Assembly (NCBI RefSeq): GCF_000400735.1
Contig: NZ_KE007365.1
Location: 206,188 to 270,187, forward strand
From: Acinetobacter tandoii DSM 14970 = CIP 107469
GTDB lineage: Bacteria; Pseudomonadota; Gammaproteobacteria; Pseudomonadales; Moraxellaceae
Length of the DNA: 64,000 bases
Direction: 5' to 3'
Below, one piece after another: positions 1-64,000 of this stretch. Made by a program: the position numbers and the translations under genes. The notes beneath the pieces were generated by a model. The model was not told the DNA's origin. It made no database searches and saw nothing but the letters and a program-made list of their open reading frames with translations. Within the stretch, counting starts at the first letter, position 1, and the number at the start of each line of letters is the position of its first letter.

Positions 1-1
1 A

Positions 2-187
2 GATGACACGACACAAGTAAATCCCAATGGTGGTGCGATTGCGATTGGTCATCCGTTAGGTGCATCGGGTGCACGTTTAGTCACCACGGCTTTAAACCAA
101 TTGGAACAAACGGGTGGAACCTATGCGCTGTGTTCGATGTGTATTGGTGTCGGTCAAGGTATTGCAATGATTATTCAGCGGGTTTAA
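2..187 (+). CDS. catF: 3-oxoadipyl-CoA thiolase, C-terminal end (partial)
   Basis: Only the last 61 residues are present; the 5' part lies before the window. The sequence holds the thiolase C-terminal signatures [10 protein letters not shown] (catalytic His) and [10 protein letters not shown] (second active-site Cys). Thiolases of this group cleave 3-oxoadipyl-CoA to succinyl-CoA and acetyl-CoA, the last step of the beta-ketoadipate pathway. The next gene is the enol-lactonase. In Acinetobacter the order thiolase then lactonase without a pcaB between them is that of the catechol-branch operon (catBCIJFD), so catF is preferred over pcaF. The call is certain as a thiolase; the cat/pca choice rests on gene order. 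Confidence 0.85.
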
Positions 188-213
188 CAAATCATAACTA
201 TTTAAGATATTTC

Positions 214-244
214 CCCTCCCTTTTTTAAAGGGAGGTCGGGAGGG
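214..244 (+). repeat. Palindromic C/G-tract element overlapping the catD ribosome-binding site
   Basis: A ccctccc arm at 214-220 can pair with gggagg at 230-235 or with gggaggg at 238-244. The second partner is the Shine-Dalgarno region of catD (ATG at 249). It sits in the 61 bp catF-catD gap and looks like a short REP-like palindrome. Whether it controls translation is unknown. Confidence 0.55.
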
Positions 245-248
245 ATTT

Positions 249-1040
249 ATGCCAACATTTATTTCAAATGATGCAACCATCAATTACGCAACTTTTGGTG
301 ATGCCACCAATCCTGCTTTGGTATTTTCCAATTCTTTGGGTACCAATTATGGCATGTGGCAGCAGCAGTTTAATGCTTTAAAAGAGCAGTTCTTTGTGGT
401 GTGTTATGACACGCGTGGTCATGGTACTTCATCTACCCCGCAAGGTCCTTATAGCTTGCAACAATTAGGTGAGGATGTGATTCATTTGCTGGATCATTTA
501 CAGATTTCAAAAGCTGCATTTTGTGGCATCTCCATGGGTGGCTTAACCGGTCAATGGTTGGCGATTCATTATCCTGAGCGTTTTAGCCATGTGGTGGTAT
601 GTAATACGGCGGCTAAAATTGGTCAGGAGCAGGCTTGGCTGGATCGGGCGGCTTTGGTCAGATCTCAAGGTTTACAATCCATCGCGGACAGTGCAGCTTC
701 GCGATGGTTTACAGTTCCCTTTATCCAAAGCAACGCGGCAACGGTTGCAACGCTTTCAAACGACTTAGGTGCTGGCAGCCCTGAAGGTTATGCGAGTTGT
801 TGTGAAGCTTTGGCTAAAGCGGATGTTCGGGAACAATTAAAGACAATTACGGTTCCTGTGTTGCTTGTTGCAGGACAGCAAGATCCTGTGACAACGGTGG
901 CGGATGCTGAGTTTATGCAGAGTCAAATTCCCAAGAGTCGGTTGGTAGAAATTGATGCGTCGCATATTTCCAATGTGGAACAGCCAACGGCGTTTAATCA
1001 GAACCTTATGAATTTCCTACAAGTGAATGCATGTCTATAA
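249..1040 (+). CDS. catD: 3-oxoadipate enol-lactonase (beta-ketoadipate enol-lactone hydrolase)
   Basis: An alpha/beta-hydrolase of 263 residues, the usual length for PcaD/CatD. It opens the enol-lactone ring to 3-oxoadipate in the cytoplasm. The nucleophile elbow GISMGG places the catalytic Ser at residue 95; the acid lies in AGQQDP and the His in DASHISNVEQP near the C-terminus. The ATG is preceded by a strong GGGAGG-type ribosome-binding site. It follows catF by 61 bp and is the last gene of that operon, since a stem-loop follows and the next gene is a regulator. The catechol branch fits the neighbouring indole genes, whose product anthranilate is normally converted to catechol. Confidence 0.9.
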   Translation: MPTFISNDATINYATFGDATNPALVFSNSLGTNYGMWQQQFNALKEQFFVVCYDTRGHGTSSTPQGPYSLQQLGEDVIHLLDHLQISKAAFCGISMGGLTGQWLAIHYPERFSHVVVCNTAAKIGQEQAWLDRAALVRSQGLQSIADSAASRWFTVPFIQSNAATVATLSNDLGAGSPEGYASCCEALAKADVREQLKTITVPVLLVAGQQDPVTTVADAEFMQSQIPKSRLVEIDASHISNVEQPTAFNQNLMNFLQVNACL

Positions 1041-1087
1041 GCATACATTCATTTAAATACATCATATTTCAATAAGATCAGCATCAT

Positions 1088-1120
1088 CCAAGTGATCATA
1101 AAATTGACCAGATCACTTGG
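1088..1120 (+). terminator. Stem-loop after catD
   Basis: Perfect 10-bp arms ccaagtgatc (1088-1097) and gatcacttgg (1111-1120) lie 48 bp after catD. The T-run after it is weak, so this may be a weak terminator or an mRNA 3' end structure. Confidence 0.55.
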
Positions 1121-1423
1121 ATTTGCTATAAAATTGTATAGATCTTAAGGACTAAGATCTGAATAAGAACACCAAGCGCATGGAATGGAATCTTCAAGTA
1201 TATGCTTGTTATTAAACACTTAAAATAAGGATATTTCATCCTTCACTAAAACTTGTTGAAAGCAGCATTTTTTGGCAATTCTGGTCTGTATCTTGCATTG
1301 ATCTTTATATATTTTGCGCACAACTGAATCATCTAAGTGCAGTATTTACACCTCTTCAAAATTCTTCCGAGCAGCGTTTTCAAAGGTGAAATACAAGCAG
1401 GAGTTAGCCAAAGGAATAACGAT
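1121..1423. other. Intergenic region upstream of the AraC-type regulator
   Basis: No gene is supported here. It holds a second short palindrome, agatctta (1140-1147) with taagatct (1153-1160), and an AT-rich stretch that should contain the promoter of the regulator at 1424. An upstream in-frame GTG at 1337 exists but lacks a ribosome-binding site. Confidence 0.4.
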
Positions 1424-2443
1424 ATGTATCAAGCCAACTCTTCTGAATTAAATGGACGGCATTTCCAGCAGGAATCTATTTTTTCTCCCCATAATTTACT
1501 GTTCAACCATCAAGATATAAATGAAACCTGTAAAAATGTAGGGCAAGTTTTTAAGCCTCACCTGTTAAAAATCTCCAAGCCACAGAAAAATTTTAGTGCA
1601 ACCATGCACCATGTTAAAACAGGTGCCCTGTCCATTAGCCGTTTAGTCTACGGTGCGGATGTAATTATAGAACCCGACCATTTAGACAAATTTTATTTAA
1701 TCCAAATTCCAACTCATGGTTATGCTGAAATTGAATTTGGACGTCAAAAATTTATGTCCTATTCGCAAGTCGCATCCATCATCTCACCGCAACAATCTTT
1801 GCGGATGCGCTGGCATGCCAACTCTCCGCAACTTATTTTAAAAATTTCTAAAGATGATTTTCTGCATCATTGTCGCCAGCATATTCCTGACACTGACAAC
1901 ACTCCGCTTATTTTTGATCCTAAACTCGATTTTACCACCCAAAATGGCAGCTACTTTCTGCAATTGCTCCGCACCTTAATGGATGCACTGGCATGCGACA
2001 AACACCCACTGCATCATCCATTGGCTTTTAAACAGTTTGAATCGAATCTATTAAACGCGCTGATTTATGGGCAGCCCAATAATGGCTTAGATAAAATTGA
2101 TTCTCATAAAGATAAAACGATTTCGCCACATTTTATTAAACGGACTGAAGCCTATATTCAACAACATTTACATGAGCCGTTAAGTGTGGAAACGCTGGCC
2201 GAACAAGCGGGTGTAAGTGTACGTACTCTATTTACGGGCTTTAAAAACTATTTGGGCACGACCCCAATGGCATATCTGAGAGAATTACGTTTTGAGCAGG
2301 CGCACTTAGAACTCGTACGAAATGAACATTTAACCGTTACGGACGTGGCATTTAAATGGGGATTTACGCATTTAGGTAGATTTTCTCAAGAGTATAAAAG
2401 ACGCTTTGGAACTTTGCCATCCTCTACCCGTCGATGTAGCTAA
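1424..2443 (+). CDS. AraC-family transcriptional regulator, likely regulator of the iif indole genes
   Basis: The protein has 339 residues from the ATG at 1424, which has an AAAGGA ribosome-binding site. The N-terminal two thirds resemble the AraC-binding-like sensor domain (cupin type). The last ~90 residues form the two helix-turn-helix motifs, with LAEQAGVSVRTL and VAFKWGFTHLGRFSQEYKRRFG as the clearest parts. Regulators of this type activate aromatic catabolic operons. It faces the iif operon tail to tail, sharing a terminator, so it is the obvious candidate activator (called IifR in described clusters). Its link to indole is inference from position. A second AraC protein of similar build lies at 9292-10281. 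Confidence 0.8.
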   Translation: MYQANSSELNGRHFQQESIFSPHNLLFNHQDINETCKNVGQVFKPHLLKISKPQKNFSATMHHVKTGALSISRLVYGADVIIEPDHLDKFYLIQIPTHGYAEIEFGRQKFMSYSQVASIISPQQSLRMRWHANSPQLILKISKDDFLHHCRQHIPDTDNTPLIFDPKLDFTTQNGSYFLQLLRTLMDALACDKHPLHHPLAFKQFESNLLNALIYGQPNNGLDKIDSHKDKTISPHFIKRTEAYIQQHLHEPLSVETLAEQAGVSVRTLFTGFKNYLGTTPMAYLRELRFEQAHLELVRNEHLTVTDVAFKWGFTHLGRFSQEYKRRFGTLPSSTRRCS

Positions 2444-2489
2444 CCCAATTTAAATACAATCTATAATTCAGCGCTAAAAGAAATAAATC

Positions 2490-2515
2490 GCCTTTTATCC
2501 TGTATGGATAAAAGG
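2490..2515. terminator. Bidirectional terminator between the AraC gene and the outer-membrane protein gene
   Basis: Perfect 11-bp arms gccttttatcc (2490-2500) and ggataaaaggc (2505-2515) around a 4-nt loop lie between two convergent genes. Confidence 0.75.
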
Positions 2516-2525
2516 CTAGGTTGAA

Positions 2526-3473
2526 TTAGAAATGATGAATATAACGAACTTGCATCCGCGTCCCTTCAGGACGATTTTCTGCATCTTGTTCAAAATAGGC
2601 ATTGGCAACCACATGGTTATTTGGTGAAAAACTGTACATCGCACCTGGACCAATTGCCCAAACTTTTTCTTTACGTCCTTTTACTTTCTCGCCATCCACT
2701 TCGGTATCGGTAATTTGCTTTAACCAATACCCATTCAGCCCTAAGCGAAATTGTGGCGTAACTGCATAATCTGTTGCAAAGTTCGCGTGCAATGCCTGCC
2801 CTGCTTGAATCTCATCTGCACCTGAAAATGCATAACTTGGATCATCATTTTTAAAATTATACAGATAATGAATACGTGTCGAAGCTGTCCATTTGGGATT
2901 AAACCAGTAGGTTGCCGCCCAATACGGATTCAACGAAACTGCATGATTACTTGGGTTGATATCTTTTTGTGAACTGTAATCCCCTGTTGGCAGGTTCACT
3001 TGGAATTCAATCCGATGTACAAATTTGGGACCCGCTGCTCCCATAATTGGATCGAATTGTACAAAAGGACCAATCATGATGTCACCAAAACCACCCTGTG
3101 ATTTGATTGCCATTTGATTTAATCCATCATCCATATCCATTTTGCTCACAAATGGAATCAGAAAATTCATCCCTAAACTGGCATGATCGCCTAATCTTAC
3201 ATTAGACAAATAACTGATTTGTTCAACCAGTACTTGATAATTCAGATCTGTTTTGGGCAAGCCCAATTTATTTCCCTGAGCATCGACCAATTCATCACTG
3301 TCATAGTTTTGAAAATAGGTTTGTGCATACCAACCCGTTCCAGCAGGTAAGCCGCCATCTAAAAAACTGGTCATGCCTAAATTTACAGTTGGCAAATCAT
3401 AGGCTTGAGCCATGACAGAAATACAACTCAAACTACAGAGCAAAACACTTTTTTGTACTACATGAGACTTCAT
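2526..3473 (-). CDS. Outer-membrane transporter-like protein of the phenol/meta-pathway (SphA) type
   Basis: A 315-residue exported protein with an N-terminal signal peptide (hydrophobic core LLCSLSCISVM, cleavage after AQA). It has many alternating aromatic residues typical of an outer-membrane beta-barrel and ends in an aromatic residue (YIHHF), as such barrels do. It fits the family annotated as transporter or MetA-pathway of phenol degradation, whose members sit in aromatic catabolic clusters and are thought to let hydrophobic substrates cross the outer membrane. It lies downstream of iifD on the same strand but behind a terminator, so it may be expressed at a lower level than the enzymes. 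Substrate (indole?) is inference. Confidence 0.75.
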   Translation of the reverse strand: MKSHVVQKSVLLCSLSCISVMAQAYDLPTVNLGMTSFLDGGLPAGTGWYAQTYFQNYDSDELVDAQGNKLGLPKTDLNYQVLVEQISYLSNVRLGDHASLGMNFLIPFVSKMDMDDGLNQMAIKSQGGFGDIMIGPFVQFDPIMGAAGPKFVHRIEFQVNLPTGDYSSQKDINPSNHAVSLNPYWAATYWFNPKWTASTRIHYLYNFKNDDPSYAFSGADEIQAGQALHANFATDYAVTPQFRLGLNGYWLKQITDTEVDGEKVKGRKEKVWAIGPGAMYSFSPNNHVVANAYFEQDAENRPEGTRMQVRYIHHF

Positions 3474-3494
3474 TGTTTTTTCCTAAATAAAAAA

Positions 3495-3515
3495 GTCACG
3501 ATGAAACATCGTGAC
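3495..3515 (-). terminator. Intrinsic terminator after iifD
   Basis: Perfect 9-bp arms gtcacgatg and catcgtgac with a 3-nt loop, followed on the minus strand by a run of T. It separates iifD from the outer-membrane protein gene and could reduce readthrough into it. Confidence 0.75.
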
Positions 3516-3522
3516 TAAATCT

Positions 3523-4056
3523 TTAATTGCTTAGCTCTGGATGAACAGCCGCGACTCGGTATTTCCCTGCATGGAAAACCAATGGCTCTCCCTGCCGTTG
3601 TTGATATTGCTCAATCTGACCAATAAAAATAAGGTGATCACCTCCTTCATATTGGGTCACATTTCGACAGACAAGGGTTGCCAGCACATCCTCCAGAATG
3701 GGTACACCTACGTCACATTCTCGATGTGCAATTCCAGCGAATTTATCGGCAGAAGCTTTGGCAAAATGCCCAGAAAGCAGATGATGTTCTTGCGCCAACA
3801 TGTGAATGGCAAAGTGTTCTGCATCAACAAAATCTGACAGACTTGGGGCAGTTTTAGACAAACTCCATAAAATTAATGGCGGGTCGAGTGACAAGGAGGA
3901 AAAAGAGTTCGCTGTCATGCCAACTTTTCGTCCCTGCTTACTGCGTGTCGTGATGACCGTTACGCCTGTTGCAAACTGCCCAAGTAAATTCCGTATTTCT
4001 CTTGGGTTTTCTACGTTTACTGGCAGTAATACCATATCTTCAATGCTATCAATCAT
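3523..4056 (-). CDS. iifD: NAD(P)H:flavin oxidoreductase, reductase component of the indole monooxygenase
   Basis: A 177-residue flavin reductase of the HpaC/StyB-like fold, with the typical N-terminal FATGVTVITT and the flavin-binding stretch GMTANSFSSLSLDPPLILWSL. It supplies reduced FAD to the oxygenase component encoded just upstream (iifC, 27 bp gap). An AAGGATC ribosome-binding site supports the ATG. In the characterised Acinetobacter sp. O153 iif cluster, IifD is the reductase of the IifCD two-component system that oxidises indole. The assignment rests on the oxygenase next door, since flavin reductases of this type are generic. Confidence 0.85.
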   Translation of the reverse strand: MIDSIEDMVLLPVNVENPREIRNLLGQFATGVTVITTRSKQGRKVGMTANSFSSLSLDPPLILWSLSKTAPSLSDFVDAEHFAIHMLAQEHHLLSGHFAKASADKFAGIAHRECDVGVPILEDVLATLVCRNVTQYEGGDHLIFIGQIEQYQQRQGEPLVFHAGKYRVAAVHPELSN

Positions 4057-4083
4057 AAGTAAGATCCTTTTTACAAAACCTGA

Positions 4084-5322
4084 TTAGGCAACTTTTTGAG
4101 CTGTTTTCATGGCAAGAAAATGCTGAGCTTGTTCCGCATCAAACCACCACGGTGCAAAGTCACGTGGGTCATCAAAGTTATTTGCCATCACTGATGCAAT
4201 CGCTTGGTTTTGGCTGGCAGCGGCAAGTAATTCCATGACATGCGGTTGTGGTGGCAACAGCAGACTATTGGTCCATGCCACGACTTTTTCGGCGTATGCC
4301 CAATAGCGTTCAAAGGTTTGTTGCATCCATGCTTCACTAAAGGCTTGATCATCATTAGACAGAATGGCATCGAAATAGATCTTGCTGCATTTGGCTGCAT
4401 TATTTGAGCCTTGACCAGTAATTGGATCATTTACAACTAAGGCATCTGCCATACCAAAGACTTTTTTGCCTGAAGGCAGCGTCAAAACAGGTTTACGCAC
4501 TGTTGGTGGGAATCGACCTGCCAAATAACCGCCTGCATCGGTAAGTTCAACATTGCTGCAACGCTCAAATTCCCATGGCGCATATTTTTTAAGCAGTTCA
4601 AGACTGCGCTGTAAATGCTGTTCAGGCGTTTGTACATCTTGCCAACAGTCCATAGGGCCGTTGGGTATGCCTTCAAAAACCATAATGTCGCATGGTCCAT
4701 TAATGGTCAGTGCTGGGAAAGAGAAGTATTCGCCCACTTCTGGAATGATGTTGAAAGTGACGCGTGAATATGGCGAGACGGGCTTCATGCCTTTGACATA
4801 GGTCAGTGCCAAGGCACGTTGCGGTCGATCAAAGGTGCTTCGTTCCGCATCACGTTCAAACTGTTTGACGACCTCACCCTTTCCTGCGGCGAGTAAGACC
4901 AACTCATATTCATTGGCCAATTGCTCTAGTTCTTCAATACCAACATCCTGAATGATTAATCGACCACCACGTTTTTCAAATTCCTGCATCCAAAAGGGCA
5001 TTTTTACGCGCTGATCGACCGATTGTGCATAGCGTTCCAGACGTGCACTCCATTCAAAGGCTTTGCCACCATGTTCAGGATTGACCAAAGCCAAGCCAAT
5101 TCCTTCGACTGCAGGACATTGCTCTTCCCAAAAGTTCAGCCCTAAGTCCCGTTCCGTTTGTAAAGCCGTATGAAACATACATTGACTCGACATGACTTTG
5201 CCCTGACGGATTTCATCGGCAGTACGGTTGGTAATTAAGGTCACATCATAGCCTGTATCTAACAGACCTAATCCAAGTTGCAGACCTGATTGTCCTGCTC
5301 CAACAATTGCAATACGGCGCAT
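4084..5322 (-). CDS. iifC: FAD-dependent indole oxygenase (styrene monooxygenase type)
   Basis: A 412-residue group E flavoprotein monooxygenase. The N-terminus carries the FAD-binding Rossmann motif VGAGQSGLQLG, and the ending FAPWWFDAEQA is characteristic of the StyA/indole oxygenase group. It takes reduced flavin from IifD and epoxidises the indole 2,3-bond. Length matches StyA (about 415). The ATG at 5322 has a GGAGAAG ribosome-binding site; an upstream TTG at 5334 is less likely. The neighbouring SDR and the dienelactone-hydrolase-like protein are exactly the partners of IifC, which favours indole over styrene. No styrene-oxide isomerase gene is seen. Confidence 0.87.
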   Translation of the reverse strand: MRRIAIVGAGQSGLQLGLGLLDTGYDVTLITNRTADEIRQGKVMSSQCMFHTALQTERDLGLNFWEEQCPAVEGIGLALVNPEHGGKAFEWSARLERYAQSVDQRVKMPFWMQEFEKRGGRLIIQDVGIEELEQLANEYELVLLAAGKGEVVKQFERDAERSTFDRPQRALALTYVKGMKPVSPYSRVTFNIIPEVGEYFSFPALTINGPCDIMVFEGIPNGPMDCWQDVQTPEQHLQRSLELLKKYAPWEFERCSNVELTDAGGYLAGRFPPTVRKPVLTLPSGKKVFGMADALVVNDPITGQGSNNAAKCSKIYFDAILSNDDQAFSEAWMQQTFERYWAYAEKVVAWTNSLLLPPQPHVMELLAAASQNQAIASVMANNFDDPRDFAPWWFDAEQAQHFLAMKTAQKVA

Positions 5323-5367
5323 GTGCTTCTCCAAATTTTTTAATGTTCTAAATAATGAATGTCTGTT

Positions 5368-6153
5368 TTAACTGGCTAAGCGTGGAATGGCAGGTTGTGC
5401 CCCTTCAGGTCCCATGACCGAATATCCACCATCGACGGCATAATCTGCCCCAGTTACAAAACTCGCTGCAGATGACAGTAAAAACTGCACCACATTGGCC
5501 ACTTCTTCTGGATGTCCTAAACGGCCTAATAAGTGATAATCCGCTGCAACGCCATCTGCTTTTTCACGGTTGTTGCCGCTGACTTCGGCAATCACCCGCG
5601 ACCATGTCCAACCTGGGGAAATCGAATTGACCCGAATACCATCAGCGGCAAAATCCATGGCCATACTTTGAGTTAATTGGCGAATAGCCGCTTTGGATAC
5701 GGGATATAACCAGCGTCCTGTTTGCGCATACTTGGCAGAAATCGAAGTAAAATTCACAATCGAACCACGATGCTCTTTTAAGTCTGGATAAAAGGCACGC
5801 GTTAACTCCACTACAGACAACACATTGACATCCAATGCCTTTAGCCAGTCCTGACGCGAGGACTGAAAGCCATCATCTAAGTAAGTACATGCCAAGTTCA
5901 CCAAACAACTGACTTCCCCCAAATGCTGATGAATGTTCTTGACTGCCTGTTGAATCGCCACATCACTGGTCAAATCCACTTGTATGAACATCACGTCATA
6001 AGGAAAACTTTCTGCAACTTTCTTTCCGTTGGCATCGATATCTAGAATGGCAACGCGTGCGCCTGCATTCACCAAAGCCTGAACCACGGCCTTTCCAATG
6101 AGGGTTGCACCGCCACTGACCACGGCAACCTTGCCTTTTAAATCAATGTTCAT
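5368..6153 (-). CDS. iifB: Short-chain dehydrogenase of indole degradation
   Basis: A 261-residue SDR. The cofactor motif reads VVSGGATLIGKAV near residue 10, and the catalytic pair is in YPVSK with the Ser in TSISAK. In the described pathway IifB acts on the dihydroxyindoline made by IifCD and so prevents spontaneous indigo formation. The ATG at 6153 has a GAGGGAG ribosome-binding site that overlaps the end of iifA (stop at 6156-6158), showing translational coupling. The role is taken from gene order and the published cluster; the SDR family itself says little about substrate. Confidence 0.82.
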   Translation of the reverse strand: MNIDLKGKVAVVSGGATLIGKAVVQALVNAGARVAILDIDANGKKVAESFPYDVMFIQVDLTSDVAIQQAVKNIHQHLGEVSCLVNLACTYLDDGFQSSRQDWLKALDVNVLSVVELTRAFYPDLKEHRGSIVNFTSISAKYAQTGRWLYPVSKAAIRQLTQSMAMDFAADGIRVNSISPGWTWSRVIAEVSGNNREKADGVAADYHLLGRLGHPEEVANVVQFLLSSAASFVTGADYAVDGGYSVMGPEGAQPAIPRLAS

Positions 6154-6155
6154 AA

Positions 6156-7415
6156 TCACACTCCCTCACCAATGGGTTTACCTTCGCTGCTGTTCCATGA
6201 CGGCATCAGCGTATTGGAAGGTAAATCTTCATTCAGGAGTTTTTTAGCCGTCTCAACACCGGCCACAGGCAATCCCTCAGGGTTGAGTAAACCAATTTGC
6301 ACCAGTACCGATGCCTGATCCCAATAAATATGTTCATGACACAGTTTAGAACCGCGAAATTGAATAACACCCAGCATTGGAATTTCGACGTATTTGCCTG
6401 TTGGTTTCACCCCTGGCAGTAGCCAATCAATTTCGGTGTCGTGAGTAAAACTCATGATAAATTCATCGACCACCTGTGTTGATCCCACCGTGCGTGATAT
6501 AGAGGTAATCTTCATGTCTTCAGGGTTTTGATGCACAAAATGGTAGCGATAGAAACGGGCCAACTGACTTTGACCCACACCACCTGTTAGCGTGGGAATG
6601 TGATTGACATAAGGTTCTGCCACCATGGTTGCCATGGTCGCTGGGACATCGCGGGTATCAAATTCATGTCGAATATGCTCTTCCCATAACGCCACCAAGT
6701 CATAATGCGGTCCAATCATGTCATGCAGTGCAGTCACCGTTCGCTCATGGGCAAATCGGGCTGATGGTTTGTGGTAATGTTCACTTTTTGGTCTAGCAAA
6801 GGCATGATCGACATCTTCATAGACATAGGCTTTGACATTGCTATATTGACTCGCGGCTTGCAAAATCGCTTGTCGTGCATCTGGTGGAGTAAATTGATCT
6901 AACTCTGCGATATGCAGTACCAAACGTCCTTTTAGGTTAGCTAGCTCATCCAGTACATTTTCTAAACCAACCCCGTAGTAGCCAACGGCGCAAGCAACTT
7001 CTGGTAAACGACAGGCAGCTAAATACGCCAGTTTTCCGCCCAAGCAATACCCAACAACACCCAGCCCTGTAGACATATCACATTCAGGTCGTGTTTGCAG
7101 ATAAGTCAGACTGTCCTGAATATCTTCTACCCCTAAATTTTCATCGTATTGTTGATAAAGTGCATAAGCTTTTTGAAAATCTTCTGGGGTATAGCCCAAT
7201 TCAATATTGGCCGCACTCCGCCAAAACAAATCAGGAACAAGAACGGTGTATCCCTCTTCGGCAAGAAAGTTTGCCTTTTCCCGCATTGCGGCATTGACCC
7301 CAAAGATTTCCTGACACAACACAATGCCTGGACCTTTACCTGAAGATGGGGCGACCAAGTAAGCACTAAATTGTTTACCAGTCTCGGTTTTTATCTGAAT
7401 CGTTTGACCAGCCAT
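6156..7415 (-). CDS. iifA: Dienelactone-hydrolase-like/SnoaL-like two-domain protein, anthranilate-forming enzyme
   Basis: The protein has 419 residues from the ATG at 7415 (CAGGAG ribosome-binding site). Residues ~1-240 are an alpha/beta-hydrolase of the dienelactone hydrolase type with a Cys nucleophile in GYCLGG (C124), D173 in ELDQF and H204 in DVDHAF. Residues ~250-400 form a second domain resembling SnoaL/NTF2-like folds. In Acinetobacter sp. O153 the first gene of the cluster, IifA, is reported to give anthranilic acid and to be comparable to cofactor-independent oxygenases. It is the first gene of the four-gene operon. Which domain is catalytic cannot be decided here. Confidence 0.82.
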   Translation of the reverse strand: MAGQTIQIKTETGKQFSAYLVAPSSGKGPGIVLCQEIFGVNAAMREKANFLAEEGYTVLVPDLFWRSAANIELGYTPEDFQKAYALYQQYDENLGVEDIQDSLTYLQTRPECDMSTGLGVVGYCLGGKLAYLAACRLPEVACAVGYYGVGLENVLDELANLKGRLVLHIAELDQFTPPDARQAILQAASQYSNVKAYVYEDVDHAFARPKSEHYHKPSARFAHERTVTALHDMIGPHYDLVALWEEHIRHEFDTRDVPATMATMVAEPYVNHIPTLTGGVGQSQLARFYRYHFVHQNPEDMKITSISRTVGSTQVVDEFIMSFTHDTEIDWLLPGVKPTGKYVEIPMLGVIQFRGSKLCHEHIYWDQASVLVQIGLLNPEGLPVAGVETAKKLLNEDLPSNTLMPSWNSSEGKPIGEGV

Positions 7416-7451
7416 AATCGTCAACTCCTGACTTTGTTATGGCTTTATCTT

Positions 7452-7500
7452 CTATCCAAATTTTTAGGATGACTGTCCAAAAGCTGCGAGCACTATCCAA
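7452..7500 (-). promoter_or_regulatory. Three phased repeats upstream of iifA, candidate AraC-type operator
   Basis: The octamers ctatccaa (7452-7459), ctgtccaa (7473-7480) and ctatccaa (7493-7500) recur at 21 and 20 bp, two helical turns, 37-85 bp upstream of the iifA start. AraC-family activators bind direct repeats with such spacing. A further copy in opposite orientation (ggatag, 7631-7636) lies toward the MFS gene. The rest of the 465 bp gap (7416-7880) shows no gene. Confidence 0.5.
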
Positions 7501-7880
7501 TCCATGCGCAATTCTAAATAGCGTGTCTAAATATGCATGCTTCTTTTGCTTGCACAGGTGACACAAAATAATCTGTTAAAAAAAACGATCCAGCACGAAT
7601 GGAAAAAATGGATGAAGTTCAGGAGTTAGTGGATAGTCCTCAAAGTATAAAAATAGTTCAATCAAGATATGTTCATACCTCGCGATAGCGCAACTTTCTC
7701 TACCGTTTAAAAAGAGTCTTTCTGCCGATCAGAACAAGGCGATGTCTCTGGTGTAAATCGAACACCTTTCACTCATGCGCGAACATTGCTAACGCAAAAT
7801 TCATCCATCAATGCCATGAGTAAATTTGTACAAAAAGGGTCAATCCAACCGAGCTAAAACATACATTCAAAGGAAGAATT

Positions 7881-9221
7881 ATGAGAACAATTGAAGTAAA
7901 TCAGATTATTAATCGGGAGAAGCTCTCCCCCCTACAATGGCTCGTTTTTATATTGGGTTTTTTGGTTTTTTTCTGTGATGGTCTAGATACAGGAATTATT
8001 GGCTTTATTGCACCTGCTTAACTGGATGATTGGGGCATTAGCAAACCACAACTGGCACCCGTACTCAGTGCCGCATTGGTTGGTATGTCAATCGGTGCGA
8101 TTATCTCAGGCCCGCTGTCCGATAAGTTTGGTCGTAAAGGCATTATTGTCACAACCACCCTTTTATTCTCGGTGTTTACCATTCTTTGTGGCTTTGCTAG
8201 CTCTACCCAAGAACTGATGATTTACCGTTTTATTACAGGGGTTGGATTAGGTGCAGCCATGCCAAACATCAGTACAATGGTGTCTGAATATATGCCAGTT
8301 AAGCGCAAAGCCTTTCTCACAGGACTCGCAGGTTGTGGTTTTATGTTAGGCATTTCTTGTGGCGGAGTCTTGTCCGCTTATTTACTCGAAGGATTTGGTT
8401 GGTCGAAAGTCATTATTCTTGGCGGTAGTATTCCTTTACTATTGGTCATTGCATTACTGCTTGCTTTACCTGAATCGACACAATCGCTGATTGCACGCAA
8501 CCGCCAAGATAAAGCACTCGCCATCTTAGAAAAAATTCAAGGACATCCGTTTAGCGAACCTGTGAAACTGGTGTTACCACAAACCGAAACCACCAATGAA
8601 AATCCTGTAAAAATTGTATTGGGCAAATACTTATGGGGTTCAAGTATGCTGTGGTTATGCTGTTTTACTAGCCTCTTGGTGTTTTATCTTTTAACTAGTT
8701 GGATGCCAACTATTTTAAAAACAGCGGGCTTTAGTACACAACAATTTAGCTTAATTGCCGCCATCTTCCCTTTTGGTGGTGTAATTGGCGCAACCATCAT
8801 GGGTTGGTATATGGATAAGGTGAATCCAACCACCGTAATCAAATATGCTTACCTCATCGCGTTCGGCTTATTCCTTGTTGCAGGTGTAGTCAGCTCAAAT
8901 ATTCTATTGCTCGGCATCACCATTTTCTTGATTGGTGCACTGCTTGCAGGAGCACAGTCATCACTCCTACCATTAGCAACTATGTTCTATCCAGCCGTTT
9001 GCCGCGCAGTTGGGGTGTCTTGGATGCATGGTATCGGACGGATTGGTGCGATCTTGGGGGCATTCTTTGGTTCACTTATTTTCACCTTTAACCTAAGTTT
9101 AGGTGGCATCTTCTTTGTACTGGCTATCCCAACTTTCATTTCATTTATGGCTTTAACCCTAAAAGTCATTTATGAAAAATCTAAAACTAAAGCAATCTAT
9201 AACTTAGAAAATTCAGTCTAA
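7881..9221 (+). pseudogene. Aromatic acid:H+ symporter (AAHS-type MFS) broken by an in-frame stop
   Basis: The reading frame starts at the ATG at 7881 with an AGGAAG ribosome-binding site and encodes a 12-helix MFS permease of the BenK/PcaK group. The first helix carries FFCDGLDTGIIGF. Codon 47 is TAA (8019-8021) in the place where relatives have a Leu within APAL-DDWGI, consistent with a single TTA to TAA change. The frame is otherwise open for 1.2 kb, including the loop motif GPLSDKFGRKG. A restart at the ATG at 8076 would lack the first helix, so the protein is probably non-functional. It stands divergent from the iif operon and may once have taken up an aromatic intermediate. Confidence 0.8.
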
Positions 9222-9243
9222 ACCATTTGTATATTGCATTAAA

Positions 9244-9276
9244 AAACCCCTGATGAAATTTCTCAATCAGGGGTTT
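9244..9276. terminator. Bidirectional terminator
   Basis: Perfect 10-bp arms aaacccctga (9244-9253) and tcaggggttt (9267-9276) lie between the convergent MFS and AraC genes. Confidence 0.85.
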
Positions 9277-9291
9277 CTTATATCTCATCAT

Positions 9292-10281
9292 TTATTCACG
9301 TGACTTATTTTTAGTTTCACTCGGCTTTTCACCAAACTCCTCTTTATAGTCTTGGGAAAAACGACTGAGGTGGGTAAAACCCCAATCATAAGCCAGTTTT
9401 GAAATCGATAACTTAGCATTCATATTGGCATGACTTAAAATTTTATAAATTTGCTGCAAGCGATATTTGCGCAAAAAGGACATCGGGCTAGTACCATAAT
9501 ATTGCTGAAACTCATCATACAGCTTTGACTTTGAAACACCTGCCAAACGTTGTAAATCATCAGCACGAATATCTTCATGTGCATGCTCAATAATGAAATT
9601 TTTAACTTTGCGAATATAGACCGGCTCTTGTTGCTGTGCCTGTACTTTCAATGCCGCAGAATAATTATGCTCTTGAGAAAGCAATAACGCCTTAATCACA
9701 AAATTTTCATAATCATCAGACAGCATTTGCAAGCCAAAAAAACCATTATTCTGTGCATTAAACTGCAAGAAATTTTGGATGTTTTTCCACCATGCATGAA
9801 TTAATTGAGTTGAATCGATATGCATTTCTGGATTAAAAATAATAGGCTGGTCAATGGACTGATTCAATAAATCCGCCAAAACCATATGCATACTTCGCTC
9901 AGGAATCACGACCTGTAATTTCTGACAATCACGGTTAATAACTAATTCCTGACAATCATTATTCGAGACAATTAACCCTCTATTCTCATCCGAAACATAA
10001 TTTTCACCACGAATACTTAGCGCCTGTTTCCCCTGTAAAGGCAAGCTAATACTGTAAGCTTTTAAATTGGAAATATTGATGGCAACATTTGCACCATAAC
10101 GAATCGTACCAATCGCCATTTTCCGATTGGGCAAACGCATACCATCGTAATGAAAATCTAAGGTATCGCGTGCACTTGTATCTAAACGATGTTCGCCACA
10201 AATGCTCGACATTAAATTCTGTGCAAAATCTGCTTGCCGAGAATAGTGGTTCACATTCATCTGTTGGCTGAGTGATGTCAT
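9292..10281 (-). CDS. AraC-family transcriptional regulator
   Basis: A 329-residue protein with an N-terminal AraC-binding-like sensor domain and a C-terminal double helix-turn-helix (LQRLAGVSKSKLYDEF and LAYDWGFTHLSRFSQDYKEEFG). It is built like the regulator at 1424-2443, so the cluster is flanked by two paralogous regulators. The ATG has an AAAGGA ribosome-binding site. It converges on the broken MFS gene. The target is unknown; an aromatic catabolic operon is likely, and regulators of anthranilate genes have this domain layout. Confidence 0.78.
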   Translation of the reverse strand: MTSLSQQMNVNHYSRQADFAQNLMSSICGEHRLDTSARDTLDFHYDGMRLPNRKMAIGTIRYGANVAINISNLKAYSISLPLQGKQALSIRGENYVSDENRGLIVSNNDCQELVINRDCQKLQVVIPERSMHMVLADLLNQSIDQPIIFNPEMHIDSTQLIHAWWKNIQNFLQFNAQNNGFFGLQMLSDDYENFVIKALLLSQEHNYSAALKVQAQQQEPVYIRKVKNFIIEHAHEDIRADDLQRLAGVSKSKLYDEFQQYYGTSPMSFLRKYRLQQIYKILSHANMNAKLSISKLAYDWGFTHLSRFSQDYKEEFGEKPSETKNKSRE

Positions 10282-10736
10282 ATCCTTTTCACCTAGCTAA
10301 GACCCTATTGCTTAAAACAGCAACTTTTATGCCAATCAAAATCCTTCGATTGGTCATTCTTCTATCCTTTCATTAAAACTATATATCAAGACAGAATCTT
10401 TTTCTTTTTTTAAATGAAAAATTTAATTTTGTGAAATACCTCTAGAGTATATTTTTATATCAAACTGATTCATCCCGTTTGTTTTTGTTATATTTTTTAG
10501 AAGCTTTTCCGACTCCACAATCAGCATTGTACACCCATAAATCCTTTTTCAACGACAAAATATACAGACTTATATTCCAATTGCTTTTTAAAATTCTTAT
10601 CACTAAATAATGCATCAATAATTCTTAAATGTATGCATAATAAAGAAGCATCTATAGTGAATTTAATTATGTGCATAGCAAAATTAGTCTTCTCATATTT
10701 TAGAAACTAACGGGCATATTTTAAATTATCAAAAAA
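10282..10736. other. AT-rich intergenic region without a gene
   Basis: 455 bp between the AraC gene start and the end of the MocR gene. It is very AT-rich and has stop codons in all frames. I see no RNA gene, IS end or clear terminator. It must hold the promoter of the AraC gene. Confidence 0.4.
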
Positions 10737-12212
10737 CTAATACAGAGATTGCGCAAGCTTTTTAATATTTGCTTGTATTTCATCAGGCGTATGTGCTGCA
10801 TAACCAAACAGTACGGCGGGTCTTTGGGATGCGACTTGACAATATCTGGATAAAGGCTGTACAGCTAAACCCACTTTTTCACATTCAATAAGAAATTCTT
10901 TTTCAGTCCAACCATTCTTAAGCCAACAAACTAAATGAATTCCTGAATCGGTAGGCTGTACAGTTAGTACATCTGAAAGATAGGTTTCAATTGCTACAAT
11001 TAAAGCCTGTTGACGTTCGTAGCAGGCTTTACGAACTTTACGTACATGTCGTGCATAATGACCATCTTTAATAAATGCCGCCAGTGCCACCTGTTCCAGA
11101 TAGGAACTACGCGTGTCGGTATAATATTTTGCCAGACTAAAAACTTCAATTAAGGCTTCAGGAACGACCATAAACCCAAGTCGGAATTCAGGAAACATCA
11201 TCTTAGAAAATGTGCCTGCATAAATCACGCGATGCTGTTCATCTAAACCTTGTAATGCTTGTATAGGATGCGTTCCATAACGAAATTCGCTATTGTAGTC
11301 GTCTTCAAAGATCCATTTTTGATATTGGGTAGCCCAGTCCAATAAAGCAAATCGGCGAGCAAGGCTCAGAGTGTCACCAAGTGGAAATTGATGTGAGGGA
11401 GCTGTGTAAATGAGTTGGCTTTCAGCATGGTCATGAATAATTTCTTCAACTCTCATCCCCTCCTCATCACTAGTAATAGGGTTTACTATGGCACCAAAAC
11501 TACGGAATATATTTAAGGCTGCGTCATAACCCGGCTCATCTAAACACACTTGGTCATTTGGCTGTAACAGCGCATATGCAGCCAAATGAATTGCCTGTTG
11601 TGTTCCATTCACAATCAGAATTTGTTCTTCCTGACAGTTTAATCCTCGTGTTGACTTAACATAATGACAAATTGCCTGACGTAAAGGCAGATAGCCTCGG
11701 GGATCATGGAATTGGCCTAATTGATAATAAGATTGTCGCCATGCACGCCCTAATAATTTACCCCAAAGTTCATGTGGAAATAAGTCGACACAGCCTACAC
11801 CCACATGAAATATTTTCTTCTCTTGACTTGTTAATGTCTGCTTATTCCAATGAAGCAACAAATTAGTGAAATGTGGATTAATGTTGATGCTTTGCGTAGG
11901 TTGAGATTTTGTCTGGGTTATATCGTTTTGAATTTGAATTAATTGGTCTGGAATGACGGCAGCAACATAAGTTCCTGAACTTGGTTTAGTGACTAAATAG
12001 CCTTCATCGAGCAAACGTTCTAATCCCGCCAATACAGAATTACGGGAAATGGACATCATCTCTGCCAAATTGCGACTTGAGGGTAGTTTTGTTCCCCCAG
12101 ATAGACGGCCTTCTAGAATTGCATCTCGTAAAACACAATATAAACCATCTTTTATGGGTTGCCCTTTAGGCAAAATTAAATGTGGAAAATAAGCAGAAGA
12201 TGACGTTGTCAT
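10737..12212 (-). CDS. MocR-family regulator (GntR HTH plus aminotransferase-like domain)
   Basis: The 491-residue protein has an N-terminal GntR winged helix (residues ~15-80: LPSSRNLAEMMSISRNSV) and a fold-type I aminotransferase domain. The PLP-binding Lys is in AGTFSKMMFPEFRLG and the FEDDYNSEFRY motif is intact, so PLP binding is likely. It is divergent from the BenE-type transporter. A 45-bp tripartite operator sits 6 nt before the ATG and a second copy lies before the GNAT gene at 13688, so both genes are probable targets. No Shine-Dalgarno sequence is seen. Confidence 0.88.
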   Translation of the reverse strand: MTTSSSAYFPHLILPKGQPIKDGLYCVLRDAILEGRLSGGTKLPSSRNLAEMMSISRNSVLAGLERLLDEGYLVTKPSSGTYVAAVIPDQLIQIQNDITQTKSQPTQSININPHFTNLLLHWNKQTLTSQEKKIFHVGVGCVDLFPHELWGKLLGRAWRQSYYQLGQFHDPRGYLPLRQAICHYVKSTRGLNCQEEQILIVNGTQQAIHLAAYALLQPNDQVCLDEPGYDAALNIFRSFGAIVNPITSDEEGMRVEEIIHDHAESQLIYTAPSHQFPLGDTLSLARRFALLDWATQYQKWIFEDDYNSEFRYGTHPIQALQGLDEQHRVIYAGTFSKMMFPEFRLGFMVVPEALIEVFSLAKYYTDTRSSYLEQVALAAFIKDGHYARHVRKVRKACYERQQALIVAIETYLSDVLTVQPTDSGIHLVCWLKNGWTEKEFLIECEKVGLAVQPLSRYCQVASQRPAVLFGYAAHTPDEIQANIKKLAQSLY

Positions 12213-12218
12213 AGTGAA

Positions 12219-12263
12219 CTGGTACTTCTAAAAACACCCAAACTGTATCTTATGACAATACCA
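12219..12263 (+). promoter_or_regulatory. Tripartite MocR operator between the MocR and benE genes
   Basis: 45 bp with half-sites ctggtact (12219-12226), ctgtatct (12243-12250) in the same orientation and aatacca (12257-12263) inverted. It matches the element at 13584-13628 at 35 of 45 positions by eye. It lies 6 nt from the MocR ATG and 54 nt from benE. Confidence 0.65.
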
Positions 12264-12317
12264 TGATTAAAAATACACTCAACGCTTTCATGGTTAAAGT
12301 TTTCAGAGGTTGGGGTT

Positions 12318-13481
12318 ATGTCGGTTCGACTCGCAGTTTTTCACCGTTATTCCAAGGATTTACTCCCTCCTATTTTGGCAGGATTAATTTCGGTAATTGT
12401 CAATTATGGGAGTACATTCATTTTAATCTTCCAAGCAGCACAAATGGCAGGACTTAGCCCAGAGCTTACAGCTTCATGGGTATGGTCAATTTCTATTGGT
12501 GTTGGTATTACTGGAATATTATTAAGTTGGTACACTCGAGAACCCATCATTACGGCATGGTCTACTCCTGCTGCTGCATTTCTCATTACTGCTCTTGCAA
12601 CTATTCCCTATGCTGAAGCGATTGGCGCATATTTACTTTCTGCCTTAGCCTTCGTAATTTTAGGAGTTACTGGTTATTTTGAAAAACTGATTCGCCTCAT
12701 TCCTGTAAGTATTGCGTCAGGTTTGTTGGCAGGGATTTTATTACAATTTGGTATAACTGCCTTTACCAACACCATAATCGACCCACTTCTGACCCTGTCA
12801 TTATTTCTAATTTATCTGGTTGTTAAACGTTTTTCTGCACGATATGCCATCGTCAGTGTTTTGGTTTTTGGTTTTATTTTTTTAATCATTCAGACTCGAA
12901 TTGATTTTGCAGGATTTGAATTGAAATTAGCCTCACCGATTCTGACTGCTCCTGATTTTTCCATCAATTCCACATTAAGTATTGCCATGCCTTTATTTTT
13001 AATCACATTAACAGGGCAATATATGCCAGGTTTACTGGTCTTAAAAAATGATGGATTTAAAACCAATGCCAAACCCATTCTTATTGTCACAGGTTTAGGT
13101 TCCTTCATCATGGCACCCTTTGGCGCTCACGCATTTAATCTTGCAGCAATTACCGCTGCAATCTGTACAGGTAAGGAATCTCATGAAGATCCTTCTAAAC
13201 GCTGGATAGCAGGAATTGCTGCGGGGATATTTTATATTTTGGTTGGGATTTTTGGCGTCACACTGGCTGCAATATTTACAGCATTTCCAATAACTTTTAT
13301 TAGTACGCTGGCAGGTCTTGCCTTGTTAGGCACTATTACAGGAAGTCTAACCAATGCTATGAGTGATATTGAAAGCCGTGAAGCAGCTTTAATTACCTTT
13401 CTTGCCAGTGCTGCCAATATTACATTATTGGGGATTGATTTTAGGCTTAATCGCTTATTGTGTCTTGAATGGAAAATTTAA
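12318..13481 (+). CDS. benE: BenE-family membrane transporter with a frameshifted C-terminus
   Basis: A 387-residue polytopic membrane protein of the benzoate/H+ symporter (BenE) family: a long run of hydrophobic helices and the conserved segment FGAHAFNLAAITAAICTG. The last ~17 residues, after ITLLG, are not BenE-like. In the +1 frame the DNA from 13432 reads GLILGLIAYCVLNGK and runs to a TAG at 13522-13524, which is the expected last helix. The family sequence usually has an extra short stretch here (GIGSAFW), so a small deletion probably shifted the frame. The last helix is thus lost. The context with MocR and GNAT suggests a substrate other than benzoate is possible. Confidence 0.75.
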   Translation: MSVRLAVFHRYSKDLLPPILAGLISVIVNYGSTFILIFQAAQMAGLSPELTASWVWSISIGVGITGILLSWYTREPIITAWSTPAAAFLITALATIPYAEAIGAYLLSALAFVILGVTGYFEKLIRLIPVSIASGLLAGILLQFGITAFTNTIIDPLLTLSLFLIYLVVKRFSARYAIVSVLVFGFIFLIIQTRIDFAGFELKLASPILTAPDFSINSTLSIAMPLFLITLTGQYMPGLLVLKNDGFKTNAKPILIVTGLGSFIMAPFGAHAFNLAAITAAICTGKESHEDPSKRWIAGIAAGIFYILVGIFGVTLAAIFTAFPITFISTLAGLALLGTITGSLTNAMSDIESREAALITFLASAANITLLGIDFRLNRLLCLEWKI

Positions 13482-13583
13482 GCGATTTGTTTCGGATAAT
13501 TTTATAAAAACGGTGAATGATTAGAAATCTTCAATATGCTGTTAGAAGTATCTTTTCACGGCGTTTGGTATAAAAAACTTAAA

Positions 13584-13628
13584 CTGGTACTGTAAAAAAT
13601 ACAAAAACCGTATCTTAAAACAGTACCA
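13584..13628 (+). promoter_or_regulatory. Second copy of the MocR tripartite operator, before the GNAT gene
   Basis: Half-sites ctggtact (13584-13591), ccgtatct (13608-13615) and inverted agtacca (13622-13628); the outer pair tggtactg/cagtacca is a perfect inverted repeat. It lies 59 nt before the ATG at 13688 and ties this gene to the MocR regulator at 10737-12212. Confidence 0.65.
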
Positions 13629-13687
13629 TATCAAGATTATGCTTTACCCATCAATTTTTAATCACCAAAAATGATGGGAACATCACT

Positions 13688-14140
13688 ATGCAAAAGCACA
13701 ATATTCAAGTAACACCAGCGCAGTATCAAGACTATCAACAATGGCTACCGTATTGGCTTGCCTATCAAGAATTTTATAAAGTTAATTTATCTCATGAAGT
13801 TACACAAACCACATGGCAACGCTTTTTTGATGATGCTGAACCTGTGTACTGTGCTGTTGCCAAAGAGGGCGACAAAGTTTTAGGCTTTGTCCATTATGTG
13901 ATTCACCGCTCAACATGGGCAGAAACAGACTATTGTTATTTAGAGGACTTATATGTATCGCCTGAAGCACGTGGGCAACACGTCGGGAAACGTTTAATAG
14001 AATATGTCCAAAAACAAGCGCGGACTCAAAAGTGTGATCGTTTATATTGGCATACTCAAGAGACAAACCAGACTGCTCAGAAACTTTATAACTGGATCGC
14101 TGAAAAACCAGGAATTATTGAGTATCGTATGCCTTTATAA
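13688..14140 (+). CDS. GNAT-family N-acetyltransferase
   Basis: 150 residues covering one GNAT domain. The acetyl-CoA-binding motif A is EDLYVSPEARGQHVGKRLIEYV (R/Q-x-x-G-x-G/A type), followed by the C-terminal LYWHTQETNQTAQKLY, where the Asn and Tyr are conserved. Such proteins acetylate amines, amino acids or antibiotics; the substrate cannot be told. The shared operator suggests control by the MocR regulator together with the BenE-type transporter, so they may act on the same amine-containing compound (inference). Confidence 0.85.
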   Translation: MQKHNIQVTPAQYQDYQQWLPYWLAYQEFYKVNLSHEVTQTTWQRFFDDAEPVYCAVAKEGDKVLGFVHYVIHRSTWAETDYCYLEDLYVSPEARGQHVGKRLIEYVQKQARTQKCDRLYWHTQETNQTAQKLYNWIAEKPGIIEYRMPL

Positions 14141-14154
14141 TTAGGTTATGTAGC

Positions 14155-14183
14155 AAAGCCAAAGTCCACAAGATTTTGGCTTT
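14155..14183. terminator. Bidirectional terminator
   Basis: Perfect 9-bp arms aaagccaaa (14155-14163) and tttggcttt (14175-14183) followed by T-rich sequence, between the convergent GNAT and MocR genes. Confidence 0.75.
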
Positions 14184-14196
14184 TATATTTTTCAAC

Positions 14197-15645
14197 TTAC
14201 AATTCAGTCATGAAAATTTGATGTAATGTTTGAATAATCTTGGTTATTTCAGTTTCATTCAGTGCAGCAAAGCCAAAACGTATGTGAAAATAATCTAAGC
14301 TGGTATTTTCTACACGAGAACCAAAGCAATATTCAGAATCGATCTGCAAATGACTTAAAGCTTCAGCATAGTAAGTTTGATAAGCTAGATTAAACCGCAC
14401 CCATAATGCCATTCCCCCTGCTGGTGCAGTAATTTCAACGTTGTCCTGAAAAAATTGCTGAAAAGTCATCACGGCAAAATCTCGACGGTGTTGATAAATT
14501 TTGCGCATCTTCCGTGTGTGCCGCTTGATTTCACCTTGTTGCATCAACTCTGCAATCGCCAGTTCTGTAATGGCATTGCCCTGCTTATCAATAAGTAAAA
14601 TATCCTGTTTCATGGCTTGGATAATTTCCAAATCAGCAACCACATAGCCCACCCTTAAACTTGGTGCAAAGACTTTGGACAATGAACCGATATGAATCAC
14701 TTTTTCAGCCGCAGGTAAACTGATTAAAGGAGGAATTGGACGACTGTCATAGTGGAATTCGTGATCATAATCATCTTCAATAATATAAAAATCAAAAGTT
14801 TTAGATAGTTCCAAAAGCTTTAGTCGCCGATCCATCGACATGGAAACAGTCGTTGGATATTGATGATGTGGCGTAGTGTATACTGCTGCAACCGAATGAT
14901 TTTTCAGTATTTCTGTTAAGTGTTCGGTATCTAGACCATGTTGATCTAATCTGACCCGCACAATTTGAAAATGGTTGGATAGGAAAGTTTCCACTGCTGG
15001 TGGATAAGACCACTGCTCCACGACAATGACTTGACCTTGTACTTGTGGCTTGGCAAGCACTCGAGCTGCAAGGAAAATCCCCATTTGGCTTCCGCGAACC
15101 ACACAAATATGCTGAATTGTGGTCTGAATAAATCGCTCCATTGACAACATATTTAATAAGGCTTGACGTAATTCCAGCGCTCCTTGCGGGTCACCATACC
15201 CCATAATTTGCTGCCTCGTCACCTTAATCAAGGCATGACGATAAGCACGCGAAAATAACTCATATGGAATCAGCCGAGTATCAGGAATCCCATCATTTTT
15301 AATCGCCGTTTCCTGTGGAGTAGATAATTCAGTAGAAATTTGAGCTGATGTCATTATAGCTAATGCTGAGTCAAGTTTGAGATCGGGTAACTGTTCAGAA
15401 ATAAACGTCCCTTGTCTTGGCTTTGAGACTAACCAGCCCTGAGCTTCTAAATCTTCATAAACGGATTGTACTGTTTTCCGATTAATTCCCAACTCATCCG
15501 CTAAGGTCCGCGAACCTTGCAAACGTGTGCCCTGCTTTAATCGCCCTGACAAGATTTCCTGAATAATCTGGTTTGTCAGTTTAAGAAAAATGGTTTTTTC
15601 TTTACGTTCAGCTAGATGTAGTCGCATTTCCCACGATTGTTGCAT
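14197..15645 (-). CDS. MocR-family regulator (GntR HTH plus aminotransferase-like domain)
   Basis: A 482-residue protein from the ATG at 15645. It has a GntR winged helix (GSRTLADELGINRKTVQSVYEDL) and an aminotransferase domain with IIEDDYDHEFHY and the PLP Lys in HIGSLSKVFAPSLRVGY. The frame is open upstream to a TTG at 15729, but the operator at 15652-15695 would then lie inside the gene. The 6-nt gap between operator and ATG equals that of the MocR gene at 12212, which supports the shorter start. It is divergent from the two aldolase genes and probably controls them. Confidence 0.85.
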   Translation of the reverse strand: MQQSWEMRLHLAERKEKTIFLKLTNQIIQEILSGRLKQGTRLQGSRTLADELGINRKTVQSVYEDLEAQGWLVSKPRQGTFISEQLPDLKLDSALAIMTSAQISTELSTPQETAIKNDGIPDTRLIPYELFSRAYRHALIKVTRQQIMGYGDPQGALELRQALLNMLSMERFIQTTIQHICVVRGSQMGIFLAARVLAKPQVQGQVIVVEQWSYPPAVETFLSNHFQIVRVRLDQHGLDTEHLTEILKNHSVAAVYTTPHHQYPTTVSMSMDRRLKLLELSKTFDFYIIEDDYDHEFHYDSRPIPPLISLPAAEKVIHIGSLSKVFAPSLRVGYVVADLEIIQAMKQDILLIDKQGNAITELAIAELMQQGEIKRHTRKMRKIYQHRRDFAVMTFQQFFQDNVEITAPAGGMALWVRFNLAYQTYYAEALSHLQIDSEYCFGSRVENTSLDYFHIRFGFAALNETEITKIIQTLHQIFMTEL

Positions 15646-15651
15646 GATTAT

Positions 15652-15695
15652 CTGGACCATATAAGTTTTAAAAACTGGATATTTTCTACCATCCA
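15652..15695 (+). promoter_or_regulatory. Tripartite MocR operator before the aldolase operon
   Basis: Half-sites ctggacc (15652-15658) and ctggata (15675-15681) are direct repeats 23 bp apart, followed by an inverted ccatcca (15689-15695). Layout and distance to both flanking genes (6 nt to MocR, 55 nt to the aldolase gene) repeat those at 12219-12263. Confidence 0.55.
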
Positions 15696-15750
15696 CAAGT
15701 TTCTTATTCTGCCCATGTCCAAATGACAAATCAACCGAATAGGAGGTCTT

Positions 15751-16536
15751 ATGGAAACTGCACTACTTGATAAACAGCAGCTCATGCACAACGCTCAACA
15801 AAGTATGCAACAACATTTTCAAGATGAAGACTACACCGATCCACAAAAACTGGCCTTAACTTGCCGTATTTTATTTGATCATGGTCATGATGCTGGACTT
15901 GCTGGACAAATCACCAGCCGAACCGATAAAGGGAATACCTTTATTACTCAACGTTTTGGTCTAGGCTTTGATGAAATCACTGCGGCCAACTTATTAGAAG
16001 TAGATCAAGACCTGAAACCTTTAAATGGCGAAGGAATGGCAAACCCAGCCAACCGTTTTCATACTTGGATTTATAAAGAACATCCCGAAGTGAATTGTAT
16101 TATTCACACCCATCCAACGCATGTCGCTGCGTTGTCTATGCTCCGTGTGCCACTCGTTATCTCACATATGGATACCTGTGCTTTGTACGAAGATTGTTCT
16201 TTCGTTGGAGATTGGCCTGGTGTTCCTGTTGGCAATGAAGAAGGGATCTTTATTTCTTCAGCATTGGGTGAAAATCGTGCTGTTTTATTGTCTCACCATG
16301 GACAGTTGGTCACAGGAAAAACCATCGAGGAAGCTTGTAATCTCGCGATTTTGATTGAACGTGCGGCACGCTTACAACTTTTGGCCATGGCGGCAGGTCA
16401 AATTCAACAGATTCCACACGACTTAGCCAAAGAAGCGCACGACTGGGTGTCTACAGATAAACGTAACAAAATCAATTTCGCTTATTACGCTCGTAAAGCT
16501 TTGAAAAATCACTCAGATTGCATTAAAGGAGAATAA
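15751..16536 (+). CDS. Class II aldolase/adducin-family protein
   Basis: 261 residues. The metal-binding His pair is in IIHTHPTHVAAL and a further His in LSHHGQLVTGKTIEEA, the normal layout of fuculose-phosphate-aldolase-like proteins. They cleave aldol bonds or decarboxylate with a divalent metal. A strong AGGAGG ribosome-binding site precedes the ATG. The next gene follows after 2 bp, so the two are one operon under the divergent MocR regulator. Substrate unknown: the sequence lacks features that would name a sugar phosphate. Confidence 0.82.
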   Translation: METALLDKQQLMHNAQQSMQQHFQDEDYTDPQKLALTCRILFDHGHDAGLAGQITSRTDKGNTFITQRFGLGFDEITAANLLEVDQDLKPLNGEGMANPANRFHTWIYKEHPEVNCIIHTHPTHVAALSMLRVPLVISHMDTCALYEDCSFVGDWPGVPVGNEEGIFISSALGENRAVLLSHHGQLVTGKTIEEACNLAILIERAARLQLLAMAAGQIQQIPHDLAKEAHDWVSTDKRNKINFAYYARKALKNHSDCIKGE

Positions 16537-16538
16537 CC

Positions 16539-17423
16539 ATGAAGTTAGAAGGCATTATTGCTTACCTCATTACTCCTTTTAAAGCTGAAACACACGAAGT
16601 TGATTTTGATGCGTTGACGATTACGCTAAATGCATTGCTTGAGCATCAATGTGATGCGATTGCACCACTGGGCAGTGCTGGGGAAAGTGCTTATTTATCT
16701 TGGCAGGAATGGCAACAAGTCGCTCAAAAAAGTATTGAAGTTGTTAATCATCGTGTCCCTGTCATTTTAGGAATTTCCGAACTCACGACCTCAATGGCAA
16801 TTCAAAAAGCTCAAAAGGCTGAAGAGTTAGGCGCAGATGTGATTATGGTCATTCCTGTTTCCTATTGGAAACTGACGGATCAAGAAGTTTATGAGTATTA
16901 TCAACAAATTGCAGCAGCAACTAAACTCCCGATTATGGTCTATAACAACCCTGCAACGAGTGGTTTGGATATGTCGCCTGAATTAATTGTCAAAATGTTT
17001 GAAGAGATTGAAAACATTTCTATGGTCAAAGACAGTACGGGGGATATTCAACGTATGCATAAATTCCATGAGCTGACACAAGGGAAATTGCCTTTTTATA
17101 ATGGCTGTAATCCTTTGGCTCTTGAGGCATTTTGTGCTGGTGCAAGTGGTTGGTGTACCGTTGCCCCAAATCTGTTAGGCAAACTCCCCAATCAACTCTA
17201 TCAAGCAGTCAAAAATGGAGATCTAACTCAGGCACAAAACCTTTTCTATAAGCAACTTCCTTTATTGCGGTTTATTGTGCAAGGTGGTTTACCCAAAACA
17301 GTGAAGGCTGGATTGAATGAACTAGGTTTCTGTGTCGGAGACCCTAGAAAACCTTTACAAAAGGCTAGCTTAGCCGAAACTAACCAGTTACTAGGTTTTA
17401 TTAAGCAAGCAACGAGTATTTAA
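16539..17423 (+). CDS. Dihydrodipicolinate synthase-family aldolase/lyase
   Basis: 294 residues forming one DapA-type TIM barrel. Motifs are PLGSAGESAYLSWQEW (pyruvate carboxylate site), VYNNPATSG (catalytic Tyr) and MVKDSTGDIQRM (Schiff-base Lys). Such enzymes join or split pyruvate and an aldehyde. It is unlikely to be the lysine-pathway DapA, given its regulator and its class II aldolase partner. The AAAGGAG ribosome-binding site overlaps the end of the previous gene. The pair suggests a catabolic route that ends in pyruvate plus an aldehyde (inference). Confidence 0.82.
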   Translation: MKLEGIIAYLITPFKAETHEVDFDALTITLNALLEHQCDAIAPLGSAGESAYLSWQEWQQVAQKSIEVVNHRVPVILGISELTTSMAIQKAQKAEELGADVIMVIPVSYWKLTDQEVYEYYQQIAAATKLPIMVYNNPATSGLDMSPELIVKMFEEIENISMVKDSTGDIQRMHKFHELTQGKLPFYNGCNPLALEAFCAGASGWCTVAPNLLGKLPNQLYQAVKNGDLTQAQNLFYKQLPLLRFIVQGGLPKTVKAGLNELGFCVGDPRKPLQKASLAETNQLLGFIKQATSI

Positions 17424-17637
17424 TTTTATTGGTTTCTTAACGCTGTATTTGACTCTATAAAGTTAAGTACAGCGTGCAGTCAAGTTCTGTAAAGGAAACG
17501 ATCAATATCAAAGCATGCTCATAACTATTAAACAACAATGTATAAAAAAGTCGGCAATTGAGGGTTCTTGTAATTGCAGTATAATTGCGTTTCAAAATGG
17601 CATATAAACACCCAATCACAGATTTAAGGAAAGTTAT

Positions 17638-18978
17638 TTGAACCTCAATTTCTGGCAAACGCTCTTCCGTTTATTGCACGTGTATGCTGGTATTTTTATT
17701 GCCCCATTTATTTTTATAGCGGCCTTAACTGGTTTTTTTTATGCTGCTACCCCACAAATTGAAAAAATTATTTATAAAGATATTTTATACATCGAACATA
17801 ACGATTCAAAAACACAGTCTCTCAGCAAGCAAATTGAGAAAGCTAGACAATTTTTATCTCCTACTGCGCAAATAACTGAAGTACGACCAGCACCAACAGA
17901 AAATCAGACCACACGAATTATTTTTTCAGATTCTAAATTCAGACTACAAAATGAAGCGCTCTTCATCGATCCATATACGCTTGAAGTAAAAGGCCAATTA
18001 GCTGTTTACGGTACAAGTGGCTTATTACCATTTAGAACTAAGCTGGACCATTTACATCGAGATTTATTGTTAGGGAGCTGGGGTCGATTTTATAGTGAAC
18101 TCGCAGCAAGTTGGTTAGCCGTATTGATTTTTACTGGTTTTTACCAATGGTATAACCGTCGCAAAGCTTCCAAGAAAAAACAAAACATTCATAATAGATA
18201 TATCCAAAAACACAGCACAATAGGCTTAGCTCTTTTCCCCCTTCTACTCTTTGTTGCTGTGACTGGCTTAACCTGGTCTGAATATGCTGGTGAAAATATT
18301 CGAATATTTCGCCAAGCCCTGAGTTGGCAAACCCCAGTTCTAACCACATCACTCCAAGCTAGAGCTGAATCAGACATGATCATGCATCATGATGATCATT
18401 CGATGATTCATATGCAGCATTCACCACAAATCACCCCTCGTGATTTTGACATCGCATTAGATCTCGCTAGAAAGCATGGTATTGATGCCTCACAAATACA
18501 GATCAAGCCACCTCTAGATAAAAGCCAAGCATGGAGTATTTCCGAAATTCAACGCAATTGGCCAACTCAAGCAGATAGCATTGCAATTGATGTTTCAAAC
18601 CACAAAGTAATTGATCAACTCTATTTCCAAGACTATCCATTAATCGCCAAATTGACGCGTTGGGGTGTTGATGCCCATATTGGTATTTTGTTTGGCTGGA
18701 TAAACCAGTTGATACTCATCATCTACTCTTTTGAATTATGTGCAATGATTTTTTATGCGTATTTGGCTTGGTACAAAAAAACGGACTTCAAACAATCAAT
18801 CCAACAGTTTTCAGTCCTATTTATAAACACTTGGAAACATGGAAACTCTCTTCAACGAACCACTCTAGTCACTCTATTGACTACTCTAGGGATAGTACTC
18901 CCTTTATTGGGTTTCAGTCTAATTATGGCGTTAGTTGCTATCTTTATAGGCAGTATTAAACAGAAAGAAAAAAATTAG
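17638..18978 (+). CDS. PepSY-domain membrane protein (PiuB-like, iron-regulated type)
   Basis: A 446-residue inner-membrane protein. Four main hydrophobic helices are seen: near residues 10-33, 155-175, 195-215 and in the last 110 residues, where there are at least two. The large periplasmic parts are PepSY-like. A His/Met-rich stretch (MIMHHDDHSMIHMQH) in the second periplasmic part could bind metal. Start is TTG at 17638 with an AAGGAAAG ribosome-binding site 7 nt upstream. Members of this family are often next to siderophore receptors and act as ferric reductases; no receptor gene is here. Confidence 0.75.
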   Translation: MNLNFWQTLFRLLHVYAGIFIAPFIFIAALTGFFYAATPQIEKIIYKDILYIEHNDSKTQSLSKQIEKARQFLSPTAQITEVRPAPTENQTTRIIFSDSKFRLQNEALFIDPYTLEVKGQLAVYGTSGLLPFRTKLDHLHRDLLLGSWGRFYSELAASWLAVLIFTGFYQWYNRRKASKKKQNIHNRYIQKHSTIGLALFPLLLFVAVTGLTWSEYAGENIRIFRQALSWQTPVLTTSLQARAESDMIMHHDDHSMIHMQHSPQITPRDFDIALDLARKHGIDASQIQIKPPLDKSQAWSISEIQRNWPTQADSIAIDVSNHKVIDQLYFQDYPLIAKLTRWGVDAHIGILFGWINQLILIIYSFELCAMIFYAYLAWYKKTDFKQSIQQFSVLFINTWKHGNSLQRTTLVTLLTTLGIVLPLLGFSLIMALVAIFIGSIKQKEKN

Positions 18979-19231
18979 TTTCTGATTTAGATCGAAGCTA
19001 TATAAGTGAAATGTGCCTTTTATGGTTATAAACTTGAATTGATCTTAAAAATTGGTTCATGCCATCCTTATTTATAATCAAATAATACAAGCCGTTTTTC
19101 CCTTAATATTTCATAAAATTCGTCGACTCACTTGTAGAACATGAATCGATTTAGATTCAGTGAATAACATAAAAGTACGGACATGAATTATTGTCTAATT
19201 TTTTCGAATTTTAACTCACCATGGGCAAATA

Positions 19232-19256
19232 AAAGGGCTAGTTTTACCAGCCCTTT
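19232..19256. terminator. Terminator after the hydroxyisourate hydrolase gene
   Basis: Arms aaagggct (19232-19239) and agcccttt (19249-19256), just after the end of the minus-strand gene at 19263, with T-rich sequence following on that strand. Confidence 0.75.
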
Positions 19257-19262
19257 AGATTA

Positions 19263-19664
19263 TCAATTACCTCGATAGGTCGAGTATCCATAGGGGCTTA
19301 ATAATAAGGGAATGTGGTAATGACTGACACTGCCATCAACTTTGAAAATAACGGGGACCTCTGGGAAAAAAGTGCTCTGATTATTCTTTTTGAACCAGTC
19401 TCCTGTTTTGAACGTAACCTTATAAATTCCTTGTGCTAACGGCTGATTTTCAGGAAAAAGTGCCGTAATACGACCATTCGGCCCTGTAACTTGCTGATTT
19501 AGCTTCACCCAGTGATTGCCAGAACTCTTTTCGAGCACTACTTCAACATCAGCAGAAGGCAAACCATTTTCTAGATTTAACACATGCACACTTAATGGGT
19601 TATTTTGTGCAAACGTCATTGATGTTAATAAAAGTGTTGAGAGTGGTAAAAACTTCTTAAACAT
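19263..19664 (-). CDS. hiuH: Periplasmic 5-hydroxyisourate hydrolase (transthyretin-like)
   Basis: 133 residues from the ATG at 19664 (AAGGATT ribosome-binding site), beginning with a signal peptide MFKKFLPLSTLLLTSMTFAQ. The mature part has the transthyretin-like motifs: His in LSVHVLNLENG, Arg in GPNGRIT, and His in YHIPLLLSPYGYSTYRG. The usual C-terminal YRGS reads YRGN. The enzyme hydrolyses 5-hydroxyisourate formed from urate. It follows a GlcG-type gene by 10 bp and is divergent from a two-component system, as hiuH is divergent from hprRS in E. coli. The exported location argues for a stress role rather than purine catabolism. Confidence 0.85.
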   Translation of the reverse strand: MFKKFLPLSTLLLTSMTFAQNNPLSVHVLNLENGLPSADVEVVLEKSSGNHWVKLNQQVTGPNGRITALFPENQPLAQGIYKVTFKTGDWFKKNNQSTFFPEVPVIFKVDGSVSHYHIPLLLSPYGYSTYRGN

Positions 19665-19674
19665 AATGGAATCC

Positions 19675-20166
19675 TTAACGATTAAAACTAGACTGAATGG
19701 CTGCCTCAGCACAATACTGATCATTTTTGGCGCCTCCTGCACCTGCAACCCCAATTGCACCGACCACCTGATTTTCATAACGCACTGGTAAACCACCTCC
19801 TAACAACAGCAAATTAGATAAAGTGGTTAAATTTTTTGCATCACTGTTTTCATGGGCATTTTGACTTAACAGCAAGGTCGCTGTTTTGGTCGATAAAGCG
19901 GTATAGGCTTTCTTTTCGGCTGCGCCCAAATTATGGGGGCCGACATTTTCATGCCTACTTGCCATCAAGGTATTTCCTCCCCGATCAACCACGACCACAG
20001 CAATGTTGTGCTGTATTTTTTGACAAGCAGCCACTGCGGCATCAACAAGGATTTGTGCAGCGTTGGAATCGAGTGAATAAACTTGATTCAATTGAACGGT
20101 TTGTGCAAAAGTACTGCTACCCATCAGCATTACTGTTAAAACAAGCCCTTTGAGATTGTTCATCAT
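19675..20166 (-). CDS. Exported GlcG/HbpS-family (heme-binding-like) protein
   Basis: 163 residues with a signal peptide (LKGLVLTVMLMGSSTFAQ). The mature chain is one GlcG/HbpS domain, with the conserved VVVVDRGGNTLMASRHENVGP and the C-terminal VVGAIGVAGAGGAKND. HbpS proteins bind heme and work with a redox-sensing two-component system, while GlcG itself has no proven function. It is the first gene of an operon with hiuH and shares a promoter region with the divergent response regulator. Two adjacent ATGs (20166 and 20163) are possible starts. Confidence 0.8.
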   Translation of the reverse strand: MMNNLKGLVLTVMLMGSSTFAQTVQLNQVYSLDSNAAQILVDAAVAACQKIQHNIAVVVVDRGGNTLMASRHENVGPHNLGAAEKKAYTALSTKTATLLLSQNAHENSDAKNLTTLSNLLLLGGGLPVRYENQVVGAIGVAGAGGAKNDQYCAEAAIQSSFNR

Positions 20167-20230
20167 GATTGCCCCGAATTAAGTTTTACAAAATCTTATA
20201 CAACCCGAATGATTTGAAGCATGACAATCA

Positions 20231-20248
20231 CATTACAAAGTTGTCATC
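20231..20248. promoter_or_regulatory. CusR/HprR-like operator box
   Basis: The 18-mer cattacaaagttgtcatc closely matches the palindromic box bound by E. coli CusR and HprR (cattacaaaattgtaatg). An additional atgacaa at 20221-20227 pairs with ttgtcat at 20241-20247. The box lies in the divergent promoter region between the GlcG-type gene and the response regulator. Confidence 0.65.
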
Positions 20249-20254
20249 TTCAAA

Positions 20255-20941
20255 ATGAGTCTGAGCAAAATGTGTATTCTAATTATCGAAGATGAAGTGA
20301 AGATCGCCTCATATCTGGTGAAGGGCTTAAATGAATCTGGCTATGCCGCTGAATGTGTTCATTCAGGGCTCGAAGGCTTGGAAAAACTAAAAATGCAACC
20401 TTATACCTTGGTCATATTAGATGTGATGCTGCCCGATATTGATGGCTGGGCAGTCTTAAAAGTATTACGTCAGTTTTCCCATATACCCGTGATTTTTCTC
20501 ACTGCCAAAGATCAAATTATTGATAGGGTCAAAGGTCTGGAACTGGGTGCCGATGACTATCTGGCCAAACCTTTTTCGTATATTGAATTACTCGCACGTA
20601 TTAAAAGTCTGCTGAGACGGCAACAGTATGTTCAGGAAAATGAGTTATGGATAGGCAATTTAAAAATGGACTTAATCCATCATAAAGTTTGGCGACATGA
20701 GCAGTTAATTGAACTCAGTAAAAAGGAGTTTAATTTATTGCACTTTATGCTACGGCACCCAAATGAAATTATTACGCGTAGGCAAATTGCTTCCGAAGTT
20801 TGGCATATCAATTTTGATACTGATACGAATTTTATTGATGTCGCGGTACGACGCTTACGCAGTAAAATTGACGAGGGGCATGAGATAAAATTAATTCATA
20901 CTGTCCGTGGTTTGGGCTATAAAATTTCAGTGGAAGCATAA
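20255..20941 (+). CDS. OmpR/CopR-type response regulator (HprR/CusR-like)
   Basis: 228 residues: a receiver domain with the phosphorylated Asp at about residue 56 (VILDVMLPDIDGW) and a C-terminal winged helix (IDVAVRRLRSKID, HTVRGLGYKI). It overlaps the kinase gene by 1 nt (TAATG). A second ATG at 20270 gives the more usual beginning MCILIIEDE and may be the real start. The neighbours hiuH and the operator box indicate an HprR-like role in responding to oxidants such as H2O2 or HOCl, or to copper. Confidence 0.87.
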   Translation: MSLSKMCILIIEDEVKIASYLVKGLNESGYAAECVHSGLEGLEKLKMQPYTLVILDVMLPDIDGWAVLKVLRQFSHIPVIFLTAKDQIIDRVKGLELGADDYLAKPFSYIELLARIKSLLRRQQYVQENELWIGNLKMDLIHHKVWRHEQLIELSKKEFNLLHFMLRHPNEIITRRQIASEVWHINFDTDTNFIDVAVRRLRSKIDEGHEIKLIHTVRGLGYKISVEA

Positions 20942-22320
20942 TGTTCAAGCCCATTCGCTCTTTAGAACTCCGATTAACACTCTTGGTTACAGGGTGTGCT
21001 GCAATGGTCTTGTGCGCTGTAGCATTTATGACCTATCTGGGTATCAACCAGATTTTAATTGCTCAGCAAGATCGGGCTTTGGTTGAACGAATTGAGCGAC
21101 TGGAAATTTTGCTACAAGACAGTAGCAATATTGAACAGATTATCGCTCGTCCGAAGCTGTATCAAAATATGTTGGGAAATCAGGATAATTTGTTTTTATT
21201 GATTCAAGGCAATCAGATTCTCATCAACATCAATCCTCTTGGCATTCCGCTGCCTGAATTTACCCATCAGCCCCAAATTCAATTCCAAGATTTATCGGTT
21301 CATACTTACCCCACCCGTATTGCTTGGAAAACCATTCAAATCAATCAGCAGCCCTATGTGTTAATTGCAGGCAAACAGTGGTCTGAACGTTTAGCCATCA
21401 TCTCGCCTTTTCAAAAACGTCTTTTTATTTATGTATTTACGGGCATCTTGGCCATTTTCATACTCTGTGCCATTGCTAGCCATCTGGGATTGAACGCATT
21501 AAGAACTCTGCGAGAACAGACTCATGCCATTAATATTCACAAACTTGAGCAGCGACTCAATCTGATTCATCCCCCTCAAGAGATTGAACAACTAGCATCC
21601 GATATCAACGCCATGCTTGACCGTATTGAAATGGGATATAGCCAACTGAATCGCTTCTCTGAAGACATTGCGCATGAATTTAGGACCCCATTGAATAATT
21701 TAATCGGGCAAACCGAAATTTTACTCATGAATGAACGTAGTCCCGCACAGTATCAGGAACTCTTGATTTCCAACTTGGAGGACTATCAACGTTTAAAACG
21801 AATGATTGACAGCATGTTATTTCTCGCCCGCGCAGATGCGCACAAAGTTTGCTTAAACAAACAGATAATTCAGCTCCAATCCTTTATAGAACATATGTGC
21901 AGTATTTTTGAATATCAAGCCGAAGAACAACACTGCAATTTTGTTTTAAGGCTTGAAGCAACTGAGCTATCGGCAGATCCAGAACTGTTACAACAAGCGC
22001 TGTATAATCTGATATCAAATGCGCTCATTCACGGCGGCAATCACCAAACTATTTATGTGCTTAGCTGCCGAAAGAACATTAATAATATGCAGATGATTAT
22101 ATTATCTGTGATCACCAGTGGTTTGGAAGTTGCTCCTGAGCATTTGCCTCATCTCTTTGAGCGTTTTTATCAGTGCAGTTCCAGCAGACAAAGCCCTCAT
22201 CAAACGGGGGGTTTAGGCCTATCGATTGTGGCATCTATTTTGACGCTTCATCAGGGAATGTATCGGGCAGTCAATAGCGCAGAAGGTATATGTTTTGAAC
22301 TGCTATTCCCAAAAGAGTGA
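20941..22320 (+). CDS. Heavy-metal-type sensor histidine kinase (HprS/CusS-like)
   Basis: 459 residues. Two transmembrane helices (near 12-35 and 160-185) enclose a periplasmic sensor of ~120 residues. Then follow HAMP, the H-box FSEDIAHEFRTPLNNLIGQ, and an ATPase domain with NLISNALIHGG and LFERFYQ...GGLGLSIVASIL. It phosphorylates the regulator encoded just upstream. The region downstream converges on an ABC exporter operon with a gap of only 13 bp and no terminator visible. Confidence 0.88.
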   Translation: MFKPIRSLELRLTLLVTGCAAMVLCAVAFMTYLGINQILIAQQDRALVERIERLEILLQDSSNIEQIIARPKLYQNMLGNQDNLFLLIQGNQILININPLGIPLPEFTHQPQIQFQDLSVHTYPTRIAWKTIQINQQPYVLIAGKQWSERLAIISPFQKRLFIYVFTGILAIFILCAIASHLGLNALRTLREQTHAINIHKLEQRLNLIHPPQEIEQLASDINAMLDRIEMGYSQLNRFSEDIAHEFRTPLNNLIGQTEILLMNERSPAQYQELLISNLEDYQRLKRMIDSMLFLARADAHKVCLNKQIIQLQSFIEHMCSIFEYQAEEQHCNFVLRLEATELSADPELLQQALYNLISNALIHGGNHQTIYVLSCRKNINNMQMIILSVITSGLEVAPEHLPHLFERFYQCSSSRQSPHQTGGLGLSIVASILTLHQGMYRAVNSAEGICFELLFPKE

Positions 22321-22333
22321 CCCACGTTCGCAC

Positions 22334-23047
22334 TCATTTCATCTCGTGTCTGGAATCACTCTGAATTCTCCCATCCACCAGATTAATGGTTCGATCACAG
22401 GTTGCCGATAATCTAGGATCATGAGTCACCAAAAGGACTGCACAGTCATGTTCGCGATGTACTTTACGAAATAATTCAAACATTTCCGCAGCAGTTTGAG
22501 TATCAAGATTACCTGTCGGTTCATCGGCCAACAATAGTGCAGGCTGAGTAATCAGTGCACGTGCAATCGCCACGCGCTGCTGCTGCCCTCCAGAAAGCTC
22601 ATTCGGTTTACGGTCAGCGAACTTATCTAAGCCTACGGCGGCCAATAATTCATGAGCATATTGCAACGCAGATTGATCTGGCTTGCCTTGCTTCAACATT
22701 AATGGCATAAGCACATTATTTAAGGCAGTAAAGGCCTGTATAAGATGATGGAATTGAAACACAAAACCTATACTGTTGCCGCGTAATGCTGTCCGAGCCC
22801 TATCATCCATACGGCTTGTTGCCTGACCCAACAAGTACAACTCACCACAGCTAGGCTGATCTAATAAGCCAAGAATATTCAGTAAAGTACTTTTGCCTGA
22901 ACCAGAAGGACCAATTAATGCAGCAAAGTCATTCCGTTGAATACACAGGTCAATTCCATGTAATACCTCCACTTCATTAGGTTGCCCAACATTATAGGAC
23001 TTTCGCAATGCTTCTAAACGTAGTACTTCCTCAGATGAATCAGACAT
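22334..23047 (-). CDS. ABC transporter ATP-binding protein (LolD/MacB type)
   Basis: 237 residues with Walker A GPSGSGKSTLLNILG, the signature LSGGQQQRVAIARAL, and Walker B LLADEPTGNLD, the form typical of the LolD/MacB/FtsE group. It is the last gene of a three-gene operon and overlaps the permease gene by 8 bp. It powers a mechanotransmission-type exporter. Confidence 0.87.
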   Translation of the reverse strand: MSDSSEEVLRLEALRKSYNVGQPNEVEVLHGIDLCIQRNDFAALIGPSGSGKSTLLNILGLLDQPSCGELYLLGQATSRMDDRARTALRGNSIGFVFQFHHLIQAFTALNNVLMPLMLKQGKPDQSALQYAHELLAAVGLDKFADRKPNELSGGQQQRVAIARALITQPALLLADEPTGNLDTQTAAEMFELFRKVHREHDCAVLLVTHDPRLSATCDRTINLVDGRIQSDSRHEMK

Positions 23048-24263
23048 GACGAATTGCCTCCACAGGATCGAGTGCAGCCGCCCGACGGGAAGGTATTGCA
23101 GCAGCCAAAACTCCCGTCAAAGTCGCCAAGAATAATGCTGACAAGATAAGCTTGATTGAAATCGAAATATAAAACAAGCCGGGACCAAACTGATTAAACC
23201 CCCAGATTAGACCATAACTGACAACACTACCAAGCATCGAACCAAGCAGACCAAAAATTGCTCCCTGAAATAAGAAAACTCTTAAAATTTGCGCTTGTGT
23301 CGCCCCCGTCGCACGCAAAATACCGATTTCCCGAGTCCGTTGCACCACACTCACCGACATCACACTGGCAATACCAAAAGCGACTGAAATTCCCACAAAA
23401 ACAATAATCATGTTGGTCGAAAGGCTCTGAGCAGTAATCGCATTCATTAATTGAGCATTGGTTTCAATCCAGCTTTCTGCTTTTAATCCAGTCAGGCGTC
23501 CAACTTGTGAGGCAACTTGATCCGCCTGAAAAATGTCTTGGATCGTCAGATCAATCACGGTCACACCACCCGGCAAATTAAGTAAAGATTGCGCCTGTTT
23601 CAAATCCAGATAGACATAGCGCGTATCCAATTCACGCACGCCAAGTTCAAATATTCCAGAGATGTTCACCACTGCATTTTTCTGTTGCCCAGTATCTAAC
23701 CTTAATTTGCTCCCGACTTGCACACCTAAATCTTTGGCCAATTGACGCCCAATTAATACATTATCCGCACTGACCCGTAATTCGCCACTCACCATATATT
23801 GCTTTAACGGAATAATCTGTTGATAACGTTCAAGATTGATACCAACCAATGCAACCGATTGAATCGCATCTCCGCGCTGTACAAATGCAGGACCAGAGAC
23901 CACAGGAGAAACCGCAGTCAACACCGGCAACTGATCTAAATTCTCAGTAATCTGCTGCCAATTATTAATAGAACGTAAGCGTTGCGCACGCTTATCTTCT
24001 TGTAACAACTGAAGTATTCCTGCTACTGGTGGCACAATGTGATTCACCTCATCTGGTGAGAGCAAACGAATATGCGCCTGTGTCCCTAAAGTCCTTTCTA
24101 CAATATTCGATTGTAAACCTTGAATTAAGGCGCTAATGAACACAATGACGGCTACCCCCACCGCGACGCCAATGGTAATCATCATCGACTGTGTGCGACC
24201 CTCTCGCAAAAAACTGATTGCGATGGTCCACTCTGTCCAAAGTCGCCCAAAAAAGTTTTTCAA
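23040..24263 (-). CDS. ABC transporter permease (MacB/FtsX type)
   Basis: 407 residues: one N-terminal helix, a periplasmic MacB-like core domain (~60-270), then three C-terminal FtsX helices. The terminal AAAIPSRRAAALDPVEAIRH is the family's coupling ending. The start is a TTG at 24263 overlapping the stop of the adaptor gene (TTGA), which implies translational coupling; no ATG in a better position is present. Together with its neighbours it forms a MacAB-like tripartite exporter; the substrate is unknown. Confidence 0.85.
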   Translation of the reverse strand: MKNFFGRLWTEWTIAISFLREGRTQSMMITIGVAVGVAVIVFISALIQGLQSNIVERTLGTQAHIRLLSPDEVNHIVPPVAGILQLLQEDKRAQRLRSINNWQQITENLDQLPVLTAVSPVVSGPAFVQRGDAIQSVALVGINLERYQQIIPLKQYMVSGELRVSADNVLIGRQLAKDLGVQVGSKLRLDTGQQKNAVVNISGIFELGVRELDTRYVYLDLKQAQSLLNLPGGVTVIDLTIQDIFQADQVASQVGRLTGLKAESWIETNAQLMNAITAQSLSTNMIIVFVGISVAFGIASVMSVSVVQRTREIGILRATGATQAQILRVFLFQGAIFGLLGSMLGSVVSYGLIWGFNQFGPGLFYISISIKLILSALFLATLTGVLAAAIPSRRAAALDPVEAIRHV

Positions 24264-25492
24264 TCGAATTTCACCGGTAATTCATTTTTGCTATTTGTCT
24301 GATCCGTTTGACTCTGCAAGACACGTTTAGTTTGCTCTATTCGGACACGAGTTCCATCTTTAAGCACTGATTCTGCATCGGTAAGGACGTGATCACCTTC
24401 TTTTAATCCAGCTACAACTTCAGACATGACCAAACCACGTAAACCCAGTGTGATGGGATGACGTTGAATTTTTCTATCTCTTACTAAAATAACCATAGCC
24501 TTGTTGCCACTTATACTGCTTAAAGCATCATTTGGAATGACCAAGGTTCGCTCGCGCTGGTTAGTTTCAACATTTACCGATACCGTCATGTCTTGACGCA
24601 AAAAATCTGGGACTGGATCAACTGTTAATCGGACGTCTACTGTGCCACGTTGAGCATCAATACTTGGGGCAATAAAATTAATATGGGCAGGAAAAGGTTG
24701 ATCTGGATAGGCATCTGCAATCACTGCTGCTTTTTGTTGTAAAGCCAGCAGTGGTAAATTTCGTTCATCAAATGGCACTCGTATTTCAGTCGCACCATCC
24801 AGTGCAATAGTGAAGAGAGTCTGACTCGGTTGTACCAGATCCCCTGGCTCAACATTACGGGTTAAAATAATACCTGAAACTTCTGCACGAATTTTAGTCT
24901 TGGCAAGTTGTGCTTGTAGTGCAGCGAGTCGCTCACGTAATTTTGTCTCTTCAACTTTATCTGGGGCAAGTGAAGCAACTTTTAATCGAGCTGATTCCAA
25001 ATTATTACGGGCGAGTCTTTCTGCCTCTATCGATTTCTCCCTTTCCTCTGCTGATAATATTCCTAATTCGGTATTTCGTCTGCGTAACGCCTCTCTTTGA
25101 GCCTGTTCTAATTGTACTTTGGCATTCGCTAAATCGACTTCTGCTTGCTGACGTCTAGTGGTTGCGAGTTCCTTTAATTCAGCTTCTGCCTGCCGCACTT
25201 GCGCTGAAATTTCATCAGATTTCAGTACTAAAAGAACATCTCCTCGAGAGACCCGATCTCCCTCTTGAACCAAGCGCTCAAGAACAACCCCTGTAATTTC
25301 ACTACCAATCTGAGTCCGAGATACTTTCTCTACCCGTCCCGAAGCAACAACTGTCTGAATCAATGGACTAGATACGACTTCATAACTAGGTAGCAATGGT
25401 CCTTGCCACCAGCGATATGTAGCAAAACTGACGACCAAAACCAGTAGTATGATCATGATCCAAGGCTTATAGCGGATAACAAGCAATTCCAT
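24260..25492 (-). CDS. Periplasmic adaptor (HlyD/MacA-type) of the ABC exporter
   Basis: 410 residues with one N-terminal membrane anchor (PWIMIILLVLVVSFATYRW), a lipoyl-like half, and a long coiled-coil hairpin (residues ~95-205, rich in A, E, R, L). The second lipoyl half and beta-barrel carry the motif ILTRNVEPGDLVQP. It connects the permease to an outer-membrane channel. No TolC-type gene is nearby, so a general TolC homologue would be needed. First gene of the operon. Confidence 0.85.
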   Translation of the reverse strand: MELLVIRYKPWIMIILLVLVVSFATYRWWQGPLLPSYEVVSSPLIQTVVASGRVEKVSRTQIGSEITGVVLERLVQEGDRVSRGDVLLVLKSDEISAQVRQAEAELKELATTRRQQAEVDLANAKVQLEQAQREALRRRNTELGILSAEEREKSIEAERLARNNLESARLKVASLAPDKVEETKLRERLAALQAQLAKTKIRAEVSGIILTRNVEPGDLVQPSQTLFTIALDGATEIRVPFDERNLPLLALQQKAAVIADAYPDQPFPAHINFIAPSIDAQRGTVDVRLTVDPVPDFLRQDMTVSVNVETNQRERTLVIPNDALSSISGNKAMVILVRDRKIQRHPITLGLRGLVMSEVVAGLKEGDHVLTDAESVLKDGTRVRIEQTKRVLQSQTDQTNSKNELPVKFD

Positions 25493-25536
25493 TCTCCAAG
25501 CCAGATTAAAGGAAATTTTTTTAAATCAAATCATTA

Positions 25537-26177
25537 GGGTCTGTTGACATTTCATAATGTTAACCAAATAAATATAAGTATGTTGTATTTCTTTGGAATA
25601 TTCGCTGTTGTGGATGTTCTTTCTATTTCCTCTCTCAAAGCTTTCGAGTCACATCCCTTATCAGCGCTAAGAACATCGGTATCTGTTAAGTCTATTTTAT
25701 CAACCAATGTAAGAGCAACTTTCACATCATGAGTTGTGCCATCATGAGTAAGAAATTGAATTGGGTTCCCATTTTAATCTATAGCTAAATGGATTTTAGT
25801 ACTGTTTCCACCGATGCTCCTTGAAATAGCTTGATCCTTGAGTCCTGTAACATGTTGATGTGCTCGAATATGGCTAGCATCAATAAATACCTATTCTAGA
25901 TCAGCATGTTTTGAAAATAACTTAAATATTTTTAATAGCTTATTATCTTTAGACCATCGGATGAATCGTTTAAACCATCATATTGGATTTACCAAATGAT
26001 TCAGTTATATCCCTCCAAGGACATAAGATAAATACCAAAATTATGGACAATAGATTTCAGCTTTAACCAGTGTTGATCAATCAGCATTGGTTGATGCATA
26101 GCGAGAAGTCGATTTGGTTTGGCAATTGAATTTTACTTTCTCGCTATTTTTTTGCACAGTAAATATCAACAGGCCCT
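25537..26177 (-). mobile_element. Decayed IS5-family (IS427-like) insertion sequence
   Basis: The ends gggtctgttgacattt (from 25537) and, inverted, gggcctgttgatattt (to 26177) form terminal inverted repeats, each flanked by TA. Between them the minus strand encodes pieces of an IS5-type transposase, including GLKDQAISRSIGGNSTKIHLAID and GNPIQFLTHDGTTHDVKVAL, broken by stop codons and a truncated N-terminal part. At 641 bp it is shorter than an intact element of this kind. Not active. Confidence 0.8.
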
Positions 26178-26412
26178 AATGCTAAATGAGAACGGTTTTC
26201 TCTAATGTAGCAAATTTTGTGCCCTAATTTACCCATATCATTTAAAAAAGTTGATATTTATTACTTTTTGAAACTCAAAATTATTGTTCTAAATTTTTCG
26301 AAGCTACGACTAATATTTAACGTTCGACATTAAGGGCTTCGATAAAATGCAAAACGCACAAATGTAAATCATTACACTTATGCGTAGCCCTTTAAGATCG
26401 AGATAAAAAATA

Positions 26413-27627
26413 TTATTTTTTCGCTTGCTGAGCTTTAAAACGTGATAATGCAGTGACGGCAATTGCAGAAAGAATAATGCCTGGAGCACTTGCCACCAAA
26501 ATACCCGTTGTACCTAAACCTAAGGCTAAAATTTTACCCGTCAGTAATGGGCCTGTCATTGCACCTAAGCGTCCTAAAGAGATTGCGCTCCCTACACCTG
26601 TGACCTTACCCGCGCCTGAATAAAAGATTGGAGAAATTCCGTAGAGAATAGATTGACCACCTGTAGAGAAAATTCCGCCCAACACCCCTGCTATAATTAA
26701 TACCGCTACTACTTTACTGGTGAACAGTAAAAATATGGCAATAAATAATCCTGAATAGATAATTACCGCCATCTGCCATAATTTCAAACGATCTAGCAAG
26801 TAACCAAAACCCAAGGTTCCAATCACTGCACCCACCTGAAAAACCAGCATCACCAGAAATGCTTGCTGCTTTTCTAAGCCTTGTTCCATCAACAAGTTCG
26901 GTAACCAGCTAATTAAAATATAGTTCACCATCAAAGTGAAAAAGAAACTTACCCAGAGTGATAAAGTCTGTTTAAATTTTTGCTGCTGAAATAATACTTC
27001 AGTCATTGCAGGGACTGGTGCTAGGTCAGCATTTTCGACAAGCGTTGTTTGCTTCGGTTTATCTTTTAAAATAAATGCCATAAATGGAATGAGGACTAAT
27101 GGGGTAATCCCACCAATCAAGAACAATGTCTGCCATGGAATATCTTTAAAATAAATCGCAAGCCCTGCCACAAAAATGGCACCTACAGGTAAGCCACAAT
27201 ACATTAAACTGTTTAATTTTCCGCGGTTGGCTTCCGTTGCTTCATCACCCACCACTGAAATCATGGTCGGCATCGCAGCACCTAAACCCAGCCCTGTGAA
27301 AAAGCGTGCAAGATATAAAACTTCTACATTCGGTGCGATTGCTGTAATACTAAAAAACACCCCAAAGATCGCAATAGACAGCATCAGGACTTTCTTTTGA
27401 CCTAAATAATCTGCAACGCGTCCGCCAAAGAATGCGCCAAACAGCATACCAAATACACCTAGGCTAAACACATATCCCATTTGTACTTGATCTAATCCAA
27501 AGGTTGCTGCGATTCCTTTTGCTGCAATACCAGGTGCTTGTAAATCGAAACCTTCAAAAAAAGCTACCCAAAAACACAAAAATACGATGAGGAATTTCTG
27601 CGTTTTTCCCATGTTTGTTTGAGCCAT
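26413..27627 (-). CDS. MFS transporter of the aromatic acid:H+ symporter type (MhpT-like)
   Basis: 404 residues, 12 predicted helices. The first helix has the acidic motif FFEGFDLQAPGIAA typical of AAHS permeases (BenK, PcaK, MhpT), and the loop after helix 2 is GGRVADYLGQKKVL. It imports an aromatic carboxylate with protons. A GGAGATC ribosome-binding site precedes the ATG. No catabolic gene is adjacent, so the substrate is open. It is intact, unlike the related gene at 7881-9221, and could stand in for it. Confidence 0.83.
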   Translation of the reverse strand: MAQTNMGKTQKFLIVFLCFWVAFFEGFDLQAPGIAAKGIAATFGLDQVQMGYVFSLGVFGMLFGAFFGGRVADYLGQKKVLMLSIAIFGVFFSITAIAPNVEVLYLARFFTGLGLGAAMPTMISVVGDEATEANRGKLNSLMYCGLPVGAIFVAGLAIYFKDIPWQTLFLIGGITPLVLIPFMAFILKDKPKQTTLVENADLAPVPAMTEVLFQQQKFKQTLSLWVSFFFTLMVNYILISWLPNLLMEQGLEKQQAFLVMLVFQVGAVIGTLGFGYLLDRLKLWQMAVIIYSGLFIAIFLLFTSKVVAVLIIAGVLGGIFSTGGQSILYGISPIFYSGAGKVTGVGSAISLGRLGAMTGPLLTGKILALGLGTTGILVASAPGIILSAIAVTALSRFKAQQAKK

Positions 27628-27895
27628 AATTGATCTCCATCAATAGTTTGCAAGTTGGCTAAAACTTGTGGGGCTATTTTGAAAGGTATCACTGGCGAGA
27701 AATAGCACGACAATGGTCGGGATTCATTCACTCTCATTTTTAAATGATTCGGTTATTTAGAGCTAAACCCTTATAAAATGATAGCTAAAAGCTCTTATCA
27801 AAATATATAACCTATAAAATACAGTATGTTATACAAATGAAAGCTATTAACTATAATTGTATAGTCAATAACTTTCATGAAGTAGAAATCGGCTT

Positions 27896-29704
27896 TTATT
27901 TTTTCCAAAAAAGCCATTTGTTGCGTTTCGGACGCTTTTGCTCAACACGAACAAGTCCACTCAATGCCTCACTATTCATTTGCTCGTACATTTTTAAATA
28001 CTCAGGATTTAATTGCCCAGCGATGTATTCTGGATAATATGCTGTTGATGGGGTCCTTAGTGACCGCTCATACCACTTTTCTGCAAGATCTAAATCTGGA
28101 TTAAAATAAAGTCCATTTTCATACATATATCCAATCTTGCATTCCGCATACGAGTCTTTTTGATCGGCCGCTTTCTGAATCCAATACGCCGCTTCCTCTA
28201 AATCTTTTTCGGTATAGAAACCATTTAAATACCAATACCCCACTTGATACTGTGAGGAAGCTTCACCTTTTTGAGCATTAAGTAAAAATAGTTTAAAGAA
28301 TAATTGCTTGGCTTCATCCATATGCAGAAATGAATCAATCTTTCTGATCTGTTCAGAAATTTGCTCAATTGAATAATCACGCGCATTTTTGAGAACGTGT
28401 TGAGCCTGTTGCAGTGGGCTATCTTCGGTAAAGGATGCAAACAGTTGCATCGCCTCCGCTTGCATTGTATCTATACCGTCAATGCGTGCCTCTAGTACAA
28501 CATTTAAATGTTTTCGAGCCAATTCGAAGTCTTGCTCAACACCTCGCCCTTCTACATACATACGCCCCAAACTTAAATCGGCTGCTATCACTCGCCCAGC
28601 GACTTGTTGATACAGCTCAATAGCCATATCTAAATCAAGCGGTATACCTAAACCATGCTCATATTTATCAGCTAAATTATTGATTGCAACTGAATTGCCT
28701 AAATCAGCCGATTTTTGATACCAATAGACACATTGCTCATAATCACGTTTTGTGCCAATACCATCTTGATACATCCAAGCTAAATGATAATAAGCATTAG
28801 CCAAAACAACTTTTTCAGTTTCAGGAGCCTGAGATGCAATTCGGTGATACAGATATAATGCCTGCCCAGGATGAATCACATGGTCGCTCACCACACCATA
28901 ATTCGGATAAACTGGATTGACTAAAAAACAGGTTAACCAACCAAAACGATAATAGGCAGCCAATCCCAATGTCGCTGCCCAACAACCCTGTTCGGATGAT
29001 TGCTCCAAGAGCTGCAAACTTTTCTGTAAATCTTGTTCGGTGCCCTGTGCTCGCGCATAACATCCTGCCAACTGATATAGCGCAATACTATCCATTTTGG
29101 ATGCGGCTTCTCGATACCAGTTAAAGCTTCCTTCCAAACTTTTTTGTAAAATTCCGCCAATAAATAATTGCTGAGCTAACTGACACATCGCAGGACTATA
29201 TCCCGACTGTGCAGAGTAACGTAGTAAATCAATATAACGTTGAAAGTCACGTGCTTGATAAGCCTGATCTGCCAAATAATATTGATAAATGCCGTGATAC
29301 TGTTCTGCTTTCTTCTGAATTATTTGATGAATCAGTTCGCCATGTCCTCTTTCATGTTCAGCAAAATAATCAATACGTGCAACCAAGCCCAAACTTTTAG
29401 AAACTTGCTGTAAAGGTAAAAACCATCGTGTAATAGTATAAAGCCCCGGAACATCTGACATTTTCATAATTTCACCAGATGATTCAGGATCATTTGGTCG
29501 AACCAAAGCTCTCAACATCTGCATAGGAGACTCAGCTTCAGGAGGCATTAAATTTACCCCCACCAACTCCCCATCATTGGTTTTAGCAACATTCCATACT
29601 TTCATAATGGCTTGATCAAATTGATAAAATTCACCATTTTGATTTAACCAAATCACAACATCGCCCTCGCGAATCTCTTCACCATTTTTATATTGTAATG
29701 ACAT
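27896..29704 (-). CDS. Sel1-repeat (TPR-like) protein
   Basis: 602 residues without a signal peptide. The first ~80 residues form a small beta-rich domain of unknown type. From ~residue 140 on there are many Sel1-like repeats (pattern A-xx-G-x-xx-Y-xxG-xGxxxDxxxAxxWYxxAA; clear copies include YQDGIGTKRDYEQCVYWY and YEHGLGIPLDLDMAIELY). The end is basic (QKRPKRNKWLFWKK). Sel1 proteins act as scaffolds; the partner is unknown. It ends next to an MFS gene on the same strand and begins 58 bp downstream of the mnmG terminator, so it is its own unit. Confidence 0.75.
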   Translation of the reverse strand: MSLQYKNGEEIREGDVVIWLNQNGEFYQFDQAIMKVWNVAKTNDGELVGVNLMPPEAESPMQMLRALVRPNDPESSGEIMKMSDVPGLYTITRWFLPLQQVSKSLGLVARIDYFAEHERGHGELIHQIIQKKAEQYHGIYQYYLADQAYQARDFQRYIDLLRYSAQSGYSPAMCQLAQQLFIGGILQKSLEGSFNWYREAASKMDSIALYQLAGCYARAQGTEQDLQKSLQLLEQSSEQGCWAATLGLAAYYRFGWLTCFLVNPVYPNYGVVSDHVIHPGQALYLYHRIASQAPETEKVVLANAYYHLAWMYQDGIGTKRDYEQCVYWYQKSADLGNSVAINNLADKYEHGLGIPLDLDMAIELYQQVAGRVIAADLSLGRMYVEGRGVEQDFELARKHLNVVLEARIDGIDTMQAEAMQLFASFTEDSPLQQAQHVLKNARDYSIEQISEQIRKIDSFLHMDEAKQLFFKLFLLNAQKGEASSQYQVGYWYLNGFYTEKDLEEAAYWIQKAADQKDSYAECKIGYMYENGLYFNPDLDLAEKWYERSLRTPSTAYYPEYIAGQLNPEYLKMYEQMNSEALSGLVRVEQKRPKRNKWLFWKK

Positions 29705-29760
29705 TACTTAACCTTATTTTTTTATTGTGCTTTATAGCGCGCTGATTTTACCTAAAAAAA

Positions 29761-29780
29761 AGCCCGCATAAAGCGGACTT
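29761..29780 (-). terminator. Terminator after mnmG
   Basis: Arms agcccgc (29761-29767) and gcggact (29773-29779), G-T pair included, followed on the minus strand by a run of eight T. It ends the mnmG transcript. Confidence 0.8.
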
Positions 29781-29799
29781 TTTTAATCATTTTCAAAGA

Positions 29800-31680
29800 T
29801 TAAGCAGATTTCTTGGTTTGTGCATTCTTACGAATCGTGATCATCACCAGTTGAACTGCTGCTGGTGTCACACCAGGAATACGGCTAGCTTGTGCCAAAG
29901 TATCTGGACGTACATCTTTAAGCTTTAAGGTAATTTCACGTGAAAGACCTGAAACAACATCGTAATTAAAATCGGCTGGAATTTTAGTTTCTTCCAGACG
30001 CTTCATTTGCGCGACATCTTCATGCTGACGGTTAATATAGCCTTCGTATTTCACCGCAATTTCAATCTGGTCACCTACTTGTTGTGACACTTCAGAACCA
30101 GTCAATTCCGCAATTTGGGCAAATGAAATATTTGGACGTTTGAGTAAGTCAATCGCGCTACATTCTTTCGACAAGTCAGCGCCTGTCATTTCAACAAACT
30201 TTTTACCCATTGGGTTATTTGGCGCAGCCCAAAGGTGTTGTAAACGACCTGTTTCTTTTTCAACAGCTTCCATTTTTTCGCAGTAAGCAGCCCAACGAAC
30301 GTCATCCACCAAGCCCATTTCACGACCTACTGGCGTTAAACGCTGATCCGCATTATCTTCACGCAACATCAAACGATATTCTGCACGCGAAGTAAACATA
30401 CGGTACGGTTCTTTCGTACCCAATGTAATCAAGTCATCAACCAACACGCCCATATACGCTTCATCACGTTTTGGCGTCCATTGTTCCTGATCCCAAGCAC
30501 GACGCGCAGCGTTCAGACCTGCCAACAAACCTTGTGCACCCGCTTCTTCATAACCTGTCGTACCATTAATCTGACCTGCAAAATACAGGTTGTTAATCGC
30601 CTTGGTTTCTAAAGTAAATTTAAGCGCTTGCGGGTTGAAATAGTCATATTCAATCGCATAACCTGGACGCAAAATATGCGCATTTTCCATACCACGAATC
30701 GAACGTACCAATTCAAACTGCACATCAAATGGTAAAGAGGTCGAAATACCATTTGGATAAAGCTCATGTGTATCTAAACCTTCAGGCTCTAAGAACACTT
30801 GATGTGAATCTTTGTCCGAAAAACGGTGAATTTTATCTTCAATCGATGGACAGTAACGCGGACCTACCCCTTCAATCACACCTGTGTACATTGGTGAACG
30901 GTCTAAACCGCCACGAATAATGTCATGAGTTTTTTCATTGGTATGCGTGATATAACAATTGACTTGTTCTGGGTGCATAGATGCATCACCCATAAATGAC
31001 ATCACTGGAGATGGAAAATCACCTGGTTGAGGAGTCATCACAGAAAAATCAACAGAACGTGCATCAATACGTGGTGGTGTACCTGTTTTTAAACGGCCTA
31101 CTGGCAGATTTAACTCACGTAAACGGTGAGCAAGCGAAATTGATGGTGGATCACCTGCACGACCGCCACTCGATTTTTCTAAACCGACATGGATTACACC
31201 GCCTAAGAAGGTTCCCGCCGTCAGTACAACCGTTTTCGCATCAAAACGAATTCCCATTTGAGTCACAACACCTTTTACAGTATCGCCATCAACAATAAGG
31301 TCATCTGCTGCTTGCTGGAAAATATCTAGATTGGCTTGGTTTTCCAAAGTTTCGCGAATCGCAGCTTTATAACGTACACGGTCAGCCTGTGCACGTGTAG
31401 CACGTACTGCTGCACCTTTGCGTGAGTTCAGAATGCGGAACTGGATACCACCTTTATCGGCAGCCAATGCCATTGCACCACCTAAGGCATCAATTTCACG
31501 AACTAAGTGCGATTTACCAATACCGCCAATAGCTGGGTTACAGCTCATCTGCCCTAAAGTCTCAATGTTATGAGTCAGGAGTAAAGTCTGTCGACCCATA
31601 CGCGCCGCAGCAAGCGCTGCTTCCGTACCTGCGTGACCGCCACCGATAACAATGACATCGTAAACTTTAGGATAATGCAT
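29800..31680 (-). CDS. mnmG: tRNA uridine-5-carboxymethylaminomethyl modification enzyme MnmG (GidA)
   Basis: 626 residues, the full family length. The FAD site is [19 protein letters not shown] at the N-terminus; signatures [23 protein letters not shown] and [11 protein letters not shown]-type C-terminal FAD contact ([12 protein letters not shown]) are present. The C-terminal helical tRNA-binding domain ends in [16 protein letters not shown]. With MnmE it modifies the wobble uridine of several tRNAs. Single gene, with its own terminator. Confidence 0.97.
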
Positions 31681-31944
31681 AGTGGTATAGAGAGAAATAA
31701 AAAGAATGACAGAGTATTATATCAAATTTTGTTGAGTAAGTTGACTAAGGAACTCAATTTTATTTTCAATAACATTTACTATTGAATGTTGCATATCACT
31801 ACATAAACACTATTGAATCGTATAATAATTAAGCAATTTAACACAATTTTTCAGCACTATTTACCTGATTTACACTGTTTTATTTTGGCTATTTTTTATT
31901 CTATTAAGAAGCAACATGACAAATAAAGGAACAAGGTACACATC

Positions 31945-32289
31945 ATGAATAAAAATATTCTATTCTCTGCTGTTCTCTGCGGTTTATGTTTTGCCCCCAT
32001 TGCTACTCAAGCAAATGATAAAGTTGAAACCACCTACAATGCCCAAAAATACATGCAGGTTTGTAAAGGGAAAACTCAAGGTGCTCCTGTAAGTTTTGCT
32101 TACCGTGGAATTATTTGGAACGGTACTTGTGAACCACAATTCTTTAGTACCCATAAAGCAGTGAAGGGAAATGAATCCGAATTAATGACAGCATGCCAAA
32201 CCGATATGGCAACCAAATCTGTCATGATCAATGGGATGGAAGTGAAAGGAAAATGTGCTTTAGGTTTCACTGCACCTTATCCTAAATAA
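31945..32289 (+). CDS. Small exported protein of unknown function
   Basis: 114 residues with a signal peptide (LFSAVLCGLCFAPIATQA). The mature part of ~90 residues contains four Cys, spaced for two disulfides (VCKGK, TCEPQ, ACQTD, KCALG). An AAAGGA stretch lies 14 nt before the ATG. I do not recognise the family; such short Cys-containing periplasmic proteins are common in Acinetobacter. It has its own terminator and lies between mnmG and the accessory island. Confidence 0.7.
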   Translation: MNKNILFSAVLCGLCFAPIATQANDKVETTYNAQKYMQVCKGKTQGAPVSFAYRGIIWNGTCEPQFFSTHKAVKGNESELMTACQTDMATKSVMINGMEVKGKCALGFTAPYPK

Positions 32290-32319
32290 ATATCAAGTCT
32301 CTCAGTATTATTTGACTCT

Positions 32320-32355
32320 AAGTGGTTGAAGTGTTTCATCTTCGACCACTTTTAT
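32320..32355 (+). terminator. Terminator after the small exported protein gene
   Basis: Arms aagtggttgaag (32320-32331) and cttcgaccactt (32340-32351) with one mismatch, followed by TTTATT. The remaining sequence to 32651 is AT-rich and shows no gene. Confidence 0.7.
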
Positions 32356-32651
32356 TATGAAGTAAGCACTCTTGTTTACTCTTAGTTTTTGTTCAAAAAA
32401 ATACCAAAACACATAATAAGAACCCAAGAGTCACCTATACAGCTACTTTGATAATAAAATGCATTACCATCTTTTAAAACTAACAAATTTCATCTAAAAC
32501 AACACCCAAGAAACAATACATCAACGGATGAAAATACGTCATAACTCAAACAAATATAAATATATAAAAACAATTACTTATAAAAAAACCACAAAAATTA
32601 TTGCTTATTTTTAAAAGAAATACGACCAACATTACGTTCATTATTTTAGTT

Positions 32652-33460
32652 AACTCGAATCGCGGATAAGAAATTGACTTGAAAAATAAAGGAACTAGAG
32701 CCATCAGTTGAGTTACCACACCAAACTTAAAGCTCTAGCCCTAATGTTCAATAGTACCGAATTATTCTGCGTAATCGATGATTTCTTTCTTAAATTTGAA
32801 GCAACTTACGGGAAATTTCTCAAACAAAGTCGTCACTCTATAAGAATTCGACCAGCCCAATTGAGTCTCTCAGAAATCAATTTTATCGCCATTTGGTATA
32901 AATATACTCATATCAACAATTTCAAAGCATTCTTCTTTTCATTAAAGCAACATCAAAGCCAACTCTTTAAATATTTACCGTGTTACCAACGAATAGTTCA
33001 TCTCATCGGAGCACATCAATTGGCACTGCATGCTTTACATTTCGCCTTGATGAAAGATTGTCAGTACTGCCTTATCGAATGCACATACAGCAGATATTAA
33101 AATGGTTGAACAGTTCGTCAAAGGAATGACTGCCAAACTATATGCTGATCGTGGCTATATTAGTCAAGAATTAAAGAGTAGATTAAAAGTGCAAAGTGTT
33201 GATTTAATTACTTATCACTGAAAGAACATGAAATCTATACAGTTATTAAAAGCAGATGAACACCATCTGAAATAACGCAATAAAATAGAAACTTTATTTA
33301 GTTTATTGAAAGGTCAATAAAATTTAGTGACGAGTAAAGCGCATAGTATTCATGGATTTCTAAATGGGATTTACGCATCGTTATTCGCATATTAATTAAC
33401 TCAACGAAATGAGCCAAAAATTCAAATTATGGAACCCTTGGCTTAAACAGGATTCGGGTT
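32652..33460 (+). mobile_element. IS982-family insertion sequence remnant
   Basis: Bounded by imperfect inverted ends aactcgaatc (from 32652) and gattcgggtt (to 33460). It encloses a decayed IS982-type transposase on the plus strand. At about 0.8 kb it is shorter than the ~1 kb typical of the family, because of an internal deletion. The exact ends are approximate. Confidence 0.7.
32708..33446 (+). pseudogene. IS982-family transposase, decayed
   Basis: The N-terminal part reads RIRPAQLSLSEINFIAIWYK and LPCYQRIVHLIGAHQLAL, characteristic of Acinetobacter IS982 transposases. After LMKD about 130 bp of the middle (including catalytic residues) appear to be missing. The frame then shifts and continues as TALSNAHTADIKMVEQFV and LYADRGYISQELKSRL. 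Four in-frame stops follow, at positions where relatives have R, Q, Y and Q codons. Inactive. Confidence 0.8.
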
Positions 33461-33611
33461 ATATATAATATTTGCATATTTTTAAAATTAACAAACAACT
33501 ATACATAATAAGTTAAAAAATGAGGGGGAAAATTACTTTCTCTAAAAAGATTCTATAATGATGTGACTCATCAAATAAAAACATTCAAAATACTATTTAA
33601 AAAGTCCTCTC

Positions 33612-33638
33612 AGAGATCATTAAAATAAAATGATCTCT
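33612..33638 (-). terminator. Stem-loop after the lipoprotein pseudogene
   Basis: Arms agagatca (33612-33619) and tgatctct (33631-33638) lie 28 bp downstream of the minus-strand gene end. Confidence 0.55.
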
Positions 33639-33665
33639 AAGAGTTTTATATCTTCTGAAATTTAA

Positions 33666-34494
33666 CTAGAGTTCATCACCTAAGCCAAACCCACCAAAAA
33701 TAGGACTATCATCAGACCCACTTTGTGATGAGCCATTAGTACTAGAGTTTTGTGATCCAGTATCAACACTTGATGTTCCTGAATCTTTATCAGGTGGAGC
33801 TCCATCCATTGACGATGGATATGGATCTACAACCAACTGTGTACTTAACGTTTCGCACTGATTTCGTTGTACTGAATCTGAATAAAAAGCGGTTGAATAT
33901 TCTGCATGATAACTTGCCGTCCAAGTCTGCAAAATATTCGGTAAATTAAAAGCATAATAATATGTTCTTTCTTCATTAGGCTGATATACATTTACCGTTT
34001 CGTCATTGAGACAATAATCGCTTTGTGTAATTTTTACTGTTTTACTACCACTTAGCTGGAAAGCAGCCTGACAACTATCTATATATTCATAGACTCGTGT
34101 TGGTAGTGTATTTTTTACAGTCACTCGTAATTTAAATTTGATTGGTGGTAAGGTTTTGCTATTCACCCCAAACAAATCTTGCCTATCACCCGCAAAAACA
34201 GGGGTTTCGTTATAGTGTTCTATAAACTGTATCGTTCTTTCTACTCCATAACAGTTTTGCACTACAGGATCAGGATAAGCAACAGCATATTCTGCATCAT
34301 CTTCCATTCTATCTGGTTCAACATCTGGTCGAGGATTTGGAGTCGGGTTTGGAGTTCCGATCGGAATTCCGCTACCAGTCCCAGTTCCCCCTCAGACTCA
34401 CTCCGACACTAACATTACCATTTTCATCTACGCATCCTGATAAAGCTAAAGTACCTATGAGGATAAGGTGGAATCTTAATTGTGATTGCGACAT
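33666..34494 (-). pseudogene. Putative lipoprotein with a frameshift in a G tract
   Basis: From the ATG at 34494 the minus strand encodes a lipoprotein signal peptide (FHLILIGTLALSGC) and about 38 residues, then stops in that frame. The longer open frame from 34307 to 33666 continues the protein (213 residues, four Cys, C-terminal Ser/Gly/Asp-rich tail). The two frames join if one G is removed from the run of five at 34387-34391, giving GTGTGSGIPIGTPNPTPNPRP as a linker, a plausible Pro-rich spacer after a lipid anchor. Function unknown; I recognise no domain. It may be a real loss of function, a phase-variable gene or an assembly error. Confidence 0.65.
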
Positions 34495-34833
34495 AAAATT
34501 AACTCATATTGACTTTAGATTAATCAAAATCCATACAGAACTATAAAACTTTTTTTAGTCTTAACAAATCCGTAAATCGTAAGAAGGAGCTTTCATTTTC
34601 AATAATTAGTAATAATTAGAAAAAGCCCTTTACCGTTTATAAAAGATTATCTCAACTAATTTTTCACTTAGCTATAAGTAGAATCAGCATTTAATGGTTC
34701 CCTTAACACTTCTTTAGCTTTGTTTAAAAGTTTGATTAAGTAATCTAAATTGTTTTTGACCTTTTTTAATATCTACAATAGTGAACATAGCTCAAGTAAT
34801 ATAAATTGATTACTCTGTTTATTAGTCATCTGT
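34495..34833. other. Intergenic stretch beside the IS element
   Basis: 339 bp, AT-rich. No open frame with a recognisable product and no RNA gene seen. It should hold the promoter of the lipoprotein gene; its right edge is the left end of the IS5-family element. Confidence 0.4.
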
Positions 34834-35872
34834 GGCTTTGTTGCACAAACCTATCTCTAAAGGCTTATTCCACAATATAATTTTCAAATGAATAAGCCTA
34901 CACCCAAAATGTATCGTACAACCAATTGGTCTTCATATAACCGAGCTCTCATTAATCGTGGAAATATTGCCATTTGGTTTGATCCTACTACGCAATGGTA
35001 TGCCCCATCAAAAGGCAAACAAGGACGAAATCAAACTTACTCCGATGCAGCTATCCAATGCTGCCTAATGATTAAATCTCTCTTTCGATTGTCTTTACGT
35101 ATGGTCACTGGCTTTGTTCAAAGTCTCATCCATCTTTGTGGGTTAAATGGGGTAGCGCCAGACTACACTACAATTTGTAGGCGACAACAACGTATTGATA
35201 TTACGATTAGCTATCAAAAAAGTAGTGAGGGACTACATCTACTTGTCGACTCTACTGGTTTAAAGTTTATAGGTGAAGGTGAATGGAAACGAAAGAAACA
35301 TCAACCTGAATATCGTCGACAATGGCGCAAACTTCATATTGGTATAGATGCTGAAACACTTCAAATACGGGCAGTTCAGCTCACAACCAACAATGTGAGT
35401 GATTCACAGGTGCTTGGTCATTTACTTGCTCAGATTCCAGAAGATGAGAGAGTTGACTCCGTCTATACCGATGGAGCTTATGATACCAAACAGTGCCGAA
35501 AGGTCATTGTGGATCGGCAAGCACAAGCAGTGATTCCACCAAGAAAAAATGCGAGGCCATGGAAAGATAAAAAGATGGGCTCACTAGAACGCAATGAGTT
35601 GCTTCGAACAGTTAAGCGTTTAGGAAGAACTATTTGGAAGAAATGGTCAGGCTATCATCAGCGAAGTTTGGTTGAAACCAAGATGCATTGCATCAAATTA
35701 TTGGGGGATAAACTCAGTGCGAGAAATTTTCAAAGCCAAGTCAATGGGATTCATGCACGTGTGGCAGTATTAAATAAATTTACAGACTTAGGCAGACCAC
35801 ATACCCGAGTTGTCACTTAAATTAGAGTAGATATGAGAAATCTTAACTTTTAAATCTTTGTGCAACAAAGCC
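34834..35872 (+). mobile_element. Complete IS5-family (IS903-group type) insertion sequence
   Basis: Perfect 16-bp terminal inverted repeats: ggctttgttgcacaaa at 34834-34849 and its complement ending at 35872. It is 1039 bp long with one intact transposase gene. The 9 bp on either side (gtcatctgt and gtaaaaact) do not match, so no target duplication is left. This suggests that a deletion or recombination removed one original flank. The right end cuts an Rhs gene. Confidence 0.88.
34888..35820 (+). CDS. IS5-family transposase
   Basis: 310 residues, intact DDE transposase. The first Asp is in LHLLVDSTGLKF, the second in VYTDGAYDT, and the Glu in RSLVETKMHCIKLLGDKL, the Y-(2)-R-(3)-E-(6)-K-like signature of the IS5 family. 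It fills the element apart from ~55 bp on each side. A 200-bp fragment of a related transposase is found at 45902-46101. Confidence 0.92.
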   Translation: MNKPTPKMYRTTNWSSYNRALINRGNIAIWFDPTTQWYAPSKGKQGRNQTYSDAAIQCCLMIKSLFRLSLRMVTGFVQSLIHLCGLNGVAPDYTTICRRQQRIDITISYQKSSEGLHLLVDSTGLKFIGEGEWKRKKHQPEYRRQWRKLHIGIDAETLQIRAVQLTTNNVSDSQVLGHLLAQIPEDERVDSVYTDGAYDTKQCRKVIVDRQAQAVIPPRKNARPWKDKKMGSLERNELLRTVKRLGRTIWKKWSGYHQRSLVETKMHCIKLLGDKLSARNFQSQVNGIHARVAVLNKFTDLGRPHTRVVT

Positions 35873-37486
35873 GTAAAAACTATCTTTTTCATAGATGTAA
35901 TGCTTGGTCAGTTCCTCTGTGGACTCATAAGCAAGCGTATCGCCATCCCATCCATAAATGACGTTCTGCTCTTGACCAGTATGGTGATGCTTACTCCGCT
36001 TTTGAATACGGCGGCCTAATGCATCATAGCGATATTCTGCCATATATTGACTATTACGGCTCTTCACCATACGGCCATAGACATCCCACTCAAGGTTTAA
36101 ATCACCTTGACTCGTTTTTTGTCTTACGAGTTGTCCATAAGCATCATATTGGTATTGTTGACCTAGATATTCTTTAACGACGTTATTAACTAAACGGTTA
36201 TAACCATAGTCTTTTTCTTCAGCACTTTGTGAATGGCTTTGAGCCTTCTGACTATGATACGAATCTATAATATTACTGGCAGGGTCAAAGTTAAACGTTT
36301 CTTTTCCAAGTTTACTGCTCGCTTCAAGTAAACGCCCTACAGGATCGTACTTATAGGCAATATTGTCACGGCGTGTATCTCGAATTGCCGTTAGCTCTCC
36401 TGTTTTGTCATATTGATAAAGACGCTGCACCAGTTGACTGGTCTGCTCTAATGCATTGTTGTGCGGCTTATATTGGTTTTGATAGCCATTTTCATGTTCA
36501 CTCAGCATCATTTGGCTTTTCAAACGACCTGCCAAGTCATATTGCTGCTCTTGACTCACTCCATTCGCATAGTGACGTGCAATTTCTCGGTGTAAATCAT
36601 CACGCTCAAAGCTAACTAGGTCTTGACCATTTACGATTAAACTTTGTACATGACCGCTACCATAGGTCAACCAGTCAATAATCTGCCCGTCTGGACGAGT
36701 TGTTTTGATTCGATCATTAATTTCATCATATTGGTGTTTCCACACCGCGGTTTTATTGATTTTATAATCTTGCTGGTGTTCTTGTACTAAATTGCCAGCC
36801 GCATCATAAAACCATTGTAAATTGCTTTAAGCATTTTTAGCTTGAATGATTCGCCCCATATAATCATAGGCAAATTCTTCAGTCTGTTTTTCTTCGAGTT
36901 CTAAACCATAGCGACCATAACCCGCAGTACGCTGTTCTAAACGCCCCATACTGTCAAAAATAAATTGTTGAATTCGGTCTTTCGGTGCAGCTCGGTCTTT
37001 TAGGTCTTGTCCATAAGCAGATGCGACTTCAATACTGGTTGCCAGTTGGCCCGAATTTTCATCATAGTGGTATACCGTTTCCTTACCATCAAAGTCGACT
37101 TCTTTAATTAAACGCCCACCAAGGTCATAAAAAAATTGATAACTTGCACCATTTTCATTAATGAGTCGGGTTAGACGTCCCAATCGATCCCATTTATATT
37201 TTAATTTGTGGTTTAAAGCGTCTGTACGAGACAGAATTAAACCCGCCTCATCATATTTGAGTGACTTACTTCCACCTTTAACATCTGTAATGGAAGTGAC
37301 TAAGCCCATGGCATTGTAAGCATAAGCAGTTTCATGCTTAAGTGGATCAATTTCTTTGATCAGGTTTCCAGAACCATCATATTGCTTAAACCAACGTCCC
37401 TGTTCGGCATCAACCATACCAGTGAGTTGATTTTTTTCATCATATTCAAAATAACTTGTCGCACCATCATCTTGAGTTGTAGTCAA
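35843..37486 (-). pseudogene. Orphan Rhs core fragment, interrupted by a stop codon and by the IS element
   Basis: The minus strand encodes ~545 residues of Rhs/YD repeats closely related to the middle of the complete Rhs protein at 37943-42751. It begins without a proper start (TTG at 37486). A TAA at 36827-36829 interrupts the frame between IQAKNA and SNLQWFYD, where the intact paralogue continues without a stop. The 3' end is lost: after YIYEKDSF the frame runs into the IS5 end (35872), so the hyperconserved terminal core and any toxin tip are gone. This is the usual picture of a displaced, silent Rhs cassette. Confidence 0.85.
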
Positions 37487-37511
37487 AATATTAGAATGTT
37501 TCTAAAAAAAT

Positions 37512-37539
37512 AAAAGCCTAGTTAAACTACTAAGCTTTT
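37512..37539 (-). terminator. Terminator after the putative immunity gene
   Basis: Arms aaaagcctag (37512-37521) and ctaagctttt (37530-37539), one G-T pair, followed on the minus strand by a T-rich tract. It lies 7 bp after the immunity gene. Confidence 0.65.
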
Positions 37540-37546
37540 AAATTAA

Positions 37547-37921
37547 TTAATTTTCATCCAAATATTCGATAAATTTTTTCTTAAAAAAATTAAGCCACTC
37601 ATGATCTTCTTTTAGATCAGTTTCATAATCTACTGTTAAAAGAAAGACTTTTAACCTTAAAAAAATATAATATTTATCTTCTTTATAATTATAACTATCT
37701 ATCTCCTTCCAATTACTTTCATTAAGCTCATTAAATATATTTAATATTTCTTTTTTATCAGAAATATTAAACAGTCTTTCACTCATTAAATCTAAAAAAC
37801 TATTAATATAAATTTCCAAATTTTGATAACAATCTAAAAAATTCAATGCTTCATAGTTACTATAATTACTCGTTAAACCCAATATTTTTAAGGATTTTTC
37901 TACTATATCAACATTTCTCAT
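37547..37921 (-). CDS. Putative immunity protein for the Rhs toxin
   Basis: 124 residues, acidic, rich in Leu, Asn, Glu and aromatic residues, predicted all-helical with no signal peptide. It starts 21 bp after the Rhs stop on the same strand and is clearly more AT-rich than its neighbours, as immunity genes usually are. Its position straight after the toxin-coding end is the main evidence. I recognise no family. By analogy it would bind the C-terminal deaminase-like domain in the cytoplasm and protect the producer. Confidence 0.65.
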   Translation of the reverse strand: MRNVDIVEKSLKILGLTSNYSNYEALNFLDCYQNLEIYINSFLDLMSERLFNISDKKEILNIFNELNESNWKEIDSYNYKEDKYYIFLRLKVFLLTVDYETDLKEDHEWLNFFKKKFIEYLDEN

Positions 37922-37942
37922 TTAACTGCTCGCTTTGAAATC

Positions 37943-40900
37943 CTAATAATCGTATTTTACACCAAGATGGTCTAGTGCACCTTGACATGAACGACATGTT
38001 TTTTTAGGAGTTCCATGTCCTTTACCTGAATTACCTATATTCACAGCACAACAATGTCCACCTGATATCGAACCATTATTTGTACTATCTTCTAATGCTT
38101 GATTCGCACAAGATATTTCGCCACAGTATCCATGCCATTTTTCTCTTTTATTTACAGGAACACTGTCTAAAGCTTCTTGAACTTTTGGATGCATGGTTCC
38201 AATATTACCACTAACACCAGTATAGACTTTTCCATTTACTGTTAATTGAGCTGCAGCACCTTGATTTTTACCACTCGCTAAAGCTATATCAGCTGCATCT
38301 TTTACATTGTGTGCACCTGATCCTAAGCGTTTATTTAATCCCAAAGGATCAATCCAATTTACTGGATTTGGTGCATATGCATACACATTATCTCCACCCA
38401 ATAACCCAATAGGATCTTTGGAAATAAAACGCCCTACATATGGTGAATAATAACGATAACGGTTGTAATGAAGCCCTGTTTCTTGGTCGAAATATTGCCC
38501 TTGAAAACGGATATTATTACTGATGATCTCAGAGTCTTCAAAGAAGTTAGATTTAGCTTTTTCAGCTTTACACTCACCCCAAGCCTTATATTCGGCTTTC
38601 CAAATAATTGCACCTGTATGGTCGGTCATTTCTTGTGGTGTACCCAAATGGTCACAGTGGTAGAACCATACATCATCAAAGCCTTTACTTTGCTTGGTGA
38701 TTTTCCATAGTGGATCACGATGTACACTATATGGTTTATCTGACCAATCAGGTGTTTGATGTAATTCAATAGGGCTTTGATAGACAGCTTGTAGCATTGG
38801 TACAAAGCTGTCTTTTTCGTAAATGTAATGCTTGGTGACTTGTTCTGTCGATTCATAAGCCAATGTGTCACCATCCCATCCATAGATGATGTTATGTTCA
38901 GCACCTGTATAGTGGTGCTTACTAAGTTTTTGAATCCGACGACCTAAAGCGTCATAACGATAAACAGTTGTATATTGAGCATTATGGCTATGTACTAATC
39001 TCCCTGATGCGTCCCATTCTAAAATTAAATCACCTTGACTTGATTTTTGCCGAGTGAGCTGACCATAAGCATCATACTGATATTGCTGATCAAGATACTC
39101 TTGAACCACGTTATTAACAAGTCGATTATAACCATAGCGTTTTTCTTCAACTGTTTGAGAATCGCTTTGGTTTTTATTTTTATTATATTGATCGATAATA
39201 TTATTTGCTGGGTCAAAATCAAACGTTTCTTTGCCTAATTTACCATTCGCCTCTAGCAATCTGCCTAAAGGATCATACTTATAACTGATACTTCCTCTTC
39301 GAGTATCCTTAATATCTGTTAACTGTCCTGTTCTATCATACTTGTATAAACGCTGGACTAGTTTTTGCGAATCTTTAAGTGCATTATTTTGTTGTTTAAT
39401 CGATGACTGATAGCCAAACTCATGATCACGAATAACTTGCTGCTGAACTAATCGCCCCATTACATCATAATGTTGCTCTTGACTAATCCCATTAGCATAG
39501 TGACGGATGCTTTCTCTGTGTAGATCATCTCTTTCAAAACTGACAATGTCTTGACCATTGACAATCAAACTTTGTGCATGAGCGCTTCCATAGGTAAGCC
39601 AATCTATATTTTGACCATCGGGACGTATTGTTTGAATCCGATCATTAATTTCGTCGTAGCCATGTTTCCAAACGGCAGTAGTTTTAGCTATAAAATCTTC
39701 ATGATGTTCAATGTTCAAATTTCCGACAGGGTCATAAAAGAATTTCAGTTGACTTTCAGCGTTCTTCGCTAAAATAAGCCTCCCATGTGAATCATATGCA
39801 AACTCTTCAATTAATTGTTGTTCTAATTCATGTTCGATTGATCCAAAACCGATTTTACGTTGCTCTAGTCGTCCATTAATGTCAAATTCGAATAGCTGAA
39901 CTCTATCTTTACCTGAAACCACTTTTTCTACTGTACTTAGCAACTCACCAGTTGAATAACGATAATTATATTCGGTATTTTTTCCATCAAAATCTATTTC
40001 TTTAACTAAACGACCAACTTTGTCATAAAAAAACTCATATTTTGCTCCATTCTCATTAAATAAATTTTTCAACCGACCAAGTAAATCCCATTCATATTTC
40101 AATTTATGATTATTAGCATCAATTTTTTCAACAATAAGCCCTGCTTCATTATATTTGTATTGAGTAACTTGATTATTTGAATCTTCAAAAACCAATACAC
40201 GCCCTTCTGCATCATGTATATATTTTACAACCGTGCCATCTGGAGATTTTATAGTTTCTAATTGACCATTTGCATTGCGTAATAAACTACTATCTTCATG
40301 ATTTTCGACTGAGTAAAAATATTCAGTTTTATGACCTAAAGCATTTTCACTGCAAACTAATCTTCCATCATTATCATATACCCATTTACTCGACTTACCT
40401 GAGCAATCCGTAAATTCCACAAGATTTCCAGCACTATCATACTGTAAGGTTTTAACTCCATTTTTTGCATCAGTAATACTTATTGGCAAACCGGATTCAT
40501 TGTAGTTGTATTTTATCTCTCGTTTAAGCGGATCAATTTCTTTTATTATGTTTCCTTTTTGATCATATTCTCGGAACCATCGACCACCATTCGCATCAGA
40601 AATTGCAACTGGTTGGTTTTTTTCATCGTATGCAATCATGATTATCGAGCCATCTGGTTGAATCTTTTTAACTAAATTTCCAGATTCATCATATTCAAAA
40701 CAAGTTACTGCACCGTTAGGTTCAAAATGCTTAGTAATTCTTTTTGCATGGTCGCGGTAAAACCACTCCTCTAAGCCTGACGCATATTCAATTGATGTCG
40801 TGTATCCATCAATGTCATAATTGTGGACCGTTTCTGCTCCTGTAATATCTTTTACAGTTGTAGATCTAAAACGATTTGACCAAGTTAAAGTAACCTCAAA

Positions 40901-42751
40901 GCTCCCATCATCTGCCCACTCTCTAAAAGCTCTAGAAAGATACGAAGTACCATCCCAAGCTAAATTCATTCCACGTCCAGTTAAATCTGAATAATAAGTA
41001 ATTAAATGGTTTGAATATTTATATCGATGAGATGCTCCATATTCATTTATCGCTTCCGTTAAATTTCCATTAATGTCATATTGATATTCAGCTAGTTTTT
41101 TAAATAATTGATTATCTTTAATTAACCATAACTTATTTATTAATCCATTTTTACTCAACTCACAAGCAATATGGAATAACTCCTTATCACCTTGCTTAAG
41201 CACTATATCTGAGATTAAGGTTTTATCATAACCAGCTTTATTTTTTATTTTATGGTCATAACGTACTCCTAAAGAAAATCCCTTCGGATATTGAATAGCA
41301 CTTAAACGGAATCTTTTTAAATCCTTTTCAAAATAATAAACTGTTTCATCTCTACGAATTATTACTATAGTATTTTCATCAATCATTTTGATTGAAAAAT
41401 TTTCAATTTCCAGATGATATTTCTGCCCAATTTTCATATCAGGTAAATTTATAGATCGCGCATTTTCATCAATAAATTGCCACTTCTTTTTATTCTTATG
41501 ATGTTGAACAATTTGTATAGTCCATGGCAACACCCATCTTGAACCAAACTCGCTTTCATCAAGCTGAACTAAATTTGAAGCATATTTTCGACTAACATTT
41601 ATGCCTAATATATTGTTTAATCGCGCATCTAAATGCTTAATAGACTCATAACCTAGTGCAAAGTTAATACTAGAACCTGTATCTACAGGTGCAGGACAAT
41701 TCAAGCATGAATTTGGAGTTGTATCTTCATGTGTTTTTTTCTGCCCTGGAACAACCTCACTAGGGTTTTGCCCGTGTTGATTATGGACTTGCCCCGTTTG
41801 ATTTGCAGGAACATTCCCACCTTTTCTTTTACTTTTTCTTCCGGCTAAACCAGCTGCAAATACTTCAACATACCACGCAATACTTTCGGCATTTTTAGCG
41901 TCCCCCATAAACTTTACTTTGTTTATTAATTCAGTTTTCAATTTATTTAATTTTGGTAATTGTTCACGTAAAATTTGTTTTATGTCTTCTGGTAATGCAA
42001 TTTGCCATGTTGATTTAAATGTATTAACACTAAAGTTTTTATAATAGCTTCCTAAATATTTAAAAAAATTACGCACTGGCTTTTTAGGTTCATACCAACC
42101 AGCTATGTCTTTTTCCATATCTGCATTTATATTTTTTACAAAATCACTTGCTGGTTTATTGGCGATATCATCAATACCTTGTATTAATCCTGAAATTAGC
42201 TCATCACCTTTTTTTGCAACTTCATCTAACCATGTCGGTAATTTTACTTTTGCCTCGTTTACAAAGCCTTCTAAACTTCCAGCTGCAAAAAACCAAAGAT
42301 CATTTTCAATTAGATTAAAAATAATTTCAGGTAAATCAACCTCATTTTTATTTAGGCTACTTTTAGCTAATACTTTTTTTTGCTTTTGAACTGCTTTAGA
42401 AACTTTCCCTATAGTGACTCTAAATGGGGCTATTGCAGATCCCATCGCGGGTACGATACCTAAAATAGAAATACATAACAAAACCCAATCTAAATTTTCT
42501 ACTTCAAAATCTCTTTCAATAAAATCAACCATTACTGATACAGTACTAGCTGCTGCAATAACATTACCAACGACAGGTACAACACTAGCAACTGTTTCAA
42601 GTCTGTCTAACGTTATATATCCATCACTAATTTTCCTTAACCAAGCATCGAAATCATTTGCAAGATTTACCCCATCCTCTTCAATAGCTTCAGCAGTTAC
42701 AACGATTGTTGCTAATTGAACAGGTTCATTATTATTTTCAATATCACTCAT
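37943..42751 (-). CDS. Rhs protein with C-terminal deaminase-like toxin domain (T6SS effector)
   Basis: 1602 residues. The first ~360 are not Rhs-like: two hydrophobic segments (near 50-75 and 85-110) and a helical stretch; I see no PAAR motif. The Rhs/YD-repeat shell spans ~365-1470 and ends with the core signature RYYSPYVGRFISKDPIGLLGG and the delimiter NPVNWIDPLGL. The last ~130 residues are the variable toxin. It has HGYCGEISC (Cys ~1543, catalytic Glu next but one) and CRSC (~1586-1589), the Cys-Glu plus CxxC zinc layout of the YwqJ-like deaminases. It starts 7 bp after vgrG, so VgrG is the likely carrier. The start has a GAGGAT ribosome-binding site inside the vgrG end. Confidence 0.85.
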   Translation of the reverse strand: MSDIENNNEPVQLATIVVTAEAIEEDGVNLANDFDAWLRKISDGYITLDRLETVASVVPVVGNVIAAASTVSVMVDFIERDFEVENLDWVLLCISILGIVPAMGSAIAPFRVTIGKVSKAVQKQKKVLAKSSLNKNEVDLPEIIFNLIENDLWFFAAGSLEGFVNEAKVKLPTWLDEVAKKGDELISGLIQGIDDIANKPASDFVKNINADMEKDIAGWYEPKKPVRNFFKYLGSYYKNFSVNTFKSTWQIALPEDIKQILREQLPKLNKLKTELINKVKFMGDAKNAESIAWYVEVFAAGLAGRKSKRKGGNVPANQTGQVHNQHGQNPSEVVPGQKKTHEDTTPNSCLNCPAPVDTGSSINFALGYESIKHLDARLNNILGINVSRKYASNLVQLDESEFGSRWVLPWTIQIVQHHKNKKKWQFIDENARSINLPDMKIGQKYHLEIENFSIKMIDENTIVIIRRDETVYYFEKDLKRFRLSAIQYPKGFSLGVRYDHKIKNKAGYDKTLISDIVLKQGDKELFHIACELSKNGLINKLWLIKDNQLFKKLAEYQYDINGNLTEAINEYGASHRYKYSNHLITYYSDLTGRGMNLAWDGTSYLSRAFREWADDGSFEVTLTWSNRFRSTTVKDITGAETVHNYDIDGYTTSIEYASGLEEWFYRDHAKRITKHFEPNGAVTCFEYDESGNLVKKIQPDGSIIMIAYDEKNQPVAISDANGGRWFREYDQKGNIIKEIDPLKREIKYNYNESGLPISITDAKNGVKTLQYDSAGNLVEFTDCSGKSSKWVYDNDGRLVCSENALGHKTEYFYSVENHEDSSLLRNANGQLETIKSPDGTVVKYIHDAEGRVLVFEDSNNQVTQYKYNEAGLIVEKIDANNHKLKYEWDLLGRLKNLFNENGAKYEFFYDKVGRLVKEIDFDGKNTEYNYRYSTGELLSTVEKVVSGKDRVQLFEFDINGRLEQRKIGFGSIEHELEQQLIEEFAYDSHGRLILAKNAESQLKFFYDPVGNLNIEHHEDFIAKTTAVWKHGYDEINDRIQTIRPDGQNIDWLTYGSAHAQSLIVNGQDIVSFERDDLHRESIRHYANGISQEQHYDVMGRLVQQQVIRDHEFGYQSSIKQQNNALKDSQKLVQRLYKYDRTGQLTDIKDTRRGSISYKYDPLGRLLEANGKLGKETFDFDPANNIIDQYNKNKNQSDSQTVEEKRYGYNRLVNNVVQEYLDQQYQYDAYGQLTRQKSSQGDLILEWDASGRLVHSHNAQYTTVYRYDALGRRIQKLSKHHYTGAEHNIIYGWDGDTLAYESTEQVTKHYIYEKDSFVPMLQAVYQSPIELHQTPDWSDKPYSVHRDPLWKITKQSKGFDDVWFYHCDHLGTPQEMTDHTGAIIWKAEYKAWGECKAEKAKSNFFEDSEIISNNIRFQGQYFDQETGLHYNRYRYYSPYVGRFISKDPIGLLGGDNVYAYAPNPVNWIDPLGLNKRLGSGAHNVKDAADIALASGKNQGAAAQLTVNGKVYTGVSGNIGTMHPKVQEALDSVPVNKREKWHGYCGEISCANQALEDSTNNGSISGGHCCAVNIGNSGKGHGTPKKTCRSCQGALDHLGVKYDY

Positions 42752-42758
42752 GTCTAGC

Positions 42759-45700
42759 TTATCCTCTAAAATTCATTAAATTCGGTAATGCTAAATTATT
42801 GTTGTTTTTAATCTGTGAATTTGATAATTCTTGAAATAATTGAATAGCACTAGTTCCATTTATATTCTTCATTTTTTTAATTTCATTTTTCATTTGAGTA
42901 GGATTTTGTAAGAGCTCTTTAAATTGAGTGTTAATAGTCTTTTGTAATCCTTTAGCCACATTATTTAGCCCGTCTGATGCTTTCTTTTTAACATCAAATT
43001 TAAGTTGATTATTAAATTCACTAGCAGGATCAAATGGATTTCTTTCATCTTTATCAAAAAGTATCTGTACACGCCCTGTCGCTAAACCTGAAACCAAAGC
43101 ATACCCTTCTTTATTTAATTTCCCAGTAAATGTCTTACCTAATGAATCTACAACTGTGTAGTTAGACATAACACCCTGAGATAGTTCATATTTATTAAAA
43201 AGCTCTAAATTCCCAATTGTTTTTTTAGGTGGTGGCGGCAGATTAGATTTAGCACTAACACTTGCCCCAGATGTAAACACATGCTGCCCCGCCTTTACTT
43301 CAAACTTTCCACCCGTTTTGGGGAAAATTCCAGAATTATTCAGTGCAATCTGCGATGAACCACCTGTAATCAATACTTCTTTTGGGCTACTGATTTCAAT
43401 GCGATCATCCGTCGAAGAAATTGTTATGCCTAGCTTGGCAAATACATCTAAAGCATCTGACTGTGCCTGAATCTCGACTTTACTCTGCGCTGCAATAGCT
43501 TTAATGCCACCTTGAGCAGCAAATAAACTGAGTTTGTTTTGTGCGTGTGCAATCAAATTCTTTTGCGTACTCAAGTTGATGCTATCGCCTGCAAACTGGT
43601 TAATTTGTCCATCAGCCGAGACATGAATGTCTGCATTTGTACTTAAACCAATCCCATCTGGCGAGTTTAATAAAAGCAAGGCTTTATTAAATTTAGCAAT
43701 TTTTTGCTCTAACTGTTGTGCAAATTCTTTGAGTTGTTCAACCGATTCAATTTCATCCGTCTTTTGGTTTTTGGCAATATCACTCAAGGCTTTACTGTTA
43801 GTCTGACTACCCTCAAGTTGCTTTTTGGCAAGCTCTGAATCAAGGTGATCACCTTTTGCTTGGTCTTGTTTGTAAGTTGAGATGAGTAAGCCTTGTCCTG
43901 CACGTACTGCTCCCCATTGGTCAGTACGGAGTTCAAAGCCTTCTCCACGGTCTTCACTTTCTTCGGTGGCTTTGGGATGACTCAGTTTACCTAGGTTGAG
44001 TTGGCTTGCTGCATGACTGCTTTGCAACTGGGCACTAATTTGACCTGTGCTGTCATCAAATCGGAGCTGGTTAAAGCCCTCTCCCTGATATTCTTTAGAT
44101 TTAATGCCTGCCAGTTTTTTGGTATCAGGGAGTTGTCCTGCATTATCAAATTTTGTAGGAGAACGCTGTGCTTCATGAAGACGCCCCACCACGAAAGGAC
44201 GATCTATGTCTCCTTGAAAGAAGTCAATGACTACAATTTCCCCAATACGCGGCAAGAAACGTGCCCCGTAGCCTTCACCTGCCCATGGGGTCAGTACATC
44301 CACCCAAGCAGAGTCCGTATCGTTATCATTGCTGCCCGCGCCGCCATCATGCATATGGTCTTCATTTCTTGTGAATAAAAAGCGGACTTTGATGCGTCCC
44401 CATTCATCCACATGGATTTCTTCACCATTCGGTCCAACCACCTGAGCACGTTGCGGGTGGGCAGCTGGGCGATGCTGCTCAGGATGATAAGCGGGGACAG
44501 TTTTAATCTGTCGACGTTGTAAGCTCAGCAGATTGCCTTGGCGCTGTTCACTTGCAATGCTGCTTAGTGTAGACGTGAATTGCCAATGACTTTGTTGGAG
44601 AAGTTGCTCCAATTGCTGGTTTAAATCTTTAGGTAGGTTATTTTGGCTATAAAAGGTTTTTTCGGTAATGAGAAATTCTTTGTCTGCACCACTGTGTTGA
44701 TTAATTTCAGGATGATCTTGCAGTTCAAACCAGTAACCCACATGAGCATCTCGCACCGTAGACTGGGCACAGAAATGCTTGGCTTGTGCATTGTAGTAGT
44801 CCGATAGCTGCTGGTTAAATTGTTCTAGTTGTGGATTGCCCGATGCTGTTGCACCATCCTCCCCATTCAGGTCTTGCATCCATGCGGGTGAAAAATGCCA
44901 TGCTTGCTCTAGCCCTAAACTTGCAACATCATACTGCTCACTCTGCTGATGTTTGCTTTGTACACTGCCTGCACCATCATCTTGGGTCAGTGCATCAGCT
45001 TGCCAGCGCTGAACATGCACTGCTGTGGGCTGTAACTGGCGTTGTGCCTGCCAATCGATAATGCTATCTACGACTTGAACGGCACTACTCTGATGAAAGC
45101 GGATAAAACGTCGTGGCAGGACTTGGTAGTGCTGGTTATCATCAATTAAGCGTAGCTTTTGTGCTTGAATCGGTTGGTGAATTTGGGCAAGCAGTGTTTG
45201 TGCTTCATCAATCAGCCAACTCATCCCTTCACTTCTGAGTAGACGTGTCAGAAAGTCATAATCACTTTCATTGCTTTGCATGATGAAAGGTCGAATGTCA
45301 TACTCTCGGCTCAGCCCTGCTAAATCAAGGCTCAGGCTTGCCGCAAATAGCGGACTTTTTTGTTGCCACTCTTGGAACAGTATGTTGACCACATCCACCA
45401 CATTTTTATTCATAAACACACGACTGTTACAGCGTTGTTTCCATAATGTGGTCGGGTCTTCAAGTGTGAGGCGATATAAGGTCAGTGCACCATCGCTTGC
45501 TCCAGCTTGAGCTTGGGTGATGATACCTGTGATACGGCTCAATTGGCCTGTGTCAGTCACTTGGTCGATAGCAACCTGACAGCCAATAAACTGTTTTAGC
45601 GGAATAAATGCATGTGTCGACATGCAAATTAAACTGGCGGTTAGGCCTTGATTTAAGCCATGCGTCCCGTCTATTCGCTGTAAATAGACCTGCTGATTCA

Positions 45701-45788
45701 GCAACGCATTGGCAAACTGGATATGCAATACACGTTTTTGTGTAGTGAATCCTAGCTGTTCTAAAGCAGCATAAATATGATTCAACAT
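42759..45788 (-). CDS. vgrG: Type VI secretion spike protein VgrG with extended C-terminus
   Basis: 1009 residues. The gp27/gp44-like part occupies the first ~450. The gp5-like OB fold follows with VDEWGRIKVRF and WAGEGYGARFLPRIGEIVVIDFFQGDIDRPFVVGRL. Then comes the DUF2345 beta-helix region with repeats such as GIGLSTNADIHVSADGQI. After a PPPPKK linker ~150 residues remain (~850-1009), more than a plain VgrG needs. They may be an adaptor for the Rhs protein encoded 7 bp downstream. No T6SS structural gene is in the window, so this is an orphan vgrG island. Confidence 0.92.
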   Translation of the reverse strand: MLNHIYAALEQLGFTTQKRVLHIQFANALLNQQVYLQRIDGTHGLNQGLTASLICMSTHAFIPLKQFIGCQVAIDQVTDTGQLSRITGIITQAQAGASDGALTLYRLTLEDPTTLWKQRCNSRVFMNKNVVDVVNILFQEWQQKSPLFAASLSLDLAGLSREYDIRPFIMQSNESDYDFLTRLLRSEGMSWLIDEAQTLLAQIHQPIQAQKLRLIDDNQHYQVLPRRFIRFHQSSAVQVVDSIIDWQAQRQLQPTAVHVQRWQADALTQDDGAGSVQSKHQQSEQYDVASLGLEQAWHFSPAWMQDLNGEDGATASGNPQLEQFNQQLSDYYNAQAKHFCAQSTVRDAHVGYWFELQDHPEINQHSGADKEFLITEKTFYSQNNLPKDLNQQLEQLLQQSHWQFTSTLSSIASEQRQGNLLSLQRRQIKTVPAYHPEQHRPAAHPQRAQVVGPNGEEIHVDEWGRIKVRFLFTRNEDHMHDGGAGSNDNDTDSAWVDVLTPWAGEGYGARFLPRIGEIVVIDFFQGDIDRPFVVGRLHEAQRSPTKFDNAGQLPDTKKLAGIKSKEYQGEGFNQLRFDDSTGQISAQLQSSHAASQLNLGKLSHPKATEESEDRGEGFELRTDQWGAVRAGQGLLISTYKQDQAKGDHLDSELAKKQLEGSQTNSKALSDIAKNQKTDEIESVEQLKEFAQQLEQKIAKFNKALLLLNSPDGIGLSTNADIHVSADGQINQFAGDSINLSTQKNLIAHAQNKLSLFAAQGGIKAIAAQSKVEIQAQSDALDVFAKLGITISSTDDRIEISSPKEVLITGGSSQIALNNSGIFPKTGGKFEVKAGQHVFTSGASVSAKSNLPPPPKKTIGNLELFNKYELSQGVMSNYTVVDSLGKTFTGKLNKEGYALVSGLATGRVQILFDKDERNPFDPASEFNNQLKFDVKKKASDGLNNVAKGLQKTINTQFKELLQNPTQMKNEIKKMKNINGTSAIQLFQELSNSQIKNNNNLALPNLMNFRG

Positions 45789-45901
45789 AATGTTTTTAAT
45801 AAATATAAAGTGGATGTCGTAATTATAAAGTTTGCCGTATAGTATAAAAATTTAGCGTTTTTGACCAGCGCCAAGCTGAATTTTATGGCACTTTATGACA
45901 T

Positions 45902-46101
45902 AAATTGCGTACGATTACAGGCTTTATTAAGAACCTAATTAGGTTATGTGGTTTGACTTGGACAGCCCCAGATTACTCTAAACTTTGTATAAGACTAAAA
46001 CATATTGATATTGCAATTAGCTATCAGAAAAGCAGTGATGGGCTTCATCTACTAGTGGACTCTGCTGGCTTGAGGTTTTTAGGTAAAAGGAATGGAAACG
46101 G
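45902..46101 (+). mobile_element. Fragment of an IS5-family transposase gene
   Basis: About 65 codons related to the middle of the transposase at 34888-35820 (ISYQKSSDGLHLLVDSAGLRFLG against ISYQKSSEGLHLLVDSTGLKFIG). Both ends of the element are missing. It breaks off at 46101 where an IS982 fragment begins. Confidence 0.8.
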
Positions 46102-46110
46102 CTCTGTTGT

Positions 46111-46282
46111 ATAATGCGAGTTGATGTAATTGAATAAGGTGAACCATGCGCTGGTAACAAGGTAAATGCTCAAATAAGTGGTTATTATTGTGCTTTAAGG
46201 CGTCAAAGAATGCTTTGAAATTATTGAAATGAGAGCATTTGTACCACACAGTAATGAACACAATTTCAGAAAGGTGGAGTTA
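46111..46282 (-). mobile_element. Fragment of an IS982-family transposase gene
   Basis: The minus strand reads LHLSEIVFITVWYKCSHFNNFKAFF and HLFEHLPCYQRMVHLIQLHQLAL, matching the N-terminal part of the IS982 transposase at 32708-33446. Neither terminal repeat is seen. It directly adjoins the IS5 fragment in the opposite orientation. Confidence 0.78.
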
Positions 46283-46702
46283 GTGCTGGATAATGACCTA
46301 TAGTGATCTTTTTAAGCGAATTATCTATAGGGCTACAATATCTATATTTAAAACTTTTAACCCCTGTCTTAACTACAAGCCTACCCTCAAACCTGAATAT
46401 TCACCTACATCAACTTTATCTTTATCGCCTGCTTTCATTTTTTCTATTGCACGCGTAGATAAAGCAACTTTTTTAGTTTCAACCTTTTCCAATATTTCAT
46501 TTCTCTTTTGTTCATTGACCTGAATTTGCTACCATACGCACCTGAGTCAGTAGAGAACTAACTCGCTCACTCCGCCAAGATCTTTTACATGTTTATAGAC
46601 GGTCTTTTTTCTACTTATAATGGAGTTTACAAATCATCATTTTTGTAGATTCTAAAATTTAACCCATATTTTATACGATTGAAACTTAAGGATTTCATAT
46701 AC
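46283..46702. other. Non-coding boundary region before mutS
   Basis: 420 bp with no supported gene. It marks the junction between the accessory island and the mutS region and should contain the mutS promoter. A short open frame on the plus strand (46293-46523) resembles nothing I know. Confidence 0.4.
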
Positions 46703-49339
46703 ATGAGCTTGCAAGACATCATAGCCAATATTGATTCACATACCCCTATGATGCAACAGTACTTAAAAGTCAAAATGCAGCATCCTCATGCCTTAATGTT
46801 TTATCGTATGGGTGATTTCTACGAACTTTTTTTTGACGATGCACATAAAGCAGCCAAACTACTCGGCATTACGCTCACCCATCGAGGCAAAACCAATGGC
46901 AATCCAATTCCAATGGCAGGCGTACCCTTTCATGCCGCAGAAGGTTATCTGGCGCGTTTAGTCAAAAAAGGCGAAACCGTTGTAATTTGCGAGCAAGTTG
47001 GCGAAGTCACAGGCAAAGGCCCTGTAGATCGTCAGGTGGTTCGTATTCTCACCCCTGGTACACTCACTGATGATGCCTTACTCAATAGTCATCAATCTTC
47101 GAATTTGGTTGCACTATGCTTACAGCAAAACCAAATTGGTATTGCCCTCCTTGACTTAAGTGCAGGTATTTTTAAAGTCCAACAACAAGATTTCAAGCTA
47201 GAACATCTGAGCATCGAACTGGCACGGCTGATGCCAAGTGAAATTCTGGTCGATGAAGATATTGTTGACCCCAATATTTTAGAACAAGTCAAAAAACAAC
47301 TCGACTGTCCTGTGACTAAGCGCCCCAATGTAGACTTTAATTTAAATAATGCGCAAAAAACCTTGTGTGATCAGCTTGGGGTTTCAACGCTTTCTGGTTT
47401 TGGGATTGATCATTTGCCGTTGGCAAAAGCTGCGGCGGCCGCACTGATTCATTATGCCAAAGAAACACAAAAAACCGCATTGCCCCACATCCGAAGTATT
47501 CAGTTAGAACAAAGCAGTGACTTTATTGCACTTGATCCTGTGACACGTCGCAACTTAGAAATTGTGGATCCGTTATTCGAACATGGGACGTCATTATTTC
47601 AACTCATTAATGATTGCCAAACTGCTATGGGAAGTCGGTTATTAAGCCGAACCCTCATGCAACCACTACGCGATACAGCTCTACTTGATGCACGTCTTGA
47701 CGCCATTCAAGCTTTTATTGATGGTTATCATGAAGCTCCTATTCGATTAGTCCTGAAAGAAATTGGGGACATTGAACGCGTGCTTAGCCGCGTTGCTCTA
47801 GGAAGCGCGCGTCCACGCGACTTGGTACAACTGCGTCAGGCGAGCGCCCAGCTTCCATTTTTACGCCATGCTTTAAACCCAGTTGTGACCAATCAGCAAT
47901 CTCGATTGGTTCAACAGTTAAATGAGGAATTGGGTGATTTTAATGGTTTATACCAGCGCCTCCTCGCAGCAATTGTAGAAAATCCACCTGTGCTGTTACG
48001 TGATGGCAATGTCATAGCAGAAGGGTTTGACAGTGAACTGGATGAATTACGCAAAATACGTGACCATGCTGGGCAGTTCCTGATCGATTTAGAAATTAAA
48101 GAGCGTGAACAATCGGGTATTCCTACCCTGAAAATCGGCTATAACCGTGTCAGTGGCTATTACATAGAGTTAACTCGTGCTCAGGCAGAACAGGCACCCG
48201 AACACTATATTCGCCGTCAGACCCTCAAAAATGCCGAACGCTATATCACGCCAGAACTGAAAAGTTTTGAAGATAAAGTGTTATCCAGTGAATCTCGTGC
48301 TTTAGCGCGTGAAAAAATGCTATTTGAAATGCTTTTAGATGAGCTACGTCAAGATATTGCAAATTTACAAGTTATGAGCGCAGCCATCGCTCAAATTGAT
48401 TTGCTCAGTAACTTTGCACATCAAGCCCGTTTAAGAAACTGGTCTCGACCCGAATTTAGCCCAGAAATGGGCATCAAAATTATGGCGGGTCGTCATCCTG
48501 TAGTCGAAGCATTAAGTAAAACTGCATTTACGCCGAATGACACCCATTTGGATTATGCACATCGCATGGCAATTATCACTGGTCCTAACATGGGTGGTAA
48601 ATCGACCTTTATGCGTCAGACCGCATTAATTAGTTTACTGGCTTATTGTGGTAGTTTTGTCCCTGCGCAGTCCGCTACATTAGGTCCGATTGACCGTATT
48701 TTTACCCGTATTGGGTCTGCCGATGATTTATCGACAGGCAAATCGACCTTTATGGTGGAAATGACCGAAACTTCGCAAATTCTGCATCATGCCACCAACC
48801 AATCCTTGGTGCTCATGGATGAAGTGGGTCGTGGAACCAGTACCTATGACGGCTTGTCCTTGGCTTGGGCTTGTGTTTTAGACCTAAGTAAACGAGTGAA
48901 ATGCTTATGCTTGTTTGCCACCCATTACTTTGAACTGACTGAACTGAGTAAAGAATCGGGCATTTACAATTATCATGTCAGCGCCAAAGAACTGAATGGT
49001 AATTTGATTTTGCTGCATAAAGTACAACAAGGTCCTGCCAGTCAGAGTCATGGCCTACAAGTCGCAAAATTAGCGGGTATTCCTACGAATGTGATTAAAG
49101 AAGCGCAAAACCGTTTAAGAATTTTAGAGCGCCAACAGCAACAGCACGTCAATACGGCGGTACAACGTGATTTATTTGCACCTGCCGTGCAAGCGGAGCC
49201 TAATATTATTGAACGCGTTGTTGAAGTTGAAAAAGTCTCTCCAGCACTGGAAATTTTAAAAGCGTTAGATGTCGATAACCTAACCCCACGTGAAGCTTTA
49301 CAGCATTTGTATCAACTGAAAGAACAATTAGAAAGTTAA
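46703..49339 (+). CDS. mutS: DNA mismatch repair protein MutS
   Basis: 878 residues from the ATG at 46703 (AAGGAT ribosome-binding site 9 nt before; the in-frame TTG at 46679 is rejected). The mismatch-binding Phe-x-Glu is in [13 protein letters not shown]. The ATPase has Walker [14 protein letters not shown], Walker [14 protein letters not shown] and the His of [11 protein letters not shown]. The C-terminal beta-clamp/tetramer region ends in [19 protein letters not shown]. It finds mismatches after replication. It flanks the Rhs island directly, with IS debris between. Confidence 0.97.
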
Positions 49340-49347
49340 GCTTTTAA

Positions 49348-49377
49348 AAAAGGTCGGTTGAATATCACCGACCTTTT
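49348..49377. terminator. Bidirectional terminator after mutS
   Basis: Perfect 11-bp arms aaaaggtcggt (49348-49358) and accgacctttt (49367-49377) between the convergent mutS and GNAT genes. Confidence 0.88.
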
Positions 49378-49397
49378 CATTTTGAGCATCACTTCAC

Positions 49398-49991
49398 TCA
49401 TCGAGATTGCTCAAGTTTCCACGTTAAGTTTTGTTGTACGGCAGGCCATTCATTTTTCAAAATACTGTATACATAGGTATCACGTAAAATATCATCCTGC
49501 ACGATTTGATGGCTTCTTAACACACCATCTAATTTCGCCCCTAAGCGTTCAATTGCAGCACGACTTTTCAAATTAAAAGACGATGTTCTGAACTCAACGG
49601 CAATACAGTTTAATATTTCAAATGCATGCTTAAGCAGTAATTGCTTCGCCTCTGTATTCACAGCACTCCGCTGAACAGATTGTCTATACCATGTTGAACC
49701 AATTTCCACGCGACGATGTTCAGCAACCACGTTCATATAGCTGGTCATGCCAAGGATCTGACCACTGTGCTGTTCAATCACCACAAAGGGCAACATACTT
49801 CCCCTCTGCTGCAACTCAAGTCGTCTTTTTATCTCGCTATGTATAAGTTCAGGTTTAGGAATAAAGGTATACCAAAGTTTCCAGAGTTCACCATCACACA
49901 CAGCTTCTCTCAGTGCTAACTCATGCTCTAAACTTAAGGGTTCCAATTTAATGTTTTTACCCACCAAAGTGACTGGCTTTAACCACGACAT
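49398..49991 (-). CDS. GNAT-family acetyltransferase (RimJ/RimL type)
   Basis: 197 residues. The fold follows RimL-like proteins: N-terminal VGKNIKLEPLSLEHELAL, then VEIGSTWYRQSVQRSAVNTEAKQLLLKHAFE (acetyl-CoA site) and the C-terminal NLKSRAAIERLGAKLDGVLRSH. It is 19 bp downstream of the PaiB gene on the same strand, so the two are an operon. Possible substrates are an amino acid or amine; unknown. Confidence 0.83.
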   Translation of the reverse strand: MSWLKPVTLVGKNIKLEPLSLEHELALREAVCDGELWKLWYTFIPKPELIHSEIKRRLELQQRGSMLPFVVIEQHSGQILGMTSYMNVVAEHRRVEIGSTWYRQSVQRSAVNTEAKQLLLKHAFEILNCIAVEFRTSSFNLKSRAAIERLGAKLDGVLRSHQIVQDDILRDTYVYSILKNEWPAVQQNLTWKLEQSR

Positions 49992-50010
49992 GTTTCATCT
50001 TCCTTTAGAG

Positions 50011-50646
50011 TTAATTTTTGGATGCTGCCACTTGGTACATTGCTTTGCTTATCTCCCGCTGTCCTGTTGTAGATAATGCATGTGCGACACCCACTATATC
50101 TCGATGCTCTTTATTCTGCCCCAATTTGGATTTGCCCTGAATTTTGGTAATTTCAATCTCTATCCCCACGATGGCTTTTAACATCGTTTCTATATAATCT
50201 TTTGGCGCATCTGACATTTTCCATGGTTCAGCTTGCATGGCTTCATGGGTACGGGTTAAACGTGCCACCACTCCACGTACATAACGCTCATCATCACGTA
50301 TTTTCAACTTGCCATGCGCATGAACTACTCGATAGTTCCAAGTCGGTACTTGCTGGTGATGCTCTTGTTTACTCGGATACCATTGTGGCGAAATATAGAC
50401 ATCACCTGCTCGAAAGACTACCAGCACTTCATCACCATCTTGAACTTCTTGCCAAACTGGATTTTTCCTTGCTACATGTGCATGCAGTACACCCAATTCA
50501 GTCACCTCAGTATCAAGTTCAAAAGGCAGATGATTCGCATCTAAACCACTTTGCCCATGCGTTAGCAAAATTCCCAAAGGATATTGTTGTATGAGTTCAT
50601 GCAGGATATCTATTTGTGTTTCTTCAAATTCTGCGGGGACGTACAT
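50011..50646 (-). CDS. PaiB-type FMN-binding protein
   Basis: 211 residues with the PaiB split-barrel signatures: MYVPAEFEETQ at the N-terminus, GQSGLDANHLPFEL, DVYISPQWYPSK and VPTWNYRVVHAHGKLKI. PaiB proteins are annotated as negative transcriptional regulators and bind FMN; PaiA, the partner in Bacillus, is an acetyltransferase. Here too an acetyltransferase gene follows. The gene is divergent from a MocR regulator with a shared operator, so it is the probable MocR target. Confidence 0.85.
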   Translation of the reverse strand: MYVPAEFEETQIDILHELIQQYPLGILLTHGQSGLDANHLPFELDTEVTELGVLHAHVARKNPVWQEVQDGDEVLVVFRAGDVYISPQWYPSKQEHHQQVPTWNYRVVHAHGKLKIRDDERYVRGVVARLTRTHEAMQAEPWKMSDAPKDYIETMLKAIVGIEIEITKIQGKSKLGQNKEHRDIVGVAHALSTTGQREISKAMYQVAASKN

Positions 50647-50713
50647 GGTCTATAACTCCTCTTATGTTCCTAATCTCAGTCTGTATTTCCTGTTGTAAAT
50701 TTTCAGTTTTAAT

Positions 50714-50758
50714 TGGAATATAAAAAAGAACCAGTTTATCTAAATTTTAGTAGACCAG
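50714..50758 (-). promoter_or_regulatory. Tripartite MocR operator between paiB-like and MocR genes
   Basis: Read on the minus strand: ctggtct (50758-50752) and ctggttct (50734-50727) as direct repeats 24 bp apart, then an inverted attcca (50719-50714). It ends 4 nt before the ATG of the MocR gene (50763) and 67 nt from the PaiB start, the same geometry as at the other two MocR genes. Confidence 0.6.
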
Positions 50759-50762
50759 AATT

Positions 50763-52244
50763 ATGGCAAGAATGACCAAAGTAATAGATCTTCCATCCAT
50801 GACAAAACTGAATAAGGCGAATGGACAGATCAGCACCCAACTCATTCACATTTTTAGAGCAGCCGTTCAACAGGGTGATTTACAATCTGGTGATGCCTTA
50901 CCCTCTTCCCGTGAGCTAGCACAAACATTAAATGTTGCCCGGGGTACTGTGATTGAAGCTTATGAGCAACTTATCGCAGAAGGTGTATTTGAATCTCATG
51001 CCCGAAAAGGGACTTTTGTTTCACAAACTTTAAACCATTCGACTACAGAGACGTTAAAAAGAGAAAAACAAGAAACCGACATCCCGCTTACATCAGCTGC
51101 ACAAGCATTTGCAGAAATACTCAAAGAATTTAGACCATTACCGCATCGACCTTTTGCCGTTTCTGTGCCCACAGGCCGTACTCAACCGAATGATATGTGG
51201 CGGAAATATGGCAATCAATACCGTGCCCGTGGCATTGCAGCTCCGTCAGGTTATGATGATCCGCAAGGCATATTGTCTCTACGCATTGCTATTGCTGATT
51301 ATGTTCGGCGTTCGCGTTCTGTGCATTGTGACCCTGAACAAATTGTGATTACTAGCGGAATCCAACAAGCACTTTATATTTGCAGTCATATTTTATTCAA
51401 TGCGAATGATACTGTTTGGGTTGAAGATCCTGCTTATCGTGGAACTACAGCCATACTTGAGCATTCATTACATCATTTAAAAATCATACGTGTACCTGTT
51501 GATGAAGAAGGCATTCAAGTCAATATAGGTCGTACACTTGCTGAAAATGCACGTGCTGCATTTGTCACCCCTTCTCATCAATATCCAATCGGTATGCCCA
51601 TGAGCTTAGCGAGACGAACTGCATTACTCGCATGGGCAAAACAGCAGAACGCTTGGATTATTGAAGATGATTATGACAGCGAACTCCGTTACAGTGGCCA
51701 ACCGTTTCCTGCACTACAAGGCATGGCATCGGATCAAGTCATATATTTGGGTACGTTTAGCAAAGTCCTGTTTCCATCATTACGTTTAGGTTATGCCATT
51801 CTGCCAAAAAAGCTGGTTGCTTCATTTTGTGGGCTAAGAGCATTGATTGACCGTCACCCACCATCAGCAGATCAGCATGTATTGGCAGCCTTTATTCAAG
51901 AAGGTCATTTAGAACGACATATTCGGCGTATACGAAAAGTTTATGCAGAAAATCGTCTGCAATTAATTAATATGATAGAACGCCATATTCCAAAACACCT
52001 TGGCTTTTTACAGTCAGGCGATCAGGGTATGCATATGTTGCTATGGCTAGCCGATCATTTAGATGACCGCGCTATTGCCCAATCAGCACTTGATTCAGGA
52101 ATATCCATTAAAGCCGTTTCACCCACTTATTCAAATCAAACGAAACGTTCTGGACTTATACTTGGATTGGGAGACTTTGATATTCAACAAATGGAACGCG
52201 CTGTAACTCAGTTGGCAAAAATCATTCAACACCATGACAGATAA
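50763..52244 (+). CDS. MocR-family regulator (GntR HTH plus aminotransferase-like domain)
   Basis: 493 residues. The winged helix is at ~25-95 (LPSSRELAQTLNVARGTVIEAYEQL); the aminotransferase domain carries IIEDDYDSELRYSG and the PLP Lys in YLGTFSKVLFPSLRLGY. It is the third MocR protein in the window and is divergent from the PaiB-GNAT pair. The operator ends 4 nt before the ATG, leaving no room for a Shine-Dalgarno sequence, so the message may be leaderless. An effector such as PLP or an amine is expected for the family but cannot be named. Confidence 0.88.
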   Translation: MARMTKVIDLPSMTKLNKANGQISTQLIHIFRAAVQQGDLQSGDALPSSRELAQTLNVARGTVIEAYEQLIAEGVFESHARKGTFVSQTLNHSTTETLKREKQETDIPLTSAAQAFAEILKEFRPLPHRPFAVSVPTGRTQPNDMWRKYGNQYRARGIAAPSGYDDPQGILSLRIAIADYVRRSRSVHCDPEQIVITSGIQQALYICSHILFNANDTVWVEDPAYRGTTAILEHSLHHLKIIRVPVDEEGIQVNIGRTLAENARAAFVTPSHQYPIGMPMSLARRTALLAWAKQQNAWIIEDDYDSELRYSGQPFPALQGMASDQVIYLGTFSKVLFPSLRLGYAILPKKLVASFCGLRALIDRHPPSADQHVLAAFIQEGHLERHIRRIRKVYAENRLQLINMIERHIPKHLGFLQSGDQGMHMLLWLADHLDDRAIAQSALDSGISIKAVSPTYSNQTKRSGLILGLGDFDIQQMERAVTQLAKIIQHHDR

Positions 52245-52681
52245 AAAAATGAAAGAGACTATTGAAGCTTATCGTGCCTTATTGAATCGGTATTCTTAAA
52301 TTGAATAGGTACTTTTGTTTGAATGGACCATTTTTTAATGGTATATCGATGACTTTCTAGGCAAAAAATTAAGAATTTAATCCTTCAAGTACTTACTCCA
52401 AATTTGAAATTTTTCATTTCCAATATGCTCTGTAATTTTATTACGCCATAATACGAAAACCAAAAAACATCGTAAAATACTGTTTTTTATAATTTATTTT
52501 ATAAATTAGCAATATTTATTTCATTTTCTCAAATATATTGTTGCTATCAATTATCATTTACTTAAATGTATTTCACGCATTTAAATAACAAATATCAATA
52601 AAAGCAATTGTTAGTTATCCCCATTTTTGCCTAAAATACTGCATGAGTAATTAAAACCATATTATTTAGGTAGCTGTCGCC
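52245..52681. other. AT-rich intergenic region before fdxA
   Basis: 437 bp without a supported gene. A 21-codon frame (52235-52300) overlapping the MocR end has no support. The stretch 52380-52620 is strongly AT-rich. The fdxA promoter should lie in the last ~100 bp. No terminator for the MocR gene is evident. Confidence 0.4.
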
Positions 52682-53005
52682 ATGACCTTTGTTGTCACTG
52701 AAAACTGTATTAAATGTAAATATCAAGACTGTGTAGAAGTTTGCCCTGTTGACTGTTTCTACGAAGGTCCTAACTTCTTGGTGATTAACCCAGATGAATG
52801 TATCGACTGTGCATTATGCGAACCAGAATGCCCTGCAAATGCAATTTTCTCTGAAGATGAGTTGCCAGAAGGTCAAGAAGTATTTATCGAACTAAATGCA
52901 GAACTTGCACAAAAATGGCCAAACATTACTCAAATTGGTGACCAACCTGCCGACCGTGAAGAATGGAATGGTAAGGCAGACAAGTTACAATATCTTGAAA
53001 AATAA
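52682..53005 (+). CDS. fdxA: Ferredoxin FdxA ([3Fe-4S][4Fe-4S], seven-iron type)
   Basis: 107 residues. The first cluster motif is [21 protein letters not shown], in which the spacing of a seven-iron ferredoxin is kept; the second is [17 protein letters not shown]. The ~45-residue C-terminal extension is typical of the Azotobacter FdI type. It carries electrons in the cytoplasm. Single gene with its own terminator. The position downstream of mutS is usual in Acinetobacter. Confidence 0.95.
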
Positions 53006-53011
53006 GCCATA

Positions 53012-53041
53012 AAAAAAGATCAGCAATTGCTGATCTTTTTT
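53012..53041 (+). terminator. Terminator after fdxA
   Basis: Perfect palindrome with arms aaaaaagatcagcaa and ttgctgatctttttt, ending in a T-run, 6 bp after fdxA. Confidence 0.9.
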
Positions 53042-53140
53042 TATACCAAAAACACACATTTGATTGCAAATTTTCCAAATTTGCTCCCCCCTTTTCGATT
53101 AAAATAAGCACCTATATTTCTAAGCATTTGATTTTCATAC

Positions 53141-53857
53141 ATGAAGCAATTTTTCAAGGGCGTGCTCAGTTTGAGTATCATCCCTCTGGTTATGATCGGA
53201 TGTAGTTCATCTCCTCATAAATCTGGGCAAGGCACACCTCATGGAAAACGGATTTTCATTCCTCACGAACGTGTAAGCGTCGAACGCCCAATCCCTCCTA
53301 AAATTATTCCATATACCTATAATAGTTGGGTCGCTGCCAGTGATAACTTGCGACGCGTACGTGAATATGAAGTTTTCCTAGAAAAAAATAATGTCGGGAA
53401 TATTATTCCGACTTTTGAATTATTACGTACCGCGCGCGACTGGCAAAAGTGTGGGCGTTCTCAATATATGATTCCAACTCGTGAGTTGTGGGCAAATCAG
53501 ATCCCCACACTTAAAGTTTTTAAATATCTTGTCGCATCCAAAGTATTAACAGACTTTGAAGTCACGTCTGTTTACCGTGACTTAACGCTAAACCAATGTG
53601 CTGGTGGTGCAAGCTCTTCACGCCACTTGTTTAATTCAGCAATCGACTTCCGTATTGGCCCCGAATATCCACAATCAGAAGATTACACTTTTATTGAAAA
53701 TACCAAATTTAAGCTGTGTCAGTTCTGGGAACAATATGGTCAAAGTCTCAATATGGGTCTAGGCTTGTATGCTTCTGGACAAATCCATATTGATACTCAA
53801 GGCTTTCGTACTTGGGGGCCAGATTTAAGTCGTTCCTCATCCATGTGTAATTATTAA
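53141..53857 (+). CDS. M15-family peptidase-like lipoprotein (D-Ala-D-Ala carboxypeptidase type)
   Basis: 238 residues. The N-terminus is a lipoprotein signal (SLSIIPLVMIGC, lipobox Cys at 21). The catalytic domain is C-terminal: SSRHLFNSAIDFR supplies the first zinc ligands (His and Asp), and GQIHIDTQGFRTWG the third His. Such M15 enzymes cut D-Ala or peptidoglycan cross-links. The mature protein would be membrane-anchored in the periplasm. Single gene with its own terminator. Confidence 0.82.
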   Translation: MKQFFKGVLSLSIIPLVMIGCSSSPHKSGQGTPHGKRIFIPHERVSVERPIPPKIIPYTYNSWVAASDNLRRVREYEVFLEKNNVGNIIPTFELLRTARDWQKCGRSQYMIPTRELWANQIPTLKVFKYLVASKVLTDFEVTSVYRDLTLNQCAGGASSSRHLFNSAIDFRIGPEYPQSEDYTFIENTKFKLCQFWEQYGQSLNMGLGLYASGQIHIDTQGFRTWGPDLSRSSSMCNY

Positions 53858-53870
53858 CATGTATTCCATG

Positions 53871-53898
53871 ACAGAGGTCTAAACACCTCTGTTTTTTA
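53871..53898 (+). terminator. Terminator after the M15 peptidase gene
   Basis: Perfect 8-bp arms acagaggt (53871-53878) and acctctgt (53885-53892), followed by TTTTT. Confidence 0.85.
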
Positions 53899-53983
53899 TT
53901 TTCAGTGATTAATATTCTGAGAGAATTGAACTCTGTCTAGAAATGTTTAAAATGCACTGATTCGATATTTAGGCGCTAAGATT

Positions 53984-54649
53984 ATGCAAGAAATGTGGTC
54001 AGAGATTGATGATTTTATCGATTCACATTTAATTCCTGAAGACCCAATTCTGTTACAAACACTTGAAAATACGGCTCAAAAAGGTTTTCCTGATCATCTA
54101 GCTGTTGCTCCTAATCAAGGCATGTTGTTGCAAATGCTTATTCAAATGAATCAATGTAAACGTGTCCTAGAGCTTGGCACATTTGCAGCTTACAGTACTA
54201 TGTGGCTAGCACGTGCACTGCCTCAAGATGGTTATATCCTTACCATTGAAGGCCGTGATACTCATGCAGCATTAGGTCAAGAAAATATTGACCGCGCGAA
54301 TTTGCCACAAACCATTGAACTGAAAGTCGGACGCGCTGCTGACGTACTTAAAGCACTTCCAGCAGATTTTGAACCTTTTGATTTTATTTTTATTGATGCA
54401 GATAAACAAAGCTATCCCGAATACTTAGAACTCAGCTTAGACTTATCTCACTCAGGCACCATCATTGTGCTCGATAATGTGATTCGTGCTGGTGATATTG
54501 TAAATCCAGAAAATCATAAGCCAAGTATAGAAGGTATTCGAGAAACTTTTGTGCGTTTAAAAAACCATCCAAGATTGCTGTCTTGCACAGCGTTACAGAC
54601 GGTTGGCAGTAAAGGGCATGATGGTTTTGCAATTGCGATTGTAAAATAG
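53984..54649 (+). CDS. Class I SAM-dependent O-methyltransferase (family 3)
   Basis: 221 residues of the catechol-O-methyltransferase-like family. The SAM site is RVLELGTFAAYSTMWLARALP; the metal-binding acidic residues are in FDFIFIDADKQSYPEYLELSL and VLDNVIRAGDIVNP. Such enzymes methylate hydroxyl groups of small aromatics or CoA esters with Mg2+. No partner gene nearby; substrate unknown. Confidence 0.88.
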   Translation: MQEMWSEIDDFIDSHLIPEDPILLQTLENTAQKGFPDHLAVAPNQGMLLQMLIQMNQCKRVLELGTFAAYSTMWLARALPQDGYILTIEGRDTHAALGQENIDRANLPQTIELKVGRAADVLKALPADFEPFDFIFIDADKQSYPEYLELSLDLSHSGTIIVLDNVIRAGDIVNPENHKPSIEGIRETFVRLKNHPRLLSCTALQTVGSKGHDGFAIAIVK

Positions 54650-54719
54650 CAACCAAAGCACAAAAAACACTCTATTGTATTTTTAATTTAAAATACAAGT
54701 ATTTACAACTATTGTCCAT

Positions 54720-54750
54720 ATAGTTATCCACATATAATGCGGATAACTAT
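54720..54750. terminator. Inverted repeat between convergent genes
   Basis: Perfect 10-bp arms atagttatcc (54720-54729) and ggataactat (54741-54750). It lies between the methyltransferase and the universal stress protein genes and is likely a shared terminator, though no long T-run follows. Confidence 0.5.
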
Positions 54751-54776
54751 AAATTTACGTAATCCATTCTAAATTC

Positions 54777-55619
54777 TTATTTTGCAACCAAGAGTGGAAC
54801 TGTTGAATTTCTGAATATTGTGGTGGTAATACTTCCCAAAAAGAATTGGTGAATCTTGCTGTGGCTAAATGCACCCATAACCACTAATTTAATATCATGT
54901 TCTCGCTGATATTCCAAGATGTTTTCTGAAACATCGCCATAACGGTATTCAACAACAACATCTAAACCCGCATCTCTTAAGAACTGTGAGGGTTCATTTA
55001 AAATTTCAGGATGATCTCCAACATAAAGCAAATGACATTGTAACAAGCGCAATAAATCACTTTGCGCAATTCGATGCATCATCTTGGTACAGGTAGGAGA
55101 ATATTCATAAGCAAAAATAAAGCGAGTCGGCGGTACAAACTTCTCTCCAACTGTTAGTACAGTACTACTTACACCACGAATAAAGTTTTCAACATTGCCA
55201 CCAATGGGTTTATTCCGCTCTGCCGAGCGCTCACCCACCCGACCAATCACAGCAATATCATCTTCTTTAAGTACATGAAAACTTTGTTCTAGAAAGTCCC
55301 CTTTTTCCTGAATATGTGTCGTATCTAAACCATATTTATCTTTGACCATTTCAGAAATATGATTCAGTAGGTTGTTGCTATAATCGAGTGCGAGTTGGCT
55401 TTGTTTCTGCTCAAGTTCTGCCAGCTCTTTGAGTAACATTGCATTACTTTCAAAACCAATGACTCCGCTAATTTCACCTAAATGGTAACTGGCAGGATAG
55501 TAATCCAACACTTGTAATAACACGAGTTCGCGTTGTGTTTGTTTTGCAATCCAAGCTGCTGCTTCTGCGACAGCATTGATGCAGGGAGAAGAATCTATAC
55601 ACGCTATTACCCGTTTCAT
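54777..55619 (-). CDS. Universal stress protein, tandem UspA domains
   Basis: 280 residues with two UspA domains. Domain one (1-~150) starts MKRVIACIDSSPCINAVAEAA and domain two ends VVMGAFSHSKIHQFFLGSITTTIFRNSTVPLLVAK, where the G-x2-G-x9-G(S/T) ATP-site pattern is kept in the second domain. Tandem Usp proteins are cytoplasmic and linked to stress survival. Single gene. Confidence 0.9.
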   Translation of the reverse strand: MKRVIACIDSSPCINAVAEAAAWIAKQTQRELVLLQVLDYYPASYHLGEISGVIGFESNAMLLKELAELEQKQSQLALDYSNNLLNHISEMVKDKYGLDTTHIQEKGDFLEQSFHVLKEDDIAVIGRVGERSAERNKPIGGNVENFIRGVSSTVLTVGEKFVPPTRFIFAYEYSPTCTKMMHRIAQSDLLRLLQCHLLYVGDHPEILNEPSQFLRDAGLDVVVEYRYGDVSENILEYQREHDIKLVVMGAFSHSKIHQFFLGSITTTIFRNSTVPLLVAK

Positions 55620-55741
55620 TGTTCGCCTCTCAATTAGTCTCTAGGGACTATAGGTCTAGTTGTTGTATCTAAACTTAGCACATCTAGTGATGAGTTGGCA
55701 TCTTTTGTGTAACCGAGATTGATGAAAAATATACAATTATT

Positions 55742-56359
55742 CTATTCACGGTAACGAATAAAGCGGGCTGGATTACCTGCTACAACTTCTCTTTCCCCGA
55801 TATCTTTGGTGACCATACTTTGCATTCCAACAATTGCATAATCCCCTATCTTGACACCATCTTTTACCCCAACATGTGCACCTAACCAAACATCACGCCC
55901 AATTTCAATTCCTTGTGAGCGTACAGGTTGTTGGTAAATAGGTTGGTCTAGTTGCATGCCATGATCAAAAGCATAAAGATGACTGTAAGCAGCTATACGC
56001 ACCTGATCATGCAATTTAATCCCGACTCGCCCACCATCTAAAATACAGTGATGATTAATCGCAACTTCATTACCAATGTCCAGTGGTCCATGCAAGGTAC
56101 AATCTGCGGCAATAAAACAATTATCACCAATCTTGATGGTACGTCCACGCTCCGCAAAAATATGGGCCAATGGAGAAATAAAACAGTTCTTGCCAATCTC
56201 AACCGTTTCCATTTCTCTCAAATATTGTTGATATTCATTTTGCCATTGTTCCGCCCATGCACGATGTTTCGGCTTTAAAGTCCAGTAAAGCCAAGGCATG
56301 TAATTAAGTCGGTGTTTATGCTGTTCACGATATTTCAGTAATGGATCTGGCTCAGTCAT
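55742..56359 (-). CDS. Hexapeptide-repeat acyltransferase
   Basis: 205 residues. The first ~50 are helical; then a left-handed beta-helix of hexapeptide repeats follows (ISPLAHIFAERGRTIKIGDNCFIAADCTLHGPLDIGNEVAINHHC, QGIEIGRDVWLGAHVGVKDGVKIGDYAIVGMQSMV), ending with VVAGNPARFIRYRE. This is the NodL/LacA/colanic acid-type O-acetyltransferase fold. It overlaps the YigZ-family gene by 8 bp, so both are one transcript. Its place near LPS genes allows a role in surface sugars, but this is inference. Confidence 0.85.
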   Translation of the reverse strand: MTEPDPLLKYREQHKHRLNYMPWLYWTLKPKHRAWAEQWQNEYQQYLREMETVEIGKNCFISPLAHIFAERGRTIKIGDNCFIAADCTLHGPLDIGNEVAINHHCILDGGRVGIKLHDQVRIAAYSHLYAFDHGMQLDQPIYQQPVRSQGIEIGRDVWLGAHVGVKDGVKIGDYAIVGMQSMVTKDIGEREVVAGNPARFIRYRE

Positions 56360-56948
56360 GCTGTTCTTCCACTAACTTAAGTTGTTCACGACCACGAGTG
56401 ACATCCCGAATTTTGTCTGCCAATTCTGGAATTTGGTGAACTTGTAACTGTAGCTCGACAACAACTCCCTCCGCAGTATATTGCTCTTGAAAATCAATTC
56501 CCTGATGTTGCATTTCATATTTAAAGATCGACCACTCCGAAAACTGACAACCAAAATATGCCTTTTTCTTCTCGATTAATTCAATTTTCTCTGCTAGAAG
56601 TAAACATTGTCCCGCACTACCGCCATAGGCACGTACCAAACCACCTGTGCCCAACTTTATTCCGCCATACCAGCGGTTTACGAGTACTAGCACATTCGTC
56701 AGCTCATTGCCTTCTATCGTTGCCAATATAGGGCGTCCCGCTGTACCGGAAGGTTCACCATCATCATTAAAGCGAACCTGATGCCCAATTTTCCATGCCC
56801 AACATTGATGAGTCGTCGTGATATCTTTGTTTACTTCAAGAAAAGTTTTTACAGCCTCTTCATTTTCGACAGGAACAGCTATCGCTTGAAAACGGCTTTT
56901 CTTTATTTCTTCTTCATAACTGACTTGGGCTGCGATAGTGAATGGCAT
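56352..56948 (-). CDS. YigZ/IMPACT-family protein
   Basis: 198 residues from the ATG at 56948; a TTG at 56954 is also possible. The N-terminal UPF0029/Impact domain has the strongly conserved FNDDGEPSGTAGRPILATIEG and LVNRWYGGIKLGTGGLVRAYGG. The C-terminal ~65 residues are the second YigZ domain. The bacterial function is not settled. It leads the short operon with the acyltransferase gene. Confidence 0.92.
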   Translation of the reverse strand: MPFTIAAQVSYEEEIKKSRFQAIAVPVENEEAVKTFLEVNKDITTTHQCWAWKIGHQVRFNDDGEPSGTAGRPILATIEGNELTNVLVLVNRWYGGIKLGTGGLVRAYGGSAGQCLLLAEKIELIEKKKAYFGCQFSEWSIFKYEMQHQGIDFQEQYTAEGVVVELQLQVHQIPELADKIRDVTRGREQLKLVEEQHD

Positions 56949-57020
56949 ATTCAAAGATAACTAACAGGAATAGCTCAATTGTAACGTGTTTCAATTCCCA
57001 ACCTAAACACGAGTTGATAA

Positions 57021-57046
57021 AAAACCCCCATATATATGGAGGTTTT
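57021..57046 (-). terminator. Terminator after lptB
   Basis: Arms aaaaccccca and, beyond a tata centre, tggaggtttt; T-run on the minus strand. It ends the kdsD-kdsC-lptC-lptA-lptB transcript 29 bp after lptB. Confidence 0.8.
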
Positions 57047-57074
57047 TCTCTTAAAGATTATTCAGCGTTTAAGC

Positions 57075-57821
57075 TTAAACCATGAAATCTTCACCCAAGT
57101 AAACCTGACGAACGGTTTCATTTTCTAAAATTTCTTGTGGCGTACCTTCCGCAATTACGGAACCTTCACTCACAATATAAGCGCGTTCACAAATTGCCAA
57201 AGTCTCACGCACGTTGTGATCGGTAATGAGTACACCAATACCACGATCTTTAAGCGTACGAATAATGTCTTTAATGTCATTTACAGAAATTGGATCGACC
57301 CCTGCAAATGGCTCATCTAACAGCATGAATTTAGGATCTGCAGCTAAGGCACGGGCGATTTCAGCACGACGGCGCTCACCACCCGAAACACTCATCCCTA
57401 ACGAGTCTTTAATGTGGGTAATTTTAAAATCCGCCAATAACTCTGTTAAACGCTGTTGTCGTTGCTGCTTATTTAGATCTTTGCGGGTTTCTAAAATTGC
57501 CATAATATTTTCAGAAATCGTTAATTTTCTGAAAATTGAGGCTTCTTGCGGTAAATAACCAATGCCTTTACGTGCACGTTCATGCATGGCAAGGTCAGAC
57601 ATATCCAAATCATCCAGATGGATCTCGCCTTTATCCATACGCACCAGTCCAACCACCATATAGAAACTGGTTGTTTTACCCGCGCCATTCGGACCGAGCA
57701 AACCTACAATTTGCCCACTTTGCATACTAAAGGAAACGTCTTTTACAACCCAACGTTTACTATAGTTCTTCGCAAGGTGCTTAATACAAAGGGTTTGTGT
57801 TGCAGTCTCAACATGATCCAT
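57075..57821 (-). CDS. lptB: LPS export ABC transporter ATP-binding protein LptB
   Basis: 248 residues. Walker A is [14 protein letters not shown], the signature [16 protein letters not shown], and Walker [14 protein letters not shown], all diagnostic of LptB. It powers extraction of LPS/LOS by LptFG and transfer over the LptC-LptA bridge. The ATG overlaps the lptA stop by 1 nt. Confidence 0.97.
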
Positions 57822-58387
57822 TAATCACGCGCTCCTGGGAAGGATTTAGTACTTGAAGGCGGAATCACAATTTGTACACGACCAGACGATGAACCTGTGC
57901 TATTTGGTGTTCCTGTCGCTTCAATATCACCCTTATTCATGCTGTATTTTAATGTGTTACCACGAATACTCGCACCATCTTGTTCTAATAGCGCACCACC
58001 AGACATGGTGATGATACCTGTTTCCGCATTATAAACAATTTTTTGTGCCTGCCCTTTAGCTAAGCCTTTATTGGCATCTAGCTGTTGCTGGAAGCGCGCA
58101 GGGCCGCCTGTGGCAGTAATTGAACTTATCTGCTTTTTCTGATTAAGATTGGCAACAATTGAGTTTGCTTGTAAACGCATCGTACCTTGTTCAATAATCA
58201 CATTGCCAGAGTAAGTCGTTACCCCTGTTTTTTCGTTAAAAGTCGCACGGTCTGCCACCAAAGAAATTGGTTGATTGCGATCCGAAGGAATTGCAAAAGC
58301 ACTAGATGCCGCAACAATTGCTATACTGAGTACAACTGCTTTTTTAAGGAAAGCTTTATAAGCTTGAAACTTAAGATTTTGGTTCAT
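57821..58387 (-). CDS. lptA: LPS transport periplasmic protein LptA
   Basis: 188 residues from the ATG at 58387, which has a GAGGAAAG ribosome-binding site. A signal peptide ([15 protein letters not shown]) is followed by an OstA-type beta-jellyroll domain ([38 protein letters not shown]). It forms the periplasmic bridge for LPS. The start lies inside the end of lptC (17-bp overlap). Confidence 0.95.
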
Positions 58388-58925
58388 ACTTTCCTCGAAT
58401 ATTAAAAAATTCGTATTGACCATCATTTAAATTGGCTTTCAATCCCTGACTGACAAACTCTGCTTGTGGAGATTGCACGGTCACTTGATGGTTTGTTTCT
58501 ATAACTCGGGTTTGCGGGAACGCCGTCAGCTCATCAGTTAAAAACTGCATTTTCCCCTGCCCTTGATCTAATAATTTGGTAGCAACGACCTGTTGAGACA
58601 AAACAACTTTTTTATTGTCTTCATAACCATTCGCTTGCTTAGCAAAAAATGTCGCATTTACAGCGCCATCTTTATACATTGAAGCATTCAAGTTCTCGAG
58701 CTTAGTGGTTTGTTTTTGCATATCCTGCTCAAGTCGATCAACTTGAGCACGAATATATAAATTTCCTGCATCATCGGTTTGGGTTAAATTAATTTTTTCT
58801 GCGGAATACGTCATACTTCGCGCAGATGCAGTTTCTAATTTATTCCCTTTACCACTGTAATAGTAATAACCACCACTTACAGCAGCAATTGCAATCGCCG
58901 TGACATATAAAACTTTGGTATCCAT
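58371..58925 (-). CDS. lptC: LPS export protein LptC
   Basis: 184 residues: one N-terminal membrane anchor (LYVTAIAIAAVSGGYYYY) and a periplasmic beta-jellyroll that ends [18 protein letters not shown], a conserved LptC ending. It joins LptB2FG to LptA. It overlaps lptA and follows kdsC by 44 bp. Confidence 0.93.
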   Translation of the reverse strand: MDTKVLYVTAIAIAAVSGGYYYYSGKGNKLETASARSMTYSAEKINLTQTDDAGNLYIRAQVDRLEQDMQKQTTKLENLNASMYKDGAVNATFFAKQANGYEDNKKVVLSQQVVATKLLDQGQGKMQFLTDELTAFPQTRVIETNHQVTVQSPQAEFVSQGLKANLNDGQYEFFNIRGKYEPKS

Positions 58926-58969
58926 AAGTGTGGTTCTTCACTAAAAACAATTATGTACGTATATGAGCA

Positions 58970-59509
58970 TTAATGCGGGATTGTAATAAATTTTTCAAGT
59001 AGCTCTTGGTAAGTCCCTTTCGCCATTAACAGCATGTCGCAAACTTCACGTACTGCACCACGACCACCCATCGCTTGTGTGACTAAATCAGCGCGACGAC
59101 GTACTTCAACATGACCATTCGGCACTGTGACTTTCATCCCTGCGATAGCAAAGGCTGAAAGATCAGGCCAGTCATCACCCATATATAAACAATCATCTGG
59201 TGAAAGATTAAGCTGAGCACATGCCTCACGCAAAGCTGCACCTTTATCTTCACGCCCTTGAAAAACTAAGTCGACACCTAAATCTGACATTCGCTTTTCT
59301 ACAATATTACTTTTACGGCCAGTGATAATAATCACTTTCATACCAGACTTTTGTACCAACTTCATGCCTAAACCATCACGAATATCAAAGGATTTAATTT
59401 CATCCCCCGAATTGGTTAAAGTCACAAAACCATCACTTAAAATACCATCGACATCTAATACGAGCGCTTGAATATGACGTGCTTGTTCTAATAAAACATA
59501 AGATGCCAT
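58970..59509 (-). CDS. kdsC: 3-deoxy-D-manno-octulosonate 8-phosphate phosphatase KdsC
   Basis: 179 residues, HAD superfamily C0 type. The nucleophile motif is ALVLDVDGILSDG; IIITGRKS and YMGDDWPDLSAF are the other HAD motifs. It releases phosphate from Kdo-8-P for lipid A-core synthesis. It follows kdsD by 3 bp. Confidence 0.95.
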   Translation of the reverse strand: MASYVLLEQARHIQALVLDVDGILSDGFVTLTNSGDEIKSFDIRDGLGMKLVQKSGMKVIIITGRKSNIVEKRMSDLGVDLVFQGREDKGAALREACAQLNLSPDDCLYMGDDWPDLSAFAIAGMKVTVPNGHVEVRRRADLVTQAMGGRGAVREVCDMLLMAKGTYQELLEKFITIPH

Positions 59510-59512
59510 GGA

Positions 59513-60490
59513 TTAATTTACCCCTGCTTGAATTAAGTCATGCATGCTAATCACACCAATAACTTTATCGGCATCATCAACAACAACGAATTGATTAATT
59601 TTTTTGTCGCGTAATTTTTCTAAAGCTTGAACCGCGCGTGCTTCTTGCGAAATCGTTGCTGGGTTTTGAATCATTACTTCAGACACAGGGAGATTGACAT
59701 CAAAACCTTGCTGTTTATCAATTAAACGGCGCAAATCACCATCGGTAAAAATACCCAATAATCGATTTTCTGAATCGACAACGGTAGTTAAACCCAAACG
59801 TTTATTTGAAATTTCGTATAACACTTTATTCATCGGCGTTTCAGGCGCTACTTTTGGTAGTTCTGCACCTGTGTGCATTAAGTGTTTTACATGTAATAAC
59901 AAGCGTTTACCTAAAGCACCCGCAGGATGCGAACGTGCAAAATCATCCGCTGTAAAGCCTCGTGCTTCCAATAAAGCTACGGCTAAAGCATCACCCAATG
60001 CCAAAGTGGCTGTCGTACTTGATGTTGGCGCAAGACCTAATGGGCAAGCTTCTTGGATGTTGCCTAAAGTGAGTGCCACATCAGCATTTTGCGGCATTGG
60101 ACCAGTATCCTCACCACTAATGGTAATTAAAGGCACTTCTAAATGTTTGATTAGTGGCATTAACATCATAATTTCATCACTCTTTCCCGAGTTTGAAATT
60201 GCAATCAATACATCTCCACGAACCAACATGCCCAAATCGCCATGCCCCGCTTCACCAGGATGCATAAAGAATGAAGGTGTACCTGTTGAAGCAAATGTCG
60301 CCGCCATTTTACGACCAATATGCCCTGATTTCCCCATACCTGTTACCACTAAACGCCCTTTGCACTGCAAGATAATTTCACAGGCACGACTGAAACGCTC
60401 GTCTATTTGCGTTGCTAATACCCCTAAAGCTTGTTCTTCAATGCGCAAAGTTTCTAATGCGGCTTTCTGAAAATCGATTGGATTCGGCAT
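59513..60490 (-). CDS. kdsD: D-arabinose 5-phosphate isomerase KdsD (KpsF/GutQ family)
   Basis: 325 residues from the ATG at 60490; a TTG 24 nt upstream is possible. A SIS domain (GRLVVTGMGKSGHIGRKMAATFASTGTPSFFMHP, EAGHGDLGML) is followed by two CBS domains. It makes D-arabinose 5-phosphate, the first step to Kdo. First gene of the Kdo/Lpt operon. Confidence 0.95.
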   Translation of the reverse strand: MPNPIDFQKAALETLRIEEQALGVLATQIDERFSRACEIILQCKGRLVVTGMGKSGHIGRKMAATFASTGTPSFFMHPGEAGHGDLGMLVRGDVLIAISNSGKSDEIMMLMPLIKHLEVPLITISGEDTGPMPQNADVALTLGNIQEACPLGLAPTSSTTATLALGDALAVALLEARGFTADDFARSHPAGALGKRLLLHVKHLMHTGAELPKVAPETPMNKVLYEISNKRLGLTTVVDSENRLLGIFTDGDLRRLIDKQQGFDVNLPVSEVMIQNPATISQEARAVQALEKLRDKKINQFVVVDDADKVIGVISMHDLIQAGVN

Positions 60491-60745
60491 GGTTTGTAAA
60501 TTCAACGTTGGCAACCTTAAACTCGATAAGAGCTCATTTCAGGGTATCTCATCATTATGGAAATAATGACTTACCCCAGTCTCAAGCAAAAAATAATTTT
60601 CGCAATTTTATCATATCTATGCAAATGCATCGTTTCTAAATGTATAAGTTTTCACTTACTTATAAAAATAACGTATAAAACTTTGTGAATCATGGACCTT
60701 ACGTTATGATGAGAAATCTTTTTGTTATCGCAATATGTAAGCCCT

Positions 60746-62167
60746 ATGCAACCTTTTGTTCTTTACAATTCAGAGCAACGTAAAAAAGTAGAATTTGTAC
60801 CGCGTAAAGAAGGTCATATCGACATGTATGTCTGCGGCATGACCGTTTACGACTACTGTCATATTGGACATGCGCGTGTAATGGTTGCATTCGACTATAT
60901 CATTCGTTTTTTACGTAGTCAGGGTTGGAACGTCAAATACGTTCGTAACATTACCGATATTGACGACAAAATTATCAAACGCGCCAATGAAAATGGTGAA
61001 AGCATTACTGCGCTTACCGACCGCTTTATTCAAGCCATGAATGAAGATGCTGAGAATTTGGGCTGTTTACACCCAGATGCAGCACCGCGTGCGACAGAAT
61101 ATATTGACCAGATGCAAAGCATGATTGGTAATTTGGTTAATAAAGGCACTGCCTACCCTGCAAATAATGGTGATGTCTATTTCCAAGTGGAAAAATTTGC
61201 AAAATATGGTCGTCTTTCAGGTCGTAAACTTGACGATATGCAAGCAGGCGCATCAGAACGTGTTGATGTGGAAGTTGAGAAAAAACATCCTTTCGACTTC
61301 GTACTCTGGAAGCATGCCAAAGAAAATGAGCCTGCTTGGGCTTCGCCTTGGGGCAATGGCCGTCCAGGTTGGCATATTGAATGTTCTGCCATGTCAACAT
61401 GCTGCTTAGGCAACCATTTTGACATTCATGGTGGTGGTTCGGACCTCATGTTCCCACACCATGAAAACGAAATTGCCCAAAGTGAAGCATCGACAGGCGA
61501 ACAATATGTAAATTATTGGATGCACGTGGGCTTTATTAACGTGGATGGCGAAAAAATGTCGAAGTCTTTAGGCAACTTCTTCACCATCCGTGATGTAATG
61601 GATAAATTCCATCCTGAAGTCATTCGTTACTTTATTGTGTCTTCACACTATCGTAGCCCAGTGAACTTCTCTGATGTGGCTTTAAGAGAAGCAAAAACTA
61701 CATTAAGCCGTTTCTACCACTCATTCAAAGCCTATCAACAAATATACGGCACCAATGTGGTTGAACAGCTAGATGATGCTTTGGTTGAACGTTTTAATGC
61801 TGCAATGCGTGATGACTTTAATACCGCCGAAGCAATTGCTGTGTTGTTTGAAATTAACAAAGAGCTCAATCGTTCAGTCAAAGAAGAAAATGCTGAACAA
61901 GCAGCAATTTATTATTCAACGTTGCGTCACCTCACCAACATTCTAGGTCTGGTACAGCATGACGTTGAAGAGTTTTTAAAGTCAGATATTGGGCAAGAAG
62001 CTTTAGGCTTGTCTGAAGCTGATATCGAAGATCTTATTCAACAACGTCAAGATGCGAAGAAAGCGAAGGATTTCGCAAAAGCTGACGGCATTCGTCAGTC
62101 ACTATTGGATCAGGGTGTGGTTTTGGAAGATACACGCCAAGGTACAGTTTGGCGTCGTGCTGATTAA
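60746..62167 (+). CDS. cysS: Cysteinyl-tRNA synthetase
   Basis: 473 residues from the ATG at 60746. An upstream TTG-type start at 60722 is rejected because MQPFVLYNS is the usual beginning. Motifs: zinc ligand in [21 protein letters not shown] (HIGH), [10 protein letters not shown] and KMSKSLGNF (KMSKS). It charges tRNA-Cys. Downstream lies tRNA-Gly. Confidence 0.97.
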
Positions 62168-62190
62168 TTCAGCAATTGCATTATAGAGAG

Positions 62191-62218
62191 TTGACAGTCA
62201 AATTAAACTCTCTATAAT
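62191..62218 (+). promoter_or_regulatory. Consensus sigma-70 promoter of tRNA-Gly inside a dyad
   Basis: Perfect -35 ttgaca (62191-62196) and -10 tataat (62213-62218) with a 16-bp spacer, 13 bp before the tRNA. The promoter lies within an inverted repeat with perfect 15-bp arms, gcattatagagagtt (62178-62192) and aactctctataatgc (62206-62220), which may also end the cysS transcript. Confidence 0.8.
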
Positions 62219-62231
62219 GCACATCCATATT

Positions 62232-62307
<76 letters not shown>

Positions 62308-62314
62308 AAATTTT

Positions 62315-62344
62315 AAAAGCGCTTATCAAAAGATAAGCGCTTTT
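62315..62344 (+). terminator. Terminator after tRNA-Gly
   Basis: Perfect 13-bp arms aaaagcgcttatc (62315-62327) and gataagcgctttt (62332-62344) with a T-run. Confidence 0.9.
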
Positions 62345-62464
62345 TTATTAATTTTATATAAGCTTGTTTTTATAAAAATTTCTTAAACTTAAAATATGAC
62401 ATCACACAATTACTCTTTTAAAAGTCACATCAAAGGAGCATTTTAAATAAGGTCTTTTTCATTA

Positions 62465-62842
62465 CTATTTCAATTCGATGACTTCACATCCTTTCCTTAA
62501 AGGACAAGGTTCGCCCCCTAGCAAATTTTCAAGCATATTTTGTATATGTTGCAATTGTCCCATTTTCTCCTGAATCATCACTAATTTTTCTCGCAAAATT
62601 AGTTGAAATTGCTCAGCGGGAATCTCGTTTTCTCCCACGATATTAATAATTTGTTTTATTTCAGCAAGTGTAAAGCCTAGATTTTTAGCAGTCTGGATAA
62701 GTTTTAGTTGTTGCAGCGTTTGTTCAGGATAATCCTTGTAGCCATTATTGCGTACCAAAGGCTGAATCAATTCCATCTTTTCATAAAAACGGATTGTGTC
62801 CCGACTTAAATTAATTTGTTGTGATAGCTCGCCGATTAGCAT
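62465..62842 (-). CDS. MerR-family transcriptional regulator
   Basis: 125 residues. The N-terminal winged helix has the MerR pattern LIGELSQQINLSRDTIRFYEKMELIQPLVRNNGYKDY, followed by a dimer coiled coil (~80-112). The C-terminal tail has a Cys pair in CPLRKGC, near the place where CueR/ZntR-type sensors bind metal, though the spacing differs. It is divergent from an NAD(P)-binding protein gene whose promoter has a 19-bp spacer over a dyad, the MerR target layout. The signal (metal, thiol-reactive or redox) is not clear. Confidence 0.87.
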   Translation of the reverse strand: MLIGELSQQINLSRDTIRFYEKMELIQPLVRNNGYKDYPEQTLQQLKLIQTAKNLGFTLAEIKQIINIVGENEIPAEQFQLILREKLVMIQEKMGQLQHIQNMLENLLGGEPCPLRKGCEVIELK

Positions 62843-62875
62843 ATTCAGTTTCCTTTTATATTTTTTAAAAAACTC

Positions 62876-62906
62876 TTGACCGTGGACTATACTCCACAGT
62901 TTAGCT
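62876..62906 (+). promoter_or_regulatory. MerR-type promoter with overlong spacer
   Basis: -35 ttgacc (62876-62881), a 19-bp spacer holding the dyad gtggactatactccac (62882-62897), and a -10-like ttagct (62901-62906). MerR activators work on such promoters by untwisting the spacer. It drives the plus-strand gene at 62938. Confidence 0.65.
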
Positions 62907-62937
62907 TAAGCATTAACAATTAATCGAGTTTAATTTT

Positions 62938-64000
62938 ATGCTTATGTCATCGCAAACTGCACTTGTAGTCGGTGCAACTGGATTTATTGGTAAGTTCCTT
63001 GTCGCACAATTACTTAGAAATCATGCAAAAGTGTTTGCTTTATGTCGCAATATCAATGAACAAGAATCTCAATTACGCAGTTGGCTGACACAGCAAAACA
63101 TCAATGATCAAGAGCTGAGTTTTATTCAAGGCGATATTACTTTACCCAATTTAGGGTTATCGCCTGAAGACTGGAAAACATTGAAAGAGGTGAATTATCT
63201 ATATAATGCTAGTGCATTATTCAAATGGCATCTGTCTATGCAGCAGGCTAAAGCTGTCAATGTTGATGGACTAACCAATCTGCTTCATAGCGTGAACAAA
63301 CATTGCCATTTAGAACGTGCAGTACACTTGTCAGGCTTTATGTTGACCCTCGATCAGCATTTAAAAGCAGCGGGCATATTCCGAGAACATATCGAAAAAA
63401 CTGACTGGCCAAAAATTTATGAGGCATTAGGCGCTTATGAAGCTTCAAAAATTGAAGGGCATTTTAACTGGATTAAACAAGCAAACCTATTAAATATACC
63501 TTGGACAGTCATCCACCCTGCCACCGTGATTGGAGATGAAATAACGGGGGAAATTCCAGCATCTCAACCTATTACTGCTCTAATTCAACAGCTTCAACAA
63601 AGAAAAATGAGTGCTCTTCCTGGTACACCACAACATTCTCTACCTTTGGTATCAGTTACTATGTTGGTGAATGCTATGGTACATGCTAGTGAAGACCCTG
63701 AAACAGTTAAGCAGGAAATTCTAGTGGCGAATCCTCAGCAAATATCGCTTCAAACTTTAGTACAGATTGTTGCTCAGTCATTAGAAATTAATCCTCCACG
63801 CCATTTTATTTCTATCTCTTTTCTAACATGGCTTTTAAAGTGGCAATGGTTAGCCAAAAAACTAGATATGTCCCCTGAAATGCTAAACTTTATCAGAACT
63901 GAGCAGCTCGATCTGGGAGCATTCAATCGACTAAATCAACAATGGAAAATCCCTCCAACCGAGCTGAAAGAAACCATGCAAAAGACTGTGGAGTGGGTTA
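62938..64000 (+). CDS. NAD(P)-dependent epimerase/dehydratase-like protein (partial, runs off the window)
   Basis: At least 354 residues, open to the last base. The extended-SDR Rossmann motif is LVVGATGFIGKFLVAQLL at the N-terminus; YLYNASALFKW and YEASKIEGHFNWI (Y-x3-K) supply the active site. The C-terminal part, from ~residue 265, is not typical of sugar epimerases. The start may also be the ATG at 62944. The promoter layout makes it the probable target of the divergent MerR regulator. Substrate unknown. Confidence 0.8.
   Translation, partial: MLMSSQTALVVGATGFIGKFLVAQLLRNHAKVFALCRNINEQESQLRSWLTQQNINDQELSFIQGDITLPNLGLSPEDWKTLKEVNYLYNASALFKWHLSMQQAKAVNVDGLTNLLHSVNKHCHLERAVHLSGFMLTLDQHLKAAGIFREHIEKTDWPKIYEALGAYEASKIEGHFNWIKQANLLNIPWTVIHPATVIGDEITGEIPASQPITALIQQLQQRKMSALPGTPQHSLPLVSVTMLVNAMVHASEDPETVKQEILVANPQQISLQTLVQIVAQSLEINPPRHFISISFLTWLLKWQWLAKKLDMSPEMLNFIRTEQLDLGAFNRLNQQWKIPPTELKETMQKTVEWV

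Follow-up and report, generated by a model that had tools for sequence, protein, structure and literature searches.

The last 130 residues of an Rhs protein of Acinetobacter tandoii DSM 14970 are very probably a swappable, T6SS-delivered toxin, namely a zinc deaminase of the YwqJ family that is neutralised by the 124-aa protein encoded downstream. The genes lie within a stretch of 64,000 nucleotides that was analysed as a whole (contig NZ_KE007365.1, positions 206,188 to 270,187; hereafter the window), and their coordinates are given in Table 1. This kind of toxin is already known, as Rhs-YwqJ effectors have been catalogued in Acinetobacter. Tme22 of A. baumannii, an Rhs effector with a YwqJ-deaminase tip, occurs 6 times in 97 A. 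baumannii genomes (PMC6833914), and eight Acinetobacter proteins that combine RhsA with a YwqJ deaminase have been counted (PMC6838775). Like the window protein, these effectors, Tme22 included, carry the YwqJ-deaminase tip on an Rhs protein, are encoded near vgrG and belong to the same genus. A modestly new element is the immunity protein, which represents a distinct family without a Pfam or NCBIfam model and also turns up, with no detectable toxin, in four further Acinetobacter genomes.

Table 1. Features of the locus and related genes (window positions, except where a locus handle precedes the numbers)
Feature	Position	Strand	Remarks
vgrG, 1009 aa	42759..45788	minus	directly upstream of rhs; Phage_GPD, T6SS_Vgr, DUF2345 and Phage_base_V above cut-off
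Rhs effector, 1602 aa	37943..42751	minus	ORF; RHS repeats, Rhs core and C-terminal tip
C-terminal toxin tip, YwqJ-like deaminase domain	37943..38335	minus	130 aa and stop, after DPLGL
HGYCGE, tip residues 68-73	38117..38134	minus	C71 proposed as zinc ligand, E73 as proton shuttle
CRSC, tip residues 114-117	37985..37996	minus	C114 and C117 proposed as zinc ligands
Probable immunity gene, 124 aa	37547..37921	minus	starts 21 bp past the toxin stop
Second, broken rhs, two ORF fragments	35843..37486	minus	36881..35873 has 72.5% DNA identity to the intact rhs
Insertion sequence	34834..35872	plus	inverted ends of 16 bp; adjoins the broken rhs
DDE transposase of the insertion sequence	34888..35820	plus	PF13737, PF01609
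Toxin-less immunity homologues	L014:6001-6372; L015:6006-6392; L016:about 5213-5461; L017:about 7132-7491

A probable YwqJ-like deaminase tip

Two motifs, HGYCGE and CRSC, had led the initial annotation to propose a YwqJ-like deaminase, with a search against the PF14431 profile as one way of checking it. Both motifs are present, with C114 standing 43 residues past C71. Taken alone they are weak evidence: a pattern of [HC]xE followed 30-60 residues on by CxxC, which was written after the sequence had been seen, turns up in 1034 of 100000 shuffled versions of the tip (about 1%), and thus support from homology is needed. The PF14431 profile (YwqJ-like deaminase) matches the tip with 37.8 bits against a curated cut-off of 25.9 (E 2.7e-9), across tip residues 25-125 and profile positions 16-137 of 138; the whole Rhs protein scores 30.7 bits. 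At the level of sequence, this is not a chance match, and the deaminase call is borne out both by it and by the motif layout, which is conserved among ten members of the family.

No Pfam family other than PF14431 matches the tip up to E 1. The BaDTF1-3 subfamilies of deaminase toxins have separate Pfam models of their own, and membership of the tip in these subfamilies is not supported, PF14431 being its only Pfam match up to that threshold. NCBIfam gave no credible match for the tip (two at E about 0.03, far under their cut-offs), and PADLOC gave none for the tip-bearing toxin or the immunity protein. YwqJ-like domains are rare: PF14431 was found in 3 of 293 genomes in the order and 2 of 398 in the phylum, the A. 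tandoii genome being counted each time, and in one of 14 control genomes, that of Bacillus subtilis. Within the genus, PF14431 and a profile of five tips detected a YwqJ tip in the same four of 175 genomes, again including that of A. tandoii.

Structure prediction failed for the tip. The AlphaFold model, built from a two-row alignment (window and A. apis), has a mean pLDDT of 38.9, so that the fold and the zinc cluster rest on homology; the order of its elements (two strands, a helix from residue 71 and a helix from residue 115) is deaminase-like, which at this pLDDT is no evidence. As for relatives for a deeper alignment, four viral-contig scans yielded none and genome contigs yielded one, A. 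apis; a phage collection held no match for the tip. A single-sequence search of the PDB with the tip brought up no deaminase, its one match (E 2.9) being unrelated. When a profile of ten tips was used, YenC2 ranked first (E 0.0055) among 12 matches up to E 10, and the remaining 11 were unrelated.

Conservation of the proposed active site

Ten tips were aligned. Four are from Acinetobacter (the window, A. apis (L002), L003 and A. baumannii (L021)), and the others are Paraburkholderia (L022), L026 (same class), Streptomyces L027 with L023, and L024 with L025 (same order); L004 was omitted because it is nearly identical to L003. Seven records of a plasmid collection also match the tip, of which H1, H2, H5 and H7 were used and H3, H4 and H6 were not.

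In this alignment, the CGE and CRSC of the tip are in register with the motifs of the other members. C114 and C117 are invariant (10/10), position 71 is Cys in eight members and His in two, and position 73 is Glu in all except Streptomyces L027, which has Leu (9/10). Such a pattern indicates that C71, C114 and C117 are likely zinc ligands and E73 the likely proton shuttle. Seven of ten members have His at position 68, and seven at position 107. Two residues of the window tip are less common: the one preceding CxxC is Thr, as in 2/10 members overall, and the middle residue of the CxE motif is Gly, where Ala was read from the alignment in 6/10.

The initial annotation had also pointed to two further Cys pairs, the SC of CGEISC and HCC. 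Both are indeed present; they are not conserved, position 76 being Cys in only 3/10 members and C95 and C96 being cysteines in the window sequence only. A second metal site formed by these residues is unlikely and was rejected on the same grounds.

It might be argued from the want of a confident fold, and from the recurrence of the loose motif pair in about 1% of shuffles, that the tip merely resembles a deaminase and is in truth a nuclease, or a toxin in which zinc has a structural role. This is very improbable, as the curated Pfam cut-off is surpassed by about 12 bits, the glutamate is kept in nine of ten members, and a zinc deaminase would be expected to tolerate the exchange of Cys for His at its first ligand.

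The Rhs protein and its T6SS setting

PF05593, PF03527, DUF6531 and PF14431 each exceed their Pfam cut-offs in the Rhs protein, as does the Rhs core domain TIGR03696 of NCBIfam. The gene order of the locus is vgrG-rhs-immunity, and a T6SS cluster is found on a different contig of the same genome, with a single TssC match genome-wide. Eight of the 15 ORFs of at least 130 aa in the stretch read there were scanned, and seven of the eight matched, namely VasE (TssK), VipA (TssB), VipB (TssC), Hcp, gp25 (TssE), TssF and TssG; L020:149-724 was without a match. The adjoining vgrG and the cluster elsewhere in the genome thus agree with the T6SS context that had been assumed for the toxin. The features by which T6SS Rhs effectors are recognised were all found: RHS repeats, an Rhs core, a variable tip after DPxGL, an adjoining vgrG and, elsewhere in the genome, a T6SS.

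A PAAR domain is absent from the Pfam matches of the Rhs protein up to E 1. As described in PMC6838775, PAAR is missing from Acinetobacter Rhs proteins with one exception, so that it is no defining trait of the Rhs effectors of this genus. The junction before the tip, DPIGLLGG...DPLGL, agrees with the motif at which RHS effectors of A. baumannii are reported to be cleaved (PMC6833914).

The probable immunity gene

The 124-aa downstream gene most likely protects the producer from its own toxin. Its homologue in A. apis, with 42% identity (BLAST), comes directly after the A. apis tip; there, the start of the immunity gene overlaps the tip gene by 11 bases. In Pfam, the 124-aa protein matches no immunity family up to E 1 (two unrelated matches, the best at E 0.086), and in NCBIfam it has no match at 0.01. 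Imm6 is an immunity family linked to YwqJ deaminases (PMC3482391); the Pfam search up to E 1 gave no match to it.

The best of five AlphaFold models of the 124-aa protein is all-helical with a mean pLDDT of 81.3, the other four having 45-54. Foldseek returned 122 PDB matches for this model up to E 10, none of them at or below 0.001, and the best VIA-align 2 score was Z 4.8 among 754 chains aligned. Chain B of 7jtu, an entry for a Pseudomonas syringae cytidine deaminase T6S toxin, aligned with Z 3.6 and an rmsd of 4.5 over 100 residues; it was not used, since the Z of a helical bundle may reflect merely a common arrangement. Searching the PDB with a profile built from four immunity proteins gave, up to E 1, two centrin-like matches and nothing else. 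The plasmid collection held no match for the immunity protein, nor for the DNA of the toxin-immunity pair.

Immunity-like proteins also lie beside the CAE-type tips of Acinetobacter L018 and L021. They are 64% identical to each other and have no detectable relation to the 124-aa protein of the window, which means that related tips are accompanied by different immunity families. A. baumannii L021 thus differs from the window in its tip, which is about 40% identical and has CAE, and in its immunity-like gene. In the L021 record, a transposase gene stands between the YwqJ tip and the immunity-like gene (L021:5941-7796), and the tip frame overlaps the element; the record, of 4.09 Mb, is filed as a plasmid and, at that size, is probably a chromosome. 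In two Acinetobacter genomes, the 16-kb stretches around a YwqJ tip (L018 and L019) contain arrays of further Rhs tips and many small, possibly immunity, genes, as recognised by eye.

In the two YwqJ members with an HAE-type active site (L024 and L025), the protein encoded after the tip is 270-284 aa long. The genes after the CxE tips of Acinetobacter and Paraburkholderia are far shorter (124-163 aa). The type of active site and the type of immunity may go together.

Immunity homologues without a detectable toxin

Homologues of the immunity protein occur in six of 175 genomes of the genus: that of A. tandoii itself, G003, G046, G099, G107 and G122. In the last four, no YwqJ tip was detectable, either with PF14431 or with the profile of five tips. 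The G046 homologue, 70% identical, comes after other Rhs tips and small genes. That of G099 (39%) is a solitary gene flanked by a hydrolase gene and a purN-like one, and at the same hydrolase-purN site G122 has a copy with six stops; the G107 homologue is partial. The neighbours in these genomes were named by eye. Beyond the genus, the only one of 293 genomes of the order to match the profile of four immunity proteins was that of A. tandoii. This distribution suggests that the toxin-less homologues are defence genes that have been kept; these genomes may, however, encode a tip that diverges too far for either profile.

Cassette history and selection

Among the closest known relatives is the A. 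apis ANC 5114 locus (L002). Upstream it has an ORF that was recognised by eye as VgrG-like, and it shares a tip with CGE and KTCRSC and a downstream gene of the same immunity family; it differs in that its tip lacks HCC, in the rest of its Rhs protein and in the overlap of the tip and immunity genes. Identities between the window and A. apis are 75.6% for the tips (76% when rounded), 51.4% for Rhs from residue 351 on and 24.6% (25%) for the first 350 residues. Against A. baumannii L021 the corresponding values are 39.8%, 63.8% and 23.5%. The opposite order of tip and core identities in the two comparisons implies that tip and Rhs core have had different histories, as is the case for exchanged tips.

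Between window and A. apis (NG86), dN is 0.18 and dS 1.24 for the tips, and 0.42 and 1.30 for the immunity genes. For the tip, a dN this far below dS indicates purifying selection. This bears on the question of whether the tip might be a decayed or inactive remnant, a view to which the broken rhs copy and the insertion sequence next to it, the Thr before CxxC (2/10 members) and the CGE where six of ten members have Ala in the middle could lend some weight. That the tip is such a remnant is nonetheless very improbable, given the full-length open frame, the presence of all four proposed catalytic residues, a dN well below dS and the fact that A. apis has identical CGE and TC variants. Near the insertion sequence there is also an ORF of 213 aa (33666..34307, minus strand), for which Pfam gave no match up to 0.1 and NCBIfam none up to 0.01.

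Mechanism and substrate

It is reasonable to assume, from the gene order and from known Rhs biology, that VgrG and the Rhs shell would carry the tip into a neighbouring bacterium, where it would probably be freed by cleavage at the conserved DPLGL junction. Judging by family and conservation, C71, C114 and C117 would then hold the zinc in the target while E73 moves the proton, and the tip would remove an amino group from a base by hydrolysis. In the producer, the 124-aa, probably helical protein would give protection, most likely by binding the tip.

Which base is attacked can be given as a best guess only. Cytosine in nucleic acid is put slightly ahead of free nucleotides, with something else in third place: the former has about an even chance of being the substrate, and a free nucleotide or nucleoside is a possible one with clearly less probability. 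The set of all-cysteine ligands (CxE and CxxC) resembles that of free cytidine deaminases and was counted in favour of a small substrate. On such an account, which is tentative and has roughly one chance in three at best, the tip would deaminate small molecules, whether free cytidine, dCMP or some other nucleotide, and starve or poison nucleotide pools with no mutation of DNA.

The B. subtilis YwqJ-YwqK pair, which is compared here by description only, gives the family its name and has an LXG carrier and the antitoxin YwqK. According to PMC8321402, YwqJ had a marked effect on growth upon induction and none on the chromosome or rRNA, and its authors suggested small molecules as a possible target. 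These observations favour a small substrate and argue against nuclease action; a nucleic-acid target is neither shown nor excluded by them, for the state of the chromosome and rRNA would presumably not reveal the deamination of bases. A further point against the small-molecule account is that members of three other families of deaminase toxins, BaDTF1-3, act on DNA (PMC7901873). DddA and SsdA (BaDTF1 and BaDTF2) are, as is proposed for the window tip, interbacterial toxins of the deaminase superfamily with a zinc site and an immunity protein, but they belong to other subfamilies, and their DNA activity has been demonstrated (PMC7901873). YwqJ is not mentioned in the main text of that paper, and no deamination product of the YwqJ family is reported in the literature surveyed, which mostly lay outside subscription papers.

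Significance

The most far-reaching reading combines two proposals: that the tip deaminates cytosine in nucleic acid, which would make it the first YwqJ member shown to do so, and mutates surviving competitors; and that toxin-less immunity is kept as a defence in other Acinetobacter. Taken together, these are rather unlikely. YwqJ domains are annotated as deaminase toxins, and the compact tip of 130 residues, together with its probable immunity partner, lends itself well to testing. Should the tip act on DNA, the mutagenic toxins used between bacteria would gain a further family. Should the immunity genes of toxin-less genomes prove functional, some Acinetobacter species would guard against a weapon that they do not carry.
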